Positions 1-64,000 of a stretch of 64,000 nucleotides of DNA are shown piece after piece. The position numbers and the translations under genes are program-made. The notes beneath the pieces were generated by a model. It saw only the letters and a list, made by a program, of their open reading frames with translations, was not told the origin of the DNA and ran no database searches. The number at the start of each line of letters is the position of its first letter. The stretch's first letter is position 1. Source of the stretch: Chryseobacterium sp. SC28 (GTDB taxonomy: Bacteria > Bacteroidota > Bacteroidia > Flavobacteriales > Weeksellaceae); NCBI RefSeq assembly GCF_003932955.1, contig NZ_QOVY01000001.1, forward strand, positions 248,001-312,000. Direction: 5' to 3'.

Positions 1-1443
1 GAAAGCGGCAAAAGAATGTCTGTTCTGGAGCAGGATCACTTCGCTTACGACAATTTTACCGTTCTGGAAACCATCCTTAGAGGCAACAAAGCACTTTTCG
101 ATATCAAAGAAGAAATGGACGCCCTCTATGCCAAAGAAGACTTCTCCGACGAAGACGGCATCAAAGCCGGAGAACTCGGCGTGATCTACGAAGAAATGGG
201 CGGATGGAACGCAGAAGCAGACGCTCAAACCTTACTCTCGAATGTCGGCATCTCCGAGGATATGCATTATCAATTGATGGGCGAATTGGAGAATAAAGAC
301 AAAGTAAGAGTTCTTCTTGCCCAGGCTTTATTCGGAAATCCGGATGTGCTGATATTAGATGAGCCCACCAACGATTTGGATATCGCAACCATCGCTTGGT
401 TGGAAGATTTCTTGGCAGATTACGAGAATACAGTCATCGTCGTGTCGCACGACCGCCACTTTCTAGACACCGTTTGTACGCACATCTGTGATTTGGATTA
501 CGGCAAGCTCAACCTTTATACCGGCAACTATACTTTCTGGTATCAGGCTTCGCAGCTGGCAACCAGACAAAGAGCACAAGCCAACAAAAAAGCCGAAGAC
601 AAGAAAAAAGAATTGCAGGATTTCATCGCAAGATTCAGCTCCAACGTCGCCAAAGCAAAGCAAGCAACTGCGCGCAAAAAAATGATCGACAAGTTGAACA
701 TCGATGATATCAAACCATCTTCCAGAAGATATCCGGCGATTATTTTTGAAACAGAAAGAGAAGTGGGCGATCAAATATTGGATGTAAAAGGTCTTGAAAA
801 AACCAAAGACGGCGAATTACTGTTTTCCAACATCGATCTCAACCTCAAAAAAGGCGACAAAGTGGCAGTGCTATCCCGAAACTCTCTTGCCATCACAGAA
901 TTTTTTGAAATCCTGGCCGGCAATGCGCCTGCCGACAAAGGCACCTTTGCTTGGGGCGTCACCACAAACCAATCCTATATGCCTTTGGACAATACCGGTT
1001 TTTTTCAGGACGACATCAACTTGGTAGACTGGTTGCGTCAGTTTACAAAAAATGATGAGGAGCGCCACGAGGAATTTATGAGAGGTTTCTTGGGAAGAAT
1101 GCTTTTCTCCGGAGACGAAGCGCTGAAATCTTGCAAAGTCCTTTCCGGAGGAGAAAAGATGAGATGCATGTTCAGCCGAATGATGCTTCAGAAAGCGAAT
1201 GTTCTGCTGCTGGACGAGCCTACCAATCACTTAGATTTGGAAAGCATCACAACTTTGAACAACTCATTGAACAACTTCAAAGGCAATATCCTTCTGTCTT
1301 CTCACGACCACGAATTGCTTGGAACTGTTTGTAACAGAATCATAGAACTGACACCCAAAGGCATCATCGACAGAGATATGACCTACGACGAATATCTATC
1401 TGATAAAAAGATTAAAGAACTGCAGGAGCAAATGTATTCGTAG
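1..1443 (+). CDS. ABC-F family ATPase, YbiT/YkpA-like (5' end outside window)
   Basis: Soluble protein with two ATP-binding cassettes; ABC-F members act on the ribosome rather than in transport. The frame is open from base 1, so the first cassette's Walker A lies outside the window. Visible are the first Walker B (ILDEPTNDLD, about 352-384), VVSHDRHF, the charged linker typical of ABC-F, the second signature LSGGEK (about 1141-1158) and second Walker B LLLDEPTNHLD. Two elements are atypical: the first signature reads MGELENKDKVRVLL instead of LSGGEK, and the second Walker A position reads LSRNSLAITEFFEIL instead of GxNGxGKST. I recall similar erosion in YbiT/YkpA-type ABC-F proteins of this phylum, so it is probably family-wide and not a pseudogene. 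A terminator follows the stop. Confidence 0.9.
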   Translation, partial: ESGKRMSVLEQDHFAYDNFTVLETILRGNKALFDIKEEMDALYAKEDFSDEDGIKAGELGVIYEEMGGWNAEADAQTLLSNVGISEDMHYQLMGELENKDKVRVLLAQALFGNPDVLILDEPTNDLDIATIAWLEDFLADYENTVIVVSHDRHFLDTVCTHICDLDYGKLNLYTGNYTFWYQASQLATRQRAQANKKAEDKKKELQDFIARFSSNVAKAKQATARKKMIDKLNIDDIKPSSRRYPAIIFETEREVGDQILDVKGLEKTKDGELLFSNIDLNLKKGDKVAVLSRNSLAITEFFEILAGNAPADKGTFAWGVTTNQSYMPLDNTGFFQDDINLVDWLRQFTKNDEERHEEFMRGFLGRMLFSGDEALKSCKVLSGGEKMRCMFSRMMLQKANVLLLDEPTNHLDLESITTLNNSLNNFKGNILLSSHDHELLGTVCNRIIELTPKGIIDRDMTYDEYLSDKKIKELQEQMYS

Positions 1444-1466
1444 AATAATACCGGCTCTTTCCAAAC

Positions 1467-1503
1467 AGCCCTTTCAGAATTTTGAAATTTGAGAGGGCTT
1501 TTT
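1467..1503 (+). terminator. Rho-independent terminator after the ABC-F gene
   Basis: Inverted repeat AGCCCTTTC (1467-1475) and GAGAGGGCT (1491-1499), one mismatch, followed by a run of five T. It begins 23 bases after the ABC-F stop and separates it from the amylase gene. Confidence 0.8.
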
Positions 1504-1614
1504 CGATTCTCGAAATTCAATTCCTCTACAAGGTTTTTTCCTGCTCATATTTATCCCTTAAAATTAAAAATAAATCAAAAACTATTTTTAATTTTAGAAA
1601 AATATATCCACCTT

Positions 1615-2988
1615 ATGAATTTTGTCAAATATGTTCTATTATTTCTGATGATGCCGTTATTGGCATTCTCTCAGAACAAAGATCCGCGCTATCAGCCAAA
1701 GCCTTACGTAGAACTGAAACACCCCGAATGGAGCAAGAACGCCACCATCTACGAAGTCAACATCCGGCAATACAGCAAAGAAGGCACCTTCAAAGCTTTC
1801 GAAAACGATCTACCACGGATCAAGAAGCTGGGCATCGATATTATCTGGCTAATGCCCATCCATCCTATTGGCGAGCAAAACAGAAAAGGAAGTCTGGGCA
1901 GCTACTATTCGGTGAAGGATTTCAGAGCCGTGAATCCGGAATTTGGAACCTTGGCAGATTTTAAAAATCTGGTAGATAAAATCCATTCGATGGGAATGTA
2001 TGTGATCATCGACTGGGTGGGAAATCACTCCGCCTGGGACAATCCGCTCGCCAAACAGCATCCGGATTGGTACACGAAAACCCGGGAGGGCAACTTCCAA
2101 CCAACGCCGTGGTACGATTGGGACGATGTCATAGATTTCGATTATGACAATCCCGATCTGCGGCAATATATGACAGAATCTCTGAAATATTGGGTCAAGG
2201 AAACCAACATCGACGGTTATCGTGCCGATGCTGCCGGTTTTATCCCGACCGACTATTGGGATGATGCCCGCCAGCAATTGGATGCGCTGAAACCTGTTTT
2301 TATGCTTTGCGAATGGGAATCCCGCGATCTGATGAAGCACGCATTTGATATGAGCTACTCGTGGAGCTTATTTGACAAAATGAAAGATGCTACTACGGGA
2401 AATAAAGGAATTGCCGGTCTTGTAGAATATTTGGCGCACGACGTGAATACTTTTCCAAAAGACGCCTACCGAATGACCTTTGTGGACAATCACGATATGA
2501 ATTCCTGGAACGGAACGCCGCAGAAGAATTTCGGAAAAGGTCTGGAGACCGCTATGGTTTTTGCCTCGGTTGTCAACGGGATGCCGCTTGTTTATAATGG
2601 TCAGGAAGCCGGTTTGGATTATAGTCTTAAGTTTTTTGATAAAGACCCCATCGTCTGGAAAGAAAGCAAATACTACGGAATGTATCAGAAATTATTTGAT
2701 CTGAAACATAAAAATCAAGCCCTTTGGAACGGACATTGGGGCGGAGAGATGATTCGCGTGACCAACGATCATATTAGCGAGGTGATCTCTCTCTATCGTG
2801 AGATGAACAAAGACGCCGTGTTGGCCATCTATAATTTTTCCGATAAAAATCTTCCAACAAATTTGGACACCAAATATTATAAGGGTGAATATAAAGAACT
2901 GTTCACGGGGAAAATCTATCAAATTGATTCTCAAAACACCAGTTTGACCCTGAAACCATGGGACTATTTGGTTTTGGTAAAGAATTGA
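1615..2988 (+). CDS. Secreted GH13 family alpha-amylase/glycosidase
   Basis: Hydrolyses or rearranges alpha-1,4-linked glucans; exported, since residues 1-19 form a Sec signal (MNFVKYVLLFLMMPLLAFS) ending AFSQ. All four GH13 motifs are visible: DWVGNHS (region I, Asp about 132), GYRADAAGF with nucleophile Asp205, general acid Glu233 in LCEWES, and FVDNHD with Asp294. Length is 457 aa from this ATG. An upstream start at 1489 would add 42 residues that read through the preceding terminator hairpin and hide the signal peptide, so I reject it. No type IX C-terminal sorting domain is visible. The exact substrate cannot be told from sequence by eye. Confidence 0.92.
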   Translation: MNFVKYVLLFLMMPLLAFSQNKDPRYQPKPYVELKHPEWSKNATIYEVNIRQYSKEGTFKAFENDLPRIKKLGIDIIWLMPIHPIGEQNRKGSLGSYYSVKDFRAVNPEFGTLADFKNLVDKIHSMGMYVIIDWVGNHSAWDNPLAKQHPDWYTKTREGNFQPTPWYDWDDVIDFDYDNPDLRQYMTESLKYWVKETNIDGYRADAAGFIPTDYWDDARQQLDALKPVFMLCEWESRDLMKHAFDMSYSWSLFDKMKDATTGNKGIAGLVEYLAHDVNTFPKDAYRMTFVDNHDMNSWNGTPQKNFGKGLETAMVFASVVNGMPLVYNGQEAGLDYSLKFFDKDPIVWKESKYYGMYQKLFDLKHKNQALWNGHWGGEMIRVTNDHISEVISLYREMNKDAVLAIYNFSDKNLPTNLDTKYYKGEYKELFTGKIYQIDSQNTSLTLKPWDYLVLVKN

Positions 2989-3056
2989 CACCTTTCTCCC
3001 AAGCAAACCGCAGATTGAAAATAATCTGAAAAAATTTCTTTTATGATATGATATTC

Positions 3057-3086
3057 AAAAAACAGCTTCACTCAGACGAGGCTGTT
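3057..3086 (-). terminator. Terminator of the mre/mrd operon
   Basis: On the minus strand AAACAGCCTC ... GAAGCTGTTTTTT forms a stem ending in a T run; it overlaps the rodA stop codon (3072-3074). It lies between the convergent amylase and rodA genes. Confidence 0.7.
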
Positions 3087-4301
3087 TCTGTCTGCATAAT
3101 TGAGTTTGAAGAAAATAAAAGTCATGATCGAAAATGCCAAAAGCGAACTTCCACCATAACTGAAAAACGGCAGCGGAATCCCAACCGTCGGGAAAAGACC
3201 CAAAACCATTCCAAGATTAATGGCAAAATGGATCAGCAGAATCGAGGCAAAGCAATATCCAAAAACACGATTGAATGTAGATTTCTGCTTCTCGGCCAGA
3301 TAATAAATCCTGCCAATAAAAACCGAGTAACAAAGAATCAAAATGGTGCTACCCACAAAACCCCATTCTTCCCCAACCGTGCAGAATATATAATCCGTCT
3401 CCTGCTCTGGCACAAATTTGCCTTGCGTCACGGAACCTTGCTTGTAGCCTTTACCCGTCAATCCGCCGGAGCCAATTGCCGTTTTTGAGTACAGCAAATT
3501 ATAGCCGGAGGTGTCGCGGAAGGCCTTTTCGCCTTTGTACAAAACTTCAATTCGCTCGCGCTGATGCTTTGGCATTTTGGAAAGAACGTAATTGGAAGAA
3601 TAGGATAATCCACTCAGAAGCCCGACTGTAAAAACAATCCCGATGATGAGCATCAGATTTCCTTGAACCTTATAAAAATTAAAAAAAACATAGATCCCCG
3701 CAAGGATAAGAATGGCAATGGTGACATACAAAGGATTGACCGCAATAGCAACGAGAAAAACAAAGGCTAAAATAAAAATAATCCCAAATATCCAGCCTGA
3801 AAGTCCTTCTCGGTAAAGCGCGATCAGGAAAGCAAAAAACACCAACAATGAACCAATATCGGGAATCAGCAAAACCACAACGCCGGGAATTGCCACGATG
3901 CCCAAAGCTGTGTATAATTTCTTGTTATTTTTGATGTTGAAATCGGGATTCGAAACGTAGTTGGCAAGCATCAAAGCCGTTCCGATTTTGGCAAACTCAA
4001 CAGGTTGCATGGTAAATCCCCCGAATTTATACCAGTTCTTCTGACCCAAGATCTCGGTTCCGAACGGGAATAAACCGATCAATAGCAAAATGCCGCCCAC
4101 ATATATAACAGCCGACAAATTCTCGAAGAATTTGGTTCTCATCAAAAATATGAAAACACCCACCACGAGTGAGATGGCAAAAAACATCAACTGCTTGCCG
4201 CCCAATTTGGCGTCTACACTGTTGATATTAATAATAGCGAAGACGCAAAGCGCGAGGTAAAGCCCCATACCCAACTTATCGATTCCTTCTGCCCATTTCA
4301 T
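3072..4301 (-). CDS. rodA: RodA, peptidoglycan polymerase of the elongasome (SEDS family)
   Basis: Polytopic inner-membrane glycosyltransferase that polymerises lipid II during lateral wall growth together with PBP2. The 409-aa protein has about ten hydrophobic segments, the SEDS loop motif FVPEQETDYIFCTVGEEWGF containing the conserved Asp, and the C-terminal PLPFFSYGGSS motif. Its ATG overlaps the mrdA stop by four bases (ATGA), pointing to translational coupling with PBP2. It is the last gene of mreB-mreC-mreD-mrdA-rodA, the classical order. Confidence 0.96.
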   Translation of the reverse strand: MKWAEGIDKLGMGLYLALCVFAIININSVDAKLGGKQLMFFAISLVVGVFIFLMRTKFFENLSAVIYVGGILLLIGLFPFGTEILGQKNWYKFGGFTMQPVEFAKIGTALMLANYVSNPDFNIKNNKKLYTALGIVAIPGVVVLLIPDIGSLLVFFAFLIALYREGLSGWIFGIIFILAFVFLVAIAVNPLYVTIAILILAGIYVFFNFYKVQGNLMLIIGIVFTVGLLSGLSYSSNYVLSKMPKHQRERIEVLYKGEKAFRDTSGYNLLYSKTAIGSGGLTGKGYKQGSVTQGKFVPEQETDYIFCTVGEEWGFVGSTILILCYSVFIGRIYYLAEKQKSTFNRVFGYCFASILLIHFAINLGMVLGLFPTVGIPLPFFSYGGSSLLAFSIMTFIFFKLNYADRNSLV

Positions 4302-6325
4302 TTTGCATTATTTTTTAGAGGTTTTACTTTGGCACTGTCTTTCTTCAATTTTCTATTTTCGATGGCCTGCACGCTATCTTTGATTCGTTTCAGTTTTGCG
4401 GTATCTTTTGGAGGCTCTTTGTACCAGCCTTTTCGTTTCATTTCTGCGATGTATTGGCGGCGATATTCGGGCATGAAGCTGGCATTGATCATTTTTTTAT
4501 AGAGATTTTCTCTTTTCACTTCTCCGGTGATGTACTTCTCTGCGACGACGGTACAAGCCGGTCCGGCCCAAGTAGCGCCAAAACCGGCATGCTCCATTAC
4601 GGCCACGACTACTATTTTTGGCTTGTCCTTAGGAGCAATCAAAACAAAAATAGAATTATCTTTTCCTTGAGGCACCTGCGCCGTTCCTGTTTTTGCCAAT
4701 TGGGTAAAATCTTTGGATCTCAGGCTTCTCCCTGTTCCCCGCAGCATTACGGCTTCCATGCCTTCGAGCACCACGTTGTAATAATGCGGATTTTGCACCA
4801 GCGTGAAATGTTTTTTCTTGAATCTGGGATCCGGATTGGGCTTGCCGTCGATGCTCTTCACAATATGTGGTGTGTAATACCAGCCTTTATTCGCAATAGC
4901 CGCCACGAAGTTTGCCATCTGCAAAGGTGTGAGAAGCACATCGCCCTGCCCCATCCCGTTGTACAACGCACCGGTCGGCATCTCGTCCCAGTTTTTATAA
5001 TCTGTCCGTTTGGAGCCGCTTGCTTCGTAAATAGCTTTCATTCTTTTTTCGTAGAACTCTCCGGATGGGATTCTGCCTTTGGCGCCTACCGCCAAATCAT
5101 TATTGAGATATTCTCCCACACCAAAACTGTTGATGATTTTTTTCCACTCATCGACGCCTCTCGACGGATTTCCCGGATATTTTTTGATAATGGCCAAGTA
5201 GGCGTACGTAAAATAGCAATTGCTGGAAACCTGTATCGATGGGATGAGCGGGTCTGCGCCGCCGTGACCTCTGATCCTTTTTCCGCGGTAATAAAATCCC
5301 CTTCCGCACGGGAATATCGTCTTGTCTGTGATGACACCCATTTCCAAAGCGCTGAGCGCCGTCAGCAACTTAAAGGTAGAGCCCGGCGGATAAGCCGCTT
5401 GGATAGATCTGTCGAAGGTGGGTTTGTTTTCATAGATGGTATCGTTGGCAAGTTTGTAAAGATTTTGGGATTTATTGGGTCCGGTAAAAAGATGGGGATC
5501 GATGTCCGGGCCCGTTGCCAATGTCAGAATTTCACCGTTGTTGGGATCCAGCGCTACGATTGCCCCGTGCTTGTTCACCAGCATTTCCTCTGCCATTCTT
5601 TGAAGATCGTAATCGATGGTCAAAGTCAGGTCTTTACCGGTAACCACTTCCTTATCCAGCGCTCCGTTTTTATACGATCCGATGCTCCTTTGGCGGATAT
5701 CTTTTTGGATGTACTTCATCCCCTTTTCGCCTCGAAGTTCCTTTTCATAGGATTTTTCGACACCGCTTTTGCCGATAAAGTCGCCCGGCAGATAGTAAGT
5801 AGAGTCTTTCTTGATATCATTATCATTGACCTGATTGGTATATCCCAAAAGATTTCCAGAGGTGCTGACTTCATATTGCCTCTGCGGTCGCGGAACAATG
5901 CTGAAAGCCGGATATTTGAAGATCAGCTCCTGAACTCGCGCCATTTCCTCGCGGGTTAGATTTTTCCTAAAAGTCATCGGCGTCAGCTTCGAATAATATT
6001 TCTCTTTTTCGATATCCTTAATTGTAGCAATGAAATCGGACTTCGTTATTCCTAATAATCTGCAAAATCCGATGGTGTCGAAGTCGGGTCTTAATAGTGC
6101 GGCCGTGTAGGAGATTTCGAACGAAGGCTGATTGCCAACCAATATTTTTCCGTTTCGGTCGAAGATGATGCCACGCGGCGGAATGATATATTCTATTTTT
6201 ATGGAAGTATTCGCAGCGTTCAAAGCATATCGATCCGTAAATAGTTGTAAATAAGATAGCCTCGCAATGAAAATCACTGCAATGACGGAAAGGGCGAGAA
6301 TGATCTTGATATATTGTGACTTCAT
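4298..6325 (-). CDS. mrdA: Penicillin-binding protein 2 (transpeptidase)
   Basis: Class B PBP that cross-links peptidoglycan in the elongasome; partner of RodA. A single N-terminal membrane anchor (residues 5-24) is followed by the dimerisation domain with PPRGIIFDRNG, then the transpeptidase domain with all three penicillin-binding motifs: STFK with nucleophile Ser316, SSN near residue 370, and KTGT near residue 545. Length is 675 aa, with a basic Lys-rich C-terminal tail after the catalytic domain (about residues 625-675) that E. coli PBP2 does not have in this form. Overlaps rodA by four bases and follows mreD by 77 bases. Confidence 0.97.
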   Translation of the reverse strand: MKSQYIKIILALSVIAVIFIARLSYLQLFTDRYALNAANTSIKIEYIIPPRGIIFDRNGKILVGNQPSFEISYTAALLRPDFDTIGFCRLLGITKSDFIATIKDIEKEKYYSKLTPMTFRKNLTREEMARVQELIFKYPAFSIVPRPQRQYEVSTSGNLLGYTNQVNDNDIKKDSTYYLPGDFIGKSGVEKSYEKELRGEKGMKYIQKDIRQRSIGSYKNGALDKEVVTGKDLTLTIDYDLQRMAEEMLVNKHGAIVALDPNNGEILTLATGPDIDPHLFTGPNKSQNLYKLANDTIYENKPTFDRSIQAAYPPGSTFKLLTALSALEMGVITDKTIFPCGRGFYYRGKRIRGHGGADPLIPSIQVSSNCYFTYAYLAIIKKYPGNPSRGVDEWKKIINSFGVGEYLNNDLAVGAKGRIPSGEFYEKRMKAIYEASGSKRTDYKNWDEMPTGALYNGMGQGDVLLTPLQMANFVAAIANKGWYYTPHIVKSIDGKPNPDPRFKKKHFTLVQNPHYYNVVLEGMEAVMLRGTGRSLRSKDFTQLAKTGTAQVPQGKDNSIFVLIAPKDKPKIVVVAVMEHAGFGATWAGPACTVVAEKYITGEVKRENLYKKMINASFMPEYRRQYIAEMKRKGWYKEPPKDTAKLKRIKDSVQAIENRKLKKDSAKVKPLKNNAK

Positions 6326-6402
6326 AAGCGCTTCCTTATTTTAAAAGGACATCTGCAATCGCGGGTTCAAAAAATCTTGGAGTTTTTATCGATTTTCTGG
6401 CA

Positions 6403-6909
6403 TCAAACTTTTTGCTTGATTTTAAAAGCCAATGCGTAAGCCAATATAAATACAAACGAAATTATACTGGTCATTGTTACATTCAACAAAATTTCAAAAA
6501 ATCTTTCGAATTTGAAAAATTCTATGTACTGTACCAAAAGTTGATGAATGAAGATGCTGCTGAATATAAAAAACAAGAATTGCGACCATTGGATACTTTG
6601 GAACGAGAAAAAATCGGTGGTTGTGTCGGTAGAGGTGCGGAATATTAGCGTTCTGAAGTAGGCAATTGCCGTGGTTGCAAAAGCATTAATCCCCCAAGTA
6701 TATAAAAAAGCGTCGATGGATAATCCCAATAAAAAACTTAATGTCAGAAATTGATATCTATTTCTGAAAAACGGGTAGAACATTACAAAGACCGGATAAA
6801 CCACGGGGATATACTTGCCAAAAAGCGCAATTCTGTTGAGAATAAAAATCTGAAAAGCCGTCAGCAAAGCAATCAAAGCCAGATCTGAGACAAGGTTTCT
6901 ACTGATCAT
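6403..6909 (-). CDS. mreD: MreD, rod shape-determining membrane protein
   Basis: Small polytopic inner-membrane protein (168 aa, about five hydrophobic segments) that links MreC to the elongasome. Sequence of MreD is weakly conserved, so the call rests on topology, size and position: it starts inside the last codons of mreC (11-base overlap) and precedes mrdA. Confidence 0.9.
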   Translation of the reverse strand: MISRNLVSDLALIALLTAFQIFILNRIALFGKYIPVVYPVFVMFYPFFRNRYQFLTLSFLLGLSIDAFLYTWGINAFATTAIAYFRTLIFRTSTDTTTDFFSFQSIQWSQFLFFIFSSIFIHQLLVQYIEFFKFERFFEILLNVTMTSIISFVFILAYALAFKIKQKV

Positions 6910-7753
6910 CTTTTTTAATTTGAACTTTTAAGGAATCCTCTATTTTCTGAACCTCCGATTTTTTTATGTTTCGCACTACATAGATTTTACTCAGCCTCCC
7001 CATTTTTTCGCTTAGTTCTACGGCGATTTTCCAAAAACCGGTTTTGCTGTCCACTTCGTAGCCCGCCACTCTTCCGATCATAATCCCTGCAGGGAAAATA
7101 GAAGATTTACCATCGGTGACCACCGTGTCGCCCACCTTCAGCGGAACGTATTTGGGAATGTCGGAGAGCGTCATTGTTCTGGTGTCGTCGCCTTGCCAAG
7201 TTAATGTACCGAAGTAACCGGACTTTTTGAGCGCGGCACTGATTTTAATTTTATTGACACTCAGAATCGACTTCACCAGAGCGTAATTATCCGTTGTATT
7301 GATCACGATGCCGGCAATCCCTCGCGGGGCGATGACGCCCATATTGGCATTTACGCCGTGCAGGCGGCCGCGGTTGATCGTGAAATAGTTATCTCTTCGG
7401 TTGATACTGTTGAAGACCACTTCGCCGTCCACAAAAGTATAAATCTGTCCGCCGCCAATGGTGTCATAGACTCTTCTGAAATTTGGTTTTGCCGATACAT
7501 CTTTTCCATAAAGCTCCAGCATCAAAGCTCTGTTTTGCGCCACGAGATCTTCATTGATTTGCTTCAGTTTCAGGTAGGAAGTCCCTTCATCAATGTAGCC
7601 AGATACCCAAGAGTTCAGCGCTGCCGTCTTTGCAGCGATGAAACTTTGCTGCATCGAGTTTTTGCTGAAAATAAGCACAATTGCAACCAATTGCAAGAAT
7701 GCAAAGTACACAAACAAAGCATTCTTAGAAAAAAATCTCAGCAACGCACCCAT
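6899..7753 (-). CDS. mreC: MreC, rod shape-determining periplasmic protein
   Basis: Bitopic protein (284 aa) with an N-terminal membrane helix (about residues 10-28), a short coiled coil (LKLKQINEDLVAQNRALMLE) and the periplasmic beta domain with the GIAGIVINTTDNYALVKSILS segment typical of the family. It scaffolds MreD, PBP2 and RodA. Starts 23 bases after mreB and overlaps mreD. Confidence 0.96.
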   Translation of the reverse strand: MGALLRFFSKNALFVYFAFLQLVAIVLIFSKNSMQQSFIAAKTAALNSWVSGYIDEGTSYLKLKQINEDLVAQNRALMLELYGKDVSAKPNFRRVYDTIGGGQIYTFVDGEVVFNSINRRDNYFTINRGRLHGVNANMGVIAPRGIAGIVINTTDNYALVKSILSVNKIKISAALKKSGYFGTLTWQGDDTRTMTLSDIPKYVPLKVGDTVVTDGKSSIFPAGIMIGRVAGYEVDSKTGFWKIAVELSEKMGRLSKIYVVRNIKKSEVQKIEDSLKVQIKKDDQ

Positions 7754-7776
7754 CTAAAACTTGAGAAAAATCTTAA

Positions 7777-8802
7777 TTATTTGATCAGAAAATTGAATTT
7801 GTCCATATTTTTAAGAGCAATTCCGGTACCCCTTACCACGGCTCTCAAAGGATCCTCTGCAACGAAAACCGGCAAACCCGTTTTTCTGTGAATTCTATCG
7901 GCGAGGCCTCTTAGCAATGCGCCTCCGCCTGCAAGATAGATGCCTGTTTTGTAAATATCGGCGGCCAACTCCGGAGGAGTGAGGGAAAGCGTTTCCATCA
8001 CCGCATCTTCTATTCTGATGATCGATTTGTCGAGCGCTTTTGCAATTTCTTTATAGTTGACCATGATTTCTTTCGGTTTTCCAGTAATCAGATCCCGTCC
8101 TTGCACCGGAATATCGTCGATAGGAACGTCTAATTCTTCCACTGCAGACCCCACTTCTATTTTGATTCTTTCGGCCGTTCTTTCTCCTATGTACAGGTTA
8201 TGATGCGTCCTCAGGTAGTAAGCAATATCATTGGTAAAAACATCCCCTGCTATTTTTACAGATTTGTCGCAGACGATTCCGCCGAGAGCAACCACCGCAA
8301 TTTCTGTGGTACCGCCACCAATATCGATAATCATATTTCCTTCCGGCTTCTGAACATCGATGCCCACACCTATTGCCGCAGCCATAGGCTCATAGATCAA
8401 CCTCACTTCTTTGGCATTTACTTTCTGTGCCGAGTCTCGAACTGCTCTTTTCTCCACCTCGGTAATTCCGGAAGGGATGCAGATCACGATTCTGAGCGCG
8501 GGCTGAAAAAGTTTGCCCTTGATGCCGGGTATCTGTTTGATAAATTCCTTGATCATATGTTCCGAAGCCTGGAAATCTGCAATGACGCCATCTTTCAGCG
8601 GTCGGATGGTCTTGATGTCCTCGTGCGTCTTGCCTTGCATATGTTTCGCTTGTTCTCCCACAGCAATCGGCTTGCCTGTTGAGCGTTCTATCGCCACAAT
8701 AGAAGGCTGATCCACCACTATTTTGTTGTTGTGTATGATCAGTGTATTCGCCGTTCCCAAGTCAATCGCAATCTCTTGCGTAAACATATCCATTATACCC
8801 AT
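7777..8802 (-). CDS. mreB: MreB, bacterial actin
   Basis: Cytoplasmic actin homologue that positions wall synthesis under the inner membrane. The 341-aa protein shows the actin-fold nucleotide motifs: IDLGTANTLI (phosphate 1), DIGGGTTEIAVV (phosphate 2) and YLAGGGALLRGL (adenosine motif), plus the conserved EPMAAAIG segment. The N terminus MGIMDMFTQEI fits the amphipathic membrane-binding helix region. First gene of the shape operon, with a promoter box just upstream. Confidence 0.98.
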   Translation of the reverse strand: MGIMDMFTQEIAIDLGTANTLIIHNNKIVVDQPSIVAIERSTGKPIAVGEQAKHMQGKTHEDIKTIRPLKDGVIADFQASEHMIKEFIKQIPGIKGKLFQPALRIVICIPSGITEVEKRAVRDSAQKVNAKEVRLIYEPMAAAIGVGIDVQKPEGNMIIDIGGGTTEIAVVALGGIVCDKSVKIAGDVFTNDIAYYLRTHHNLYIGERTAERIKIEVGSAVEELDVPIDDIPVQGRDLITGKPKEIMVNYKEIAKALDKSIIRIEDAVMETLSLTPPELAADIYKTGIYLAGGGALLRGLADRIHRKTGLPVFVAEDPLRAVVRGTGIALKNMDKFNFLIK

Positions 8803-8826
8803 TTTGTTCAGTAATTATTAAGTTTA

Positions 8827-8834
8827 CAAAGATA
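8827..8834 (-). promoter_or_regulatory. Putative -7 promoter box of mreB
   Basis: The minus strand reads TATCTTTG, an exact match to the Bacteroidota -7 form TAnnTTTG, about 25 bases before the mreB ATG. No good TTG -33 element is at the usual spacing. Confidence 0.5.
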
Positions 8835-9068
8835 TAAATTTACACGCATTCTCTATCTTCTATTCAAAATAATTTGGTTAAATTTTCCTTAAATATTTCC
8901 GCCGATTATTTAGCCGGATTATGCTGACTATCAACTTGAAACCCAAATAATTCTAAGTTTTCATCAAATCTTCGAAAGCATTAAACTCATCGCAGCATCC
9001 GTAGCCTATTTATAGATTTTATCAATTTTAAATGTGCGGTTCGGAAAGCTTCTTTATATTAAATATTG

Positions 9069-9076
9069 TAAATTTG
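9069..9076 (+). promoter_or_regulatory. Putative -7 promoter box of the hem cluster
   Basis: TAAATTTG, an exact TAnnTTTG match, ends ten bases before the hemA ATG. The start of transcription would then fall about 4-7 bases before the start codon, giving a nearly leaderless message. Confidence 0.55.
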
Positions 9077-9086
9077 CAGACTGAAA

Positions 9087-10376
9087 ATGGGCACTAAAAA
9101 TAAATTTCATCAAACCTCAGATCTTGCCGTTCTCAGCATCAGCTACGAAAAAGCCGATGCCGAAACCCGAGGCCGATTTGCCTTTTTTGATGAACATATT
9201 AAATCGTTTGTCAATCAGATTCATGAACAGGATTACGGCGATGCATTCGTGGTTTCTACTTGCAACAGAACCGAAATTTATTCCACCACGAAAAATTATT
9301 TGCGCATAGCAGAACTCTATTGCGACACGGTGGGCGTATCGCTATCGGAATTTCTCAAATATGTGAATGTCTTGCAAAGAGAAGAGGCATTGCTTCATCT
9401 TTTCCGCGTGGCCGCAGGTTTAGAAAGCCAGATTATCGGCGACTTTGAGATTGTTTCGCAGATCAAAAACGCCTATCACCGATTCAAAACTTATAAGGAC
9501 TTTTCGAATCCTTATCTGGAACGTGCCATCAATGCCGCCATTCAGATTTCGAAAAGAATTAAAAACGAGACGGGGATTGGCACAGGCTCGGCCTCCGTTT
9601 CCTATGCCGCCGTACATTATATTTTGAACAATATCAATCAAATTTACGACAAAAATATCCTGCTTTTGGGCGCAGGAGAAATTGGGCAAAACACCATTGA
9701 AAATTTAGTAAAACACATCCTTCAGCCCAAAATTAAAATCGCCAACCGATCTTTCGAAAAAGCCGAAAAAATCGCCGACAAGTACAAACTGCCTCAAATC
9801 GATTTCGATAACTTCCCCGAAGAATTACACCAAACTGATGTTTTAATCGTGGCTACAGGTGCTCAGAAATTTATAATTGATGAAAGTAATTTCCCCAAAA
9901 ATAAGGAAATGCTCGTGATCGATCTTTCTATCCCGAATAATGTGCAGAAAGAAATTGGATATTTGGACAAGGTGACCTTGATTGATGTGGATCAGCTTTC
10001 CCGAAAAATCAATGCCACTATGAACCAACGCAAAAAGGAAATCCCAAAAGCAGAAGCAATTATCAAAGAAATGGCCAAGGAATTTGCGACCTGGGAGAAG
10101 AAAAGAAAGTTGGCCCCGCAGATCAATCATTTCAAAAATTCTTTGAAGAGAATTGAGGAAAATGAGATGCACAACATCCACAAGAAATTCCATTATGCCA
10201 AAATCGAAGATATGGAACTTTCCAACAACCTGATCCAGAAAATCACCAATCGATTTGCAAAATATATCATAGAAAACCCTTCCCGTGCAGACGAAATCAC
10301 AAAATTGATGGAAGATATTCTCGATATTCACAAAAACGAAGCCGATGAAAACCGTACGAATAGGATCTCGCAATAG
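9087..10376 (+). CDS. hemA: Glutamyl-tRNA reductase
   Basis: Reduces glutamyl-tRNA(Glu) to glutamate-1-semialdehyde with NADPH, the committed step of the C5 pathway to 5-aminolevulinate. The catalytic cysteine lies in VVSTCNRTEIY (Cys59), the NADPH-binding loop is LLLGAGEIGQNTIENL, and a C-terminal helical dimerisation domain is present. The 429-aa length is normal. Its last 32 bases overlap the start of hemC. Presence of the C5 route here means ALA is made from glutamate rather than from glycine and succinyl-CoA. Confidence 0.96.
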   Translation: MGTKNKFHQTSDLAVLSISYEKADAETRGRFAFFDEHIKSFVNQIHEQDYGDAFVVSTCNRTEIYSTTKNYLRIAELYCDTVGVSLSEFLKYVNVLQREEALLHLFRVAAGLESQIIGDFEIVSQIKNAYHRFKTYKDFSNPYLERAINAAIQISKRIKNETGIGTGSASVSYAAVHYILNNINQIYDKNILLLGAGEIGQNTIENLVKHILQPKIKIANRSFEKAEKIADKYKLPQIDFDNFPEELHQTDVLIVATGAQKFIIDESNFPKNKEMLVIDLSIPNNVQKEIGYLDKVTLIDVDQLSRKINATMNQRKKEIPKAEAIIKEMAKEFATWEKKRKLAPQINHFKNSLKRIEENEMHNIHKKFHYAKIEDMELSNNLIQKITNRFAKYIIENPSRADEITKLMEDILDIHKNEADENRTNRISQ

Positions 10377-11253
10377 TCCTTTGGCAATTTGGCAAGCAGA
10401 GGCGGTGGCTGCCAAACTTCAAAGTCTGGGTTTGCAAACCGAGATCGTCCCCATCATCAGTTCCGGCGACAAAAATCTATCGCAACCGCTTTACGCCTTA
10501 GGAATCACGGGCATTTTCACCAAAGATTTGGATCTGGCTTTATTGAACAATGAAATTGACATTGCCGTGCATTCCTTAAAAGATGTTCCGACGATTTTGC
10601 CCGAAAATATTCACATTTCGGCAGTCTTGGAACGGGATTTTCCGGAGGATGTTTTGGTAAGAAATAAAGATGCACAACCTTTGGAACTGAATGTGCTGAA
10701 AATCGCGACCAGCAGCTTGAGAAGACGTGCTTTTTGGCTCAAGGAATTTCCCGAAACCCAGTTTGCGGACATCCGCGGAAATGTCCAAACCAGAATCAAA
10801 AAATTAGAAGACGGCATTGCCGATGCCACGATTTTTTCCTTAGCCGGAATCAAACGAATGAATCTGGATGTGGAATATGAACAAATTCCGTTTCTATTGC
10901 AAGCGCCCTCGCAAGGTGTGGTTGCAATCGCCAGCAAAATTGATAATCAAGAACTTAGCGAAATTTTAAAATCGATTTCTCACAAGGAAACCGAGATTTG
11001 CATTACGATCGAAAGAGAATTTCTGAAGACCTTAGAAGGTGGTTGCACGGCGCCCATTGGCGCAAAAGCTGAATTGGTGGGCAAGCAAATTCGCTTTGTG
11101 GGCAGGCTGTGTTCGCTCGACGGGAAAAACTGCATAGATACAGACGAGATTTTTGATTGGAATGAGTCTGAGAATTTTGGAGAGAAACTCGCTTTGAAAA
11201 TTCTGGAAAACGGCGGAAAGGAATTGATGGACGAGATTAGAAAAAGATTTTAG
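10345..11253 (+). CDS. hemC: Porphobilinogen deaminase (hydroxymethylbilane synthase)
   Basis: Joins four porphobilinogen units into hydroxymethylbilane in the cytoplasm. The conserved N terminus KTVRIGSRNSPLAIWQA fixes the start, which lies inside hemA. The cofactor-binding cysteine is in EGGCTAPIGA (Cys234), and SSLRRRAFWLKEFPE with the arginines that hold the dipyrromethane is present. Length 302 aa. Followed after 131 bases by hemD. Confidence 0.96.
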   Translation: MKTVRIGSRNSPLAIWQAEAVAAKLQSLGLQTEIVPIISSGDKNLSQPLYALGITGIFTKDLDLALLNNEIDIAVHSLKDVPTILPENIHISAVLERDFPEDVLVRNKDAQPLELNVLKIATSSLRRRAFWLKEFPETQFADIRGNVQTRIKKLEDGIADATIFSLAGIKRMNLDVEYEQIPFLLQAPSQGVVAIASKIDNQELSEILKSISHKETEICITIEREFLKTLEGGCTAPIGAKAELVGKQIRFVGRLCSLDGKNCIDTDEIFDWNESENFGEKLALKILENGGKELMDEIRKRF

Positions 11254-11262
11254 TTGGTTTCA

Positions 11263-11274
11263 GCGCCGCGGCGC
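11263..11274. repeat. GC-rich 12-base palindrome between hemC and hemD
   Basis: GCGCCGCGGCGC is a perfect palindrome in an otherwise AT-rich gap, ten bases after the hemC stop. It has no T run, so it is not a standard terminator; a remnant of a dispersed palindromic repeat is one possibility. Confidence 0.4.
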
Positions 11275-11384
11275 AAGAGCTATTCATTTAAAATGTTTTA
11301 AGTCACCAAATTAAAAATTTACGACTTCCTTGTTATTAACGTCGATTATTAAAATTTTTGCACCTTTGCTATCAAAAACACAAT

Positions 11385-12086
11385 ATGAAACTTCTTTTTA
11401 CAAAATCATTGGATCCGCAAAAAGTTGCCGAGAAATTGGGAACGACGGTGGCGATGGATTTTGTTGAAGCTATCCAGACAAAGGTCATTAAAACGAAAGC
11501 ATTCGACTTGAAAAATCATTCTCTGATTTTCACGAGCGCAAGCGGCGTGCGTGCCTTCTTCGAAAATGGTTTTGTGCCAAAGGAGATTTTAGCGGAGAAA
11601 AAATTTAATAAAATCTACGCCGTTGGTTCGCAGACGAAAAAGGCACTGAGGAAACACAATTTTGGGACTTTCAAACTGTGTAAAAATGCGAGCGAATTGT
11701 CAAAGTTTATTACAGAAAATTCTGTTTGCGAGAAGTTTCTGCATTTTTGTGGCGATCTGGCTTTGGATGTTTTGGATGAGAAATTGCCCTTGCAAAACGT
11801 TTCGTACAAGAGAATCCAAGTGTACAGAACCGAATTGCTTTATCCGAAAATTTGTGAGAAATATCAGGCGGTGGTCTTCTTCAGTCCGAGCGGAGTTCGT
11901 AGTTTTGCGAAATTCAATAGTTTTGAGGATCTTAAGATTTTTTCCATTGGATCTACCACGACTTCGGAATTGGAGAAATTGACGGAAAATAAAATAATTA
12001 CAAGCCAAGAAAATACCTTAGCAGATTTGTTGGATTTGATTTCTAAGGCAAATTCAACTGCCGGCGAAACTGATTTGAAAGATTAG
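11385..12086 (+). CDS. hemD: Uroporphyrinogen-III synthase
   Basis: Cyclises hydroxymethylbilane with inversion of ring D. HemD is poorly conserved; the call rests on two-lobed features such as [35 protein letters not shown] and [11 protein letters not shown], and on its place between hemC and hemE. The ATG at 11385 is preferred over one 27 bases upstream because MKLLFTKSL matches the family start. 233 aa. Confidence 0.88.
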
Positions 12087-12128
12087 ATGCCGAATTTTGC
12101 GAAGCGCGCCCCGACTTGAACGGAGCTC

Positions 12129-12156
12129 TTTTTCTTTTTTTGAAAAAAAAGAAAAA
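12129..12156. repeat. Poly-T/poly-A hairpin within a GC-rich intergenic element (hemD-hemE)
   Basis: A 13-base arm TTTTTCTTTTTTT (12129-12141) faces its complement with a two-base centre. It sits inside a GC-rich segment running from about 12100 to 12185 that ends close to the hemE ATG. The composition differs sharply from neighbouring gaps. I recall similar palindromic dispersed elements in Chryseobacterium genomes, but only one copy is in this window. Confidence 0.5.
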
Positions 12157-12201
12157 AGCGGGAGTGGAAGGCGGATAAAGGCGCCCAAAAAATTTAATAA
12201 A

Positions 12202-13227
12202 ATGATAAAGAACACCCTATATTTGAAGGCCTTGCGAGGCGAAACCGTGGAAAGACCGCCCGTTTGGATGATGAGGCAAGCGGGAAGATACCTGCCGGAA
12301 TTCATGGCGTTGCGGGACAAATACGACTTTTTCACAAGATGCCGCACGCCGGAATTGGCCTCGGAAATTACCGTTCAGCCCATCAGAAGATTCCCTTTGG
12401 ACGCGGCGATTTTGTTCTCCGATATTTTGGTAGTTCCGCAAGCGATGGGCATCGATTTCCAAATGAAAGAATCTGTGGGACCTTGGATAGAGAAGCCCAT
12501 TAGAACTGCCCAACAGGTTGACGATGTGATAGTTCCGGATGTCAACGAAACATTAGGTTACGTTTTCGATGCGATAGAAATGACTTTGGAGAAGCTGGAC
12601 AACGAGATTCCGCTGATCGGGTTTGCGGGCAGTCCTTGGACTATTCTTTGCTATTGCGTGGAGGGAAGAGGCAGTAAATCCTTTGATATAGCAAAATCTT
12701 TCTGTTTTTTGCAACCGGCGGCGGCGCACCAATTATTGCAGAAGATCACGGAGACCACGATTGCTTATTTGAAAAGAAAAGTGGAGAAAGGCGTTTCGGC
12801 GGTTCAGATTTTTGACAGTTGGGGTGGCATGCTTTCGCCGGCAGATTATCGTGAGTTTTCTTGGCAATACATCCATCAGATTGTGGAAGCGCTCGCGCCG
12901 CTGACGCACGTGGTGGTTTTTGGGAAAGGTTGTTGGTTCGCGCTGGAAGAAATGGCGGAATCCAAAGTCTCTGCTCTGGGCGTTGACTGGACGATAACGC
13001 CGGAATTGGCGAGAAAATTTACCCACGATTCTGTCTCTCTACAGGGTAATCTGGATCCTGCGAGGTTGCACTCGTCGCCGGAGACGATTCGGAAAATGGT
13101 TCACGAGATGATTGACCGCTTTGGAAAAGACAAATACATTGTAAATCTCGGACACGGGATTCTGCCCAATATTCCGGTTGAAAATGCGGAAGCTTTTATT
13201 AAGGCTGTTGTCGATTGGAAAGAATAA
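12202..13227 (+). CDS. hemE: Uroporphyrinogen decarboxylase
   Basis: Removes the four acetate carboxyls of uroporphyrinogen III to give coproporphyrinogen III. The signature [11 protein letters not shown] lies near residue 25, and [12 protein letters not shown] and [12 protein letters not shown] are present. The ATG at 12202 ([14 protein letters not shown]) gives 341 aa, the usual size; the frame is open upstream to 12097, but those 35 residues come from the repeat-like hairpin segment and are unlikely to be translated. Closes the hemA-hemC-hemD-hemE cluster; hemB and hemL are not in the window. Confidence 0.96.
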
Positions 13228-13258
13228 AAAAACAGAGCAAGAAACTCTGTTTTTTTTT
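13227..13258. terminator. Bidirectional terminator between hemE and a convergent gene
   Basis: AAAAAACAGAG (13227-13237), a seven-base loop, then CTCTGTTTTTTTT. The stem is flanked by A and T runs and can serve both hemE and the minus-strand gene ending at 13264. Confidence 0.88.
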
Positions 13259-13263
13259 GGTCT

Positions 13264-13620
13264 TTATTGTGCCGGTTTTGGATCTGCCGTATTGAGTGGC
13301 TGCATTGGCTGCGTTGCCGAAGAATTGTTTGGCATCGTGGTATTTGGAGATTGCAACGTTCCGGTGTTTGGCACGGTCTGATTTTGATTTTGATTTGGCT
13401 GGATTGTATTAGGACTGCTCTGCGTTGCTCTATCCGAAGGCGCTGATGTATCCATTCTGTTGCTAGACCCGTCTGTCTCCGCCGGGGTTTTTACTTTCAT
13501 CTCTGTGCTGGTTGCCGGCGTTTGCGACATTTTCGCACTACTATCTTTTTTTGTGGTTTGTGCAGTGGCAAACATTGTTCCCAACATTATAAAAGCGACT
13601 GCTGCGATTGACTTTTTCAT
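13264..13620 (-). CDS. Secreted low-complexity protein, unknown function
   Basis: A 118-aa protein with a clear Sec signal (MKKSIAAVAFIMLGTMFATAQ, cleavage after ATA or AQ) and a mature part of Thr, Ser, Pro, Asn and Gln with almost no hydrophobic or aromatic residues, so probably disordered in the periplasm or outside the cell. I do not recognise a family. It ends at the shared terminator opposite hemE. Confidence 0.75.
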   Translation of the reverse strand: MKKSIAAVAFIMLGTMFATAQTTKKDSSAKMSQTPATSTEMKVKTPAETDGSSNRMDTSAPSDRATQSSPNTIQPNQNQNQTVPNTGTLQSPNTTMPNNSSATQPMQPLNTADPKPAQ

Positions 13621-13719
13621 AACAATTTTATTTAATGATTTTAGTCATTAAAGCCAAATATCAAACCAACTTATGTAAAATTTATGAACTACTGTGATTT
13701 TTAACAAAATTTTAAAACA

Positions 13720-14208
13720 TTACTTTTCCAAGGCTTTTCTCAATCTTTCTACAAAGATGTAGGTTGCGGGACAGATCAACGTGTTCTGAATCGTCAAATT
13801 ATTGATCTGATAAATCTTCTTGCGGTCGGTGTGAGGATATTCGCGGCAAGCTTTCGGACGCAGCTCATAAATGGAGCAGGTGTTGTCGTCATTTAGGAAA
13901 AAGCAAGGCAAATTTTGAAGAACTTTGTCCTGATCTTCATCCACTTTCAGAAATTTAGCTTCGAAGTCCGCCGGTTTCATCCGCAAGTGTTTGGAGATCC
14001 GCTCGATGTCTTTCTCTGTGAAGAGCGGGCCTGTGGTTTTGCAGCAATTGGCGCAGCTAAGGCAGTCGATTTCTTTGAAAGTTTCCTCGTGGGTTTCCAA
14101 AGTCAGATAATCCAGATTTTTCGGCGGTTTCTTTTTGAGACTGTCCAGAAATTTTCTGTGATCTTTTTGTTTCAGTTTTGCTTGCTTTTTATAGAATTCG
14201 AGATCCAT
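13720..14208 (-). CDS. YkgJ-type cysteine cluster protein
   Basis: Member of the family annotated as YkgJ/zinc- or iron-chelating cysteine cluster proteins. The 162-aa protein carries DCLSCANCCK (residues about 48-57), a later CFFLNDDNTCSIYELRPKACREYP and a final ICPA, eight cysteines in the order typical of the family, which probably hold a metal ion or Fe-S centre. A lysine-rich N-terminal helix precedes the cluster. The physiological role is not known. Confidence 0.88.
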   Translation of the reverse strand: MDLEFYKKQAKLKQKDHRKFLDSLKKKPPKNLDYLTLETHEETFKEIDCLSCANCCKTTGPLFTEKDIERISKHLRMKPADFEAKFLKVDEDQDKVLQNLPCFFLNDDNTCSIYELRPKACREYPHTDRKKIYQINNLTIQNTLICPATYIFVERLRKALEK

Positions 14209-14284
14209 CTTGCAAAATTAGTTTATTTTAATAACAGAACCCGAGGACAACAAGCAAGTCTTGAAGCAGGTATCTTCCTCATCT

Positions 14285-14623
14285 TTATAGGACTTGCAAA
14301 AGTTGTAACCGGCAATCTATCCAATCGGTAAGCATGTGAAAAAGCAATCCCACACCTATGATCCTTGGAATCCCTTTGAAAAAAAGGAGCAAAACATAAA
14401 TTCCCATCGCCCAATAAGTATGAAGAAAATGGAAATTGATACTGCAACGATTCGGGGAAAAAACAGGCGTGCTGAGCAGGTGATCTGCATCTACGAGCAT
14501 CGTCGCAAGGAGGATGAAGTAAGTTTTTTTCCAATTCTTCCGAAAAAAGACATAAGCAATAATCACCGGAAAAATAAGATGCAGGAAATAATGCACAAAC
14601 GGCCTGAAATAAGAATAATCCAT
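14285..14623 (-). CDS. DUF6122 family small membrane protein
   Basis: 112-aa protein with three to four hydrophobic segments, and a pattern of conserved polar residues inside them: FVHYFLHLIFP, MLVDADHLLSTP, FHFLHTYW and GVGLLFHMLTDWIDC. The His and Asp positions recall membrane metal-dependent hydrolases of the YdjM type, which is an inference only. Lies 76 bases upstream of the YkgJ-like gene on the same strand. Confidence 0.8.
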   Translation of the reverse strand: MDYSYFRPFVHYFLHLIFPVIIAYVFFRKNWKKTYFILLATMLVDADHLLSTPVFSPNRCSINFHFLHTYWAMGIYVLLLFFKGIPRIIGVGLLFHMLTDWIDCRLQLLQVL

Positions 14624-14685
14624 TATATCTCTGCTTTGTGGAAAGATTTGTTCTTTAACATTTGATTTTAAAATTTGTCCGAAGT

Positions 14686-15957
14686 TTAGGCATTTTCTCT
14701 TAATGCTTTCTCTTCAGTCGCAATCTTCTTCGGGTTCGCCACTTTACCAATCGTTAAACCTTGAACGACAATGGAAAAAACAACCACACAATAGGTGATG
14801 CTGATAATAATTTCGTTGTATTGATTCTGAGGAATTGATAACGCCAAAGCAATGGAAACACCCCCACGGATGCCGCCCCAAACCAGAACTTTTACCGTTT
14901 GAGGACTAAATCTGTATTTGAAAGCCATAAATTTGGTGGGAACAAATATGGCAATCCAGCGCGCTATCAACACAATTAAAATGCAAATTGCGCCCGCCAC
15001 GAAATATTCGTTTAAATCTCTGATTAACAGTAACTCGAAACCTATAAATAGGAAAAGAACAGCATTCATAATTTCGTCGATCAATTCCCAAAATTTTATC
15101 AGATAATCTTGCGTTTGAGATTTCATCTTAAAACTTTCACTGAAGTTTCCAAGAAACAGTCCTGCCGCAACCATCGCTAAGGGTGCCGAAATATGCAAGC
15201 CGTGAGCAATTAAATAACCTCCCATTACCACTGCAAGTGTAATCAAAACAGAGATAATATAATCATCTACGACACGCAATGCCCGCACCGCAGACCAGCC
15301 CAAAAGCACGCCCAAAAGCAAACCACCTCCCGCTTCGCGCAGCAAAAGGAGTCCAACGCTTTCGGCATTCAACACCATATCTCCGCCCGCTGCGAGTTGC
15401 AAAACCACAGAGAAAACCACCACAGCCATACCGTCATTGAATAAAGATTCTCCGGCCACTTTGGTTTCTAAACTTTTGGAAACATTGGCCTGCTTCAAAA
15501 TGCTAAGCACTGCCACGGGATCTGTGGGCGAAATCAGCGCTCCAAATAGCAAGCAGTAAATAAATGGCATCGATATCCCAACAAATGGAAGCAAATAATA
15601 ACTACCAAATCCGACTGCGAATGTCGAAATAACCACGCCAACTGTCGAAAAGATCACCACTGGCCCGAACTGTTCCCGAAGGTCTTTGATATTAATATGA
15701 ATACCGCCGGCAAATAGAAGAAAATTAAGCATCGCGCCCATCAGAAGTTCTGTGAAATTAAAACTCCTGATTAATTGTATTAGATGGGTGGTCGTTTTTG
15801 GCAAAAAATGATCGCCTGACGCCACCAATGTGACGGAGACTACAATAGCAATGACCATAATCCCAATGGCGCTTGGCAGTTTCAGAAGCCTATGATTAAG
15901 ATAAGCAAATAGCGCCGCTAAAACGATAAGAACAGAAAATGAGTAATATAACTCCAT
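14686..15957 (-). CDS. Cation:proton antiporter, CPA1/NhaP type
   Basis: Inner-membrane exchanger (423 aa, about twelve hydrophobic segments) for Na+ or K+ against protons. The CPA1 features are SPTDPVAVLSILK near residues 140-153 and the ESLFNDGMAVVVF segment with the Asn-Asp ion-binding pair just after. The later segment VLVWGGIRGGVSIALALSIP is also characteristic. No cytoplasmic TrkA-type regulatory domain is attached. Confidence 0.93.
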   Translation of the reverse strand: MELYYSFSVLIVLAALFAYLNHRLLKLPSAIGIMVIAIVVSVTLVASGDHFLPKTTTHLIQLIRSFNFTELLMGAMLNFLLFAGGIHINIKDLREQFGPVVIFSTVGVVISTFAVGFGSYYLLPFVGISMPFIYCLLFGALISPTDPVAVLSILKQANVSKSLETKVAGESLFNDGMAVVVFSVVLQLAAGGDMVLNAESVGLLLLREAGGGLLLGVLLGWSAVRALRVVDDYIISVLITLAVVMGGYLIAHGLHISAPLAMVAAGLFLGNFSESFKMKSQTQDYLIKFWELIDEIMNAVLFLFIGFELLLIRDLNEYFVAGAICILIVLIARWIAIFVPTKFMAFKYRFSPQTVKVLVWGGIRGGVSIALALSIPQNQYNEIIISITYCVVVFSIVVQGLTIGKVANPKKIATEEKALRENA

Positions 15958-16027
15958 TATTTTGTTGTTTCTTGATGATTAACAGTTGATGGACTTTCTG
16001 ATACAATCGAAAGTGCCCTGCTCAGTT

Positions 16028-17236
16028 TTATTCTTCATCCTCAAAATATTCAAACAACAAATCATTGTACGGGAATCGGGAAATATGAATCCTATGAACC
16101 TCATCGTAGATCATTTTTTTCATTTCGGGGAAGTTTTCCTTCGTCAAAGCCGAGACAAAAACCGTTGGATATTTGGATTTTGCCATCCAAGTCTTGGTCC
16201 ATTCTTCCAAAGGAATATTTTTGTGGGAGCCCGGCGTCAGGTCATCCTCCTCCTTTTTCTCATAACTGAAATCGTCTATTTTATTGAAAACCATTATCAT
16301 AGGCTTGCGGTGTGCATCGATTTCCTGAAGGATTTCGTTCACAGAATTGATATGATCTTCGAAACTTTCGTGAGAAATATCGACCACGTGGATCAGCAAA
16401 TCTGCCTCGCGAACCTCATCCAAGGTAGATTTGAAACTCTCCACCAGCTGAGTCGGCAATTTTCTGATGAACCCGACAGTATCTGTCAAAAGAAAAGGCA
16501 GATTCCCAATCACCACTTTGCGAACCGTGGTATCGAGCGTCGCAAACAGTTTGTTTTCAGCAAAAACCTCAGATTTGGACAAGGCGTTCATCAAGGTAGA
16601 TTTCCCAACGTTGGTGTATCCGACGAGGGCAACGCGCACCATTTTTCCGCGGTTGTTGCGTTGCGTTCCCATCTGTTTATCGATGACTTTCAGCTTATCT
16701 TTCAAGAGATTGATGCGGTCTCGGATGATCCGTCTATCGGTTTCGATTTCTGTTTCGCCCGGGCCTCGCATCCCGATTCCTCCTTGCTGCCTTTCAAGGT
16801 GCGTCCACATACGGCTCAATCGAGGTAGAAGATATTGATACTGAGCCAATTCCACTTGAGTTCTTGCGTATGAAGTCTGCGCACGTTGGGCGAAAATATC
16901 CAGAATCAAATTCGTTCGGTCCAGTATTTTAATATCCATCTCGCGTTCCAGATTTTTAAGTTGAGACGGCGACAATTCGTCATCAAAAATCACGGTTCCG
17001 ATGTCGTTTTCCTTTACAAAATCGCGGATTTCCTCCATTTTTCCTTTCCCGACAAATGTTTTGGAATCCGGCTGGGCTAATCTTTGGGTGAAGCGTTTGG
17101 CGACCGTGGCACCGGCTGTGTAGGCCAGAAACTCCAGCTCGTCCATATATTCTGTCAGTTTTTCCTCGCTTTGGTTTTGGGTGATAAGGCCTACCAAAAC
17201 CGCTTTTTCGTACAGATGCTCTTTTTTTTCTAGCAT
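16028..17236 (-). CDS. hflX: GTPase HflX
   Basis: Ribosome-associated GTPase that can rescue or split stalled ribosomes. The 402-aa protein has the N-terminal HflX domain (TVIFDDELSPSQLKNLE), the glycine-rich linker GGIGMRGPGETEIETDRR, and the G domain with GYTNVGKSTL (G1), DTVGFI (G3) and NKID (G4). Confidence 0.97.
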   Translation of the reverse strand: MLEKKEHLYEKAVLVGLITQNQSEEKLTEYMDELEFLAYTAGATVAKRFTQRLAQPDSKTFVGKGKMEEIRDFVKENDIGTVIFDDELSPSQLKNLEREMDIKILDRTNLILDIFAQRAQTSYARTQVELAQYQYLLPRLSRMWTHLERQQGGIGMRGPGETEIETDRRIIRDRINLLKDKLKVIDKQMGTQRNNRGKMVRVALVGYTNVGKSTLMNALSKSEVFAENKLFATLDTTVRKVVIGNLPFLLTDTVGFIRKLPTQLVESFKSTLDEVREADLLIHVVDISHESFEDHINSVNEILQEIDAHRKPMIMVFNKIDDFSYEKKEEDDLTPGSHKNIPLEEWTKTWMAKSKYPTVFVSALTKENFPEMKKMIYDEVHRIHISRFPYNDLLFEYFEDEE

Positions 17237-17282
17237 TTATAATTTTATAATTTCTGATTCCGACAAGGTACTATTTTTCAAC

Positions 17283-17312
17283 AAAAAAACCAAAGTTCAT
17301 CTCTGGTTTTTA
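17283..17312 (-). terminator. Terminator after osmC
   Basis: On the minus strand a ten-base stem AAAACCAGAG / CTTTGGTTTT (one G-U pair) is followed by further T residues. It separates osmC from hflX. Confidence 0.7.
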
Positions 17313-17348
17313 TATTTCTGATTTAAATCTAAAATATTATTGTCCCGG

Positions 17349-17759
17349 CTAAGACAAAGTTGCTGTTAAAGTTTTTTCGAAACTGAAAGCCACGCTTACC
17401 GGGCATTTTTCTTTTGCCTCATTTGCGATTTTCTGGAAATCCGCTTCAGAAATTCCGGGCACTTTTGCGCTTAATGTCAGTTCTGATAATGAGATTTTTC
17501 CATCGGTTAGGCTTATTTTGCAATCGGTTTCCAAACTTTCCGGCGTGTAGCCTGCTTCCGATAGCAGAGAAGAAGTCATCATCGTGAAACAGCCGGCGTG
17601 TGCAGCGGCCAAGAGTTCTTCAGGATTGGTTCCGACGCCTTCTTCAAATCGGCTTTTGAATGAATATTGAGTTTGATTAAGTGTGGTGCTCTGCGTTGTC
17701 AGCACGCCGCTTCCTTCTTTTATTGTGCCTTTCCAGACTGCTTTTGCACTTCTTTTCAT
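17349..17759 (-). CDS. osmC: OsmC-type organic hydroperoxide reductase
   Basis: Thiol peroxidase that reduces organic hydroperoxides in the cytoplasm. At 136 aa it matches OsmC rather than the shorter redox-sensing groups; the two reactive cysteines are in [11 protein letters not shown] (about residue 57) and [11 protein letters not shown] (about residue 119). The [14 protein letters not shown] segment is characteristic. Confidence 0.93.
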
Positions 17760-17883
17760 AATTTTTATTTTAAGTAAATGGATTTGTCGTTGATCTTTGG
17801 GTGGACTTGCCTAATTTCTTATCCAAATTCATACCAACAGATTTAAAATAATGTTTAAATTAGCTTCATTAAAATAATTCACT

Positions 17884-20016
17884 ATGAAAAAAATATTTTT
17901 GGCACTCACATTTTTATTGAGCTTTGCCCAAATGAGAGCGGATGAAGGAATGTGGCTTCTGATGCTCATCAAACGTCTCAACGGTGTCGATATGCAAAAA
18001 CAAGGTTTGCACCTCACACCGGAAGAAATCTACTCTGTCAACAACTCCAGTTTGAAAGACGCCATCGTCAGTTTTGGAGGTTTTTGCACCGGCGAGCTGG
18101 TTTCCGGTCAAGGTTTGATTTTTACCAATCACCACTGCGGCTACGACGCCCTTGCGGCAGCCTCTACACCCGAAAAAGATTACTTGAAAAATGGCTTTTG
18201 GGCTATGAAACCAAAGGAAGAATTCCATGCAAAAGGACTATACATCCGGTTTCTGGTGAGAATGGACGACGTCTCTGCAAGAATCAATGCAAAACTGAAC
18301 AACAATATGACGGCGGCAGACCGAAAAGCGGTCATTGATGCCGAATACAAAGCCATCCAAACAGAAAATTCCGAGAACGGAAAATATACCGTGGTCGTAA
18401 AAGATTTCTTCAACGGAAATGAGTTCTATTATTTTGTTTATCAAGACTATAAAGATATTCGCTTGGTTGGTGCTCCGCCTTCTTCTTTAGGAAAATTTGG
18501 CGGCGATACCGACAATTGGGAATGGCCAAGACACACGGCAGATTTTACGGTTTTCCGCGCGTACGCCGATGCCAATGGCAATCCGGCGGAATATTCGGAG
18601 ACCAACGTTCCTCTTAAACCGAAACATTTCTTACCAGTTTCCCTTAGAGGCTACAAGCCGGGAGATTTCACGATGATTCTCGGATATCCCGGGCGAACCA
18701 ACCGATACTTGACTTCCTACGGCATCGAGCAGATGGTGGACAAAGATTATCCGGCGTGGGTGGAAGCTTCCAAAGCAGCAATGGATGTCATGAAAAAGTA
18801 TATGGATCAAGACAAATCTACGCAGCTGGACTATGCATCGCAGTATGCCAGCGTGGCGAATTATTGGAAAAACAGACAAGGAACCATAGACGCTGTGAAG
18901 AAAAACGGAACCATTGCCGAGAAACAAAAAATAGAACAAATCTATACGCAATGGGCTGCGCAATCTCCAAATGAGCAAACCTATTTTAGCGTGCTACCTG
19001 AAATCAAAGCTTATTATGAGCAAATATCGGATAGAAATGTCGAGCGAAATTATGCTTCGATTTTGCAAAGAAATGCGCATTATATCGGCAACACTTTTCA
19101 ATTGGGAAATCTTTTCAAAACTTATGCCGACCAAGATGCTGCAGGAAAAACTGCGATGAAACCGAAAGTCCTCGAGGCCGTAGAAAAAGCTTACGACGGC
19201 TTCCACGACAATGTAGAGGGCGATATGCTGGTAGCGCTGACCTCGCTTTACAAAGCTCGGGTTCCCAAGGATGTTGCATCGCTCACCATTGCGGCAGCAG
19301 ATGTAAACAGTCTTTCAACTATGGCTTACGAATCTATTTTTGCCAATAAAAAGTCTGCTCTGGCTTTTGTAGAAAACCCCGATCGTCTGAAAATTGATGC
19401 CGACAAACTAAGACAATTCGTAAACGGCATTGTCGAAGATCAAAAATTGAGCATTGAAAAATATGCGAAGGTGGAGGATAATTTTGCCAAAAACAGCCGA
19501 CTTTTCTTGGACGGCCTCCGAAAAGCACAGCCCGAAAAAGTATTCTACCCCGATGCGAACTCGACGATGCGATTGACTTATGGAACCGTTCAAACCCTCC
19601 CAATCAGATCGGACCGAAACTACGAAGGCATCAAAGAAAATTATTATACCGATATGAACGGAATGGTTGCCAAATACAAAAAAGGCGATGAGGAATTTGA
19701 CCTTCCGAAAAAAGTTTTAGATATGGCCAAGAAAAAAGATTACGGGCAATATGCAGACAAACAGGGATATATGCCGATTAATTTCTTGTCCAACAATGAT
19801 ATCACAGGAGGTAACTCGGGCTCGCCGATCATCGATGGAAACGGCCACTTGCTGGGTCTTGCCTTCGACGGCAATAGCGAGGCCTTGAGCGGCGACATCG
19901 TTTTCGAACCCAATTTGCAGAGAACCATCAACGTGGATGTGCGATATGTCCTTTGGGTAATCGACAGATACGCCGGTGCTACCAGACTCATCAGCGAGCT
20001 GACTTTGGTGAAATAA
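17884..20016 (+). CDS. S46 family dipeptidyl peptidase, DPP7-like
   Basis: Exported serine exopeptidase that releases dipeptides from oligopeptides in the periplasm. A signal peptide (about residues 1-19) is followed by a chymotrypsin-fold domain split by a helical insertion. Catalytic candidates are His83/84 in TNHHCGYD, Asp220 in HTADF and Ser645 in GGNSGSP, at the spacing seen in DPP7 and DPP11. The S1 pocket position reads FDGN (Gly663), as in DPP7, where DPP11 has FDRN with an Arg that selects acidic P1 residues; this suggests preference for hydrophobic P1 residues. 710 aa, followed by a strong terminator. Confidence 0.95.
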   Translation: MKKIFLALTFLLSFAQMRADEGMWLLMLIKRLNGVDMQKQGLHLTPEEIYSVNNSSLKDAIVSFGGFCTGELVSGQGLIFTNHHCGYDALAAASTPEKDYLKNGFWAMKPKEEFHAKGLYIRFLVRMDDVSARINAKLNNNMTAADRKAVIDAEYKAIQTENSENGKYTVVVKDFFNGNEFYYFVYQDYKDIRLVGAPPSSLGKFGGDTDNWEWPRHTADFTVFRAYADANGNPAEYSETNVPLKPKHFLPVSLRGYKPGDFTMILGYPGRTNRYLTSYGIEQMVDKDYPAWVEASKAAMDVMKKYMDQDKSTQLDYASQYASVANYWKNRQGTIDAVKKNGTIAEKQKIEQIYTQWAAQSPNEQTYFSVLPEIKAYYEQISDRNVERNYASILQRNAHYIGNTFQLGNLFKTYADQDAAGKTAMKPKVLEAVEKAYDGFHDNVEGDMLVALTSLYKARVPKDVASLTIAAADVNSLSTMAYESIFANKKSALAFVENPDRLKIDADKLRQFVNGIVEDQKLSIEKYAKVEDNFAKNSRLFLDGLRKAQPEKVFYPDANSTMRLTYGTVQTLPIRSDRNYEGIKENYYTDMNGMVAKYKKGDEEFDLPKKVLDMAKKKDYGQYADKQGYMPINFLSNNDITGGNSGSPIIDGNGHLLGLAFDGNSEALSGDIVFEPNLQRTINVDVRYVLWVIDRYAGATRLISELTLVK

Positions 20017-20040
20017 CATTTATGTTACTATATCATATCT

Positions 20041-20066
20041 AAGCCACCTTTTTTGGTGGCTTTTTG
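20041..20066 (+). terminator. Terminator after the S46 peptidase gene
   Basis: AAGCCACC (20041-20048), six-T loop, GGTGGCTT, then T residues. Confidence 0.9.
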
Positions 20067-20131
20067 TTCAATATTAAGAATGGGAAACATCAGATTTTGG
20101 ATGTGCGTTCCAACTAAAATAAGAATCTCTT

Positions 20132-20611
20132 ATGAAAATCGAAATGCCTTTACCTTACCGCATCGAAGTTATCGAATCCAAAAAATTGGCGGGTTTTAGT
20201 CTCAAAACATCTTTCCAAGAAGACAAAACGCCAATTGTGTGGAAGAAATTGATGATGAGAAGAAATGAAATAACCAATCGAATCTCTGACCAATTATTTT
20301 CACTCCAGATATATCCTGAGAATTTTACGCCCGATCAATCCTTTTTAAAATATGCACTGGCGGAAGTTTCCGATTTTGACCATATTCCAAATGATTTTGA
20401 GTCATTTAGATTAAATGGCGGAAAATATCTTGTTTTTGAGTACATAGGAAAAGCAGAAAAGGGATCGGAAATTTTCGGATCTATCTTCCAAAACTTTATT
20501 CCTGAAAATAATTTCTTGATTGACGACAGACCGCATTTTGAAATTTTTAGGGAGGATTATAATCCAAACAATGATTCTGCAGAAGAAGAAATCTGGATTC
20601 CTATTAAATGA
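20132..20611 (+). CDS. GyrI-like/AraC effector-binding domain protein
   Basis: 159-aa stand-alone domain of the GyrI/SOUL-related fold that binds small molecules; in other proteins it forms the ligand-binding part of AraC-type regulators. The start YRIEVIESKKLAGFSLKTSF and the end FEIFREDY...EEEIWIPIK match the domain borders. No DNA-binding part is attached. It converges on bcp with 12 bases between the stops. Role unknown. Confidence 0.8.
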   Translation: MKIEMPLPYRIEVIESKKLAGFSLKTSFQEDKTPIVWKKLMMRRNEITNRISDQLFSLQIYPENFTPDQSFLKYALAEVSDFDHIPNDFESFRLNGGKYLVFEYIGKAEKGSEIFGSIFQNFIPENNFLIDDRPHFEIFREDYNPNNDSAEEEIWIPIK

Positions 20612-20623
20612 ATCTTTAATGGA

Positions 20624-21070
20624 TCATTCCAAAATCTGTGCAGCGTGGTCTTTCGTTTTTACTTTATCAATAATTTTTGTGCAAATTCCGTTTTCATCAA
20701 ATACAAAAGTCGTTCGCACGATTCCCATAAACTCTTTTCCCATAAACTTCTTGCGCTGCCATACTCCAAATTTATCGATGATGTCGCGGTTTTCGTCCGC
20801 AATAACGTCAAACGGCAAGTCATTTTTATCGCTGAAATTCTTCTGACGTGTCACAGAATCTGCACTCACGCCAAGCAACTGATAGCCTTTCTGCTTCAAC
20901 ATCGCATAATTGTCTCTCAGGTTACAGGCTTCCGCCGTACAGCCCGGCGTGCTGGCTTTGGGATAAAAGAAAACCACCAGTTTTTTTCCTTTTAGTTTTT
21001 GAGAATCTACGGGTTCTCCGTTTTGATTGGTTCCGATAAACTCGGGTAAAGAATCACCAAGCTTCAACAT
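20624..21070 (-). CDS. bcp: Thiol peroxidase Bcp (peroxiredoxin Q)
   Basis: Cytoplasmic peroxiredoxin of the thioredoxin fold that reduces peroxides. The motif PKASTPGCTAEAC supplies the peroxidatic Cys44 and resolving Cys49, the spacing of the atypical two-cysteine BCP class. 148 aa. Divergent from nth, whose promoter box lies in the 35-base gap; the bcp promoter appears to reach into the nth coding region. Confidence 0.96.
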   Translation of the reverse strand: MLKLGDSLPEFIGTNQNGEPVDSQKLKGKKLVVFFYPKASTPGCTAEACNLRDNYAMLKQKGYQLLGVSADSVTRQKNFSDKNDLPFDVIADENRDIIDKFGVWQRKKFMGKEFMGIVRTTFVFDENGICTKIIDKVKTKDHAAQILE

Positions 21071-21076
21071 AATTTC

Positions 21077-21084
21077 TATTTTTG
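21077..21084 (+). promoter_or_regulatory. Putative -7 promoter box of nth
   Basis: TATTTTTG, an exact TAnnTTTG match, 21 bases before the nth ATG. Confidence 0.5.
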
Positions 21085-21089
21085 TACCA

Positions 21090-21121
21090 CAAAGTTAGCA
21101 TCAAAATGACGAAAAAGCAAA
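21090..21121 (-). promoter_or_regulatory. Putative -33/-7 promoter of bcp, overlapping the nth start
   Basis: The minus strand reads TTTG (21118-21121), a 20-base spacer, then TAACTTTG (21090-21097). Both elements fit the Bacteroidota form. The upstream element lies in the first codons of nth, so the two divergent promoters occupy the same 45 bases. Confidence 0.6.
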
Positions 21122-21726
21122 GGGCAAAGACAGTTCAGCAAGAATTAGAAAAATTATATCCCGAAGTTCCCATTCCGCTGGATCACAAGGACGCTTATAC
21201 TTTGATGGTTGCCGTTGCACTTTCTGCGCAGACGACGGATAAAAAAGTGAACCAAATCACGCCCCGACTATTTGCTGTTGCCGACACGCCCGAGAAGATG
21301 GCAAAACTAAGTGTCGAGGAAATCCAAGAATTGATCAAAGAAATCGGACTTTCAAATTCCAAAGCAAAAAACCTGAAAAAGATGGCGGAAGTCTTGGTAG
21401 AAAAGCATAATTCCGTTGTTCCGCAAACTTTTGAAGAACTGGAGGCGCTAGCCGGTGTGGGTCACAAGACGGCTTCGGTGGTGATGAGCCAAGCGTTCGG
21501 ATTTCCCACTTTTCCGGTGGACACCCATATCCACCGACTGATGAAGCAATGGAAACTGAGTTCGGGCAAAAACGTGGCAGAAACGGAGCGCGACGCAAAA
21601 CGCCTTTGGCACGAAAGCGTTTGGAATAAGTTGCATCTGCAAATCATCTATTACGGCCGCGAATATTCGCCGGCAAGAGGAAGTCGGGAGAAAGATTTTT
21701 TGACCAGGATGCTTTTTGAGAAGTAA
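21106..21726 (+). CDS. nth: Endonuclease III-like DNA glycosylase/AP lyase lacking the Fe-S cluster
   Basis: Removes oxidised pyrimidines and cleaves at abasic sites. The helix-hairpin-helix LEALAGVGHKTASVVM contains the catalytic Lys (HKT) and FPVDTHIHR supplies the catalytic Asp. The 206-aa protein has no cysteine at all, so the C-terminal 4Fe-4S loop of E. coli Nth is absent; the end reads HLQIIYYGREYSPARG instead. I recall such forms in Bacteroidota. The ATG at 21106 is preferred to an upstream start at 21082, which falls on the promoter box. The stop abuts the convergent DUF885 stop with no spacer. Confidence 0.93.
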   Translation: MTKKQRAKTVQQELEKLYPEVPIPLDHKDAYTLMVAVALSAQTTDKKVNQITPRLFAVADTPEKMAKLSVEEIQELIKEIGLSNSKAKNLKKMAEVLVEKHNSVVPQTFEELEALAGVGHKTASVVMSQAFGFPTFPVDTHIHRLMKQWKLSSGKNVAETERDAKRLWHESVWNKLHLQIIYYGREYSPARGSREKDFLTRMLFEK

Positions 21727-23526
21727 TTATTTTCTTTCCTTTGCCCAAAGGTTCATCTTGCGTTCCAAGACTTGAAGTGGCAGGCAGCCTTGGCTGAGAA
21801 CCTCATCGTGGAAATCTGCAATATTGAATTTGTTTCCCAGTTCTTTTTTATACTTTTCCCTCAACTCCCGGATTTTCATAGCGCCTATTTTATAGCTCAA
21901 GGCTTGGCCGGGCAGCGCCATATAACGCTCTACTTCTGCTGTTGCGCTGGCTTCGTCGTAAGCAACATTGCTCAGGAAATACTTGATGGCTTCTTCGCGC
22001 GACATTTGTCCCGTGTGGATGCCAGTATCGACTACCAGGCGGACTGCCCGCAACATTTCGTCGCTCAAAGCGCCCATTTTTTGATAAGGATCTGTGTACA
22101 GCCCCAGCTCGGGTCCGAGCGATTCGCAGTACAACGCCCAACCTTCGCCATAAGCGCCAATCCAGCCAAATCTCATAAACTTGGGCAACTTCAGATTTTC
22201 CTGTTGCAGAGAGATTTGATAATGATGTCCAGGGATGGCTTCGTGGAGGAAAAGCGATTCCATACCCGAGGTTACGTTGAATTTTTTGGGAACAGGAATC
22301 GGAGTATAAAAAATTCCGGGGCGCTCTCCGTCCGGGCTCCCTTGGATATATTCGGCACTGGCGGTGGCTTCGCGGTATTTTTCCGTCTGACGGATTTCGA
22401 ACGGTGTTTTGGGAGTGACATTGAACAAATTTTTCAGTTTCGGTGTGATCTTGTCCAAGATGGATTGGAAGCCGGCCAAAACTTCTTTCGTCGTCTTGTA
22501 AGGCATCGCTTTAGGATCGTTTTTTATGAAATCGAAGAATTCCGTCAGCGAGCCTTTGAACCCAATCTGAGTCATCACCATTTCCATTTCCTTGCGAATT
22601 CTGGCCACTTCTGCAAGACCTATTTGGTGAATCTCATCCGGTGTTTTATCGGTCGTCGTCCAGCTTTTTACGTAATAATTGTAGGCGTTTGCGCCTTTGG
22701 GCAATGCGTTGTAGCCATCTGTGGATCGGGCTTTTGGCAAATATTCATTCTCGAGAAATTCGGCCATTTTGAGATAAGCGGGGATTAGTTTATTTTGGAT
22801 GGCATCCCGGTAAAGCCCCGCATATTTCTCCGTTGTTTCTGGTGCGAAATTTTTTGGCAGGTTTCTGATCGGGCCATAGAAGATGTTTTTTTCCATCTTG
22901 GTGGTCGTAATTTCTTCCGCCTTCATCTGGGAAATCATTTTTAAAACTAAAGCTCTGGGTAGCACCACCTTGTGCTCTATGCCGGCTCGGAAGTTTTCGA
23001 TGGCAGAATCCATCCAGACCGGGAAAAGCTCTATTCTTTTCAGCCAATTGTCGTAATCTTTTTCGGTTTTGAAGGGCTGAATGCCGCTTCCGCTTCCCAA
23101 CATTGGGAAATCCAATGGCAAGCCGCTAAACTGTGTGAAAGGGATGTACTCCGGATGGTGGGCGTAGCGCTCCTGTTTGTCGATCAGTGTGTATTCCAAA
23201 ACATCGAAAACCACTTTCTGGTCATTATTAAGACGATGGTAGTCCACGATCTTTAACTGATTAAGAACTGAATTATAAAACGCAATTTCTTTTTTGATGA
23301 ACTCCGGACTGATGTTGTTGGGGAGCTGATCGTTGTATCTTTCATCACCTTGCGAAGTGGCTTCTAAAGGATAAAGCTTGAGATATTCTTCATAATATTG
23401 TGCCGCGATCGTATCAAGGTCGGCCGAGCCGAAACCCGTGTTTCCTACGAATGGCGAATCGGTTTTTTTACAGGACATCACAAAAAGTAACAAAATAAAA
23501 ATAAAGTAGTGACCGCAGGATTTCAT
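21727..23526 (-). CDS. DUF885 family lipoprotein, probable metal-dependent peptidase
   Basis: 599-aa protein with a lipoprotein signal (lipobox VMSC, Cys19), so anchored in the periplasm or outer membrane. The DUF885 hallmark HEAIPGHHYQ, a gluzincin-like zinc site, is present together with the GWALYCE segment supplying a likely third ligand. Family members are often predicted carboxypeptidases or related hydrolases, but the substrate is not known. It ends one base after the nth stop on the opposite strand. Confidence 0.9.
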   Translation of the reverse strand: MKSCGHYFIFILLLFVMSCKKTDSPFVGNTGFGSADLDTIAAQYYEEYLKLYPLEATSQGDERYNDQLPNNISPEFIKKEIAFYNSVLNQLKIVDYHRLNNDQKVVFDVLEYTLIDKQERYAHHPEYIPFTQFSGLPLDFPMLGSGSGIQPFKTEKDYDNWLKRIELFPVWMDSAIENFRAGIEHKVVLPRALVLKMISQMKAEEITTTKMEKNIFYGPIRNLPKNFAPETTEKYAGLYRDAIQNKLIPAYLKMAEFLENEYLPKARSTDGYNALPKGANAYNYYVKSWTTTDKTPDEIHQIGLAEVARIRKEMEMVMTQIGFKGSLTEFFDFIKNDPKAMPYKTTKEVLAGFQSILDKITPKLKNLFNVTPKTPFEIRQTEKYREATASAEYIQGSPDGERPGIFYTPIPVPKKFNVTSGMESLFLHEAIPGHHYQISLQQENLKLPKFMRFGWIGAYGEGWALYCESLGPELGLYTDPYQKMGALSDEMLRAVRLVVDTGIHTGQMSREEAIKYFLSNVAYDEASATAEVERYMALPGQALSYKIGAMKIRELREKYKKELGNKFNIADFHDEVLSQGCLPLQVLERKMNLWAKERK

Positions 23527-23695
23527 TTTAAATTTTTAAGCTTTGTAAAGATAATATTTTAATGAATATAAAAAATGCAAGCCTTCTTTTTTCAGGACTT
23601 AAACTTTCAAATTAATACAATATCAAGCTTTTATGAAATAGAATGAATATTAAGAAATTTTTTTAACAAAAATTTTTCACATTAATTCAATTTTT

Positions 23696-23703
23696 TATCT
23701 TTG
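23696..23703 (+). promoter_or_regulatory. Putative -7 promoter box of the 23751 gene
   Basis: TATCTTTG, an exact TAnnTTTG match, 47 bases before the ATG. No TTG lies at the standard spacing. Confidence 0.4.
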
Positions 23704-23750
23704 TTCAACACTTTTAGCAAAAACATATCATAATTTATTATCCTTGAATA

Positions 23751-24209
23751 ATGAAAGGAATATTGAAGATCTATCATCCGGAGGAAACTATGAAGTATTT
23801 CATCAAAAGTACTTATTGCAAGGCGGTTTACATTAATGCACAGAATTTTCTGGAAGTAGAGATTATCACAGATGACTCTTTGGATCACGTGGACGACGAC
23901 TCTTTACAATACAATTTCCCACAACTATCATTAGACATCATCGATTTTCCGGTAGCCACGTCCGAATTAAGCGGGCAAACTTTTTTAGTTGAGGATACGG
24001 AGGAAGACGTCTATACAGAAGTGGATCTTTTCGATGACGAAGAAGCTTTTCTATTTGATAATGAACTGAAATTCGACACCAACGAAAGCGGCGACCTTCA
24101 GCTTTATTGGACGGGCAACATTACCGACTTCTACACCGGTGCCAAAGATCCGATTCCCTTCAAGCTGAAATGCCACTTCCGCCCAGACGAGATAGAAATT
24201 GACGACTAA
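23751..24209 (+). CDS. Acidic cytoplasmic protein, unknown function
   Basis: 152 aa with no signal or membrane segment. The middle is strongly acidic (DDSLDHVDDDSL, VEDTEEDVYTEVDLFDDEEAF), and the C-terminal half looks like beta strands. I do not recognise a domain. It precedes the tonB-exbB locus on the same strand by 75 bases; whether it belongs to it is unclear. Confidence 0.75.
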   Translation: MKGILKIYHPEETMKYFIKSTYCKAVYINAQNFLEVEIITDDSLDHVDDDSLQYNFPQLSLDIIDFPVATSELSGQTFLVEDTEEDVYTEVDLFDDEEAFLFDNELKFDTNESGDLQLYWTGNITDFYTGAKDPIPFKLKCHFRPDEIEIDD

Positions 24210-24243
24210 TTTTTCCCGAAAGTAATATTTTATGTTAACCAAT

Positions 24244-24268
24244 CGTTATAAAGCTAAAGTTTATAACG
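24244..24268. promoter_or_regulatory. Operator-like inverted repeat upstream of the first tonB-like gene
   Basis: CGTTATAAA (24244-24252), seven-base spacer GCTAAAG, TTTATAACG (24260-24268): a perfect nine-base inverted repeat ending 16 bases before the ATG at 24285. Size and position fit a dimeric regulator binding site. The regulator is not known and the motif is not one I recognise. Confidence 0.55.
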
Positions 24269-24284
24269 CAAACGAGTTTTTCCT

Positions 24285-25211
24285 ATGTATCAGGATTTGG
24301 ATGATATTATTTTCGAAGACCGGCATAAGGCTTACGGCGCATACGCTTTTCGCAAACATTATAATTTTACGCTAACCAAGGCTTTGGTGGTCGGCATTTT
24401 CATCTTTTCAGTCTTGTTTTTTCTTCCGGCCTCATTCATCAAATCGAAAAAAATAACTGCCGTAGAAAGCGAAAGCATCATCCCTATGGAACTCACGGAG
24501 ATGCGCATCAACTATGGAGATAACCGAAATGGCAAAGGATTGGACGAACCCAAAAAACAAGAAGGCAGTCCTGCTCCTGCAGTAGAAAAAGAAACAAAAG
24601 AAATTGAACCCGAAGTTGCCAAAACATCGAAAGAAAAAACCGACAAAGAAATTCCTGAAAATACCGTCCCTATCCCAACAAGGACGAAAACCCCAGCAGT
24701 AGCAGGCAAAAAAAGCATCGAGAAAAGCAATTCGCCCGCTGCAGCTAATTCTACCAAAAACATAACCGGCAAAACCAACGCCAAAGGCGACATCAAAAAA
24801 GAGAATGCCAGCGGAGACGGGCGCGGAAATGCCGCTATCGGAAACCTTCTGAAAGGACGAGGAACGAAAACCGGCACACAAGGAAACGGAACAGGAGCGG
24901 GAAACTACGGCGATCCGCTCGGCGGCGATGGCGACGGAACCAGCCTGATTGGCGTGGACAGAAAATTGATTGGTTTCATCCCCGGTACGATGGGCAGAGG
25001 CGGTACACAGCCGAAGCACGACTGCACTGCCAGCGGAAGCATCAGCATTGCCTACACGGTGGACAAATCCGGCAAAGTAACTTCTGCCAAGCGCCTCGCA
25101 GGCACGGCGGATCCTTGTATTATGAACACTGCAATAGCTTGGGTAAAGCAATACGTAAAAGCAGAAACCGCCTCTGTGTCGTCCAAGGGAACCTACAAGA
25201 TTGTCTTTTAA
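24285..25211 (+). CDS. TonB-like energy transducer
   Basis: 308 aa. The N terminus has the Bacteroidota TonB motif IIFEDRHKAYGAYAFRKHY in the cytoplasm, then one membrane helix (about residues 32-50), a long Lys/Glu/Pro/Gly-rich periplasmic linker, and a C-terminal TonB-type domain with two conserved cysteines (HDCTASG, DPCIMN) and SISIAYTVDKSGKVTSAKR. It would pass proton-motive force to outer-membrane receptors. The unusual motif FIPGTMGRGG before the C-terminal domain recurs in the second TonB-like protein at 26006. A terminator-like hairpin separates it from exbB. Confidence 0.85.
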   Translation: MYQDLDDIIFEDRHKAYGAYAFRKHYNFTLTKALVVGIFIFSVLFFLPASFIKSKKITAVESESIIPMELTEMRINYGDNRNGKGLDEPKKQEGSPAPAVEKETKEIEPEVAKTSKEKTDKEIPENTVPIPTRTKTPAVAGKKSIEKSNSPAAANSTKNITGKTNAKGDIKKENASGDGRGNAAIGNLLKGRGTKTGTQGNGTGAGNYGDPLGGDGDGTSLIGVDRKLIGFIPGTMGRGGTQPKHDCTASGSISIAYTVDKSGKVTSAKRLAGTADPCIMNTAIAWVKQYVKAETASVSSKGTYKIVF

Positions 25212-25240
25212 AATTGAATTAGTTTTTGTTCAATTTTTAA
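25210..25240 (+). terminator. Terminator between tonB-like gene and exbB
   Basis: AAAATTGAA (25210-25218) pairs perfectly with TTCAATTTT (25229-25237), followed by T. It overlaps the last base of the stop codon. AT-rich, so weaker than a GC stem. Confidence 0.6.
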
Positions 25241-25273
25241 TTAATCCTTTCTGATTTATCCCTCAGTTATTCA

Positions 25274-25281
25274 TAAATTTG
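25274..25281 (+). promoter_or_regulatory. Putative -7 promoter box of exbB
   Basis: TAAATTTG, an exact TAnnTTTG match, 18 bases before the exbB ATG and just after the terminator-like hairpin. This suggests that exbB and the following genes are transcribed separately from the first tonB-like gene. Confidence 0.5.
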
Positions 25282-25299
25282 ACCTAGTAAAAATATAAC

Positions 25300-25950
25300 A
25301 TGCAAACTATGGCAGATATCGATATTTCTATTTGGGAATTCCTTTTTGGTGGAGGTTTGCTGAGCGTTGTCGTCATCGCGATTCTTCTATTTTGCGGAAT
25401 TGCCGCCATCGTTTTTTTCGCGCAGAAATTGTACCAGCTCAACCGCGAAAACGAGGTTGATCCTTATTTGCTAAAAAACGTGAATGATCTCTTGAATGAC
25501 GGCAGAATCCAGTCCGCGGTAGATTTTTGCAGGAGAGACAACTCCCCCGAGTCGAGATGCGTGGAAAAAGGGCTCTCACGACTTGGAAGGCCTGTGGGCG
25601 AAATTGCCAACGCGATGGAAACTCAGGCTCAAATAGAACTGCAAAAAGCCGAAAAAAATATCGGCTTCTTGGCAACCCTTTCCGGCGCAGCGCCAATGCT
25701 CGGTCTGCTGGCCGGTGTTTTGATTTTAGTATTTACTTTTGTGGAATTGTCTAAAACCGGAACCGTAATCTCGCAGAATCTCTTGGCTGCAGAATTTATC
25801 AAAGCGCTGGCTCCCACGGTTGTTGGATTGGTTGTCGGGCTTTTATCTTATATTTTTCATAATATTTTGGTTGCAAAAGTGGATTATTTATTGATGAAAA
25901 TTCAGTTTCATACCAATGAGTTTTTGGACATCATCAACAAGCCGGCTTAA
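25300..25950 (+). CDS. exbB: MotA/TolQ/ExbB proton channel family protein
   Basis: Inner-membrane subunit of a TonB- or Tol-type motor, 216 aa with three membrane helices (about residues 15-38, 122-148 and 165-192) and the cytoplasmic loop between the first two. The second helix LSGAAPMLGLLAGVLILVFTF is typical. By eye the third helix reads IKALAPTVVGLVVGLL where E. coli ExbB has Glu176 (AEALLATAIGL), with Lys at that position; Bacteroidota proteins often differ here. No ExbD follows: the next gene is a second TonB-like protein. Confidence 0.9.
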   Translation: MQTMADIDISIWEFLFGGGLLSVVVIAILLFCGIAAIVFFAQKLYQLNRENEVDPYLLKNVNDLLNDGRIQSAVDFCRRDNSPESRCVEKGLSRLGRPVGEIANAMETQAQIELQKAEKNIGFLATLSGAAPMLGLLAGVLILVFTFVELSKTGTVISQNLLAAEFIKALAPTVVGLVVGLLSYIFHNILVAKVDYLLMKIQFHTNEFLDIINKPA

Positions 25951-26005
25951 GTAAGAAATTGGCTTTTAGAAGTCAGACTGATAATCATTTTAGATACTTT
26001 TATAA

Positions 26006-26656
26006 ATGAAATTCCGAAGGAAAACCAAAAAATTATCAGGATTGCCGGCTGCATTTTATGTGGTGGCGCTTATGTTTTTTATACTGTTGTTTTCCTTCAA
26101 TTCGCTTTATTACAAAACGCCTGAAAAACCAAAACCAGTCGTTATTACAGCTCCAAAACCGGCAACAGAACCTACAAAAGACTCGGTCCTACAACCGGAA
26201 ATCTATGTTCCGGATGTTGAAGTTTTACCATCAGATACCGTTCCCTTAGCCCAAGAAATTGTGCCGGTAAAAGAAGAAAAGAAAACCGTTGCTAAAGCCG
26301 AAAGCGCTGCCGCTGAAAACAACAAAACAAGCACGAAAGACGATAAAAATATAGCTTCGACGACAGATTCTAAGGGCGAGAAAATTACCAAAATTGGAAA
26401 AGACAGAATGCTCACCAATTTCATCCCCGGAACAATGGGTAAAGCGGGAAAATTGCCGGCTCACAATTGTAAAACCAAAGGCCAGTTGGTAATGTTCATT
26501 ACCATCGACAAGGCGGGAAACGTGACAAGTGCGGGCCGGAGCAGCGGCATTAAAGATCCTTGCAATATCACGGCTGCTGTGATTTGGCTGAAAAAATACG
26601 TGAAAGCCAAGAAGTCCCAAAATGTTTCTCAGGGAACTTATACGATTGTTTTTTAG
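26006..26656 (+). CDS. Second, short TonB-like protein
   Basis: 216 aa: a very basic N terminus (MKFRRKTKK), one membrane helix (about residues 16-35), a Pro/Lys/Glu/Thr-rich linker, then FIPGTMGKAG and a C-terminal domain with GQLVMFITIDKAGNVTSAGR and two cysteines (HNCKTKG, DPCNIT) in the same places as the protein at 24285. It occupies the slot where exbD normally lies. The N terminus has an ExbD-like topology but lacks the conserved membrane Asp of ExbD, so I call it TonB-like. It lies 55 bases after exbB and 43 before folC. Confidence 0.82.
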   Translation: MKFRRKTKKLSGLPAAFYVVALMFFILLFSFNSLYYKTPEKPKPVVITAPKPATEPTKDSVLQPEIYVPDVEVLPSDTVPLAQEIVPVKEEKKTVAKAESAAAENNKTSTKDDKNIASTTDSKGEKITKIGKDRMLTNFIPGTMGKAGKLPAHNCKTKGQLVMFITIDKAGNVTSAGRSSGIKDPCNITAAVIWLKKYVKAKKSQNVSQGTYTIVF

Positions 26657-26699
26657 CGTTTTTTGATTCTTAAAATTATATATAATTCTTTTTCGTATT

Positions 26700-27944
26700 A
26701 TGACCTCACAAGATTATAACGAAGCGGTCGAATGGCTTTTTGCGCAAGCTCCCAATTATCAAAGAGATGGTTCTTCAGCCTACAAACCTGGACTTGAAAA
26801 CATCAAAAAACTTTGTGACTTTTTCGGAAATCCTCAGGAAAAAATAAAAACGATTCATATTGGCGGGACCAACGGAAAAGGTTCTACGAGCAATATGCTG
26901 GCATCGATACTTCAGGATTGCGGTTATAAAATCGGGCTTTATAATTCGCCACATTTGATAGATTTTACGGAGCGGATAAAAATAAATGGTGAGAATTGTG
27001 ACCAAGAATTTGTTTATAATTTTATCTTGAAACTGCAGGAATTACCGAGCGAAATTCAGCCTTCCTTTTTTGAATTCACCACCATAATGGCTTTCGAATA
27101 TTTTTACCAAAAAAAAGTTGACTTTGCCATTATCGAAGTTGGCTTGGGAGGGAGACTGGACTCTACAAATATTATCAAACCTTTGGTTTCTGCTATTACT
27201 AATGTTCAATTGGATCATCAGGATCTTTTGGGCGAAACGATTGAGGAAATCGCTGCGGAAAAAGCGGGAATCATCAAAGATTATATTCCTGTAATTTCCG
27301 GTGATGAAAAAGATTCTGTGAAAGAAATTATCATCAAAAAAGCCACTGAATTGAACTCCAAATTCATCGATGCAACGCTGATTAACAGTTCTTTGGAGTC
27401 TGATCTCAAAGGAAAATATCAAAAAAAGAATATCCGTGTGGTATTGGCTTTGGTGGATGAACTGAGAAAGCAAGGTCTGAAAATTACCGACGAAAATGTA
27501 CCCATTGGTCTTTTAAATGTTTACAAAAACACCCACTTCCTCGGCCGCTGGTTTGAGTTTTCGCAAAACCCCCTGACCATCTGCGATACCGGCCACAATA
27601 AAGATGGCTTGGAAGAAGTTTTCAATCAATTAAATGACTATCCACAGCACAAGCACATTGTTTTGGGCTTCGTAAATGATAAAAAAATAGATGAAGTTTT
27701 GGACATTCTGCCGAAGAATGCCGATTATTATTTCGTAAAACCTTCGGTGAACCGTGGCAGGCATCCGGAAACATACCAGCATTTGCTGATCAGGACCGGT
27801 CTTTCTTATCAGATTTTTGAAAATGTGCAAGATGGTTATCTTTCTGCGAAAAGCGAATGTCAATCGAATGATATGATTTTCGTGGGTGGCAGCAACTTTG
27901 TGGTGGGCGAATTTTTGGAAAAAAATTTGCGGCATTATTTATAA
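26700..27944 (+). CDS. folC: Bifunctional folylpolyglutamate/dihydrofolate synthase
   Basis: Adds glutamate to dihydropteroate and to reduced folates with ATP, in the cytoplasm. The Mur-ligase-type P-loop is IGGTNGKGSTSNML (about residues 58-71), with SPHLIDFTERIKING, VGLGGRLDSTNII and the C-terminal NPLTICDTGHNKDGL. 414 aa. It follows the tonB-like gene closely and may be co-transcribed with exbB. Confidence 0.96.
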   Translation: MTSQDYNEAVEWLFAQAPNYQRDGSSAYKPGLENIKKLCDFFGNPQEKIKTIHIGGTNGKGSTSNMLASILQDCGYKIGLYNSPHLIDFTERIKINGENCDQEFVYNFILKLQELPSEIQPSFFEFTTIMAFEYFYQKKVDFAIIEVGLGGRLDSTNIIKPLVSAITNVQLDHQDLLGETIEEIAAEKAGIIKDYIPVISGDEKDSVKEIIIKKATELNSKFIDATLINSSLESDLKGKYQKKNIRVVLALVDELRKQGLKITDENVPIGLLNVYKNTHFLGRWFEFSQNPLTICDTGHNKDGLEEVFNQLNDYPQHKHIVLGFVNDKKIDEVLDILPKNADYYFVKPSVNRGRHPETYQHLLIRTGLSYQIFENVQDGYLSAKSECQSNDMIFVGGSNFVVGEFLEKNLRHYL

Positions 27945-27982
27945 TGTGTATATTTGCACCACTCAAAACGGAAAGCCGTTGC

Positions 27983-28060
27983 GGGCTCTTAGCTCAGTTG
28001 GTTCAGAGCATCTGGTTTACACCCAGAGGGTCGGGGGTTCGAATCCCTCAGGGCCCACCA
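27983..28060 (+). tRNA. tRNA-Val (anticodon TAC), CCA encoded
   Basis: Complete cloverleaf: acceptor GGGCTCT/AGGGCCC, D arm GCTC-GAGC, anticodon stem TCTGG/CCAGA with loop TTTACAC (anticodon TAC), T arm GGGGG-TTCGAAT-CCCTC. Discriminator A at 28057 and genomic CCA at 28058-28060. Confidence 0.97.
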
Positions 28061-28092
28061 AAAGGATACTGAAGCCTTTTCTAAAAATTTCA

Positions 28093-28167
28093 GGGCTCTT
28101 AGCTCAGTTGGTTCAGAGCATCTGGTTTACACCCAGAGGGTCGGGGGTTCGAATCCCTCAGGGCCCA
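28093..28167 (+). tRNA. tRNA-Val (anticodon TAC), second copy, CCA not encoded
   Basis: All 75 bases to the discriminator are identical to the first copy, which ends 32 bases upstream. Here CAA follows, so CCA has to be added enzymatically. A terminator follows directly, consistent with co-transcription of the pair. Confidence 0.97.
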
Positions 28168-28170
28168 CAA

Positions 28171-28196
28171 ATCTCTCACGGCTGAGGGATTTTTTT
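28171..28196 (+). terminator. Terminator of the tRNA-Val pair
   Basis: ATCTCTCA (28171-28178) pairs with TGAGGGAT (28183-28190, one G-U), followed by six more T residues. Confidence 0.85.
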
Positions 28197-28362
28197 ATAT
28201 CCAATCTTTATCGTAATGAAAGATTCCTGTTATTTCCTTACCTATATCTATCTTCTGTTAATAAATTTACGGCAATATTAAACTTTGTTAAAACTTGCCA
28301 TTTTAAAATTTTTATAACATATTTTTGTACGATTATTGATTTAGTCTATCAATTCTTGGAGA

Positions 28363-28370
28363 TACTTTTG
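28363..28370 (+). promoter_or_regulatory. Putative -7 promoter box of the carbonic anhydrase gene
   Basis: TACTTTTG, an exact TAnnTTTG match, 35 bases before the ATG. The rest of the 239-base gap after the tRNAs is AT-rich and holds no gene I can support. Confidence 0.45.
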
Positions 28371-28405
28371 GTTAATCTGATAATTGCAACAACTGTAAAT
28401 TTATT

Positions 28406-29086
28406 ATGATGGCAAAAACGTACAACGATATTTTCGAGAACAACAAAAAATGGATCGAAAGCAAACTGGCAGGCGATCCCGAATATTTTCACAATTTGGC
28501 TAAAACGCAAAATCCGGATTATCTCTACATTGGATGCTCGGACAGCAGGGTTACAGCAGAAGAACTGATGGGCGCACAGCCGGGCGATGTGTTTGTACAC
28601 AGAAATATTGCCAATGTGGTCAACACTTTGGATATGAGTTCTACGGCCGTCATCCAATATGCAGTTGAGCATCTGAAAGTGAAGCACATCATCGTCTGCG
28701 GTCATTACAACTGTGGCGGCGTCAAAGCAGCGATGACGCCTCAAGATCTTGGGCTTCTGAATCCGTGGTTGAGAACGATTCGAGACGTGTATCGGCTGCA
28801 TCAGCAAGAACTAGACGCGCTGGACGGCGATCAAAAATACGACCGACTTGTGGAGCTGAATGTGCAGGAGCAATGCATCAACGTTGTCAAAATGGCCTGT
28901 GTGCAGGAACGTTATATTCTGGAGGAGTATCCCATTGTTCATGGTTGGGTTTTCGATCTTAGAACAGGCAAGATTATCGATTTGGAAATCGACTTTGAAA
29001 AGATATTGAAAAACATCCAGAAAATCTACGACCTCACAGATTCCGACTGGGTAATGAGAAAAAAGAATAACAAAAATCTGATATAA
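28406..29086 (+). CDS. Beta-carbonic anhydrase
   Basis: Zinc enzyme that interconverts CO2 and bicarbonate. Zinc ligands and the catalytic Asp-Arg pair are visible in YIGCSDSRVTAEEL and in CGHYNCGGVKAAM. 226 aa, no signal peptide, so cytoplasmic. The start is the first of two adjacent ATGs; the second would remove one residue. First gene of a run with a small membrane protein, a SulP transporter and a second carbonic anhydrase of a different subtype. Confidence 0.95.
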   Translation: MMAKTYNDIFENNKKWIESKLAGDPEYFHNLAKTQNPDYLYIGCSDSRVTAEELMGAQPGDVFVHRNIANVVNTLDMSSTAVIQYAVEHLKVKHIIVCGHYNCGGVKAAMTPQDLGLLNPWLRTIRDVYRLHQQELDALDGDQKYDRLVELNVQEQCINVVKMACVQERYILEEYPIVHGWVFDLRTGKIIDLEIDFEKILKNIQKIYDLTDSDWVMRKKNNKNLI

Positions 29087-29095
29087 GATTGCTAG

Positions 29096-29389
29096 ATGAA
29101 GTACTGGAGTATCATTACTTTAACGATTTTTATCAACTTTACGGCGCTCCCCGGGATTGCTGCAATCTTTGGTTGGGAGCTGCCGAGAACCAATGTTATT
29201 ATCAACGAGGAAGAAAACCACGCCAATTCTTTTGTTCTTTACGAAAAAAGCATTCCGAAAACCTTAGATATCAACGACTTTCTGAAATTCCTTGAATCAA
29301 TTCCTCAGAAGGCGGCTACGCCGAGGTGGAAAATCCATATTTATTTTCCTCCTTGCCTTAATATTTTTTCTCCACCGCCGGAGGCTTAG
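29096..29389 (+). CDS. Small membrane-anchored or exported protein in the carbonic anhydrase-SulP cluster
   Basis: 97 aa beginning nine bases after the carbonic anhydrase stop. The N terminus MKYWSIITLTIFINFTALPG is a hydrophobic signal or anchor; the rest contains WELPRTNVIINEEENHANSF and ends in FSPPPEA. I recall related small proteins with the same SPPPEA ending beside carbonic anhydrase genes in flavobacteria, but cannot verify that here. Function unknown. The overlapping frame from 29089 shows no such features. Confidence 0.65.
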   Translation: MKYWSIITLTIFINFTALPGIAAIFGWELPRTNVIINEEENHANSFVLYEKSIPKTLDINDFLKFLESIPQKAATPRWKIHIYFPPCLNIFSPPPEA

Positions 29390-29422
29390 TTCACCATTTG
29401 TTTTTCCTATAAAATATTATTT

Positions 29423-29445
29423 CTGTTTGTTTTTTAAACGAACAG
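29423..29445 (+). other. Ten-base stem-loop upstream of the SulP gene
   Basis: CTGTTTGTTT (29423-29432) pairs with AAACGAACAG (29436-29445, one G-U) around a three-T loop. No T run follows, so it is not a standard terminator; it may stabilise or process the message. Confidence 0.4.
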
Positions 29446-29520
29446 CATTCTTGTATTAAGTCTCACAAAAAAATTTATAGAAGAATTGGTCACCGTATCA
29501 ATGACTTCTGCTATATCGTT

Positions 29521-31116
29521 ATGCAAAAATCAAAATCTTTAATTGGAGGGATCAAAGAGAATTTCCCCTCTGGTCTTGTCGTTTTTCTTGTGGCTTTGCC
29601 TCTTTGTTTGGGGATCGCCTTAGCCTCCGGAGCACCGCCCTTGTCCGGCATCATTTCGGGTATTGTTGGGGGTATTGTTATTGGGCTTATCAGCAACTCC
29701 AACATTTCCGTTTCCGGTCCCGCTGCGGGCTTAACAGCGATTGTTTTTGATGCCATTACAGATCTTGGCGCATTCAACCTTTTTCTTTGTGCAGGGATTG
29801 TGGCCGGTATTATTCAATTGATTCTGGGATTTATCCGAGCCGGCAGCATCTCGAATTACTTTCCTAATAACGTAATAGAAGGAATGCTCGCCGGTATCGG
29901 AATCATTATTATTCTGAAACAGATTCCGCACGCCTTGGGATTTGATAAGGATTATGAAGGACACGAATCTATTTTTGACAAAGGCCTTAATTTTGGCTAT
30001 TTCTTGGAATTATTTGCTGCTATCCATCCCGGAGCCATCGTAGTGACGATTGTCTCTGTGGGCATTCTTTTAGCCTGGGATCACATTCCTGTTCTTAAGA
30101 AACTGAAACTTTTGCCCGGCGCATTGGTAGCTGTAATTGCGGGAATTCTCATCAATGAATTCTTTAAAATGACAGATAGCCCGTTGGCTATTTCCGGAGA
30201 TCACTTGGTTGTATTGCCCACTCCTTCGTCCTTAGAAGACTTCAAAAACCTGATTACCTTTCCCGACTTCAGCGGATTTACAAATCCGAAAGTTTGGATT
30301 GCCGGTGCTACTATTGCAATCGTGGCGTCTATCGAGACCTTGCTTTGCATAGAAGCATCCGACAGACTGGATGTTCGAAGGCGCATCACCGATACCAATC
30401 TGGAACTTAAGGCCCAAGGCATTGGAAACCTCGTCAGTTCCTTGATAGGAGGATTGCCAATGACCTCTGTGGTGGTGAGGAGTTCTGCTAATGCCAATGC
30501 CGGCGCGACCTCCAAGTTATCGACCATTATCCACGGCGTTTTGCTGCTGATCTGTGTCTTATCGATTCCCACGATATTGAACCTCATTCCTTTGGCTACT
30601 TTGGCTGCGGTTTTAATATTAATAGGCTACAAACTGGCAAAACCGGCGACTTTCAAGCATTTCTGGAGAAATGGGAAATATCAGTTTATTCCTTTTCTGG
30701 CAACCGTTCTCGCAGTCGTCTTTACAGATTTGCTGAAGGGCGTTGGTATCGGGCTGTTGATTTCCGTTTTCTATATTTTACAGGGAAATATGAAACGTGC
30801 TTACTATCTGAGCCGAAAAACCCTGGACGAAGCGGACGAGATTACCATCAAATTAGCGGAAGAAGTCTCCTTTCTGAATAAAGCCGCCATCAAGAAAACT
30901 TTGAAAAACATAAAACCCGGCTCCAAGGTCATTATTGATGCAAGGACAACCTCCTACATTACCACCGATGTTTTGGAGATGATTCAGGAATTTGCCAATA
31001 TACGGGCAAAAGAAGAAGACATAGACGTGGAATTAATTGGCTTCAAGACGTCCTACAGAGACTACGCAAGTGATCAAGATTCGCACGTGGTCGTCACTCA
31101 CAGAAGGGCAATGTAA
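29521..31116 (+). CDS. SulP family anion transporter (probable bicarbonate or sulfate uptake)
   Basis: 531-aa SLC26A/SulP protein with about twelve to fourteen membrane segments. The start FPSGLVVFLVALPLCLGIALASGAPPLSGIISGIVGG and the SISGPAAGL-like segment NISVSGPAAGLTAIV are diagnostic. A C-terminal STAS domain (about residues 435-525) contains GSKVIIDARTTSYITTDVLEMI. Flanking beta-carbonic anhydrases favour bicarbonate as substrate; this is inference from context, and sulfate cannot be excluded. Confidence 0.92.
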   Translation: MQKSKSLIGGIKENFPSGLVVFLVALPLCLGIALASGAPPLSGIISGIVGGIVIGLISNSNISVSGPAAGLTAIVFDAITDLGAFNLFLCAGIVAGIIQLILGFIRAGSISNYFPNNVIEGMLAGIGIIIILKQIPHALGFDKDYEGHESIFDKGLNFGYFLELFAAIHPGAIVVTIVSVGILLAWDHIPVLKKLKLLPGALVAVIAGILINEFFKMTDSPLAISGDHLVVLPTPSSLEDFKNLITFPDFSGFTNPKVWIAGATIAIVASIETLLCIEASDRLDVRRRITDTNLELKAQGIGNLVSSLIGGLPMTSVVVRSSANANAGATSKLSTIIHGVLLLICVLSIPTILNLIPLATLAAVLILIGYKLAKPATFKHFWRNGKYQFIPFLATVLAVVFTDLLKGVGIGLLISVFYILQGNMKRAYYLSRKTLDEADEITIKLAEEVSFLNKAAIKKTLKNIKPGSKVIIDARTTSYITTDVLEMIQEFANIRAKEEDIDVELIGFKTSYRDYASDQDSHVVVTHRRAM

Positions 31117-31293
31117 AATGCGCGAAAGCACAAAAACTCACAAAAGAAAAATCAAAATTTCTGGAAGAGAAAAAGATAACTTCTAATTCATTTCTTTTAA
31201 GAATTTTTGAGCAGTTTAATGGGAAAGACCTATTGTACTTTTTGCGGTTTAAATAATTAATCATCAACACTTTATCAAAATTAAAAAATATAT

Positions 31294-31929
31294 ATGAAAG
31301 CACATACTTTCGAAACACAAGCGACAATCACGCCTGAGAAGGCATTAGAAATATTAAAAGAAGGAAACGGGAGATTCGTCAACAATCTGAAGGCGAACCG
31401 AGACCTGCTGGCACAAGTCAATGACACCCGGGAAGGCCAATGGCCGTTTGCAGTCATTTTGAGCTGCATAGACAGCCGAACTTCTGCAGAATTGATATTC
31501 GATCAAGGTTTGGGAGATATTTTCAGCGTAAGGATCGCCGGTAATTTTGTAAATCAGGATATTCTTGGATCTATGGAGTTTGGGTGTAACGTGGCAGGAT
31601 CCAAACTGGTTGTCGTTCTGGGTCACACCAAATGTGGCGCTTTGAAAGGTGGATTAGATGCAGAGCAAATTGAACCTATGGGAATGGAAAACCTCAACCA
31701 TTTGATTGGCCATTTCGATCCCCTCATCAAAGGCATTATCCAAGATGGTGAAGAGCGTTCTTCAAAAAACGAAGATCTTCTGGAAAGGCTGAATCAGCAA
31801 AATGTAAAACACACCATCGAGGAGATTCGCAATAATAGCACTACGCTCAAAAACCTTGAAGACGAAGGAAAAATCAAGATTGTTGGCGCCAATTATGATG
31901 TGGAAACCGGCGTGGTGACTTGGATATAA
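31294..31929 (+). CDS. Second beta-carbonic anhydrase
   Basis: 211 aa, clearly a different subtype from the one at 28406: zinc and catalytic motifs are ILSCIDSRTSAELIF and LGHTKCGALKGG, with SVRIAGNFVNQDILGSMEFG between. No signal peptide. It lies 177 bases after the SulP gene; the gap has a near-match promoter box (TACTTTTTG, about 31235) and no gene. Confidence 0.94.
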   Translation: MKAHTFETQATITPEKALEILKEGNGRFVNNLKANRDLLAQVNDTREGQWPFAVILSCIDSRTSAELIFDQGLGDIFSVRIAGNFVNQDILGSMEFGCNVAGSKLVVVLGHTKCGALKGGLDAEQIEPMGMENLNHLIGHFDPLIKGIIQDGEERSSKNEDLLERLNQQNVKHTIEEIRNNSTTLKNLEDEGKIKIVGANYDVETGVVTWI

Positions 31930-31958
31930 ACATTTTCTTGTTCATATAAAGTTAGGTT

Positions 31959-31988
31959 AGCGAGCTGGGTATTTTTATCCGGCTTGCT
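31959..31988. terminator. Hairpin between convergent carbonic anhydrase and pth
   Basis: A 13-base stem with three G-U pairs, AGCGAGCTGGGTA (31959-31971) and TATCCGGCTTGCT (31976-31988), around TTTT. T runs are weak on both sides. It touches the pth stop codon. Confidence 0.5.
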
Positions 31989-32551
31989 TATTTCCCGTTA
32001 AAAGCTGTCATCGTATTTTGGGCGCCTGCAAAGACGAAAGACAATGCCGCTTCGGCAAATTTTTCGATGCGTTCCGGAAGTTTCTCTTTTTCGCCGACGC
32101 TCCACTGTCCCAGAACGTAATTTATTTGCTCGCCTTCTTTGAATTCGGCAGCAATCCCAAACCGAAGTCTTGCATAGAGATTGGTATTCAAGATGGTTTC
32201 AATGTTTTTGAGTCCGTTGTGGCCGCCGTGACTGCCTTTCATTTTCAGCCGCAAAGTGCCAAAAGGCAAGGCTAAATCATCGGTAATGATTAGAATATTT
32301 TCTAACGGAATATTCTCCTTCTGCATCCAAAATCGGACGGCATTTCCAGAAAGATTAACGTAGGTATCCGGCTTCAGGACAAAGACTTTTCGGCCTTTGT
32401 ATTTACCTTCGGCAAGAAGCCCAAAGTTGGCTGATTTGAAAGGCGCTTCCAGCTTTTCAGCTATTTTGTCGGCTATTTTGAAACCGATGTTGTGCCGGGT
32501 TTCGGCATATTCTTCTCCTTTATTCCCTATGCCGACAATAAGATATTTCAT
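31988..32551 (-). CDS. pth: Peptidyl-tRNA hydrolase
   Basis: Releases tRNA from prematurely dropped peptidyl-tRNA. The 187-aa protein starts MKYLIVGIGNKGEEYAETRHNIGF, which supplies the catalytic His of the family, and contains DDLALPFGTLRLKMKGSHGGHNGLK. Normal length; 12 bases upstream lies the end of a lipoprotein gene. Confidence 0.97.
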   Translation of the reverse strand: MKYLIVGIGNKGEEYAETRHNIGFKIADKIAEKLEAPFKSANFGLLAEGKYKGRKVFVLKPDTYVNLSGNAVRFWMQKENIPLENILIITDDLALPFGTLRLKMKGSHGGHNGLKNIETILNTNLYARLRFGIAAEFKEGEQINYVLGQWSVGEKEKLPERIEKFAEAALSFVFAGAQNTMTAFNGK

Positions 32552-32563
32552 TTCACAAAAAAT

Positions 32564-33379
32564 TTAATATTGGAAAGAAATATATTGGTCTCCCACAGTG
32601 CTCCCGGTAAGATAATTATCGCTGTCATAGGTTTGTACAAAAGTAGTGACCCGGGGCGGAGCGGCTGACTTGGAAACTGTGATTTTCTCAGCATTATTAG
32701 CCGAAAGAATATTGCCATTTTCGGGCGCCAGACCTATCAAACAAAGATTATATGCCGGAGGAAGCAATTTGTAGGGCGACTTTTTCGTATCATAACCGAA
32801 GGAAACCGTCTCCGTCTCGGAACTCATTTCCAAATCTCCTGTTACCGCATTATAAACGCCGTTTTTGGTCACAGACTGCGTCATATTTTCTCCCTGAAAT
32901 ACAAAAGTGGTTTCATAATAAGATTTTACGGGCGTGGCACCCACCGATTCCTGGATAGCAACGATTTTCGATAGTTTGCCTGCCACAAAACTGTACGTCG
33001 CAGTTATTTTCCCTATGCCCGTCACGTTGGTAATTACCTTAGAAAGATTGGCTCCCGCATATTCGAAGTCCGATGTTTGGTTAGGACTGAATATTTTTGA
33101 AATCTGGTCGCTGCCGGTGTAAGAAATGCTGTGAACAGCGCCTGAATTATCTTTGAAAGACAACAATTTCGCGCCTGAATATGCAAAGCTGATATTTTGA
33201 TCTTCAAATTGACCGGCATCGTTCCTCAAGTGGGATGTCATTTGTTTCAACTGCTTGGCCGCCGCAATATTTGTCGGAATATAATGAACACCTATCAGAT
33301 AATCACCATTCAGATCTTGATTCGGATCACAGGATGCAACTACAATTAGGGTAGATAAACAATATAATAGATTTTTCAT
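32564..33379 (-). CDS. Lipoprotein of unknown function
   Basis: 271 aa with a lipobox VASC (Cys17) followed by DPN, an envelope lipoprotein. The mature part has repeated short beta motifs of the type NISFAYSGAKLLSF, HSISYTGSDQISKIF, FEYAGANLSKV and TYSFVAGKLSKI, which resemble the YD/RHS-like and DUF4595-type repeats common in Bacteroidota lipoproteins. Role unknown. A promoter box lies just upstream within the mfd end. Confidence 0.8.
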   Translation of the reverse strand: MKNLLYCLSTLIVVASCDPNQDLNGDYLIGVHYIPTNIAAAKQLKQMTSHLRNDAGQFEDQNISFAYSGAKLLSFKDNSGAVHSISYTGSDQISKIFSPNQTSDFEYAGANLSKVITNVTGIGKITATYSFVAGKLSKIVAIQESVGATPVKSYYETTFVFQGENMTQSVTKNGVYNAVTGDLEMSSETETVSFGYDTKKSPYKLLPPAYNLCLIGLAPENGNILSANNAEKITVSKSAAPPRVTTFVQTYDSDNYLTGSTVGDQYISFQY

Positions 33380-33396
33380 TTGATTTTTTATGCTTG

Positions 33397-33429
33397 CAAA
33401 GTTAATTGATTAAATATCTTTCATTCCAA
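33397..33429 (-). promoter_or_regulatory. Putative promoter of the lipoprotein gene
   Basis: The minus strand reads TTG (33427-33429), a 22-base spacer, then TAACTTTG (33397-33404), 17 bases before the ATG. The -33 element falls in the last codons of mfd. Confidence 0.5.
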
Positions 33430-36400
33430 GATTCTGCTCAAAACCAGATTCACCTCATCCACATCGGTCACGTTCTCCTTTCGCATCATCAGCTGGTTGT
33501 TCTTTTCTTTCAACGTGGCTTCCTTTGGATTTTGTGTGAGGTATGCAATAATTTTTTTGAATTTCTCGCTTTGGTAGAATTTATCCTGAGGATTCTGCGG
33601 AAAATACCCGAGAAACACTTTGTTCTTGACCACCAATTTATCAAATCCAATTTCTGCGGCCAGCCATTTCAGCTGCACAGATTTCAGGAGATTAACGGCT
33701 TCTTCGGGCAATTCTCCGAATCGGTCTTTCAACTCATTTTCGAATTTTTGAAGTTCATCTGCATTTTGGATTTCAGCCAATTTCTGATACAGCGATAATC
33801 TTTCTTCTGTGGAACTCACGTAATGATCCGGCAGCATCAGCTCCAAATCTGTGTCGATATTGACTTCTTTATTGGATTTGAACAATTTCTGACGATCTTC
33901 TTCGTTCTCGAAAAGATTTTCAAAATCCTCATCATCCCGAAGTTCTTCCAAAGCTTCCTGCATTATTTTCTGATAGGTTTCGAAGCCCATCTCGTTGATG
34001 AAGCCGCTTTGCTCCGCGCCCAGCAGATCGCCTGCACCACGGATTTCCAAATCTTTCATAGCAATCTGAAAACCGCTGCCCAAATCCGAAAATTGCTCGA
34101 TAGCCTCCAATCGTTTTCTGGCATCAGAGTTCATCATATCAAACGGCGGCGTTATCAAATAGCAAAATGCCTTTCTGTTGCTCCGCCCCACCCGCCCGCG
34201 CATCTGATGGAGATCTGCCATCCCAAACCGGTGCGCATCGTTGATGAAAATGGTATTGGCATTCGGCACATCCACGCCACTTTCGATGATGGTTGTTGCT
34301 ACCAGCACGTCGTATTTTCCGTTCATAAAATCCAGCACGTTCTGCTCCAGCTGCTTGCCTTCCATCTGCCCGTGGCCGATGACGACTTTGGCATCGGGAA
34401 CCAATCTTTGGATGAGTCCTGCGATATCTTTCAGATTTTCAATCCTGTTATTAATGAAATAAACCTGACCATCGCGTTGGATCTCGTACGAAATGGCATC
34501 CCTGATAATCTCTTCGTTGAAACCTATAATGTGTGTTTCCACAGGCTGGCGGTTAGGCGGTGGCGTTTTGATCACCGAAAGATCGCGCGCTGCCATCAAA
34601 GAGAATTGCAAGGTCCTGGGGATGGGTGTTGCGGTCAAGGTCAGCGTATCGACGTTGGTTTTCATCGTCTTTAATTTATCTTTTACAGAAACGCCAAATT
34701 TATGCTCTTCATCAATGATTAATAAACCCAGATTTTTGAATTTCACCTTCTCCGAAGCCAACTGATGGGTTCCTATCACGATGTCGATTTTCCCGTCTTT
34801 GAGTCCGGCGATCGTTTCAGATCTTTGTTTCGCTGTTCGGAATCGGTTGAGATACGAAATATTGACCGGGAAATCCTTCAGCCGTTCTTTGAAACTTCTG
34901 TAATGCTGGAACGCAAGAATGGTTGTGGGAACCAGCACCGCGACCTGCTTGCTGTCTGTTGCCGCCTTGAATGCTGCCCGGATTGCGATTTCTGTTTTTC
35001 CAAACCCTACATCGCCACAGATCAGCCGATCCATCACGCCCTCGTCCTCCATATCTTTTTTGACATCCAAAGTCGCTTTTTCCTGATCCGGCGTATCTTC
35101 GTAAACGAAACTGGCTTCCAGCTCATTTTGAAGATAAGAATCGGGCGAGAATTGAAATCCTTTGGCTGTTTTCCGTTGCGCGTACAGCTTAATCAAATCA
35201 AATGCAATTTGCTTTACTCGCGCTTTTGTCTTTTGTTTTAGGGATTTCCACGCCGGAGAACCGAGTTTGCTCAGGACGATTTCTTTGCCTTCCGGTCCGT
35301 TGTATTTTGAGATTTTGTGAAGGGAATGAATGCTGACATATAGGAGATCGCCGTTTTTGTACACCAATTTGAAACATTCCTGAATTTTCCCATCATTGTT
35401 CACCTTTACCAATCCCATAAATTTTCCAATGCCGTGATCGATGTGGGCAATGTAGTCGCCCACTTTCAAAGACATCAGATCCTTCAACGTCAGCTGTTCC
35501 GATTTGGCAAAACTGTCTTTGGATTTGTAGCGCTGGTAGCGGTCGAAAATCTCGTGATCGGTGTAGATCAAAATCCGATGATCCAAATCCACAAAACCTT
35601 GATGAAGTTCGGATTTGAAACTTTTGAAAGGAATCTCGTGCTCCAGTTCTTCAAAAATCGATTGCAATCGTTCGCGCTGCTTCTCCGAGGAAAAAGAAAT
35701 CCACGTGTCGAAACCTTGATCTTGTTTTGCCTCCAGATCTTCAATGAGTAATTCGAAATTCTTGTGAAAACTCGGTTGCGGTTTTTGATTGAGCTGCACC
35801 GAAACGCTGTTGGAAAAAGGCAAAAGCTGAGAATGATGACGATGCGAACTGAAATCGATGGTCTTAAAACTGGTGAGCTTGCTTTGGAAATCGTTTTCGG
35901 AGATGAAAAGTTCCTGCGGCGTGCTGTGCTTGATATCTTTGCTGAGCCTCCCGAACTGATCCAATGCTTTCTCATAGAAATTCTTAACCTTGGCAAAACC
36001 GAGATCGAGATTTTTCGTAACCACAAAACTGTCCTTGGCAATAAGATCGAAGAATGAAACTTTGCTGCCGGAAACCGAAAAATTCATGTTGGAAACCAGC
36101 TGGAATTCCTTGATTTTTTCCATCGACAGTTGCGTTTCTATGTCAAAAGTCCGGATGCTTTCCACCTCGTTTCCAAAAAAGGTGATGCGGAAGGGTTTCT
36201 CACTCGAGAAGGAAAAAACATCGACGATCCCGCCACGAACAGAAAACTCGCCGGGCTCGGAAACAAAATCAGTCTGGTTGAACTGGTAATGCGTCAGCAA
36301 CTCATCTACGAAATCAAAATCCAGGCGATCTCCGACTTTGATCTGATGAGAAATGGCTTTGAAATCTTCTTTTTTCAGTACTTTTTCGGACAATGCGCCT

Positions 36401-36783
36401 ACATAAGCCACGATGACTTTGGGAGATTTTCCCGAATTAAGCTTATTGATGACTTCGGTTCTGAGAACCAGATTGGCATTTTGCGTCTTCTCGACTTGGT
36501 AAGGCTCCAGATGTGTTGCCGGGAAATAAAGTACATTTTCTTTCCCAAGCAAGTCTTCCAACTCCGAACTCGCATACAGCGCATCTTCCTTATCATCTGT
36601 GAGAAAAAGGATGTTTTTTTTGTGTGTCAAAAACAATTCTGCGGCGAAAATTGAGGTGGAAGATCCGGCGCTTCCTTTTATAGAAATATGATGATGAGTT
36701 TCTAATTGCGAAAAAATCTCTTTTCCAAATTCTTTCTGAAGCAAGCTTGGAAGCAGATTTTCGTTGATTTTTTTTAATACCAT
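33421..36783 (-). CDS. mfd: Transcription-repair coupling factor Mfd
   Basis: DNA translocase that removes stalled RNA polymerase and recruits UvrA to lesions. In order: UvrB-like N-terminal module (GSAGSSTSIFAAELF, TEVINKL), an RNA-polymerase-interacting CarD-like domain (about residues 440-500, VGDYIAHIDHGIGKFMG), superfamily 2 helicase with GDVGFGKTEIAIRAAF (about residue 590) and LLIIDEEHKFGV (about 690), TATPIPRTLQ, the second RecA lobe with GRVGRSNRKAF, and the C-terminal TRCF domain. 1120 aa, close to the E. coli length. Confidence 0.98.
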   Translation of the reverse strand: MVLKKINENLLPSLLQKEFGKEIFSQLETHHHISIKGSAGSSTSIFAAELFLTHKKNILFLTDDKEDALYASSELEDLLGKENVLYFPATHLEPYQVEKTQNANLVLRTEVINKLNSGKSPKVIVAYVGALSEKVLKKEDFKAISHQIKVGDRLDFDFVDELLTHYQFNQTDFVSEPGEFSVRGGIVDVFSFSSEKPFRITFFGNEVESIRTFDIETQLSMEKIKEFQLVSNMNFSVSGSKVSFFDLIAKDSFVVTKNLDLGFAKVKNFYEKALDQFGRLSKDIKHSTPQELFISENDFQSKLTSFKTIDFSSHRHHSQLLPFSNSVSVQLNQKPQPSFHKNFELLIEDLEAKQDQGFDTWISFSSEKQRERLQSIFEELEHEIPFKSFKSELHQGFVDLDHRILIYTDHEIFDRYQRYKSKDSFAKSEQLTLKDLMSLKVGDYIAHIDHGIGKFMGLVKVNNDGKIQECFKLVYKNGDLLYVSIHSLHKISKYNGPEGKEIVLSKLGSPAWKSLKQKTKARVKQIAFDLIKLYAQRKTAKGFQFSPDSYLQNELEASFVYEDTPDQEKATLDVKKDMEDEGVMDRLICGDVGFGKTEIAIRAAFKAATDSKQVAVLVPTTILAFQHYRSFKERLKDFPVNISYLNRFRTAKQRSETIAGLKDGKIDIVIGTHQLASEKVKFKNLGLLIIDEEHKFGVSVKDKLKTMKTNVDTLTLTATPIPRTLQFSLMAARDLSVIKTPPPNRQPVETHIIGFNEEIIRDAISYEIQRDGQVYFINNRIENLKDIAGLIQRLVPDAKVVIGHGQMEGKQLEQNVLDFMNGKYDVLVATTIIESGVDVPNANTIFINDAHRFGMADLHQMRGRVGRSNRKAFCYLITPPFDMMNSDARKRLEAIEQFSDLGSGFQIAMKDLEIRGAGDLLGAEQSGFINEMGFETYQKIMQEALEELRDDEDFENLFENEEDRQKLFKSNKEVNIDTDLELMLPDHYVSSTEERLSLYQKLAEIQNADELQKFENELKDRFGELPEEAVNLLKSVQLKWLAAEIGFDKLVVKNKVFLGYFPQNPQDKFYQSEKFKKIIAYLTQNPKEATLKEKNNQLMMRKENVTDVDEVNLVLSRILE

Positions 36784-36835
36784 CTTGTAAATAAGCGGTT
36801 ATGTTTTGTTATAAAATTTCTATATCCTTCACCTC

Positions 36836-36869
36836 ATTAGCCGAGATCGACAGCGGCAAATCGGCTAAT
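36836..36869. repeat. Nine-base inverted repeat in front of mfd
   Basis: ATTAGCCGA (36836-36844) and TCGGCTAAT (36861-36869), a perfect match with a 16-base spacer, 53 bases upstream of the mfd start. One of four palindromic elements in this gap. Confidence 0.6.
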
Positions 36870-36883
36870 TCGTTGGATTATGA

Positions 36884-36895
36884 TTTCACGTGAAA
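36884..36895. promoter_or_regulatory. Perfect 12-base palindrome in the mfd upstream gap
   Basis: TTTCACGTGAAA is a perfect palindrome of operator size. No regulator can be assigned. Confidence 0.5.
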
Positions 36896-36952
36896 AAATA
36901 TAAAATTCTTGGTGTTTAAAATTTGTACAATTAAATGTGTGTAAACAGGAAA

Positions 36953-36980
36953 ACGATTCCGAGCGCGTTCCCGGAATCGT
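36953..36980. repeat. Nine-base stem-loop in the mfd upstream gap
   Basis: ACGATTCCG (36953-36961) and CGGAATCGT (36972-36980), perfect, ten-base loop. On the minus strand it is followed by TTTCCTGTTT, a weak terminator-like tail. Confidence 0.55.
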
Positions 36981-36983
36981 AAT

Positions 36984-36997
36984 TCTTTGCAAAGATA
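36984..36997 (-). promoter_or_regulatory. Palindrome overlapping a minus-strand promoter box
   Basis: TCTTTGCAAAGA (36984-36995) is a perfect palindrome, and the minus strand reads TATCTTTG at 36990-36997, an exact TAnnTTTG box. Transcription from it toward mfd would give a leader of about 200 bases containing the other three palindromes. Confidence 0.45.
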
Positions 36998-37048
36998 CTA
37001 TTTTTCAGAAAAATTAGTTTTAATTTTACAATTCCCAAACATTCGAAA

Positions 37049-37426
37049 TTGAAATTGTCTTTAAAAATATGGTTCGGTTTCTGCTTTATGGTGCTAATCT
37101 TCATGCAATGCAAAGAAGATGAAGCCAATACTTTCCGGGCGTATGCAGAAGGGAAATTCACTTATACAGACGGGAAGTTTCTTCAGGATCCGATTCATCT
37201 GATTAGTAACAAAAAAATCATTGCAGAATCTTACCCCAAGGAAAGCGGAACTTTTGTCTTGGCAGGGCCGTATGAAAAAGGAACATACAAACTGCAACTG
37301 AAAAAATTCAAAATAAAATCTTTTTCCACCGAAACGGTCGGTTGCAAAATCTCTGCCGACTCTTTGAGTATCGAGATTCCCGATGGCGTGACTTATATTA
37401 TCTTTAACGATATTACCCTAAAATGA
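37049..37426 (+). CDS. Small lipoprotein, unknown function (TTG start)
   Basis: 125 aa. The best start is TTG at 37049, giving a normal lipoprotein signal: MKLSLKIWFGFCFMVLIFMQC with a lipobox ending in Cys21. A later in-frame ATG at residue 14 would cut the signal in half, and no ATG lies close upstream. The mature part is short and beta-rich. Its stop overlaps the next ATG by four bases (ATGA), so the two products probably work together. Confidence 0.72.
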   Translation: MKLSLKIWFGFCFMVLIFMQCKEDEANTFRAYAEGKFTYTDGKFLQDPIHLISNKKIIAESYPKESGTFVLAGPYEKGTYKLQLKKFKIKSFSTETVGCKISADSLSIEIPDGVTYIIFNDITLK

Positions 37427-38037
37427 TAAAAAAAGGGGTTTTGTTTTTTATTTTACTGTTCTCCATTTCTATGCCGGCTCAGCGCAGGAAACGAAGTTGG
37501 ACCGAGAATGTTACATTTTCCGTGGATCCTCACGTGAAGGTGATGACGTCTCCTGGCAACAATTTTTTAGGCGATGCTTTCGACTATTTCTATGGTTTCG
37601 GGCTCGGGCTCAATGCTAATCTGTATCGTAATTTTGGTTTGGGAGTAGAATACACCTACTTTTTGGCCAACTTGAAGAAACCCGAACTTTCGGGCTATCT
37701 GGGCGCGCCATCTATGAATAATTTTGACTGGTACCTCTTTCATAAGGATAAGATCTCGGAAGCTTTTTCCGTGGAAGAAAGTTTGGGATACAGTACTTAC
37801 CGAATGAAAAGTCCTTTCTTGGACGGCTCCGGTAAATTTTCAGAAGGCAACGGGGGGCTTAACTTTGGCGCAAAGGCTGTCTTGGTTTTGGATGCCGAAG
37901 GTTATCAAGCTGTCGTTTTTGGCGCCAAAATTAATTTTTATAATGCCAAAATTGGAAATCAAAATCCCGATATCGAAAAATTTTATTCCGAAGCCACTTT
38001 ATTGAACTTCAGCGCGGCCTATCGGATTACTTTTTAA
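37423..38037 (+). CDS. Exported protein, probable outer-membrane beta-barrel
   Basis: 204 aa with a Sec signal (MIKKGVLFFILLFSISMPAQ) and alternating strands such as FGLGLNANLYRNFGLGVEYTY and YQAVVFGAKINFY, ending in an aromatic residue (YRITF) as outer-membrane barrels do. Translationally coupled to the lipoprotein gene. No named family recognised. Confidence 0.75.
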   Translation: MIKKGVLFFILLFSISMPAQRRKRSWTENVTFSVDPHVKVMTSPGNNFLGDAFDYFYGFGLGLNANLYRNFGLGVEYTYFLANLKKPELSGYLGAPSMNNFDWYLFHKDKISEAFSVEESLGYSTYRMKSPFLDGSGKFSEGNGGLNFGAKAVLVLDAEGYQAVVFGAKINFYNAKIGNQNPDIEKFYSEATLLNFSAAYRITF

Positions 38038-38234
38038 GCCAGTTTGGATTCTGCTTTAAATTCAACAGTAAAAAAATTCGGCTTTCTGATAAACAAAAAA
38101 CGATCTTCTGCGCAAATGATAATTCTGTTATCACTTTTTGTGCAACATCATTTTTTTAAGAAATTTATAAGACCTCTTGATTATTTGGTTCGCGATTTGT
38201 TTATGAAATATTACAATCTGAAAAATCCAATGTC

Positions 38235-38579
38235 ATGAATAATCCGGAACCTATGCTTACACTTTCTCAAGTGATGGAAAAGCTGAGACAAAAAGGAATT
38301 ACCAAAGAAATTCTGATGAACGAAGACAAACAATTCGTCCTGCGTGATGAAGGAATCGTTTACAAGCCCGAAGACCTTAAAATCATAAAAACTTACAGGT
38401 TCGAAGGCGCCAGTGACCCGGCAGACAACGCGGCATTATACCTCCTCGAGGATGTCTATGGCAACAAAGCCATGATTATAGATTCATACGGTGCCAACAG
38501 TAATTATAGTGGGCCGGAGTTTGATGAATTTTTGAAAAAAATAGAAGAAGACGAGGAAAAAGAAGAATACGATTTTTAG
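38235..38579 (+). CDS. Small conserved protein of the family often mislabelled phosphoribosylpyrophosphate synthetase
   Basis: 114-aa cytoplasmic protein: a helical start LTLSQVMEKLRQKGITKE, then KTYRFEGASDPADNAALYLLEDVYGNKAMIIDSYG, and an acidic Glu/Lys tail. The pattern YRFEG..(N/D)P.D...LY......G...DAYG matches a small flavobacterial family I recall being annotated as a PRPP synthetase. It has no PRPP synthetase motif, so that name should not be carried over. The 197 bases before it hold no gene I trust. Confidence 0.75.
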   Translation: MNNPEPMLTLSQVMEKLRQKGITKEILMNEDKQFVLRDEGIVYKPEDLKIIKTYRFEGASDPADNAALYLLEDVYGNKAMIIDSYGANSNYSGPEFDEFLKKIEEDEEKEEYDF

Positions 38580-38604
38580 AATTCCGTTTTTACTTTTTTA
38601 TAGA

Positions 38605-38638
38605 AACCCTGCCTTGTAACAAGACGGGGTTTTGTTTT
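38605..38638 (+). terminator. Terminator after the small conserved gene
   Basis: AACCCTGCCTTG and CAAGACGGGGTT form a stem with one mismatch and a three-base loop, followed by TTTGTTTTT. It reaches the stop of the convergent AsmA-like gene. Confidence 0.8.
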
Positions 38639-40650
38639 TAGATTTTGATGATCACCAAGGTTTTCTTGAGTCCGTCTTCGATACCCTTCCAGTACAAGTT
38701 GAAGAAGGATCTTTGTTTATTTCGCACCACGTTGACATCTACCGATTCGGGGAATTTCTGAGAATCTTTCTTTACCAACAAGTTGGCCACGCCGGTCACG
38801 AACTTCTTTTTCTTTTGCGTGTCTTTGTCGAGAACCGTCACTTTCAGATCTTCGTGCGTTATTTTGAATTTGCCGTTCATCATATCATTATTACCCTTGA
38901 AATCATAACTGAGACTCGTAATCTTGCCCGTGGCGGTGATATGCAAATAGGGTTTGATGAATGGCGAGATGTCTGGCGCCGGCAAATCCTTGATGTAGCC
39001 GCCGATCGTAAAATTGTCCTGCAGATCTGCCGTATCGAATTTCCAGTCCACCAGCATTGGCGACGAATCCATAAAATGACAAGTGATATGGATGGGAACT
39101 TTGGTTTCTGCGCCTTTCTTTTTATTAGAATTAAGATTTTTGACGTTCATATTGAAGCGCGTAAAGATCACTTTCCCGGGTCCGTTGGAGTCCGGTTTGT
39201 CTTCTTCGTACACGAGCTTGGAGTTTGTAAGATTCAGATTATCAACTATCAAAGGGAATTTTATGGTTCGTAGCAACTTGGAATATAGCAGTTTTTCTTT
39301 GGGATTGTCTTTTGGGATTTTGCTCCGGAAGATGTTGGCGTCCACTTGGTTCAATCTCGCAGATTTCAGATGGACATCCAATTCTTTTTCGTAAGTCCAA
39401 TGGAGACCGGAAAGCAAGATTCTGCCGGCCTTGATATTGAACTGATCGTTCTCCATCGGAATGGTTTTCACAAACTGGGCGCGCGACATCTTAGGGATCA
39501 TTTTAAAATTCACCAAATCAACCACTTGTGGCGTTAAACTAAAACTTGCCAATGTCAAATTATAATATTTTCCGGCATCGTAGAAAAATGTATTCCCGGT
39601 GATTTTGTAATCTGCAAATTTGAGCGGTAATTTATTTTTAGACGTTTCTTGGTCTATGACGAACTCCTTCACATTCGCATCAAATTTTGCGAGGCTAAGA
39701 AATCTTTTACCATAGCCGTCCAAAAGCGAAAATTGTCCGTTCCTGATGTCCACATTTGTAAAATTAAAATCGATGCCCTTCTTGCTCTTCTGATTGGGTT
39801 TCTTAATGACTTTCTGCAAGCGATTCTGAATAACGAATTGAGGATTAAGGAAATAGGCATTTGTCAAATTAATTCTGGTTCTTTCTACCAGCACATCGTC
39901 GAACGAAGCTTTTTTGCTTTTGATGCTGAAAAGACTTTTTTGCTGGGTAAACCGCTTTTCCCAGTCTTTAAAATCTAAAACCGACTTCAGTTCAAAATCG
40001 CTGATTTCCAAATGACCATCTGCGGTGCTTAAATCCTCCGACGTGACGATATAAACATCGCTGATCCTAAGAAAAAAGTCCTTAGCAGAAATATTGTAGC
40101 TATCAAGAGTAAAAGGTAGCTCGTCCGGATTATCACTGAGTTGCAGATTGTTGACCCCAAGATTAAGATTTTTGGAAGAGAAAACCTTCGTGCGCTCGGC
40201 TCTTATTACTTCGATATTTCCCTTTGTAATGTCAATATTTCTGATGACAAAGGGCATCCTTTCCTTTGCAGAATCTTTGGTTTTGGGCTCGGCAAGCCGA
40301 ATTTTTAGATTAGGATTGGTAAGCCGTACAGAGTTGGTATTGATTCTCTTGTTTTTTATTAAATCAACAATAGCTAATCTGCTGATTTTCAATGCATCCA
40401 GACGCCCATCGAGCGCTATGATTTTCTTATTGGCAGAATCTTTTGATTTAATTAGAATATCCGTTGCAGAAATGCTTCCACTCAGAATCTCGACGTCGAG
40501 AGATTTGTAAGTGATTTCGTAAGGCGTTTTGTTTTTGATATAATCCGGCAGCTGATATTTCAGCCAAAGACTGAATCCGACATTCAGGACTAAGATCAGC
40601 AGCAAAAGACTTCCAAGGGCGATTGCGGTAATTTTTAAAGTTTTTTTCAT
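38638..40650 (-). CDS. AsmA-like (DUF748-related) envelope protein
   Basis: 670 aa from the ATG at 40650: a basic N terminus, one membrane helix (about residues 5-27) and a long periplasmic region of beta-strand repeats such as YKSLDVEILSGSISATDILI and NITKGNIEVIRA-type segments. The architecture is that of AsmA/TamB-like bridge proteins implicated in lipid movement to the outer membrane; the detailed role here is unknown. A TTG start at 40698 would overlap the DUF2797 stop but adds 16 residues before the anchor, so ATG is preferred. Confidence 0.82.
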   Translation of the reverse strand: MKKTLKITAIALGSLLLLILVLNVGFSLWLKYQLPDYIKNKTPYEITYKSLDVEILSGSISATDILIKSKDSANKKIIALDGRLDALKISRLAIVDLIKNKRINTNSVRLTNPNLKIRLAEPKTKDSAKERMPFVIRNIDITKGNIEVIRAERTKVFSSKNLNLGVNNLQLSDNPDELPFTLDSYNISAKDFFLRISDVYIVTSEDLSTADGHLEISDFELKSVLDFKDWEKRFTQQKSLFSIKSKKASFDDVLVERTRINLTNAYFLNPQFVIQNRLQKVIKKPNQKSKKGIDFNFTNVDIRNGQFSLLDGYGKRFLSLAKFDANVKEFVIDQETSKNKLPLKFADYKITGNTFFYDAGKYYNLTLASFSLTPQVVDLVNFKMIPKMSRAQFVKTIPMENDQFNIKAGRILLSGLHWTYEKELDVHLKSARLNQVDANIFRSKIPKDNPKEKLLYSKLLRTIKFPLIVDNLNLTNSKLVYEEDKPDSNGPGKVIFTRFNMNVKNLNSNKKKGAETKVPIHITCHFMDSSPMLVDWKFDTADLQDNFTIGGYIKDLPAPDISPFIKPYLHITATGKITSLSYDFKGNNDMMNGKFKITHEDLKVTVLDKDTQKKKKFVTGVANLLVKKDSQKFPESVDVNVVRNKQRSFFNLYWKGIEDGLKKTLVIIKI

Positions 40651-40694
40651 CTGATTTTTTCTAAACTTATAAGTTACTAAAAACCGTTCCAACT

Positions 40695-41486
40695 TCAAAC
40701 CGTCAGCTCCACCACGTAACCCTCATGCGCTCTCACATTGATAAAATCGCCGCCCTCAAAAGAAAGATATTGACCTTTTATGCCATTCAACACACCCTTG
40801 AAGTCGGGCTTTTTGTCCAGAGTAAAAATATTGATATTTTCGGGCTTCTCATAAGGAAAATCCAGTTTGATAATCTGATCGTCCCTTACCGCAAATTTCT
40901 TAAAATCGTTGGGAAAATAGTCGGCAATTTTGTTTCGGAAATCGATCAGATCCAAAGTGTCTTCGTAATCGTCTGCGAGCATTTTCTTCGGATTGGTTTT
41001 GTCGGCCACGTGTTTTTTCAGTTCCAGTTCTATCATTCCCGCTTCGTATCGGTTATCGGTCACGGCGATGGGCAGGGCAAAAGTCGCGCCCTGATCTATC
41101 CATCTCGTCGGGATCTGGGTGGCTCTGGTAACGCCCACTTTCACGTCACCCGTATAGGCCAGGTAAACAATATGCGGAACCAATTGGATTTCTTTTTCAA
41201 CCTCCAGATCTCTTTCTGCAACGCCAAGATGGGCGGTTGATAACTCCGGGCGGATGATCGTATCGCTGGCATAAGGGCTTTCGAAAAAGCACTTTTTGCA
41301 GAACCCCATCCGGTATATTTTTTCGTCGCTGCCGCAGTTCACGCATTCGTAACCAATATGTTTGAGGTGTATTTCTTTCCCAAAAAGCTGGTTCATATTG
41401 ATGAGATCGTCATTCAGGTTCAGATAATATTGGATGGGTTTGCCATTTTGAGAAATCATTTTTAGGATTTTTCCGGAGAATTGCAT
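40695..41486 (-). CDS. DUF2797 domain protein
   Basis: 263 aa. A four-cysteine zinc-finger-like element (YECVNCGS...GFCKKCFFESP, residues about 47-70) is followed by HIVYLAYTGDVKVGVTRATQIPTRWIDQGA, the hallmark of DUF2797, which resembles GIY-YIG-type cores in length and pattern. No function is established. Followed 45 bases later by the AsmA-like gene. Confidence 0.85.
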   Translation of the reverse strand: MQFSGKILKMISQNGKPIQYYLNLNDDLINMNQLFGKEIHLKHIGYECVNCGSDEKIYRMGFCKKCFFESPYASDTIIRPELSTAHLGVAERDLEVEKEIQLVPHIVYLAYTGDVKVGVTRATQIPTRWIDQGATFALPIAVTDNRYEAGMIELELKKHVADKTNPKKMLADDYEDTLDLIDFRNKIADYFPNDFKKFAVRDDQIIKLDFPYEKPENINIFTLDKKPDFKGVLNGIKGQYLSFEGGDFINVRAHEGYVVELTV

Positions 41487-41610
41487 TTTTTGTTTTAAAT
41501 TTATATTCGGATTAAAAATAGGAATTATAAATCAATTCACAACCTGATGCTATTCTTAAAAAAATCATTTTTATTTTAATTCTTATCTTCGCAACACATT
41601 TCGATGGTTT

Positions 41611-42642
41611 ATGAATTATCTTATCACCGGCGGAAGCGGATTTATAGGTTCTCACCTGGTAGAACACCTCTTGAAAAATAGACATTCTGTCATTAACATT
41701 GACAACTTCGACCAATTTTACGATTATAAAACTAAAATCAAAAATACCTTAGAATCGTTGGGTTCGAACGCTGAATTTAATTTTACAAAGAAAGACGAAG
41801 ACATTCGAAAATTAGCAACTGAAACAAAATCAGACCATTACCAACTCTATTATCTGGACATCCGTGACAAAAACGGCCTGAAAGAGATTTTCCGGAATCA
41901 TAAAATCGATGTTGTGATTCATCTGGCGGCGCTTGCCGGCGTGCGCCCGTCTATTGATCGGCCTTTGGACTACGAAGAAGTCAACATCCGCGGCACGCAA
42001 AACCTTTGGGAGCTGTGTAAAGAATTCGGAATCAAAAAATTCATTAGCGCTTCATCTTCAAGTGTTTACGGTAATAATGAAAAAATTCCGTTTTCCGAAA
42101 CCGATAATGTAGATCGCCCGATTTCGCCTTATGCAGCCACCAAAAAATGCGTGGAAGTGTTGGGTCACGTCTATCATCATCTTTATGAAATCGATATGAT
42201 CCAGCTGCGCTTTTTCACCGTTTACGGACCGCGACAAAGACCCGATCTGGCGATCCACAAATTCGCAAAACTCATTTCCGAAAACCAAGAAATCCCTTTC
42301 TACGGCGATGGTTCTACGGCTAGAGATTACATTTTTATCGATGATATTATTGACGGCGTGTCGAAATCCATAAAATATCTTGAAACCAATGAAAAGGTTT
42401 ACGAAATCATCAATCTTGGCGAAAGTGAAGTGGTTACATTAAACGAAATGCTTTCTGTTTTAGAAAAAGCAATGGGCAAAAAGGCTCTTAAGAAAATGCT
42501 GCCGATGCAACCGGGAGACGTCGCGAAAACCAATGCAGACATTACAAAAGCGAAGGCGCTGATCGGGTATTCGCCTGCCACCAACTTCAAAAATGGCATA
42601 AAAAAATTTGTGGAATGGTTTTTGGGAAATGCTCATCCATAA
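41611..42642 (+). CDS. NAD-dependent epimerase, UDP-glucuronate 4-epimerase-like
   Basis: Extended short-chain dehydrogenase of nucleotide-sugar metabolism, 343 aa. The NAD-binding motif is ITGGSGFIGSHLVEHLL at the N terminus; the catalytic Ser-Tyr-Lys set is in SASSSSVYG and SPYAATKKCVE; RFFTVYGPRQRPDLAI follows. The overall pattern fits CapI-type UDP-glucuronate epimerases, but other UDP-sugar specificities are possible. Its start is preceded by a near-match promoter box TATCTTCG (41584-41591). Supplies sugars for polysaccharide or lipopolysaccharide. Confidence 0.9.
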   Translation: MNYLITGGSGFIGSHLVEHLLKNRHSVINIDNFDQFYDYKTKIKNTLESLGSNAEFNFTKKDEDIRKLATETKSDHYQLYYLDIRDKNGLKEIFRNHKIDVVIHLAALAGVRPSIDRPLDYEEVNIRGTQNLWELCKEFGIKKFISASSSSVYGNNEKIPFSETDNVDRPISPYAATKKCVEVLGHVYHHLYEIDMIQLRFFTVYGPRQRPDLAIHKFAKLISENQEIPFYGDGSTARDYIFIDDIIDGVSKSIKYLETNEKVYEIINLGESEVVTLNEMLSVLEKAMGKKALKKMLPMQPGDVAKTNADITKAKALIGYSPATNFKNGIKKFVEWFLGNAHP

Positions 42643-42736
42643 GCTACCTTCAAAATTGTTTAAATGTTAAATGAAATAATATTTAAATATTATTGAAAAT
42701 CAGTAGAAAAGTATATCAAATTATCGCCTATTTTTT

Positions 42737-42744
42737 TACTTTTG
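42737..42744 (+). promoter_or_regulatory. Putative -7 promoter box of the DUF2795 gene
   Basis: TACTTTTG, an exact TAnnTTTG match, ending 15 bases before the ATG. Confidence 0.5.
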
Positions 42745-42759
42745 CAAAAAATTTGAATT

Positions 42760-42981
42760 ATGTATTGGACATTAGAATTAGCATCATATCTTAGCGATGC
42801 CCCTTGGCCAATGACCAAGGCAGAATTGATCGATTACGCCATCCGAACAGGAGCTCCAATGGAAGTCGTAGAAAATCTGCAAGCCATCGAAGATGAAGGA
42901 GAAGTCTACGACGCCATCGATGAAATCTGGAGCGACTATCCTACAGACGAAGATTACCTCTGGAATGAGGACGAATACTAA
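42760..42981 (+). CDS. DUF2795 family small acidic protein
   Basis: 73 aa, cytoplasmic. MYWTLELASYLSDAPWPMTKAELIDYAIRTGAP and VVENLQAIEDEGEVYDAIDEIW match DUF2795, a small helical domain of unknown function. The tail is very acidic. It has its own promoter box and lies 98 bases before secA. Confidence 0.88.
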   Translation: MYWTLELASYLSDAPWPMTKAELIDYAIRTGAPMEVVENLQAIEDEGEVYDAIDEIWSDYPTDEDYLWNEDEY

Positions 42982-43079
42982 GAAATTGCAGGAGGCAAAC
43001 CGCCTGTTGCCAATTTTTCTTTTTTGAAATCAATAACGTGGTCGGCACAGAGCTGACCGCAAACCGCAAATAGCAAATT

Positions 43080-46000
43080 ATGAGTTTTTTAAATACAGTT
43101 CTTAAAAGTTTTTTGGGAGACAAAAATCAGAAAGATCTTAAAGAAGTAAAAAAAGTTGTTACAAAAATAAAAGCTGCAGAACCCGCCATCCAAGAATTAA
43201 CCGATGACGAGCTAAGGAACAAAACCACAGAGTTCAAAGAGAAAATCAAAGCTGCTACTGCCGATTTTACCTCCCAAATAGACCAAATCAACGAGCAGAT
43301 AAAAAACTCAACCAACGTTGACGAGAAAGAAGCTCTTTTCAGCAGAATCGAGTCTCTTAAAAAAGAATCGTACGAAGTAGAAGAAAAAGTACTGGCAGAG
43401 ATTCTGCCGGAAGCTTTCGCGCTAATAAAAGAAACCGCTCGGCGCTTGGCTCAGAACGGCGAAATCCGCGTAAAAGCAACCGCCAGAGATCGTGAATTGG
43501 CCGCCACAAAAGACTTTGTAGCCATAGAAGGCGACACCGCCATCTGGAAAAATCATTGGGATGCTGCAGGAACGGCAATCGTCTGGGACATGGTTCATTA
43601 CGACACACAGTTCATCGGGGGCGTGGTGCTGCACGAAGGTAAAATTGCCGAGATGGCTACCGGCGAGGGTAAAACACTGGTCGGCACCCTCCCGATCTAC
43701 CTCAATGCGCTTCCCGGCCGCGGTGTTCACGTGGTAACCGTAAACGATTACTTGGCAAAACGCGACTCGGCGTGGATGGGGCCATTGTACGAATTCCACG
43801 GTTTGACGATCGACTGTATCGATCTTCACCAGCCCAACTCCGATGCCCGGAGAAAAGCCTACCGCGCCGACATTACTTATGGTACCAATAATGAGTTCGG
43901 TTTCGATTACCTGCGAGACAATATGGTGACTTCCCCGGCCGAATTGGTCCAGAGAGAGTTGAACTTTGCCATCGTGGATGAGGTAGATTCTGTTTTGATT
44001 GACGACGCCAGAACACCATTGATCATTTCGGGACCGGTCCCTCAGGGCGACAGGCAGGAGTTTGACGTTCTAAAACCGTCTGTAGACCGAATCGTGGAAG
44101 TGCAGAAAAAAACCGTTTCTGCGATTTTCAACGAAGCCAAAAAACTAATCGCAGCCGGCAAAACCAAAGAAGGCGGCTTCAAATTGCTGCAAGCCTACAG
44201 AGGTCTGCCGAAAAGTAGACAACTGATCAAATTCTTGTCCGAAAGCGGCAACCGCGCCCTGCTTCAAAAAACCGAAGGCCAATATATGGCAGACAACAAC
44301 CGCGATATGCCGATTGTGGATAAGGATCTCTATTTCGTCATCGATGAGAAAAATAACCAGATCGACCTGACGGATAAGGGTGTCGAATATATGTCTGCGG
44401 GTAACGAGGATCCTCAATTCTTCGTTTTGACAGACATCGCTACAGAAATAGCAGAGCTGGAAAAGAAAAACCTTCCGAAGGAAGAAGAATTCGCCGCCAA
44501 AGAAGAACTGTACCGCGATTTCGCAATAAAATCTGAACGCATCCACACCTTAAACCAGTTGCTCAAAGCCTATACATTGTTCGAAAAAGATGATGAATAT
44601 GTGGTCATCGACGGCGAAGTGAAAATAGTAGATGAGCAGACCGGTCGTATTATGGAGGGGCGCCGCTATTCCGATGGACTGCACCAAGCCATCGAAGCTA
44701 AAGAAAATGTAAAAATAGAAGCCGCGACGCAGACTTTTGCAACCATTACCTTGCAGAACTACTTCCGGATGTACAACAAACTGGCAGGAATGACCGGTAC
44801 TGCGGAAACAGAAGCGGGCGAATTCTGGCAAATCTACAAGCTGGATGTAGTAGTAATCCCCACCAACAGACCCGTTCAAAGAGATGACAAACAAGATTTG
44901 GTTTTCAAAACCAATCGCGAAAAATACAATGCCGTAATCGAGGAAATCCAAAACTTAGTCGAAGCAGGAAGGCCTGTTTTGGTTGGTACTACCTCAGTGG
45001 AGATTTCCCAGCTATTATCGAGAGCGCTACAACTAAGGAAAATTCCGCATAATGTTCTCAATGCGAAGCTTCACAAGAAGGAGGCGGAGATCATAGCAGA
45101 AGCAGGCGGAGCCGGCGTGGTAACCATCGCAACCAATATGGCCGGAAGAGGAACGGATATCAAACTGAGAGGCAACGTCAAAGAAAACGGCGGCCTGGCC
45201 ATCATCGGCACAGAAAGACACGATTCCCGCCGCGTTGATAGGCAGCTCCGAGGTAGAGCGGGGCGGCAGGGCGATCCCGGAAGTTCTCAGTTCTATGTTT
45301 CCTTGGAGGATAATTTGATGCGCCTCTTCGGCTCGGAAAGAATTGCGAAAATGATGGACAGAATGGGTCATAAAGAAGGCGAAGTGATTCAGCATTCTAT
45401 GATTTCAAGATCTATCGAAAGAGCCCAGAAAAAAGTCGAGGAAAATAACTTCGGGATCCGAAAAAGATTATTGGAATATGACGATGTGATGAACAAACAG
45501 CGCGACGTCATCTACAAACGCCGCAGGAATGCCCTGTTCGGAGATCATTTAAAATACGATATTGTCAATATGATCTACGATACGGCAGCAGCCATCGTTT
45601 CTCAGTCCAAAGCCACCGGGAATTATAAAGATTTCGAATTCGATCTCATCAAATTTTTCACGATGGAATCGCCGGTGTCCGAAGCGGAATTTTCAAACAC
45701 TCCGATTCCGGCTCTTACTGATATTGTGTTCAAAGCAGCGAAAGAAGATTATGATCTTAAACAGAATCTACTGAAGGAAAAAGCCTATCCGATCATCGAG
45801 AATGTATATCGTAATCAAGGATCGATGTTCAAAATGATCCAAGTACCTTTCACCGACGGCAGTAAAACAATGACCATCGTGACCGATTTGAAAGAAGCTT
45901 ACGAAACCAAATGTGAATCCTTAATCACCGATTTCGAAAAAAATATTTCCCTAGCCATCATCGATGAAAACTGGAAAACGCACTTGAGAGAGATGGACGA

Positions 46001-46151
46001 TCTTCGCCGATCTTCGCAAGGCGCAGTGTACGAGCAAAAGGATCCTTTGGTAATTTACAAACAAGAGTCTTTCTATTTATTTAGCGAAATGGTGGAGAAA
46101 ATAAACAAAGAAATCATATCGTTCTTGTATAAGGGCGAAATCCCGGCGTAG
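43080..46151 (+). CDS. secA: Protein translocase ATPase SecA
   Basis: Motor that pushes preproteins through SecYEG. 1023 aa with the nucleotide-binding domain motifs MATGEGKTL (about residue 195) and [20 protein letters not shown] (about 299), the [10 protein letters not shown] motif of the second lobe, and the helical scaffold. It is longer than the 901-aa E. coli protein, with extra sequence early (about residues 70-110) and after the DEAD box (about 325-480). It ends FLYKGEIPA and so lacks the C-terminal linker and the CxCx8C zinc motif that binds SecB and phospholipid. Confidence 0.98.
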
Positions 46152-46264
46152 AATCTTTTAATCCATACTTTTATTGTATTAGAAAAACATTTCAAAATTA
46201 ACGACATATTAACCCAATATTAAATTCCTTTTTTCTAAATTTAAAGTCTTAAAAATTTTGATCG

Positions 46265-47236
46265 ATGTCATTAATTGATTTATCACGACAAATCGCCATT
46301 GGGATAGATATTGGCGGCACTAACACCAAATTCGGTTTGGTAAACCACCGCGGAGAGATTCTCGCAAAAGGACAAATAAAAACCGAAGAATATAAACAAG
46401 TAGAAGATTTTATCAAGGCTTTGTATGTCAATATCAAGCCGCTCATCGATAAAGTTGGCAAAAACAAAACCTTAGACGGCATCGGCGTGGGCGCTCCCAA
46501 CGCCAATTATTACAAAGGAACCATAGAATTGGCGCCCAATCTGCCTTGGAAGGGCGTCATCCCATTTGCTGAATTGATGGTCAAAAAATTCGGCGTCCCC
46601 TGCAAAATGACCAACGACGCCAATGCAGCCGCAATGGGAGAAATGCTCTTTGGCGCAGCCAGAGGCATGAAAGATTTCATTATGATGACCCTCGGCACCG
46701 GCGTGGGAAGTGGTATCGTAGCCAATGGTAGTCTGATCTATGGTCACGACGGATTCGCAGGCGAACTTGGACATACCGTAGTAAAACCCGGAGGAAGGAA
46801 ACACTGGAGCACAGGCTCAGAAGGCAGTTTGGAAGCTTATGCCTCGGCCACAGGAATCGCTATTACGGCGAAAAAATTCAGAGCCGAGTTTCCGGATTCT
46901 ATGCTGAATCAATATCCCGAGGAAAACATCAATTCAAAAACCGTCCACGAATGCGCACTGAAAGGCGATCCCACGGCTATAGAGGTCTTCCGATATACCG
47001 GCCAGAAACTGGGTGAGGCATTGGCTAATTTCGTGATGTTCTCATCTCCGGAAGCCATTTTGTTATTCGGAGGGGTAATAAAAGCCGGGGACTTTCTCCT
47101 AAAACCTACCAAATTGCACATGGAAAGAAACCTGTTGCCGATTTTCCGGTCAAAAGTAAAATTGGTTTTCAGTGAACTGGACGAAGCCGATGCTGCCATT
47201 CTTGGGGCAAGTGCTCTTGTTTGGGAAAACAAATAA
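46265..47236 (+). CDS. ROK family sugar kinase without the zinc motif
   Basis: Probable glucokinase or related hexokinase, 323 aa. The phosphate-binding loop IGIDIGGTNTKFGLV, the sugar-binding NDANAAAMGE, LGTGVGSGIV and GELGHTVV are intact. Where most ROK kinases carry a CxCGxxGC zinc site, this protein reads GRKHWSTGSEGSLEAYAS with no cysteine. The C-terminal LLFGGVIKAGDF completes the fold. The exact sugar cannot be told. Confidence 0.9.
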   Translation: MSLIDLSRQIAIGIDIGGTNTKFGLVNHRGEILAKGQIKTEEYKQVEDFIKALYVNIKPLIDKVGKNKTLDGIGVGAPNANYYKGTIELAPNLPWKGVIPFAELMVKKFGVPCKMTNDANAAAMGEMLFGAARGMKDFIMMTLGTGVGSGIVANGSLIYGHDGFAGELGHTVVKPGGRKHWSTGSEGSLEAYASATGIAITAKKFRAEFPDSMLNQYPEENINSKTVHECALKGDPTAIEVFRYTGQKLGEALANFVMFSSPEAILLFGGVIKAGDFLLKPTKLHMERNLLPIFRSKVKLVFSELDEADAAILGASALVWENK

Positions 47237-47335
47237 GCGGCATAGAAATTTTCTTAGATCGCATTTTTCTAATAGGACTGATAATTGCTATTAATAATTC
47301 ATAAAACTCAAAACTGTTTTTTTTGCGATCAAAAA

Positions 47336-47989
47336 ATGAAACATTCTTTGCTTATCATCTTAAGCTTTTTCCTTATCAACTGCAATGGACAGGAAAATAA
47401 ATCAAAACCTATTACAAATCAAAAAATGGATAAAAACAATTTGGAATATGCCACCTTGGCAGGCGGATGTTTTTGGTGTGTGGAGAGTTGTTTCCACATG
47501 CTGAAAGGCGTGGAATCTGTAATTTCGGGATATTCGGGCGGTCATACGCAAAATCCTACTTATCAAGAAGTTTGCACCGGAGATACCGGTCATGCTGAAG
47601 TGATCCAAATTGCCTTCGACCCCAAAATTATTTCCTACAAGCAATTGCTGGAAGTTTTCTGGTTTCTGCACAACCCGACCACGCTCAACAGACAAGGAAA
47701 CGACATCGGAACGCAGTACAGATCAGCGATTTTCTACCATTCCGAGCAGCAAAAACAGGAAGCAGAGGAATCTATGAAAGCTTCTGAAGCCAGACAAGAA
47801 TGGAAGGGGAAATATGTTACCGAGATCGTCCCCTTCAAAGAATTTTGGCCGGCAGAGGCTTACCATCAAGGATATTACGATGCCAATCCCAACCAGCCCT
47901 ATTGCAGTGCGGTGGTGGGTCCTAAGATTCAGAAATTCAAAAAACATTTCGGGGCAATGGGCTGGCTAAAAGAAAAAATGGTACAATAA
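47336..47989 (+). CDS. msrA: Peptide methionine sulfoxide reductase MsrA, lipoprotein form
   Basis: Reduces the S epimer of methionine sulfoxide in proteins. The start at 47336 gives a lipoprotein signal MKHSLLIILSFFLINC (lipobox LINC, Cys16), placing the enzyme in the envelope, not the cytoplasm. The active-site cysteine is in GGCFWCVE, with YSGGHTQNPTYQEVCTGDTGHAE following. 217 aa. A TTG start at 47285 would bury the signal and is rejected. Confidence 0.93.
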   Translation: MKHSLLIILSFFLINCNGQENKSKPITNQKMDKNNLEYATLAGGCFWCVESCFHMLKGVESVISGYSGGHTQNPTYQEVCTGDTGHAEVIQIAFDPKIISYKQLLEVFWFLHNPTTLNRQGNDIGTQYRSAIFYHSEQQKQEAEESMKASEARQEWKGKYVTEIVPFKEFWPAEAYHQGYYDANPNQPYCSAVVGPKIQKFKKHFGAMGWLKEKMVQ

Positions 47990-48036
47990 TAATAACACAA
48001 CTTGTATATTATTTGAACTAAAAAATTAGCTTTCTT

Positions 48037-49146
48037 TTAATTTACAAAAGGTTTGATAATGCCCGTTGTAGAATCTCTATCTATTTTATAACCAAAATTG
48101 TACGTGATTCCAAATCCCAAAGTCTGTTTGCGCTGAAGTTTTTGAATCTGGTCATGATCGTAGGTCATATCGATTGTCACCACACCGGAGATATATTTGT
48201 TGAATTTGAGATTTAAGGTTCCGCTGTAATTGATATCGACTCTTTCTGTATGGTAAAGATAGTTGCTGAAGAAATTGATTTGATTCACATAATTAATGTC
48301 CTTATAAATCTTAATTTTATAGAGGATATTGACCATCGCTCCCAACTCGGCACGCATACTTTCTCCATCTCTTTCCAGACCGTAGTTGCCTTTTGTCTGC
48401 AATTTTTTATCGAGGACGAAAGTAAACTTTCCATTGACGGGGCGCACAATCACCTGAAAATTTTCGTTGGGATTGTACGAAAATCCTAAACCGACATTCA
48501 GATAGCCGGGCGCCATGAATTTGGAAATCCGGTCGTCGTAAACCGGATCCGGGGTATTGGCATAATTATAACCGGGCGTAAACTGCGAAAGAAACTGAAA
48601 TCCCGTAGAGAGATAGTAATGCTGCGCCAGTTCGTAGCCATAATTGGTCATTATATTGATGTAATCATCGGTCTTTCGGGTCGATTGACCGGTGGAAGTC
48701 ACAAATCCGTAGCCCAGCTGTATATTATTGTCGAGATAATGACGGTTCTTTTTGTAAACAATATTATAGTTAACTTTTCCGATAATACCAATGTTATTGT
48801 TGCCGCCCGCATACCAGTTTGCAAATGAAGATTGGTTGAAAACCAAAGTATTTTGTCCAAAGAAAAACCACCGTCTTAGCGTGGGAAGATTGAGAATCGA
48901 AGACGGCGTGAGAGGACCGCTGTCAGCCGAATTAGAAACAAATACATTGCTTTCCACCAACTTTACGGAATCATTTTTCAAGGAGGGGATGTTTACAATT
49001 TTGGGGTTGGCCAGGCTATCGAGATCAATAGCAACAGAGTCCCATCTTCTTTGAGCGATAGAGTCAATTATTTTTTGATAATCCGTAACTTGCGCCTTAG
49101 AAAAAAAAACCATTGCGATGGCAAAAACAACCCATACCTTTTTCAT
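48037..49146 (-). CDS. DUF3078 family outer-membrane protein
   Basis: 369 aa from ATG 49146 (the codon before is TTG). A signal peptide (MKKVWVVFAIAMVFFSKAQ) is followed by the DUF3078 core RWFFFGQNTLVFNQSSFANWYAGGNNNIG and many amphipathic strands ending GFGITYNFGYKIDRD, as in outer-membrane barrels. Function unknown. Convergent with msrA, 47 bases apart, without a clear terminator. Confidence 0.88.
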   Translation of the reverse strand: MKKVWVVFAIAMVFFSKAQVTDYQKIIDSIAQRRWDSVAIDLDSLANPKIVNIPSLKNDSVKLVESNVFVSNSADSGPLTPSSILNLPTLRRWFFFGQNTLVFNQSSFANWYAGGNNNIGIIGKVNYNIVYKKNRHYLDNNIQLGYGFVTSTGQSTRKTDDYINIMTNYGYELAQHYYLSTGFQFLSQFTPGYNYANTPDPVYDDRISKFMAPGYLNVGLGFSYNPNENFQVIVRPVNGKFTFVLDKKLQTKGNYGLERDGESMRAELGAMVNILYKIKIYKDINYVNQINFFSNYLYHTERVDINYSGTLNLKFNKYISGVVTIDMTYDHDQIQKLQRKQTLGFGITYNFGYKIDRDSTTGIIKPFVN

Positions 49147-49165
49147 CAATAAAAAAAATTTTTCA

Positions 49166-49195
49166 CAAAAATAGGAAATCTAAAAGTTTAACAAA
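49166..49195 (-). promoter_or_regulatory. Putative -33/-7 promoter of the DUF3078 gene
   Basis: The minus strand reads TTTG (49192-49195), an 18-base spacer, then TATTTTTG (49166-49173), 19 bases before the ATG. Confidence 0.6.
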
Positions 49196-49293
49196 ACTGA
49201 CTTTATAACCAAATTCTCAATTATTGTCCGGCTTTTTACAGACAAAATTACCCTTTCGTTGCAAATGGCGGTATAATTGTGATTCTCCAATCG

Positions 49294-50067
49294 ATGTTTA
49301 TGAGAACCTTTCATTTGAAAGCCTTTTTGGTTCCGATGGCAATGCTGGCACTGATGTGGACTTTCTTCCTGCTTCAGAATCTCGGTTTTTTCGGAGGTTG
49401 CTACGGCGCCATCATTCCTTTGGTTCCCGAGGGTCTTCGCGGCGTCTTCTTTGCGCCTTTACTGCACGGCAATCTCAATCATATTCTCGGAAATTCTATG
49501 CCGATTGCTATCCTGCTTTTTTTGCTTTTTGAATTTTATCCCAAAATTGCCTTCAAAGTTTTCGCAATCGGATGGTTTGCCTCCGGATTGCTGGTCTGGA
49601 TGCTGCCACCCATCGATATTCTCACGGGAAACTGGAATTACAACTGCATCATCGGCGCCAGTGGCCTGGTGTATATGTTGGCATTTTTTATTTTTTTCAG
49701 TGGTGTTTTCCGCTGGAATATGAGACTTCTCACGGTCTCGTTGCTCGTGGCGTTATACTACGGAAGTTTGATCTGGGGAATCTTTCCAGAGGAGTTCTTT
49801 TCCGATCTGCCGGAGCCCAGTCGCATCAGTTGGCAATCCCATTTAGCCGGCAGCATTACAGGCATTGTTCTGGCACTGGCATTCAGAAAACAGGGTGAAA
49901 AAAAAATTAAATATCTCTGGGAATATCCTGAGTATTACAATGAACGAGACGACAAGCTCTGGCAGGAGTACATCCACAATCACCCGGAAGACTTCGAAGA
50001 ATTGCCCCAGCTGAAACCACACAATATTGGGGAATATCTGGATGAGATTCGGAAAAATGAAAAATAA
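49294..50067 (+). CDS. Rhomboid family intramembrane serine protease
   Basis: 257 aa from ATG 49294 with six or so membrane segments. The Ser-His dyad is visible: Ser in IIGASGLVYML and His in WQSHLAGSITGIVLA; the L1 helix pattern HGNLNHILGNSMP is also diagnostic. The soluble C terminus is charged. A GTG at 49279 or ATG at 49300 are alternative starts. Substrate unknown. Precedes dprA by 29 bases. Confidence 0.9.
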   Translation: MFMRTFHLKAFLVPMAMLALMWTFFLLQNLGFFGGCYGAIIPLVPEGLRGVFFAPLLHGNLNHILGNSMPIAILLFLLFEFYPKIAFKVFAIGWFASGLLVWMLPPIDILTGNWNYNCIIGASGLVYMLAFFIFFSGVFRWNMRLLTVSLLVALYYGSLIWGIFPEEFFSDLPEPSRISWQSHLAGSITGIVLALAFRKQGEKKIKYLWEYPEYYNERDDKLWQEYIHNHPEDFEELPQLKPHNIGEYLDEIRKNEK

Positions 50068-50096
50068 TTTATAAATTGCTGTTCCACAAATGACTT

Positions 50097-51203
50097 ATGG
50101 TTTCTGAAAAATATCTTTACATCCTTGCATTGAAACAATGTAAAAACATTGGCAACGTCAATCTTAGAAAACTAATTTCACAAGTTGGATCTGCAAAAGA
50201 AGTTTGGGAATCTTCCCCAAAATCACTAATTTCTGTTTCCGGCATCGGCAAAAGCAGCGTCCAAGACATCGGGAATAAAGAATTTCTCGACAGGGCAGAA
50301 AAGGAAATCAATTTCTGCGAGAAAAACGGAATCAATATCGTTTCTCAAGAAGACGCACTCTACCCGCGTCATCTTCTGAATTGCGATGATGCACCCATTC
50401 TGTTGTTTTATAAAGGCAATTTGAATCCCGAGCTACATCCCGTGAGCATCGTCGGTACAAGGAAACTGACGCCGTATGGCAGACATTTCATTCAGGATCT
50501 AACGGCAGAATTATCTTCTTCCAAAGTCTGCACCATCAGCGGCTTGGCTTTGGGAGCAGACTCCTGCGTTCATGAGGAATCGCTAAAAAATCAAATCCCG
50601 ACGATGGCCATTTTAGCTCAAAGTCTGGATAAAATCTATCCCTCCACCAATAAAAATCTCGCCAAAAAAATTGTTGAAAACAAAGGCGCCCTAATTTCGG
50701 AGTATGCTTCCTTCGAAAAAATGGTAAAAGAAAGCTTCTTGCAACGCAATAGGATCATCGCCGGCTTCTCGCCGCAACTCATTGTGGTAGAAACTGCCTA
50801 CGGAGGAGGATCCGTAACGACGGTGACTGCGGCCAACCTGTACAACAGAGATGTTTTTGCCTTGCCAGGAAAGATTACCGACGTGTACAGCCAGGGCTGC
50901 AACAGCCTGATAGCCAATAATAAGGCCGAATGTATTGTCGATGTCAAAACATTGATCAAAAACCTCAACTTCATGCCGCAACCAGAATTGTTCGCAGAAC
51001 CAGAAGTCAAAATTAAAATAGACCCCTCAAGAAAAGATCATCTGAAGGTTTTGGAGATCATTACGGGCAGCAAAAGCATTTCTCTCGATGAACTGGCAGA
51101 AAAATCCGGCATCCTGCACCATAAGTTGCTACCGATTTTACTCGATCTGGAGATTTATGGTTATGTCAAATGTCTTTCCGGACGACAATATCAATTGAAT
51201 TAG
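50097..51203 (+). CDS. dprA: DNA processing protein DprA
   Basis: Loads RecA on incoming single-stranded DNA during natural transformation. 368 aa: an N-terminal helix-hairpin-helix-like part (LISVSGIGKSSVQDIG), the Rossmann-like core with SIVGTRKLTPYG, TISGLALGADSCVHE and FLQRNRIIAGFSPQLIVVE, then a C-terminal winged-helix-like domain (about 300-368). Alone it does not prove competence; no other com gene is in the window. Confidence 0.95.
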   Translation: MVSEKYLYILALKQCKNIGNVNLRKLISQVGSAKEVWESSPKSLISVSGIGKSSVQDIGNKEFLDRAEKEINFCEKNGINIVSQEDALYPRHLLNCDDAPILLFYKGNLNPELHPVSIVGTRKLTPYGRHFIQDLTAELSSSKVCTISGLALGADSCVHEESLKNQIPTMAILAQSLDKIYPSTNKNLAKKIVENKGALISEYASFEKMVKESFLQRNRIIAGFSPQLIVVETAYGGGSVTTVTAANLYNRDVFALPGKITDVYSQGCNSLIANNKAECIVDVKTLIKNLNFMPQPELFAEPEVKIKIDPSRKDHLKVLEIITGSKSISLDELAEKSGILHHKLLPILLDLEIYGYVKCLSGRQYQLN

Positions 51204-51337
51204 GAACGGCCTATTTCGGAAATATTGAACTAATCTATTATTAACTTCAAAATTCGGTATCAGAAAAGATATAATTATACATTATGCAAATAATATCCGC
51301 AATATCATTAAATTTTTAATAAAAATCAAATTATTAC

Positions 51338-51367
51338 TTGCGAAATTCGAAAAAGAAATTAAATTTG
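51338..51367 (+). promoter_or_regulatory. Promoter of gdhA
   Basis: TTG (51338-51340), exactly 19 bases, then TAAATTTG (51360-51367): the full Bacteroidota -33/-7 form, 19 bases before the ATG. Confidence 0.75.
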
Positions 51368-51386
51368 TTGTCATAATCATATAATA

Positions 51387-52745
51387 ATGGAACACTATAA
51401 CGTTGAGCAAAAGATTCAGGAATTTATGGCAAAAATCGAAGCCAAAAATCCAAATGAACCGGAATTTATCCAAGCTGTAAAAGAAGTTGCAGTCACCGTG
51501 ATTCCCTTCATTGCTACAAGAAAAGAGTACACCGGAATGAAACTGCTGGAAAGAATGGCAGAGCCGGAACGGGTGATTATTTTCCGGGTGCCTTGGATCG
51601 ATGACAATGGCGAGATCCAAGTGAACAGAGGCTTCAGAATCCAAATGAATTCTGCAATTGGACCCTACAAGGGAGGCATCCGTTTTCACCCCACAGTGAA
51701 TCTCAGCGTGCTGAAATTTCTTGCCTTTGAGCAAGTATTCAAAAACAGCTTAACGACATTGCCAATGGGCGGCGGAAAAGGCGGTTCCGATTTCGACCCG
51801 CAAGGCAAATCCGATATGGAGGTTATGAGATTCTGCCAAGCATTTATGATGGAACTTTGCAAACACATCGGTCCGGAAACTGATGTACCGGCGGGCGACA
51901 TCGGCGTGGGCGCAAGAGAAATCGGATATCTGTTCGGAATGTATAAAAAAATTCGGAATGAATTTACCGGCGTGTTAACCGGTAAAGGATTGGCTTACGG
52001 CGGCTCGTTGATCCGCCCGGAAGCCACAGGATATGGTGTGGTTTACTTTGCCGAGCAAATGCTGAAAACTATCGACGACAGCATCGAGGGCAAAACAGTA
52101 GCGGTTTCCGGTTTTGGAAATGTTGCTTGGGGCGTGATCAAAAAAACCAATGATCTTGGCGGAAAAGTCGTAACCATTTCCGGACCTGATGGCTATGTGT
52201 ACGACAAGGACGGAATCTCCGGAGAAAAAATCGAATATCTTCTGGAAATGAGAGCCTCGGGTAACAACAGGGCAGAAGATTATCTTGCAAAATACCCCGA
52301 AGCTCAATTCTTTGCGGGACGAAGACCGTGGGAGGTAAAGTGCGATATTGCGTTCCCTTCTGCCACGCAAAACGAATTGGATCTGGAAGATGCAAAAACA
52401 TTGGTAGCCAATGGTTGCATCTGCGTCACCGAGGCTGCGAATATGCCTTCGACCTTGGATGCCATCAATTATTTCTTGGATAATAAAGTCCTGTTTTCTC
52501 CGGGAAAAGCGTCTAACGCGGGCGGTGTGGCCACTTCCGGATTGGAAATGACACAAAATTCCATACGGCTCAACTGGTCTTCGGAAGAAGTGGATGCCCG
52601 ATTAAAAGAAATTATGATCGGCATTCACAAAGCGTGCAGAGATTACGGAAAAGAAGAAGACGGCTACGTCAACTACGTGAAAGGTGCTAATATCGCCGGC
52701 TTCGTGAAAGTTGCGGAAGCCATGCTGGCGCAAGGTTTGGTTTAA
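51387..52745 (+). CDS. gdhA: Glutamate dehydrogenase, hexameric type (probably NADP)
   Basis: Interconverts glutamate with 2-oxoglutarate and ammonium. 452 aa, the size of small hexameric enzymes; the glutamate/Lys site is KGGIRFHPTVN and PMGGGKGGSDFDPQGKSD, the dinucleotide fold has VSGFGNVAWG, and CVTEAANMPSTLDAI closes the active site. NADP use is inferred from overall similarity to the E. coli GdhA type. Own promoter and terminator, so monocistronic. Confidence 0.95.
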   Translation: MEHYNVEQKIQEFMAKIEAKNPNEPEFIQAVKEVAVTVIPFIATRKEYTGMKLLERMAEPERVIIFRVPWIDDNGEIQVNRGFRIQMNSAIGPYKGGIRFHPTVNLSVLKFLAFEQVFKNSLTTLPMGGGKGGSDFDPQGKSDMEVMRFCQAFMMELCKHIGPETDVPAGDIGVGAREIGYLFGMYKKIRNEFTGVLTGKGLAYGGSLIRPEATGYGVVYFAEQMLKTIDDSIEGKTVAVSGFGNVAWGVIKKTNDLGGKVVTISGPDGYVYDKDGISGEKIEYLLEMRASGNNRAEDYLAKYPEAQFFAGRRPWEVKCDIAFPSATQNELDLEDAKTLVANGCICVTEAANMPSTLDAINYFLDNKVLFSPGKASNAGGVATSGLEMTQNSIRLNWSSEEVDARLKEIMIGIHKACRDYGKEEDGYVNYVKGANIAGFVKVAEAMLAQGLV

Positions 52746-52785
52746 CGATCGTTTTGATTTGACATTCGAAATTTAATTGATGATA

Positions 52786-52817
52786 AAATGCAGCTCCACA
52801 ATCGGGCTGCATTTTTG
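52786..52817 (+). terminator. Terminator after gdhA
   Basis: AAATGCAGC (52786-52794) pairs with GCTGCATTT (52806-52814), followed by T. Confidence 0.82.
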
Positions 52818-52861
52818 ATTCTAATGCCAGCAGATGCAGAGAAATTCGAGGTGGAGGGTAT

Positions 52862-53746
52862 TTATTTTTTAGGCAAACCTCTTTTCAAAGCATAGTTGGC
52901 TCTCTGAATGGCTTTTTTCTCCTTCCAATTCATATACTTGCCTTTGAATCTGGTCTTCATAAAATTATCAAAATTCCTTTGGACCGTCAGATTCCACAGA
53001 GAATTGGCTTTGACGACCCAACTTTTGTCCCAAGCCCGCAGGGACAGAGAAAAACTGCCATCGAGATATTTCATCCAGTGCCACCAGCCGGTGGGCATAA
53101 AAAGCGTATCGCCGTGCTCCAAGAAACATTCGATGCCTTCTACGCCATTTAATGCGGGAAACTTTTCGAAATCGGGATTTTCTATGTCATAATCTTCCAA
53201 TGCGTATGTGGCGTACGGAATCCTATACAATCTTTCTTTCCATTTGTAATCAAAAAGCAAAATGTGCTTTCTGCCATTGAAATGGGTATGAAAGATATGG
53301 GCCAAGTCGATGTCATAATGCAGAAACGTCACCGAGTTTTTACCCCCGAAAAACATGCTTGGATATTTGTCCAGAAAACCGCCCATCAACTCTTTTGGAG
53401 CCACATAATCGTCCAAAATCTGCGGCGCGTGCTTTATCGGGTCAAAAAAGAAAATACGCAAATCTGTTGGTTCCCGTTGAATAAGATCGATATACTCCGA
53501 AAATTTCATCTCCGTTGTAGGCGTGTTGATCGGCGCTGCGGGATCGGCTTTGGCACTGTCGTACAAAGGAACAGTCACATCGCCTACCACGCTTTTTATA
53601 TAATCGAGCGTCCATTTTTGATAGGCCGGCCAACTCTTGGCCATGTTTTTGATGACCAACGGTTTGCGCGGTTTAAGATATTTTTCCAAAAAATCTTCTT
53701 TAGTAATATCGTCTACGATGTCAATCGGTCTTAAGATTATCCCCAT
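52862..53746 (-). CDS. Cupin-8/JmjC-like Fe(II)/2-oxoglutarate dioxygenase
   Basis: 294 aa of the FIH-like cupin_8 family, which hydroxylate proteins or small molecules. The iron-binding triad is visible: HxD in FLHYDIDLAHIF and the distal His in LFMPTGWWHWM; FNGRKHILLFDY contains the Lys expected to bind 2-oxoglutarate. The N-terminal KPRKPLVIKNMAKSWPAYQKW is typical. A basic C-terminal tail (KGKYMNWKEKKAIQRANYALKRG) follows. Substrate unknown. Confidence 0.88.
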   Translation of the reverse strand: MGIILRPIDIVDDITKEDFLEKYLKPRKPLVIKNMAKSWPAYQKWTLDYIKSVVGDVTVPLYDSAKADPAAPINTPTTEMKFSEYIDLIQREPTDLRIFFFDPIKHAPQILDDYVAPKELMGGFLDKYPSMFFGGKNSVTFLHYDIDLAHIFHTHFNGRKHILLFDYKWKERLYRIPYATYALEDYDIENPDFEKFPALNGVEGIECFLEHGDTLFMPTGWWHWMKYLDGSFSLSLRAWDKSWVVKANSLWNLTVQRNFDNFMKTRFKGKYMNWKEKKAIQRANYALKRGLPKK

Positions 53747-53766
53747 GTGAATAGAATATTAAGCGA

Positions 53767-53774
53767 CAAATTTA
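53767..53774 (-). promoter_or_regulatory. Putative -7 promoter box of the JmjC-like gene
   Basis: The minus strand reads TAAATTTG, an exact TAnnTTTG match, 20 bases before the ATG. The rest of the 293-base gap to the receptor gene (53775-54039) shows nothing I can name. Confidence 0.45.
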
Positions 53775-54039
53775 TAAATTTTAGGCGTTCCCGTCCATAA
53801 TAATTTCCAATTAAAAAATGTGGGTTTATAAATGATGCACAAGCACCGAAAATCGTTCGCTCTTCAAGACAAAGTAAGATTCGGAATATTAGATTTTTTA
53901 TCATGCCGTGCGGCAACTATGTAACATTCTGCCAAGTTCTTTTACTAATACTTTAGTGAAATCAAGAAGCTCTTAACGGATTTGGAAGTAAATCAAAGAG
54001 TTGTAGAGACTTCTAAATATCACAGATCAAATCCTAAAT

Positions 54040-56787
54040 ATGAAAAAACTGCTATCTTTCTTTTTTGTGCTGACGCTTGCTATAACGGTTTTTGCGCAGA
54101 AAACCATCTCCGGCATCATATCCGATGCCGATGGGAAACCACTTGCCAGCGCCAGCATCACTATAGAAGAACCGGGTAAAAATGCCATTCTTGCTTATGG
54201 AATTTCTAATGCCAAAGGCGAATACAAAGTGACTTTTAATTCGGCGGAAAGCAGTCTGGATCTGAAAATCAAAGCCTTCAATCAAAAACCGATTACGAAA
54301 TCTATCAAAAATGAAGATCAGAAACTGAATTTCTCATTAGAACCCCAAGCCACAGAAATCCAAGAAGTGCGGCTGAAAACGAAACTGATTACCAAAAAAG
54401 GCGACACCATTTCTTACGATCTCAAATCTTTCGAAAATAAAAATGACCGTACGCTGGGAGATGTTTTGAAAAAAATCCCGGGAATTGAGGTTAACAAAGA
54501 CGGAACCGTTCTCTACCAAGGCGAAGCGATCAACAAATTCTACGTCAACGGCAAAGATCTGATGGAAGGCGGCTACGGCACGATTAATAATTCCTTACCG
54601 AAAGATGCGGTTTCCAAAGTGGAGGTTCTGGAAAATCACCAGCCGGTGAGTATTTTGCGAGACAAAGTGCCATCGGAGCAGGCGGCGCTCAACATTAAAC
54701 TGAAAAAATCTGTGACGATGACGGGCCGTGGAGAGATCGGTGCCGGCTTCAGCCCTTTTCTTTGGAATGTGAAACTCACGCCGATGTTCTTCGGACAGAA
54801 AAATCAGTGGGTGATCAATTACAAATCGAATAATAATGGAGAAAGCGTCGAGAACGAAGGTAATCTCTTAGGTTTTGGAAACCGATGGGAAGGCCGAAGA
54901 TCGCAGACCACACAGAAATCTTGGCTGAATGTAGAATCTGCAGACACGCCGAATCTGCCCGAGAAAAGATACTTGATGAACAGCGTGCACTTTGTCTCAG
55001 CCAATCTTTTGACAAGCCCTTTCAAAAACAAAGAATGGGAACTGAAGGCGAACGCAAGCTATACCAATAACGACGTGGAAAGAGCATCTACTTCTATCAA
55101 CGTTTACGAAGCGGGCTCGCCAAGCTTCACGCCGGGTGGCACCATCACATCGTCGGCCTCAAACCATTTCTATACGAATGCGGCTAAAGGAGAATTGATC
55201 TTTACCAAAAATGCCAAGAAAGGATTTTTCAAAAATACAACCACTTGGAACGGCTACTGGAATACGGATCGGGCAGACGTCGTTCAAAATACACCGAACC
55301 GTACGACAGGCCTTATCGATAACCGATTTAGCGGGCAATCTCTCGATTCGCCTACGGGAGCTTTTCAAAATTCCCTCAGTACCATCATCCCTTGGAAAGA
55401 TAAGCTGTTCAACGTGATGAGCTATTTCAAATATCAAAAAGACAGACAGACTCTGGAGGTAAACCCCGCGAGCTACACCAATTTTCAGAATATCAATCCG
55501 GAATTTGAAAACTACGACAAGTTGAAGCAATATACCTCCTCGAGCACTGTGGAAGCCAATCATTCCGTTTCCGTTGGCTTTACGTTTAAAAAATGGACCA
55601 TCATCCCGGAGATGGGACTGAATATGAACTTCAATAGGCTTAATTCCACTTTGTTTGGCGGTCAAAATAATGCGTTTACAGCGCTGGATAATTCATACGT
55701 CAATGACGTCGATTGGGACGAGATGCAGCCGTACACGCAAGTGAATGTGAATTATAAGTCCGACCGATTGAACCTGAATGTCACACTTCCGTATAATTTC
55801 TATACTATTTCCTACAAAGATCATCTTAATAATAAGAGCAATGACTTGAACAGGTCTGTTTTCGAACCTACTTTTTTCGCCAGTTATGATTTTGCTTCGT
55901 TTTTCAAATACTGGATTTTCGCGAATCAGAATTACGACTTCGGGAATTTCGGCTATTTATATGGCGGAAAAATGCTGACCAATCCTTTGAGCATCTCCGT
56001 AAGAAACCCCGATTCGGACATTATGCCGCAGTTCAGAAGTCGGAATGTCGGCACCAGATTAGAATATAGAAATCCGCTTAACAATCTGTTCTTCAATGTG
56101 AGGTACAATTACGGCACCAATCGCAAGAACATTTTGGAAAGCTATACGAGAAGTGGTCTTTCGTCTGCGCTTACACTCATCGATCGGACTACTAACAGCA
56201 AAAATCAATCGGAAAGTGCAGAAATTGGGAAATATTTTCCTAAGTTCAAATCGAATCTATCTTTTAGTTTCGCCAATACAGATGCCAACAACTTTTTCCA
56301 AAACATCCCCGTCGGCGTGACAGATCCCGGCGCTGTTCCCTTGACAGAAACTACCAACAACATTCAAACCTTGTCTGCGAAATTTAATAATGCCTATTTC
56401 AGCTGGTTTAGTATTGATTACAACATTAGTATGAATTGGAATGAGAGCCACAACAAGACCAGCGACTTCAAGCAAAAATCGCGTGGCTGGAATCACAATC
56501 TTGCAGCGTATATCTATCCTTCCGAGAACCACACTTTTGGTTTCAACTGGGATGACATCTCCACTTCCACCACCGGATTGTCATTTCGGAACTCTTTTTA
56601 TGATCTTTCTTACCAATATACTTGGGTCAAGAAAAAAATCGATTTCGAATTCAAATGGCTGAATATTGCAAACAGAAAGCTCTACGAAACCGTCAGTGTG
56701 GATACGGCCAACAAACTGGTAATGTCCAACCAAATCTACATCCGCCCAAGCCAGTTTATGTTCACCGTTAAATTTAATTTCAAATAA
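54040..56787 (+). CDS. TonB-dependent receptor-like outer-membrane protein with carboxypeptidase-like domain
   Basis: 915 aa: Sec signal (MKKLLSFFFVLTLAITVFAQ), a carboxypeptidase-regulatory-like beta sandwich (ISGIISDADGKPLASASITIEE, residues about 22-105), a plug (GDVLKKIPGIEVNKDGTVLYQGEAINKFYVNGKDLM), and a C-terminal barrel of the OMP beta-barrel family 3 type ending in FTVKFNFK. Substrate not predictable; no SusD partner follows, so it is not a SusC of a polysaccharide locus. Confidence 0.92.
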   Translation: MKKLLSFFFVLTLAITVFAQKTISGIISDADGKPLASASITIEEPGKNAILAYGISNAKGEYKVTFNSAESSLDLKIKAFNQKPITKSIKNEDQKLNFSLEPQATEIQEVRLKTKLITKKGDTISYDLKSFENKNDRTLGDVLKKIPGIEVNKDGTVLYQGEAINKFYVNGKDLMEGGYGTINNSLPKDAVSKVEVLENHQPVSILRDKVPSEQAALNIKLKKSVTMTGRGEIGAGFSPFLWNVKLTPMFFGQKNQWVINYKSNNNGESVENEGNLLGFGNRWEGRRSQTTQKSWLNVESADTPNLPEKRYLMNSVHFVSANLLTSPFKNKEWELKANASYTNNDVERASTSINVYEAGSPSFTPGGTITSSASNHFYTNAAKGELIFTKNAKKGFFKNTTTWNGYWNTDRADVVQNTPNRTTGLIDNRFSGQSLDSPTGAFQNSLSTIIPWKDKLFNVMSYFKYQKDRQTLEVNPASYTNFQNINPEFENYDKLKQYTSSSTVEANHSVSVGFTFKKWTIIPEMGLNMNFNRLNSTLFGGQNNAFTALDNSYVNDVDWDEMQPYTQVNVNYKSDRLNLNVTLPYNFYTISYKDHLNNKSNDLNRSVFEPTFFASYDFASFFKYWIFANQNYDFGNFGYLYGGKMLTNPLSISVRNPDSDIMPQFRSRNVGTRLEYRNPLNNLFFNVRYNYGTNRKNILESYTRSGLSSALTLIDRTTNSKNQSESAEIGKYFPKFKSNLSFSFANTDANNFFQNIPVGVTDPGAVPLTETTNNIQTLSAKFNNAYFSWFSIDYNISMNWNESHNKTSDFKQKSRGWNHNLAAYIYPSENHTFGFNWDDISTSTTGLSFRNSFYDLSYQYTWVKKKIDFEFKWLNIANRKLYETVSVDTANKLVMSNQIYIRPSQFMFTVKFNFK

Positions 56788-56883
56788 AAAAAGAACAGCA
56801 ACAAAATAGAACCCACCCTTTATCCGAAGAATTGAGCAAGCACGGCAGGAGCTACATCTGCTCATAGTTTTCTAATTTAATAT

Positions 56884-56891
56884 TACCTTTG
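56884..56891 (+). promoter_or_regulatory. Putative -7 promoter box of kdsC
   Basis: TACCTTTG, an exact TAnnTTTG match, 48 bases before the ATG chosen for kdsC. It overlaps a possible upstream TTG start, which argues against that start. Confidence 0.45.
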
Positions 56892-56939
56892 ACAAATGAA
56901 AGATCGGGTGCGATCAAAATCAATATTTCTAAAAACAAA

Positions 56940-57461
56940 ATGAGCTATCTATCCAAACTGAAAAATATCAAAGCCTTCGTATTCGATGTGGATGGCGTTT
57001 TCACAGACGGAAGCGTCTACCTGTTGCCAGACAAAAATATGTCGCGCGTGATGAGCGTTCTGGATGGCTACGCCGTGGTGCAAGCCGTGAAAAAAGGTTA
57101 TAAAATCGGCATCATCACAGGCGGCAACGACCCGATGGTCCAAAACAGAATGGAATATCTGGGCGTCCAAGACTATTATCCCAAATCTACTCACAAGATT
57201 TCGGATTACGAAGATTTCAAGTCAAAATATCATCTGCAGGATGCGGAAATCCTGATGATGGGCGACGATATTCCCGATATAAGCATTATGAAAATGGCCG
57301 AAATCTCGGCTTGTCCTGCCAACGCCGTTCCGGAAGTGAAGGCCATTTCAGATTATATTTCTCCCGTTTTCGGTGGGAAAGGCGCGGTGCGCGATGTCAT
57401 CGAGAAAGTGATGAAAATACAAGGAAAATGGAATCTGGACGAGGAAACAAAATCCATTTAG
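56940..57461 (+). CDS. kdsC: KDO 8-phosphate phosphatase KdsC (HAD family)
   Basis: Releases phosphate from 3-deoxy-D-manno-octulosonate 8-phosphate for lipopolysaccharide core. 173 aa without a cap domain, as in the tetrameric C0 HAD enzymes. Nucleophile and acid Asp are in FVFDVDGVFTDGS; IITGGNDP and LMMGDDIPDISIMK supply the other HAD motifs. Ten bases before maf, the usual pair in this phylum. Confidence 0.94.
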   Translation: MSYLSKLKNIKAFVFDVDGVFTDGSVYLLPDKNMSRVMSVLDGYAVVQAVKKGYKIGIITGGNDPMVQNRMEYLGVQDYYPKSTHKISDYEDFKSKYHLQDAEILMMGDDIPDISIMKMAEISACPANAVPEVKAISDYISPVFGGKGAVRDVIEKVMKIQGKWNLDEETKSI

Positions 57462-57471
57462 TTTATTGATA

Positions 57472-58059
57472 ATGAAAGTGTTATTGGCTTCACAATCGCC
57501 CAGACGCAAAGCATTATTGACTCAGCTGGGTTATAGGTTTGAAACCGTGAATATCGATGTTGATGAATCTTATCCTGCAGACTTAGCGCCGGAAAACATC
57601 GCCGAATATATTTCAAAACAAAAAGCAAAAGCCTTTGATGTAGCCGCCGATGAAATTCTGATAACCGCCGACACCATCGTAGCATTAAAACAAAAAATCC
57701 TGCTCAAGCCCAAAAATGAATCGGAAGCATTTGAAATGCTGAAAAGCCTTTCGGCCAAAAGTCATCAGGTTTATACGGCGTTCACCATTAAAACTCAGTC
57801 ATCAGAAATTAGCAAAACCAGCAAAACAGAGGTCGAATTTTCTGAAATGACGGATGACGAGATTGTGTTTTACATCAAGAATTATCAACCTTTCGACAAG
57901 GCCGGATCTTATGGCATACAAGACTGGTTGGGGATGGCAAAAATTAAAAATATATCCGGATCTTTCTATTCTGTGATGGGTTTCCCGGTAGATTTGGTCT
58001 ATGAAGAACTCAAAAAACTGAATTGCTTGCCCAACAATTTTCAAAACACTATTTCTTAG
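57472..58059 (+). CDS. maf: Maf family nucleoside-triphosphate pyrophosphatase
   Basis: Hydrolyses non-canonical or modified nucleoside triphosphates. 195 aa starting MKVLLASQSPRRKALL, with ITADTIVALKQKILLKPK and the GSYGIQDWLGM and GSFYSVMGFPV segments near the C terminus. The ATG at 57472 is preferred to TTG at 57466. Confidence 0.93.
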   Translation: MKVLLASQSPRRKALLTQLGYRFETVNIDVDESYPADLAPENIAEYISKQKAKAFDVAADEILITADTIVALKQKILLKPKNESEAFEMLKSLSAKSHQVYTAFTIKTQSSEISKTSKTEVEFSEMTDDEIVFYIKNYQPFDKAGSYGIQDWLGMAKIKNISGSFYSVMGFPVDLVYEELKKLNCLPNNFQNTIS

Positions 58060-58128
58060 ATAATTTTCCTTGCAAAAATTCGTTATTTTTACAGATTGAA
58101 TCCTCAATTTCCAGCTGAAATTTATTAA

Positions 58129-60720
58129 ATGAGAAAATATTTATTAATCATACTTGCCGTCCTAAGCGTCGTGGCCTGCAATCCGCGGCACAAAAAAAAG
58201 AAAACCAAAAGCGGTCCGATCAACCGTTTTATGACTTATCACAACACCTTGTTCAACAGCACCGAATCCATGGCTGCCGAAATGACAAACAGAGATAAGG
58301 CTCACGTGGACAATTTTTATGATCCCTATATCTCTGTTTACACCACGGAAGATGTGGTTGCGCAACCCAATGTATTTTCCGGCGGAGCACCAGCCGGTGC
58401 GGTAGATTCCGGCGCGCCGGTGGGTGTGCGGGGCAATGCCAGAAACGTTGGAAACGAAGCCAATTTCAGCTCAGGCGATGATCCAAGAGTTTCGGCTTCC
58501 AATACTAACCCATCCACGGGCAAAAAGGGCGCTACTATTCTGCAAATTACGGAGGCAAAAGCCATTAAAGCGATTACAAAATATTCCGTCTTGGTAAATG
58601 GAGTCGAGAAAAACAAAAAAATATTCGACGCCTACATTTTACTTGCCAAAGCCCGAATGTATCAAGGCAAATATCTGGAATCTTTGGATGCGCTTACCTA
58701 CCTTTTCAACACAATGGAGAAGGATAAAAGGCTGCCGCTGGCTTATATTTACAAAGCTGCCAACTACACAAAGTTGGGGGAATATTACCGGGCAGATGAG
58801 ATCTTCCGAGATTTGGAAGACAATCCGAAAATCAAGTTGACCAAAGAATACAAAAAAATAATGAAGGTTTATCAAGCAGAGAACTTTCTCAAGTGGGGTA
58901 AAAAAGAAATGGCTGCAGAAGTTTTGGAAGAAGCCTTCGCGTACAACACCGATCGGAAGATCAAAAGCCGAATCGCCTTTTTGCGAGGACAAATTCTTGC
59001 AAGCCTCAACAGAAAAGAAGAAGCGCGAGAATCGTTTGCCGCCGCTTATAAATATGCCAACAACTACGAATTCGAGGTGAAATCTCAAATCGAAATTGCC
59101 AAAACATTCGACGGCAAATCCGACAGCTACGAAGAAGCAGTAGCGTACCTCTCCTCAATAGCCAAAAAAGGAACGTATGCATCCCGAAAAAACGAAATAT
59201 ATTACGCAATGGGATTGGTCGCAACGGCGGCCGGCAAAGATGAAGAGGCGGATCTGTACTTCAGAAAAGCGTTGAAAGAAAAACAATCGGATCCGCAGAT
59301 CCGCGGGCTTACGTATGCCGAAATTGCCAAGAAATATTTTGCAAAAGAAGATTATCTCACCGCCGGTATCTATTACGACAGTGCGCTGGCTGTGATGACC
59401 TATCAGCCTGAAAAAGAACGACTAACGAACCTCACTTCCAACATCAAAAAGCTTTCTAAGAATTATTATTTGATCAAGAAAAACGACAGCATTCTCAATC
59501 TCGCCAAAATGTCGCCCGATCAGCAGCGCAACTACTTCAGCGCTTATATCGACAAATTAAAAGCCAAAGAAGAAGCCGCAGAACTTGAAAAAAGAAAAGC
59601 AGAACGAAGCAAAGGATTCGACAATTCGGATTACAACGCCAATTCCATCTTCGCGGCAAATTCTACGGATGCCAACAGCTTCCAGAACTTCGGAATCACC
59701 GGCGGATCCACCTTCTATTTTGCCAATTCCAATAATATTCCGCGAGGAGAAAACGCCTTTAGACAGGTCTGGGGCAATAGAACTTTGCAGGACAACTGGC
59801 GCTACTCCGCAAAAACGACAACGATTGAAGAACTGAAAAACGAAGCTTTAGGCCTGGCAAACGCGCCAGATCCCAGACGACTGGATCCCGAATATTATAT
59901 AGAAAAAATCCCAACTTCGGCAGAAGAACTCGCCAGACTGAAAAAGGACCGAGATACAGCAAGCCTTGGAATGGGCAGAATGTACGAATCCTTCTTCGGC
60001 AACACAAAACTGGCAACCAAAACCCTATTTGATTTGCTGGATAACAGGCCGGACGAAGAAACAGAACTCCAAGCCTTGTATAATATTTTTGTTTTCAATT
60101 ACGAAAAAAATCCTGCCGACGCCGAAAAAGCAAAGCAGATAATCTTACAAAAATACCCTTACACGTCCTATGCAGAATACGTCAAAAATCCTAAGAATAA
60201 GGACTTCAATAAGTCCACTGCAGATGTGGAAAAATTATACACCGATGCCTACACGCTTTACGAAAGCGGGAAATATCAAGAATCTGCAGCGCTAATAGAA
60301 AAAGCCATCGCAGACCATCCTAAGGACGCCTTGATACCCAAATTCTATTTGCTAAATGCCTATAATGCAGGGAAAAATGCCGGTAAGGAAATCATGATTT
60401 TGCAATTGGAGCAGATTGTCCTCAATTATGCCAATACACCGGAAGGCATCAAGGCAAAAGAGCTTTTGAAATATCTGAAAAGTGATGCGAAGCTGGAACT
60501 GACAGACGAAACCGGAAATGCCATTTCTCAAAAACCCCAGCAGAATCCCGGCGCAGGGGAACCACCGGCATCTGTAAACAAAAGCCCGGAGAATAACGGC
60601 AACGTCAGCCCTGCTCCGGCAAACACGGGTCCGGGAATTCCCGGAAGAGATGTGAAAATCAAAACCAGCGCTGTTCCAAGTATGCCGAAAGAATCTGCTG
60701 CAGCTCCGGAAAAGAAATAA
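58129..60720 (+). CDS. SprE/PorW-like TPR lipoprotein (type IX secretion and gliding)
   Basis: 863 aa with a lipoprotein signal (lipobox VVAC, Cys17). After MTYHNTLFNSTESMAAEMTNRDKAHVDNFYDPYI comes a Gly/Ala/Pro-rich insert (about residues 85-145), then many tetratricopeptide-type helix pairs (ITKYSVLVNGVEKNKKIFDAYILLAKARMYQGKYLESL onward) and a Pro/Asn-rich tail (about 800-863). Length, signal and TPR layout match SprE of Flavobacterium johnsoniae and PorW of Porphyromonas gingivalis, which are needed for type IX secretion. The assignment is from memory of the family, not an alignment. Confidence 0.8.
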   Translation: MRKYLLIILAVLSVVACNPRHKKKKTKSGPINRFMTYHNTLFNSTESMAAEMTNRDKAHVDNFYDPYISVYTTEDVVAQPNVFSGGAPAGAVDSGAPVGVRGNARNVGNEANFSSGDDPRVSASNTNPSTGKKGATILQITEAKAIKAITKYSVLVNGVEKNKKIFDAYILLAKARMYQGKYLESLDALTYLFNTMEKDKRLPLAYIYKAANYTKLGEYYRADEIFRDLEDNPKIKLTKEYKKIMKVYQAENFLKWGKKEMAAEVLEEAFAYNTDRKIKSRIAFLRGQILASLNRKEEARESFAAAYKYANNYEFEVKSQIEIAKTFDGKSDSYEEAVAYLSSIAKKGTYASRKNEIYYAMGLVATAAGKDEEADLYFRKALKEKQSDPQIRGLTYAEIAKKYFAKEDYLTAGIYYDSALAVMTYQPEKERLTNLTSNIKKLSKNYYLIKKNDSILNLAKMSPDQQRNYFSAYIDKLKAKEEAAELEKRKAERSKGFDNSDYNANSIFAANSTDANSFQNFGITGGSTFYFANSNNIPRGENAFRQVWGNRTLQDNWRYSAKTTTIEELKNEALGLANAPDPRRLDPEYYIEKIPTSAEELARLKKDRDTASLGMGRMYESFFGNTKLATKTLFDLLDNRPDEETELQALYNIFVFNYEKNPADAEKAKQIILQKYPYTSYAEYVKNPKNKDFNKSTADVEKLYTDAYTLYESGKYQESAALIEKAIADHPKDALIPKFYLLNAYNAGKNAGKEIMILQLEQIVLNYANTPEGIKAKELLKYLKSDAKLELTDETGNAISQKPQQNPGAGEPPASVNKSPENNGNVSPAPANTGPGIPGRDVKIKTSAVPSMPKESAAAPEKK

Positions 60721-60743
60721 AAAAGAGAGCAGGGAGCTCTCTT
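60716..60743 (-). terminator. Terminator after tryptophanase
   Basis: A perfect eight-base stem AAGAGAGC (60723-60730) / GCTCTCTT (60736-60743). On the minus strand a T run follows; on the plus strand there is none, so it mainly serves tnaA, though it sits at the end of the SprE-like gene. Confidence 0.75.
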
Positions 60744-60752
60744 CGTCGTCAA

Positions 60753-62129
60753 TCATACTCTATCCAACTGCACCGTGAAGTGCCGCAAAATGGCGGGTTC
60801 TTTTGTAATCTTGTAGCCTTTGTCTATTTCATTTCTTCTTTTGAAAACATTGATCAGTGCGGCGGCAACGTAATCCATGTGACTGTTGGTATAGGTTCGT
60901 CTCGGGATTGCCAGCCTCAGCAATTCCAGCTTTGGATAGCGGTTTTCTCTCGTTTGCGGATCGCGGTCTGCGAGTAAAGCCCCAATTTCCACGCCACGGA
61001 TTCCGGCTTCTTTGTAAAGCTCAATGGCCAAGGTTTGAGCCGGAAATTCTTCCCGTTTGATCTTAGGCAAAAATCGGATGGCATCTATGAAAACAGCGTG
61101 TCCGCCAATGGGTTTTTGAATGGGGATTCCGGCTTGCATTAGTTTGTTTCCCAAATATTCTACCTGAGAAATCCGGCTCTCCAGATAGGGGAATTCTGTC
61201 GCCTCGTCCAAGCCTGCCGCCAGGGCAGACATATCGCGTCCCGCCATTCCGCCGTAGGTGATGAAGCCCTCGTAGATAATCGTAAAATTAGAAGCTTTTT
61301 CAAAAATATCTCTGTTTTTCAAAGCGATAAATCCGCCGATATTCACCAAACCATCTTTCTTGGCGCTCATCAGCATCCCGTCGCCATAGGAAAAGACTTC
61401 TATGCAGATTTCCTTGATCGTCTTGTTTTCCTGTCCTTTCTCTCTTTTTTTGATGAAATAAGCATTCTCGGCAAAGCGCGCGGCATCAAAAAGAACCGGA
61501 ATTCCATATTGGTCTGACAATTCTTTTACCGCTTTGATATTTTCCAAAGAAACGGGCTGCCCGCCGGAGGAATTGCATGTGATGGTGAGGAGGCAAAACG
61601 GAATTTGCTCTTTTGGATGCGAATTGTAAACGGCTCTCAACTTTTCCAGATCGATATTTCCTTTGAATGGATGGAGATCTTCGATATCAAAAGCTTCATC
61701 GATGGTACAATCTATCGCGTATGCTTTTCTAAATTCAATGTGGCCTTTTGTAGTATCGAACTGCGAATTTCCGGGGCAAATATCGCCTTCTTTCACCATC
61801 ACCGAGAACAGCACATTTTCTGCCGCTCGACCTTGATGGGTTGGTAATAAATAAGGAAATCCCGTGATGCGCTGCACCGTATTTTGCAAGGCTTCGAAAG
61901 ATCGGGAGCCGGCATAGCTCTCGTCGCCAATCATCAGGGCGCCCCACTGTTTGTCGCTCATCGCACCCGTTCCACTGTCGGTCAGCAGATCGATGAAAAC
62001 GTGTGAACTTCTGAGGTTGAACAGATTATAATCGGCTTTTTTCAGCCATTCTTCGCGTTGTTCCTGTGTTGATGGATATATTTCTTCTACCATTTTGATT
62101 CTAAATGGTTCGGCGTAAGGTAATTTCAT
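60753..62129 (-). CDS. tnaA: Tryptophanase
   Basis: PLP enzyme that splits tryptophan into indole, pyruvate and ammonia. 458 aa: LLTDSGTGAMSDKQ, LPTHQGRAAENV, the PLP lysine in LMSAKKDGLVNIGG, and GGHAVFIDA. Tryptophanase and tyrosine phenol-lyase are close; here RGVEIGALL lacks the Arg of tyrosine phenol-lyase (Arg381 in C. freundii) and LRHFTVQL has the His of tryptophanase (His463 in E. coli), which favour tryptophanase. No TnaC-like leader peptide is apparent upstream. Confidence 0.92.
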   Translation of the reverse strand: MKLPYAEPFRIKMVEEIYPSTQEQREEWLKKADYNLFNLRSSHVFIDLLTDSGTGAMSDKQWGALMIGDESYAGSRSFEALQNTVQRITGFPYLLPTHQGRAAENVLFSVMVKEGDICPGNSQFDTTKGHIEFRKAYAIDCTIDEAFDIEDLHPFKGNIDLEKLRAVYNSHPKEQIPFCLLTITCNSSGGQPVSLENIKAVKELSDQYGIPVLFDAARFAENAYFIKKREKGQENKTIKEICIEVFSYGDGMLMSAKKDGLVNIGGFIALKNRDIFEKASNFTIIYEGFITYGGMAGRDMSALAAGLDEATEFPYLESRISQVEYLGNKLMQAGIPIQKPIGGHAVFIDAIRFLPKIKREEFPAQTLAIELYKEAGIRGVEIGALLADRDPQTRENRYPKLELLRLAIPRRTYTNSHMDYVAAALINVFKRRNEIDKGYKITKEPAILRHFTVQLDRV

Positions 62130-62174
62130 AATAAATATAAATGATGATTGATAATAGATGAATGATCTTTTATA

Positions 62175-62286
62175 TTGATAATTGATGGAAATAAATCACA
62201 ATGGAAATTCCAATGTAAATGATCGATATTTAGGAATGATAAATTAATGACTCGCAAGGAATCAATTATCATCTATCAATTATCAT
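62175..62286. repeat. AT-rich direct and inverted repeats upstream of the tnaA gene
   Basis: TTGATAATTGAT (62175-62186) is matched in inverted orientation, 11 of 12 bases, by ATCAATTATCAT at 62261-62272 and again at 62275-62286. The two inverted copies are in tandem, 14 bases apart. They lie in the gap between tnaA and the DUF502 gene. Confidence 0.6.
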
Positions 62287-62295
62287 TTATGACTA

Positions 62296-62910
62296 TTACT
62301 CCGGTGCTTTGAAGACATTTTCGTCGGAATGGAAGCCGGCAACGCCTCCGCTGACCGCAAATTTCATGGCTTCGGCAGCGCTCATCCCCGTGACTTCTTT
62401 TACATTATTGAATTTGGTAATGATCACCCAGCCGGAAACGGCGTAGGAATGGGGAAGATAGACGGCAATCATCTGTTCCAGATCGACCACGGACATATCC
62501 GCCTGCGTCAAAAATCCGATTCGCCAGATCTCGGGCGTTTCATTGGTTTTGACCCAAACCGGCACATTGAATTTCTTCTTATCGCCCACGAAGGATCCGA
62601 GGACGTCTTTCAGAGAGGTGTACAGAAATTTGATTCCCGGGATATGTTCCAAAACGTAATCTAAACCATCTACGATGACCCGCCCGATGATGAATTTGTT
62701 CCCAAAAAAACCAATAAAAGCCGTTCCGAAGATGACAATGAAGAACATCAGACCGGGAAATTTCTCCGAAACAGACGGTATCAAATTATCGATGCTGAAA
62801 ACGACACTCCAAATCACCCAAACCGTGATGGCGAACGGACCAATGATGATCAGCCCTTGGATGAAGGATCGTAGGAATAAGCGAAGATAATCGTTGAGGT
62901 TTCTGTTCAT
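62296..62910 (-). CDS. DUF502 family membrane protein
   Basis: 204 aa with two membrane segments (about residues 12-35 and 45-68). FIQGLIIIGPFAITVWVIW, VDGLDYVLEHIPGIKFLYTSLKDVLGSF and VYLPHSYAVSGWVIITK match DUF502. In plants a related protein is LCV-like, but the bacterial role is not known. Starts seven bases after miaE ends. Confidence 0.9.
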   Translation of the reverse strand: MNRNLNDYLRLFLRSFIQGLIIIGPFAITVWVIWSVVFSIDNLIPSVSEKFPGLMFFIVIFGTAFIGFFGNKFIIGRVIVDGLDYVLEHIPGIKFLYTSLKDVLGSFVGDKKKFNVPVWVKTNETPEIWRIGFLTQADMSVVDLEQMIAVYLPHSYAVSGWVIITKFNNVKEVTGMSAAEAMKFAVSGGVAGFHSDENVFKAPE

Positions 62911-62917
62911 TTTGGAG

Positions 62918-63499
62918 TTAGCCGTGGATGGTCTCTTTGGTTCCGTAAGATTTCATAATATTGGCTTCATACTCCAGCCATTCTTCCCAGCGTTGGTTTA
63001 CTTTTTCCGCATCGCCCAATTGCCTTGCAAAGCCGATGAATGTGGTATAATGATTGGCTTCGGAAACCATCAGATCGTGATAGAATTTCTTGAGTTCTTC
63101 ATCTTTAATATTTTCCGTCAGGACTTTGAAGCGCTCGCAGCTTCTGGCTTCGATCATCGCTGCGAACAGCATTTTGTCGATGATTTGTTCGTCGCGATGG
63201 CCTCCTTTTTTGAGAAATTTGAGAAGGTCATTCACGTAATCGTCTTTGCGCGTTCGGCCCAGCACGCCGCCTCTTTTTTTGATAATCTCGTGAACCTGAT
63301 TGAAATGATCCAATTCTTCCTGAGCGATTGCGAGAAGTTCGGTTACCATTTCTGTATATTCCGGTACCATTGTGATGAGTCCGATGGCGTTGGTCGCGGC
63401 TTTCTGCTCGCACCAAGCGTGATCGGTGAGGATTTCTTCCAAATTATCTTCCGCGATATTGGCCCACCGCGGATCTGTGAGAAGTTTGAGACGGAACAT
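62918..63499 (-). CDS. miaE: tRNA 2-methylthio-N6-isopentenyladenosine hydroxylase
   Basis: Ferritin-like diiron monooxygenase that hydroxylates the isopentenyl group of ms2i6A37 in tRNA. 193 aa. Carboxylate and histidine ligands are in AQEELDHFNQVHEI, AAMIEARSCERFKVL and SEANHYTTFIGFAR. Proteins of this family occur in many Bacteroidota. Confidence 0.92.
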   Translation of the reverse strand: MFRLKLLTDPRWANIAEDNLEEILTDHAWCEQKAATNAIGLITMVPEYTEMVTELLAIAQEELDHFNQVHEIIKKRGGVLGRTRKDDYVNDLLKFLKKGGHRDEQIIDKMLFAAMIEARSCERFKVLTENIKDEELKKFYHDLMVSEANHYTTFIGFARQLGDAEKVNQRWEEWLEYEANIMKSYGTKETIHG

Positions 63500-63529
63500 T
63501 TTATAATTTTTGTAAAAATAAGGAATAAA

Positions 63530-64000
63530 TTAATTTTTTGATGCGGTTTTGTCTCTCAAAAATTGCAAAATTTTCCAGCCGAGATTGTCCACTTTTTGCA
63601 AACCGGTGGCAATCAAAAATGCCAATAGAATATTGATGGGATAAATGATTAAAACCAAAAGCCACCAACTCATCGCATCCTTCAGAGGAACGACTATGAA
63701 ATAGATTAAGGACGAGCTCATGCCTTGCGCAAAATAGTAAAAAATTGCACTCTGCCCAACATTCGTAAGGAAATTGGGTCTCGATATTTTCAACCGGTTA
63801 TAGAAAACGAATAGCGTGACCAATGAAAAAAGAGACCAAATAATGTAAGGAATTTTTGGCGGGAATTTCTGCTTGTTGAGTTTGTAGAAAATATCGCTTC
63901 CGTAATACCAAAACATCCAGACTAAGGCAATCGCGACCAAGGCGTACAAAACAGGAATCATCTGGTTGGGGATTTTTTTGCCTCTCATGCGATTTCCCAC
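63530..64000 (-). CDS. Membrane protein, probable acyltransferase-3 C-terminal part (N terminus outside window)
   Basis: The frame is still open at the window edge, so at least 156 residues belong to a longer protein. Four hydrophobic segments are visible. FYKLNKQKFPPKIPYIIWSLF followed by further membrane helices resembles the C-terminal half of acyltransferase family 3 proteins. The catalytic His-Asp region would lie outside the window, so the assignment is tentative. Confidence 0.55.
   Translation of the reverse strand: MGNRMRGKKIPNQMIPVLYALVAIALVWMFWYYGSDIFYKLNKQKFPPKIPYIIWSLFSLVTLFVFYNRLKISRPNFLTNVGQSAIFYYFAQGMSSSLIYFIVVPLKDAMSWWLLVLIIYPINILLAFLIATGLQKVDNLGWKILQFLRDKTASKN

Follow-up and report, generated by a model that had tools for sequence, protein, structure and literature searches.

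A tonB-exbB-tonB locus lacking exbD in Epilithonimonas and a sister genus, and its possible origin from a dismantled Ton motor

Introduction

Motors of the Ton and Tol type are thought to require an ExbD or TolR subunit for proton coupling. The proton-transport residues described for TolQR and ExbBD are a pair of pore threonines (T148 and T181 of ExbB) and the aspartate of ExbD, and the T145A exchange in TolQ is reported to impair function (PMC12965293). Riemerella anatipestifer is described as carrying a three-gene exbB1-exbD1-tonB1 locus and, elsewhere in its genome, an exbB-exbD-exbD-tonB operon; ExbB1-ExbD1-TonB1 restored growth of an Escherichia coli tonB mutant on hemin and under iron chelation (PMC4446302). 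TolQ/ExbB-type rings without an adjoining ExbD/TolR gene have been described as TolQ-like/vWA pairs, in which the partner helix is predicted in the pore and both its aspartate and the ring threonine are kept (PMC12204202).

Here we analyse a locus in a window of 64,000 nucleotides from Chryseobacterium sp. SC28 (genus Epilithonimonas), in which exbB lies between two genes for TonB-like proteins, ton1 and ton2 (Table 1). It resembles E. coli ExbBD-TonB and TolQRA in the ExbB fold and in the TonB-type C-terminal fold of ton2, and differs from them in having no ExbD/TolR gene and altered proton-path sites. Outgroup loci of the type exbB-exbD-tonB share gene content, protein sizes and the upstream hypothetical neighbour with the R. 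anatipestifer TonB1 locus as reported; we infer their equivalence from gene order and sizes rather than from a named sequence. That locus retains exbD, unlike the derived loci, and the gene given downstream of it is other than folC (PMC4446302). Compared with the vWA pairs, the present locus likewise has a ring without an adjoining ExbD/TolR gene, but both the aspartate and the threonine of the Thr148 site are gone, and the periplasmic part of ton2 is TonB instead of vWA. No description of the ton1-exbB-ton2 arrangement was found among literature titles and the beginnings of abstracts, most subscription journals lying outside that scope. We hypothesize, with a probability of roughly 45%, that the motor was dismantled, that its TonB function was re-homed via ton1, and that ExbB and ton2 were kept as an unpowered TonB-anchoring complex.

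Table 1. Coordinates of the genes and features in the window
Feature	Position	Strand	Description
Conserved hypothetical protein	23751..24209	+	Flank, outside the machine; upstream neighbour of the exbB locus in many family genomes
ton1, chimeric TonB (by sequence comparison), 308 aa	24285..25211	+	TonB-like ORF, co-directional with exbB and ton2
ton1 residues 1-60	24285-24464	+	Canonical-TonB-like N terminus
ton1 remainder and C-terminal domain	24924-25208 (C-terminal domain)	+	Resemble TonB of the exbB-exbD-tonB locus; periplasmic part aligned
Promoter-like box TAAATTTG	25274..25281	+	Before exbB; conserved in the genus
exbB (ExbB1), altered pore, 216 aa	25300..25950	+	PF01618 E=2.3e-19; TolQ/ExbB fold
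ExbB1 Gly139	25714-25716	+	Thr148 site
ExbB1 Lys168	25801-25803	+	
ExbB1 Pro172	25813-25815	+	
ExbB1 Thr173	25816-25818	+	Thr181 site
ton2, 216 aa	26006..26656	+	ExbD-like start, then linker, then TonB-like domain
ton2 residues 1-36	26006-26113	+	ExbD-like N terminus and helix without Asp; from profile comparison and structure
ton2 TonB-like C-terminal domain	26369-26653	+	From structure and alignment
folC	26700..27944	+	Flank; TIGR01499 E=5.7e-102; downstream, marks the locus in many genomes by synteny

Results and Discussion

The first-pass annotation had described a tonB-exbB-tonB locus with a TonB-like protein in the exbD slot and no ExbD domain on either side of exbB, and the profile searches bear this out: neither neighbour matches a Pfam or NCBIfam ExbD model at E<=1, and ton2 is outside the PF02472 matches of the genome at E<=10. 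The first gene had been started at 24244; its first listed start codon lies further downstream, which gives the reading frame in Table 1. Comparison with relatives, as the annotation had proposed, found the order ton1-exbB-ton2 in 25/25 derived genomes, 23 of Epilithonimonas and two of the sister genus, and therefore the arrangement is not due to chance. A recent deletion of exbD in this strain is ruled out because the loss is common to 25 genomes of two genera. The spacer between exbB and ton2 does not exceed 4 nt in 17 of the 25 derived loci and is 55 nt long in the window; folC went undetected in the gene-order scan of one locus (L106), and so did the upstream hypothetical gene in another (L094), where the contig ends.

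Every outgroup locus that was read (47/47; 30 from the family and 17 from other families) has exbD downstream of exbB, with 24 of the calls made by pattern, 18 by BLAST and five by eye. Locus L124 of genome G030 was excluded from this set, its sole ExbB being the canonical one. An exbB match exists in 294 family genomes, a minority of which were covered by the gene-by-gene reading; the order genomes G048, G050, G051, G053, G056 and G058 were outside it. At L075 and L137, exbB and exbD are about 0.7-0.8 kb apart. A profile of the locus-type ExbD matched 267 of 320 family genomes and 0/25 derived genomes at E<=1e-20; 20 of the 53 family genomes without a match are listed and all belong to the genus, and absence from the remaining five derived genomes comes from a comparison of bit scores. 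The best score was at most 44.6 bits in the 25 derived genomes versus 189-210 bits in 5/5 controls, and relocation of the locus-type exbD within the genome is ruled out by these searches. In the family genomes G276 and G277 the exbB matches are weak, and a match to the locus-type ExbD is not listed.

The annotation had also suggested a genome-wide check for another exbD. None is present at the locus, but two ExbD genes exist on another contig, within a complete exbB-exbD-exbD-tonB operon of the kind described in R. anatipestifer (PMC4446302). Some ExbD is present in 25/25 derived genomes (a single one in the incomplete G001), and 17 of the 23 genus members have three ExbD matches. This complete second system, the N terminus of ton1 and the changes in the proton path of ExbB are additions to the earlier annotation.

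The N terminus of ton1 scores 129 against that of the canonical TonB of the same genome, a value that 500 shuffles approach only up to 42, and four ton1 rows reach 123-132 with shuffle maxima of 38-43; three outgroup TonBs of the exbB locus score only 24-35. These alignments, which bear on ton1 only, match its N-terminal segment to the canonical Bacteroidota TonB, the other TonB of the genome, and identify ton1 as a chimera. Its match to PF03544 (13.4 bits) is below the cut-off of 24.6, and ton2 is absent from the matches. Copies of ton1 do not form one clade in the TonB domain tree; placing the ton1 and ton2 copies by trees was given up, with few columns, bootstrap values that did not settle and conflicting results.

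For ton2, the annotated ExbD-like topology without the membrane aspartate stands: a basic N terminus is followed by one helix (residues 13-35), and Asp or Glu occurs at residues 12-36 in 0/25 copies. The membrane Asp is present in 42/42 outgroup ExbDs, of which 24 were found by an Asp-containing pattern and 18 by BLAST; the five further ExbDs found by eye came from a search independent of that pattern. The C-terminal end has a TonB fold (model residues 132-216; Z 8.6, 2.1 A over 74 residues to 9ddz; Z 8.5 to 2gsk_B). Nine TolA domain III entries gave Z 4.1-6.7, a range in which some TonB/HasB entries also go down to 4.1, and the best Foldseek match was a TonB (E 8.5e-3, none at 0.001). The best profile matches of ton1, ton2 and TonB among PDB sequences were to TolA (E 0.0012-0.0044); they cover the membrane segment and the low-complexity linker and were set aside.

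The origin of the ton2 N terminus is where the tests disagree. The case for ExbD comes mainly from profile-profile comparison, in which ton2 scored 21.5 against ExbD (column shuffles averaged 6.6, 0/200 as high) and 12.3 against the TonB1 N terminus, a value equalled by 57/200 shuffles; the hhalign probability for ExbD was 14.5%, or 6.1% against all 42 ExbDs. Gap-free scores to ExbD were reached by fractions of 0.002-0.044 of shuffles per row, the rows being related; when 30 offsets are tried, the N termini of two outgroup TonBs match or exceed these scores. With plain HMMs, the scores of six ton2 rows under the ExbD model were exceeded by 290, 148, 43, 129, 286 and 13 of 300 shuffles. Derivation of the N terminus from ExbD is thus suggestive only, and we would put the view of ton2 as an exbD-tonB fusion at just under even odds. 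Somewhat further below even, in our estimation, is that ton2 descends from tonB1 with a shortened N terminus and resembles ExbD by convergence or chance, a history compatible with an unpowered complex. It agrees with the TonB1 N-terminal HMM, whose scores for four rows of Epilithonimonas were exceeded by only 5, 10, 5 and 23 of 300 shuffles (for the sister genus, by 85 and 144), and with a linker motif, [ED]IY[IVL]P[DE], present in 24/25 ton2 proteins and 2/25 outgroup TonBs, both of one genus; yet the profile-profile comparison favours ExbD from residue 1, and ton2 sits behind exbB in the position of the outgroup exbD. In the domain tree, ton2 joins the TonB of a single outgroup genus with support of 98/99, a genus that is not nearest in the folC tree. 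This grouping, which could reflect long-branch attraction, transfer or an older duplication, counts against the dismantling hypothesis, as does the lack of a single ton1 clade.

ExbB1 belongs to the ExbB/TolQ family by profile (PF01618, MotA_ExbB; 69.8 bits, cut-off 22.9) and by structure, its model matching TolQ and ExbB chains with Z 14.2-18.2 at 2.5-3.2 A (18.2 to TolQ 9kpz_A, 17.0 to ExbB 9ddo_A). Site counts in the 25 derived and 47 outgroup loci show changes along the proton path. The Thr148 site has Thr in 47/47 outgroup loci versus Gly in 22 and Ser in three derived loci, and the Thr181 site has T 45 and S 2 versus S 14, T 7, A 3 and G 1. In TM3, the position preceding the Thr181 site is Pro in 25/25 derived loci; a further site, which we take to be Glu176, has Lys in 23 and Asn and Glu in one each, with Asp, Asn or Glu three positions ahead of the Lys in 23/25. 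The conserved threonine pair is thereby missing in the window, where the residues are Gly and Thr, and an adjoining ExbD/TolR gene, expected of a proton-driven motor, is absent from 25/25 derived loci. ExbB1 is nevertheless strongly constrained: its dN/dS is 0.054 (Epilithonimonas only, pairs with dS 0.2-2.0) versus 0.044 and 0.055 in two exbD-bearing outgroup sets (6 and 7 pairs). The ExbB tree was built quickly and carries a warning of long branches converging on the derived clade.

The residues that count against an unpowered ring are the Thr or Ser kept at the Thr181 site in 21/25 and the Ser at the Thr148 site in 3/25. They bear on the alternative that ExbB1 is still a proton motor with ExbD borrowed in trans, ton1 and ton2 being TonBs docked outside, for which the presence of ExbD in all derived genomes and the three matches in most genus members also speak. 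We consider this unlikely, since the invariant outgroup Thr is replaced by Gly or Ser, TM3 has gained Pro and mostly Lys, and the N terminus of ton1 is like that of a canonical TonB. Distinctly less probable is that ton2 is a driven rotor-TonB fusion inside ExbB1, with charge handled at the TM3 Lys or the residue three before it. The ExbD-like start of ton2 in the profile comparison and the frequency of both these residues would fit such a device, as would the TolQ-like/vWA pairs without TolR, predicted to work so with the Asp retained (PMC12204202), but the ton2 helix has no acidic residue in any copy and the Lys is not strict. An initial loss of exbD that left ExbB1 and ton2 behind as decaying relics is very improbable, for although the motor residues changed and the dN/dS of ton2 (0.121) is above that of exbB, one outgroup TonB set is close to it (0.11), exbB is constrained like its exbD-bearing counterparts (few pairs) and all three reading frames are intact in 25/25 genomes.

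The reading of ExbB1-ton2 as an unpowered anchor would start from a three-gene Ton system, exbB-exbD-tonB1, dismantled in linked steps, their order being conjectural, in the ancestor that Epilithonimonas shares with the sister genus. The TonB of the other system would have donated its cytoplasmic and membrane-spanning part to a copy of TonB1, yielding ton1, and the receptor-facing end of TonB1 would therefore probably now be driven by the intact ExbB2-ExbD-ExbD motor. The loss of exbD would most simply be one in-frame deletion that joined its start to the interior of the adjacent tonB1; the product, ton2, would bear a TonB C-terminal domain on an ExbD-like N terminus and a helix without Asp. 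With its proton-path sites altered and its constraint retained, ExbB1 may be an unpowered ring holding the ton2 helix in the former ExbD site. The complex could hold TonB C-terminal domains out to partners in the outer membrane with no drive from protons, as a tether, a regulator or a competitor of ton1, a division of labour that we likewise infer.

A more specific formulation, that a proton motor became a scaffold with an exbD-tonB fusion in the pore of a constrained ExbB ring lacking a proton path and a TonB re-targeted by an N-terminal swap, is offered tentatively, the odds being against it as a whole. If true, it would be a case of natural motor disarmament combined with re-targeting of the force arm. 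A constrained ExbB without its own ExbD and with altered proton-path sites would separate what the ring does structurally from what it does as a motor. Such a clade would also test whether the choice of motor by TonB resides in the first ~60 residues, and it suggests a route for a transducer to move between motors in evolution.

Several smaller features had been proposed for the locus. The FIPGTMG motif is indeed shared by ton1 and ton2, as are the two C-terminal cysteines, but it is not unusual: its PGT core occurs in 24/25 family outgroup TonBs of the locus and 0/11 from other families, and the motif was rejected as a marker of the pair. The terminator hairpin placed between ton1 and exbB was not recovered, the plus-strand scan listing none in the gap; an AT-rich inverted repeat of 7 bases seen by eye (25212-25218 and 25229-25235) lacks conservation in the gap alignment, from which L111 (619 nt) was excluded. 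The Bacteroidota -7 consensus is TAnnTTTG. By the pattern used, no -33 element of a full promoter was found in the gap upstream of exbB. The box noted ahead of exbB, TAAATTTG, recurs 26-36 nt upstream of the gene in 23/23 genus members and 0/2 sister genomes, and through this conserved promoter-like element exbB and ton2 could possibly be expressed apart from ton1.

Loss of exbD from the locus

Neither ton1 nor ton2, the TonB-like proteins encoded on either side of exbB, reached a Pfam or NCBIfam cut-off in the profile search, and no ExbD match to either was found at E<=1 in these collections. Two ExbD genes are present in the genome, an assembly of 2.74 Mb in 48 contigs with 99.98% completeness; both lie inside a complete exbB-exbD-exbD-tonB operon on a different contig, termed here the canonical system, thus exbD is missing from the locus and not from the cell. 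Three ExbD matches occur in 17 of the 23 genus members versus two here, the third being in most cases an ~178-aa frame located apart from the canonical operon.

Features of the ton1-exbB-ton2 locus in the window
Feature	Position	Strand	Remark
conserved hypothetical gene	5' of ton1	+	
ton1	24285-25211	+	
exbB	25300-25950	+	MotA_ExbB profile match, E=2.3e-19
ton2	26006-26656	+	
folC	26700-27944	+	
tandem tRNA-Val pair	27983-28168		anticodon TAC, directly 3' of folC

The gene order ton1-exbB-ton2 is present in all 22 other members of the genus (search of 59 genomes, own included) and in one further genus (2 genomes, exbB 57-59% identical; family search of 320 genomes), i.e., in 25/25 genomes, hereafter the derived ones. 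An exbD gene lies downstream of exbB in all 47 outgroup loci read, 30 from the family and 17 from other families of the order, as detected by pattern (24), by BLAST (18) or by eye (5), with exbB-exbD spacing of 0.7-0.8 kb in two of them, L075 and L137. A locus-type ExbD profile matches 267/320 family genomes at E<=1e-20, while the best ExbD of the 25 derived genomes attains at most 44.6 bits versus 189-210 bits in 5/5 controls. A quick ExbB tree, which carries a long-branch warning, places the 25 derived sequences on one branch with a long stem (support 100), and the folC tree unites the 24 derived genomes included (support 97). A single ancient loss of exbD is the simplest reading.

In outgroup locus L075 (genome G025), exbB, exbD and tonB are parted by inserted ORFs of 219, 171 and 266 aa (the third resembles an alpha/beta-hydrolase by eye), and all three Ton genes are kept. 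Locus L096 (G021) has a 229-aa ORF, endonuclease/exonuclease-like by eye, between ton2 and folC, which is absent from the window. The exbB of the locus is unmatched at E<=1e-20 in all listed genomes of two genera, g40 (14/14, G259-G272) and g9 (3/3, G030, G317, G318), so the exbB locus seems to have been lost or replaced there.

The first-pass annotation had placed a terminator-like hairpin between ton1 and exbB; a scan of this gap detected no terminator, and the feature is not conserved. A promoter-like TAAATTTG-type box is located 26-36 nt 5' of exbB in 23/23 genus members and is absent from both sister-genus genomes. The exbB-ton2 gap is at most 4 nt in 17/25 derived loci and 55 nt in the window. 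In L111 (G015) the ton1-exbB gap extends to 619 nt versus the usual ~100, and the promoter-like box still lies 31 nt before exbB.

An altered ExbB under constraint

The derived ExbB is assigned to its family by both profile and fold, its model having a TolQ/ExbB-like predicted fold (mean pLDDT 85.5, Z 18.2 to 9kpz_A). With site positions set by profile alignment to TolQ, the Thr148 site is Thr in 47/47 outgroup proteins and Gly (22) or Ser (3) in the 25 derived ones, and the site that we take to be Glu176 is Lys in 23/25 derived and Thr in 44/47 outgroup proteins. The Thr181 site is Thr (45) or Ser (2) in the outgroup and Ser (14), Thr (7), Ala (3) or Gly (1) in the derived set, where it is preceded by Pro in 25/25. 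Derived ExbB also carries substitutions at Gly152 and Gly175 (numbered as in L080), both of them Gly in 47/47 outgroup proteins. The ExbB of the canonical system retains Thr, Glu and Thr at the Thr148, Glu176 and Thr181 sites (by eye). Proton transport is ascribed to the Thr pair and to the Asp of ExbD/TolR (PMC12965293; PMC12215075). Two defining features of a proton-driven ExbB motor, the conserved pore Thr pair and an ExbD/TolR gene alongside, are lacking in the locus.

The exbB gene is strongly constrained in Epilithonimonas and does not look like one in decay: its median dN/dS is 0.054 (186 pairs), and it is 0.044 and 0.055 in two exbD-containing outgroup sets (6 and 7 pairs). The values are 0.064 for ton1, 0.121 for ton2, and 0.11 and 0.075 for two outgroup TonB sets.

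Origins of ton1 and ton2

PGTMG occurs in ton1 and ton2 of all 25 derived genomes and its PGT core in 24/25 family outgroup TonBs, while two cysteines are common to all 75 proteins. Ton1 is a chimera with a canonical-TonB-like N terminus: its residues 1-60 score 129 against the canonical TonB N terminus of the same genome (500 shuffles, <=42), three further ton1 rows score 123-132, and three outgroup TonBs of the locus only 24-35. In E. coli TonB, the N-terminal segment is reported to hold the helix docking TonB on ExbB (PMC12215075); since this is the segment concerned, the canonical motor is the probable driver of ton1.

Ton2 occupies the place of exbD and has neither an ExbD profile match nor the Asp. 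Its C-terminal domain best matches TonB (Z 8.6 to 9ddz, 2.1 A, 74 residues) versus Z 4.1-6.7 for TolA domain III entries; the model is modest overall (mean pLDDT 71.6), this domain being mostly >90. Foldseek alone gave nothing for ton2 at E<=0.001, the best hit (8.5e-3) being a TonB. The domain clusters (98/99) with TonB from a single outgroup genus; that genus has a linker motif in common with ton2 and is not nearest to the derived clade in the folC tree.

Ton2 would arise in one step from a single in-frame deletion starting within exbD and ending within the tonB next to it, and we put this origin, suggested by N-terminal likeness, close to even odds (about 0.45). Most ton2 rows start with M[EK]FRR[KR]TK, and many ExbDs of the family with ME[LF][KR]R[RK]N. 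Profile-profile alignment with 30 family ExbDs runs from residue 1 and scores 21.5 at an hhalign probability of just 14.5%, a score reached by 0/200 segment-wise column shuffles (mean 6.6, sd 4.0); with the outgroup TonB N terminus in place of ExbD, the alignment scores 12.3, a value that 57/200 shuffles reach. Gap-free ton2-ExbD scores are middling, with per-row shuffle fractions of 0.002-0.044, and two outgroup TonBs equal them with 30 offsets. With plain HMMs the ExbD model mostly fails and the TonB N terminus is favoured in four Epilithonimonas rows, which speaks for ton2 as a plain descendant of tonB1, the ancestral TonB of the locus, an origin we consider possible but short of even odds.

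Possible function

The ancestral three-gene system would correspond to the TonB1 system of Riemerella anatipestifer (PMC4446302), which it resembles in the genes present, in their sizes and in the neighbour upstream. In an E. coli tonB mutant, the Riemerella system is reported to restore growth under iron chelation and the use of hemin, and in its own host tonB1 deletion is reported to leave hemin uptake unaffected (PMC4446302). We hypothesize that the TonB1 task could have been transferred to the other motor through ton1, and that ExbB with ton2 may have been retained as a TonB-presenting complex that is no longer powered. Among published ideas the nearest is a TolQ-like/vWA pair without TolR, described with the partner helix predicted in the pore and with the Asp and Thr ring intact there (PMC12204202).
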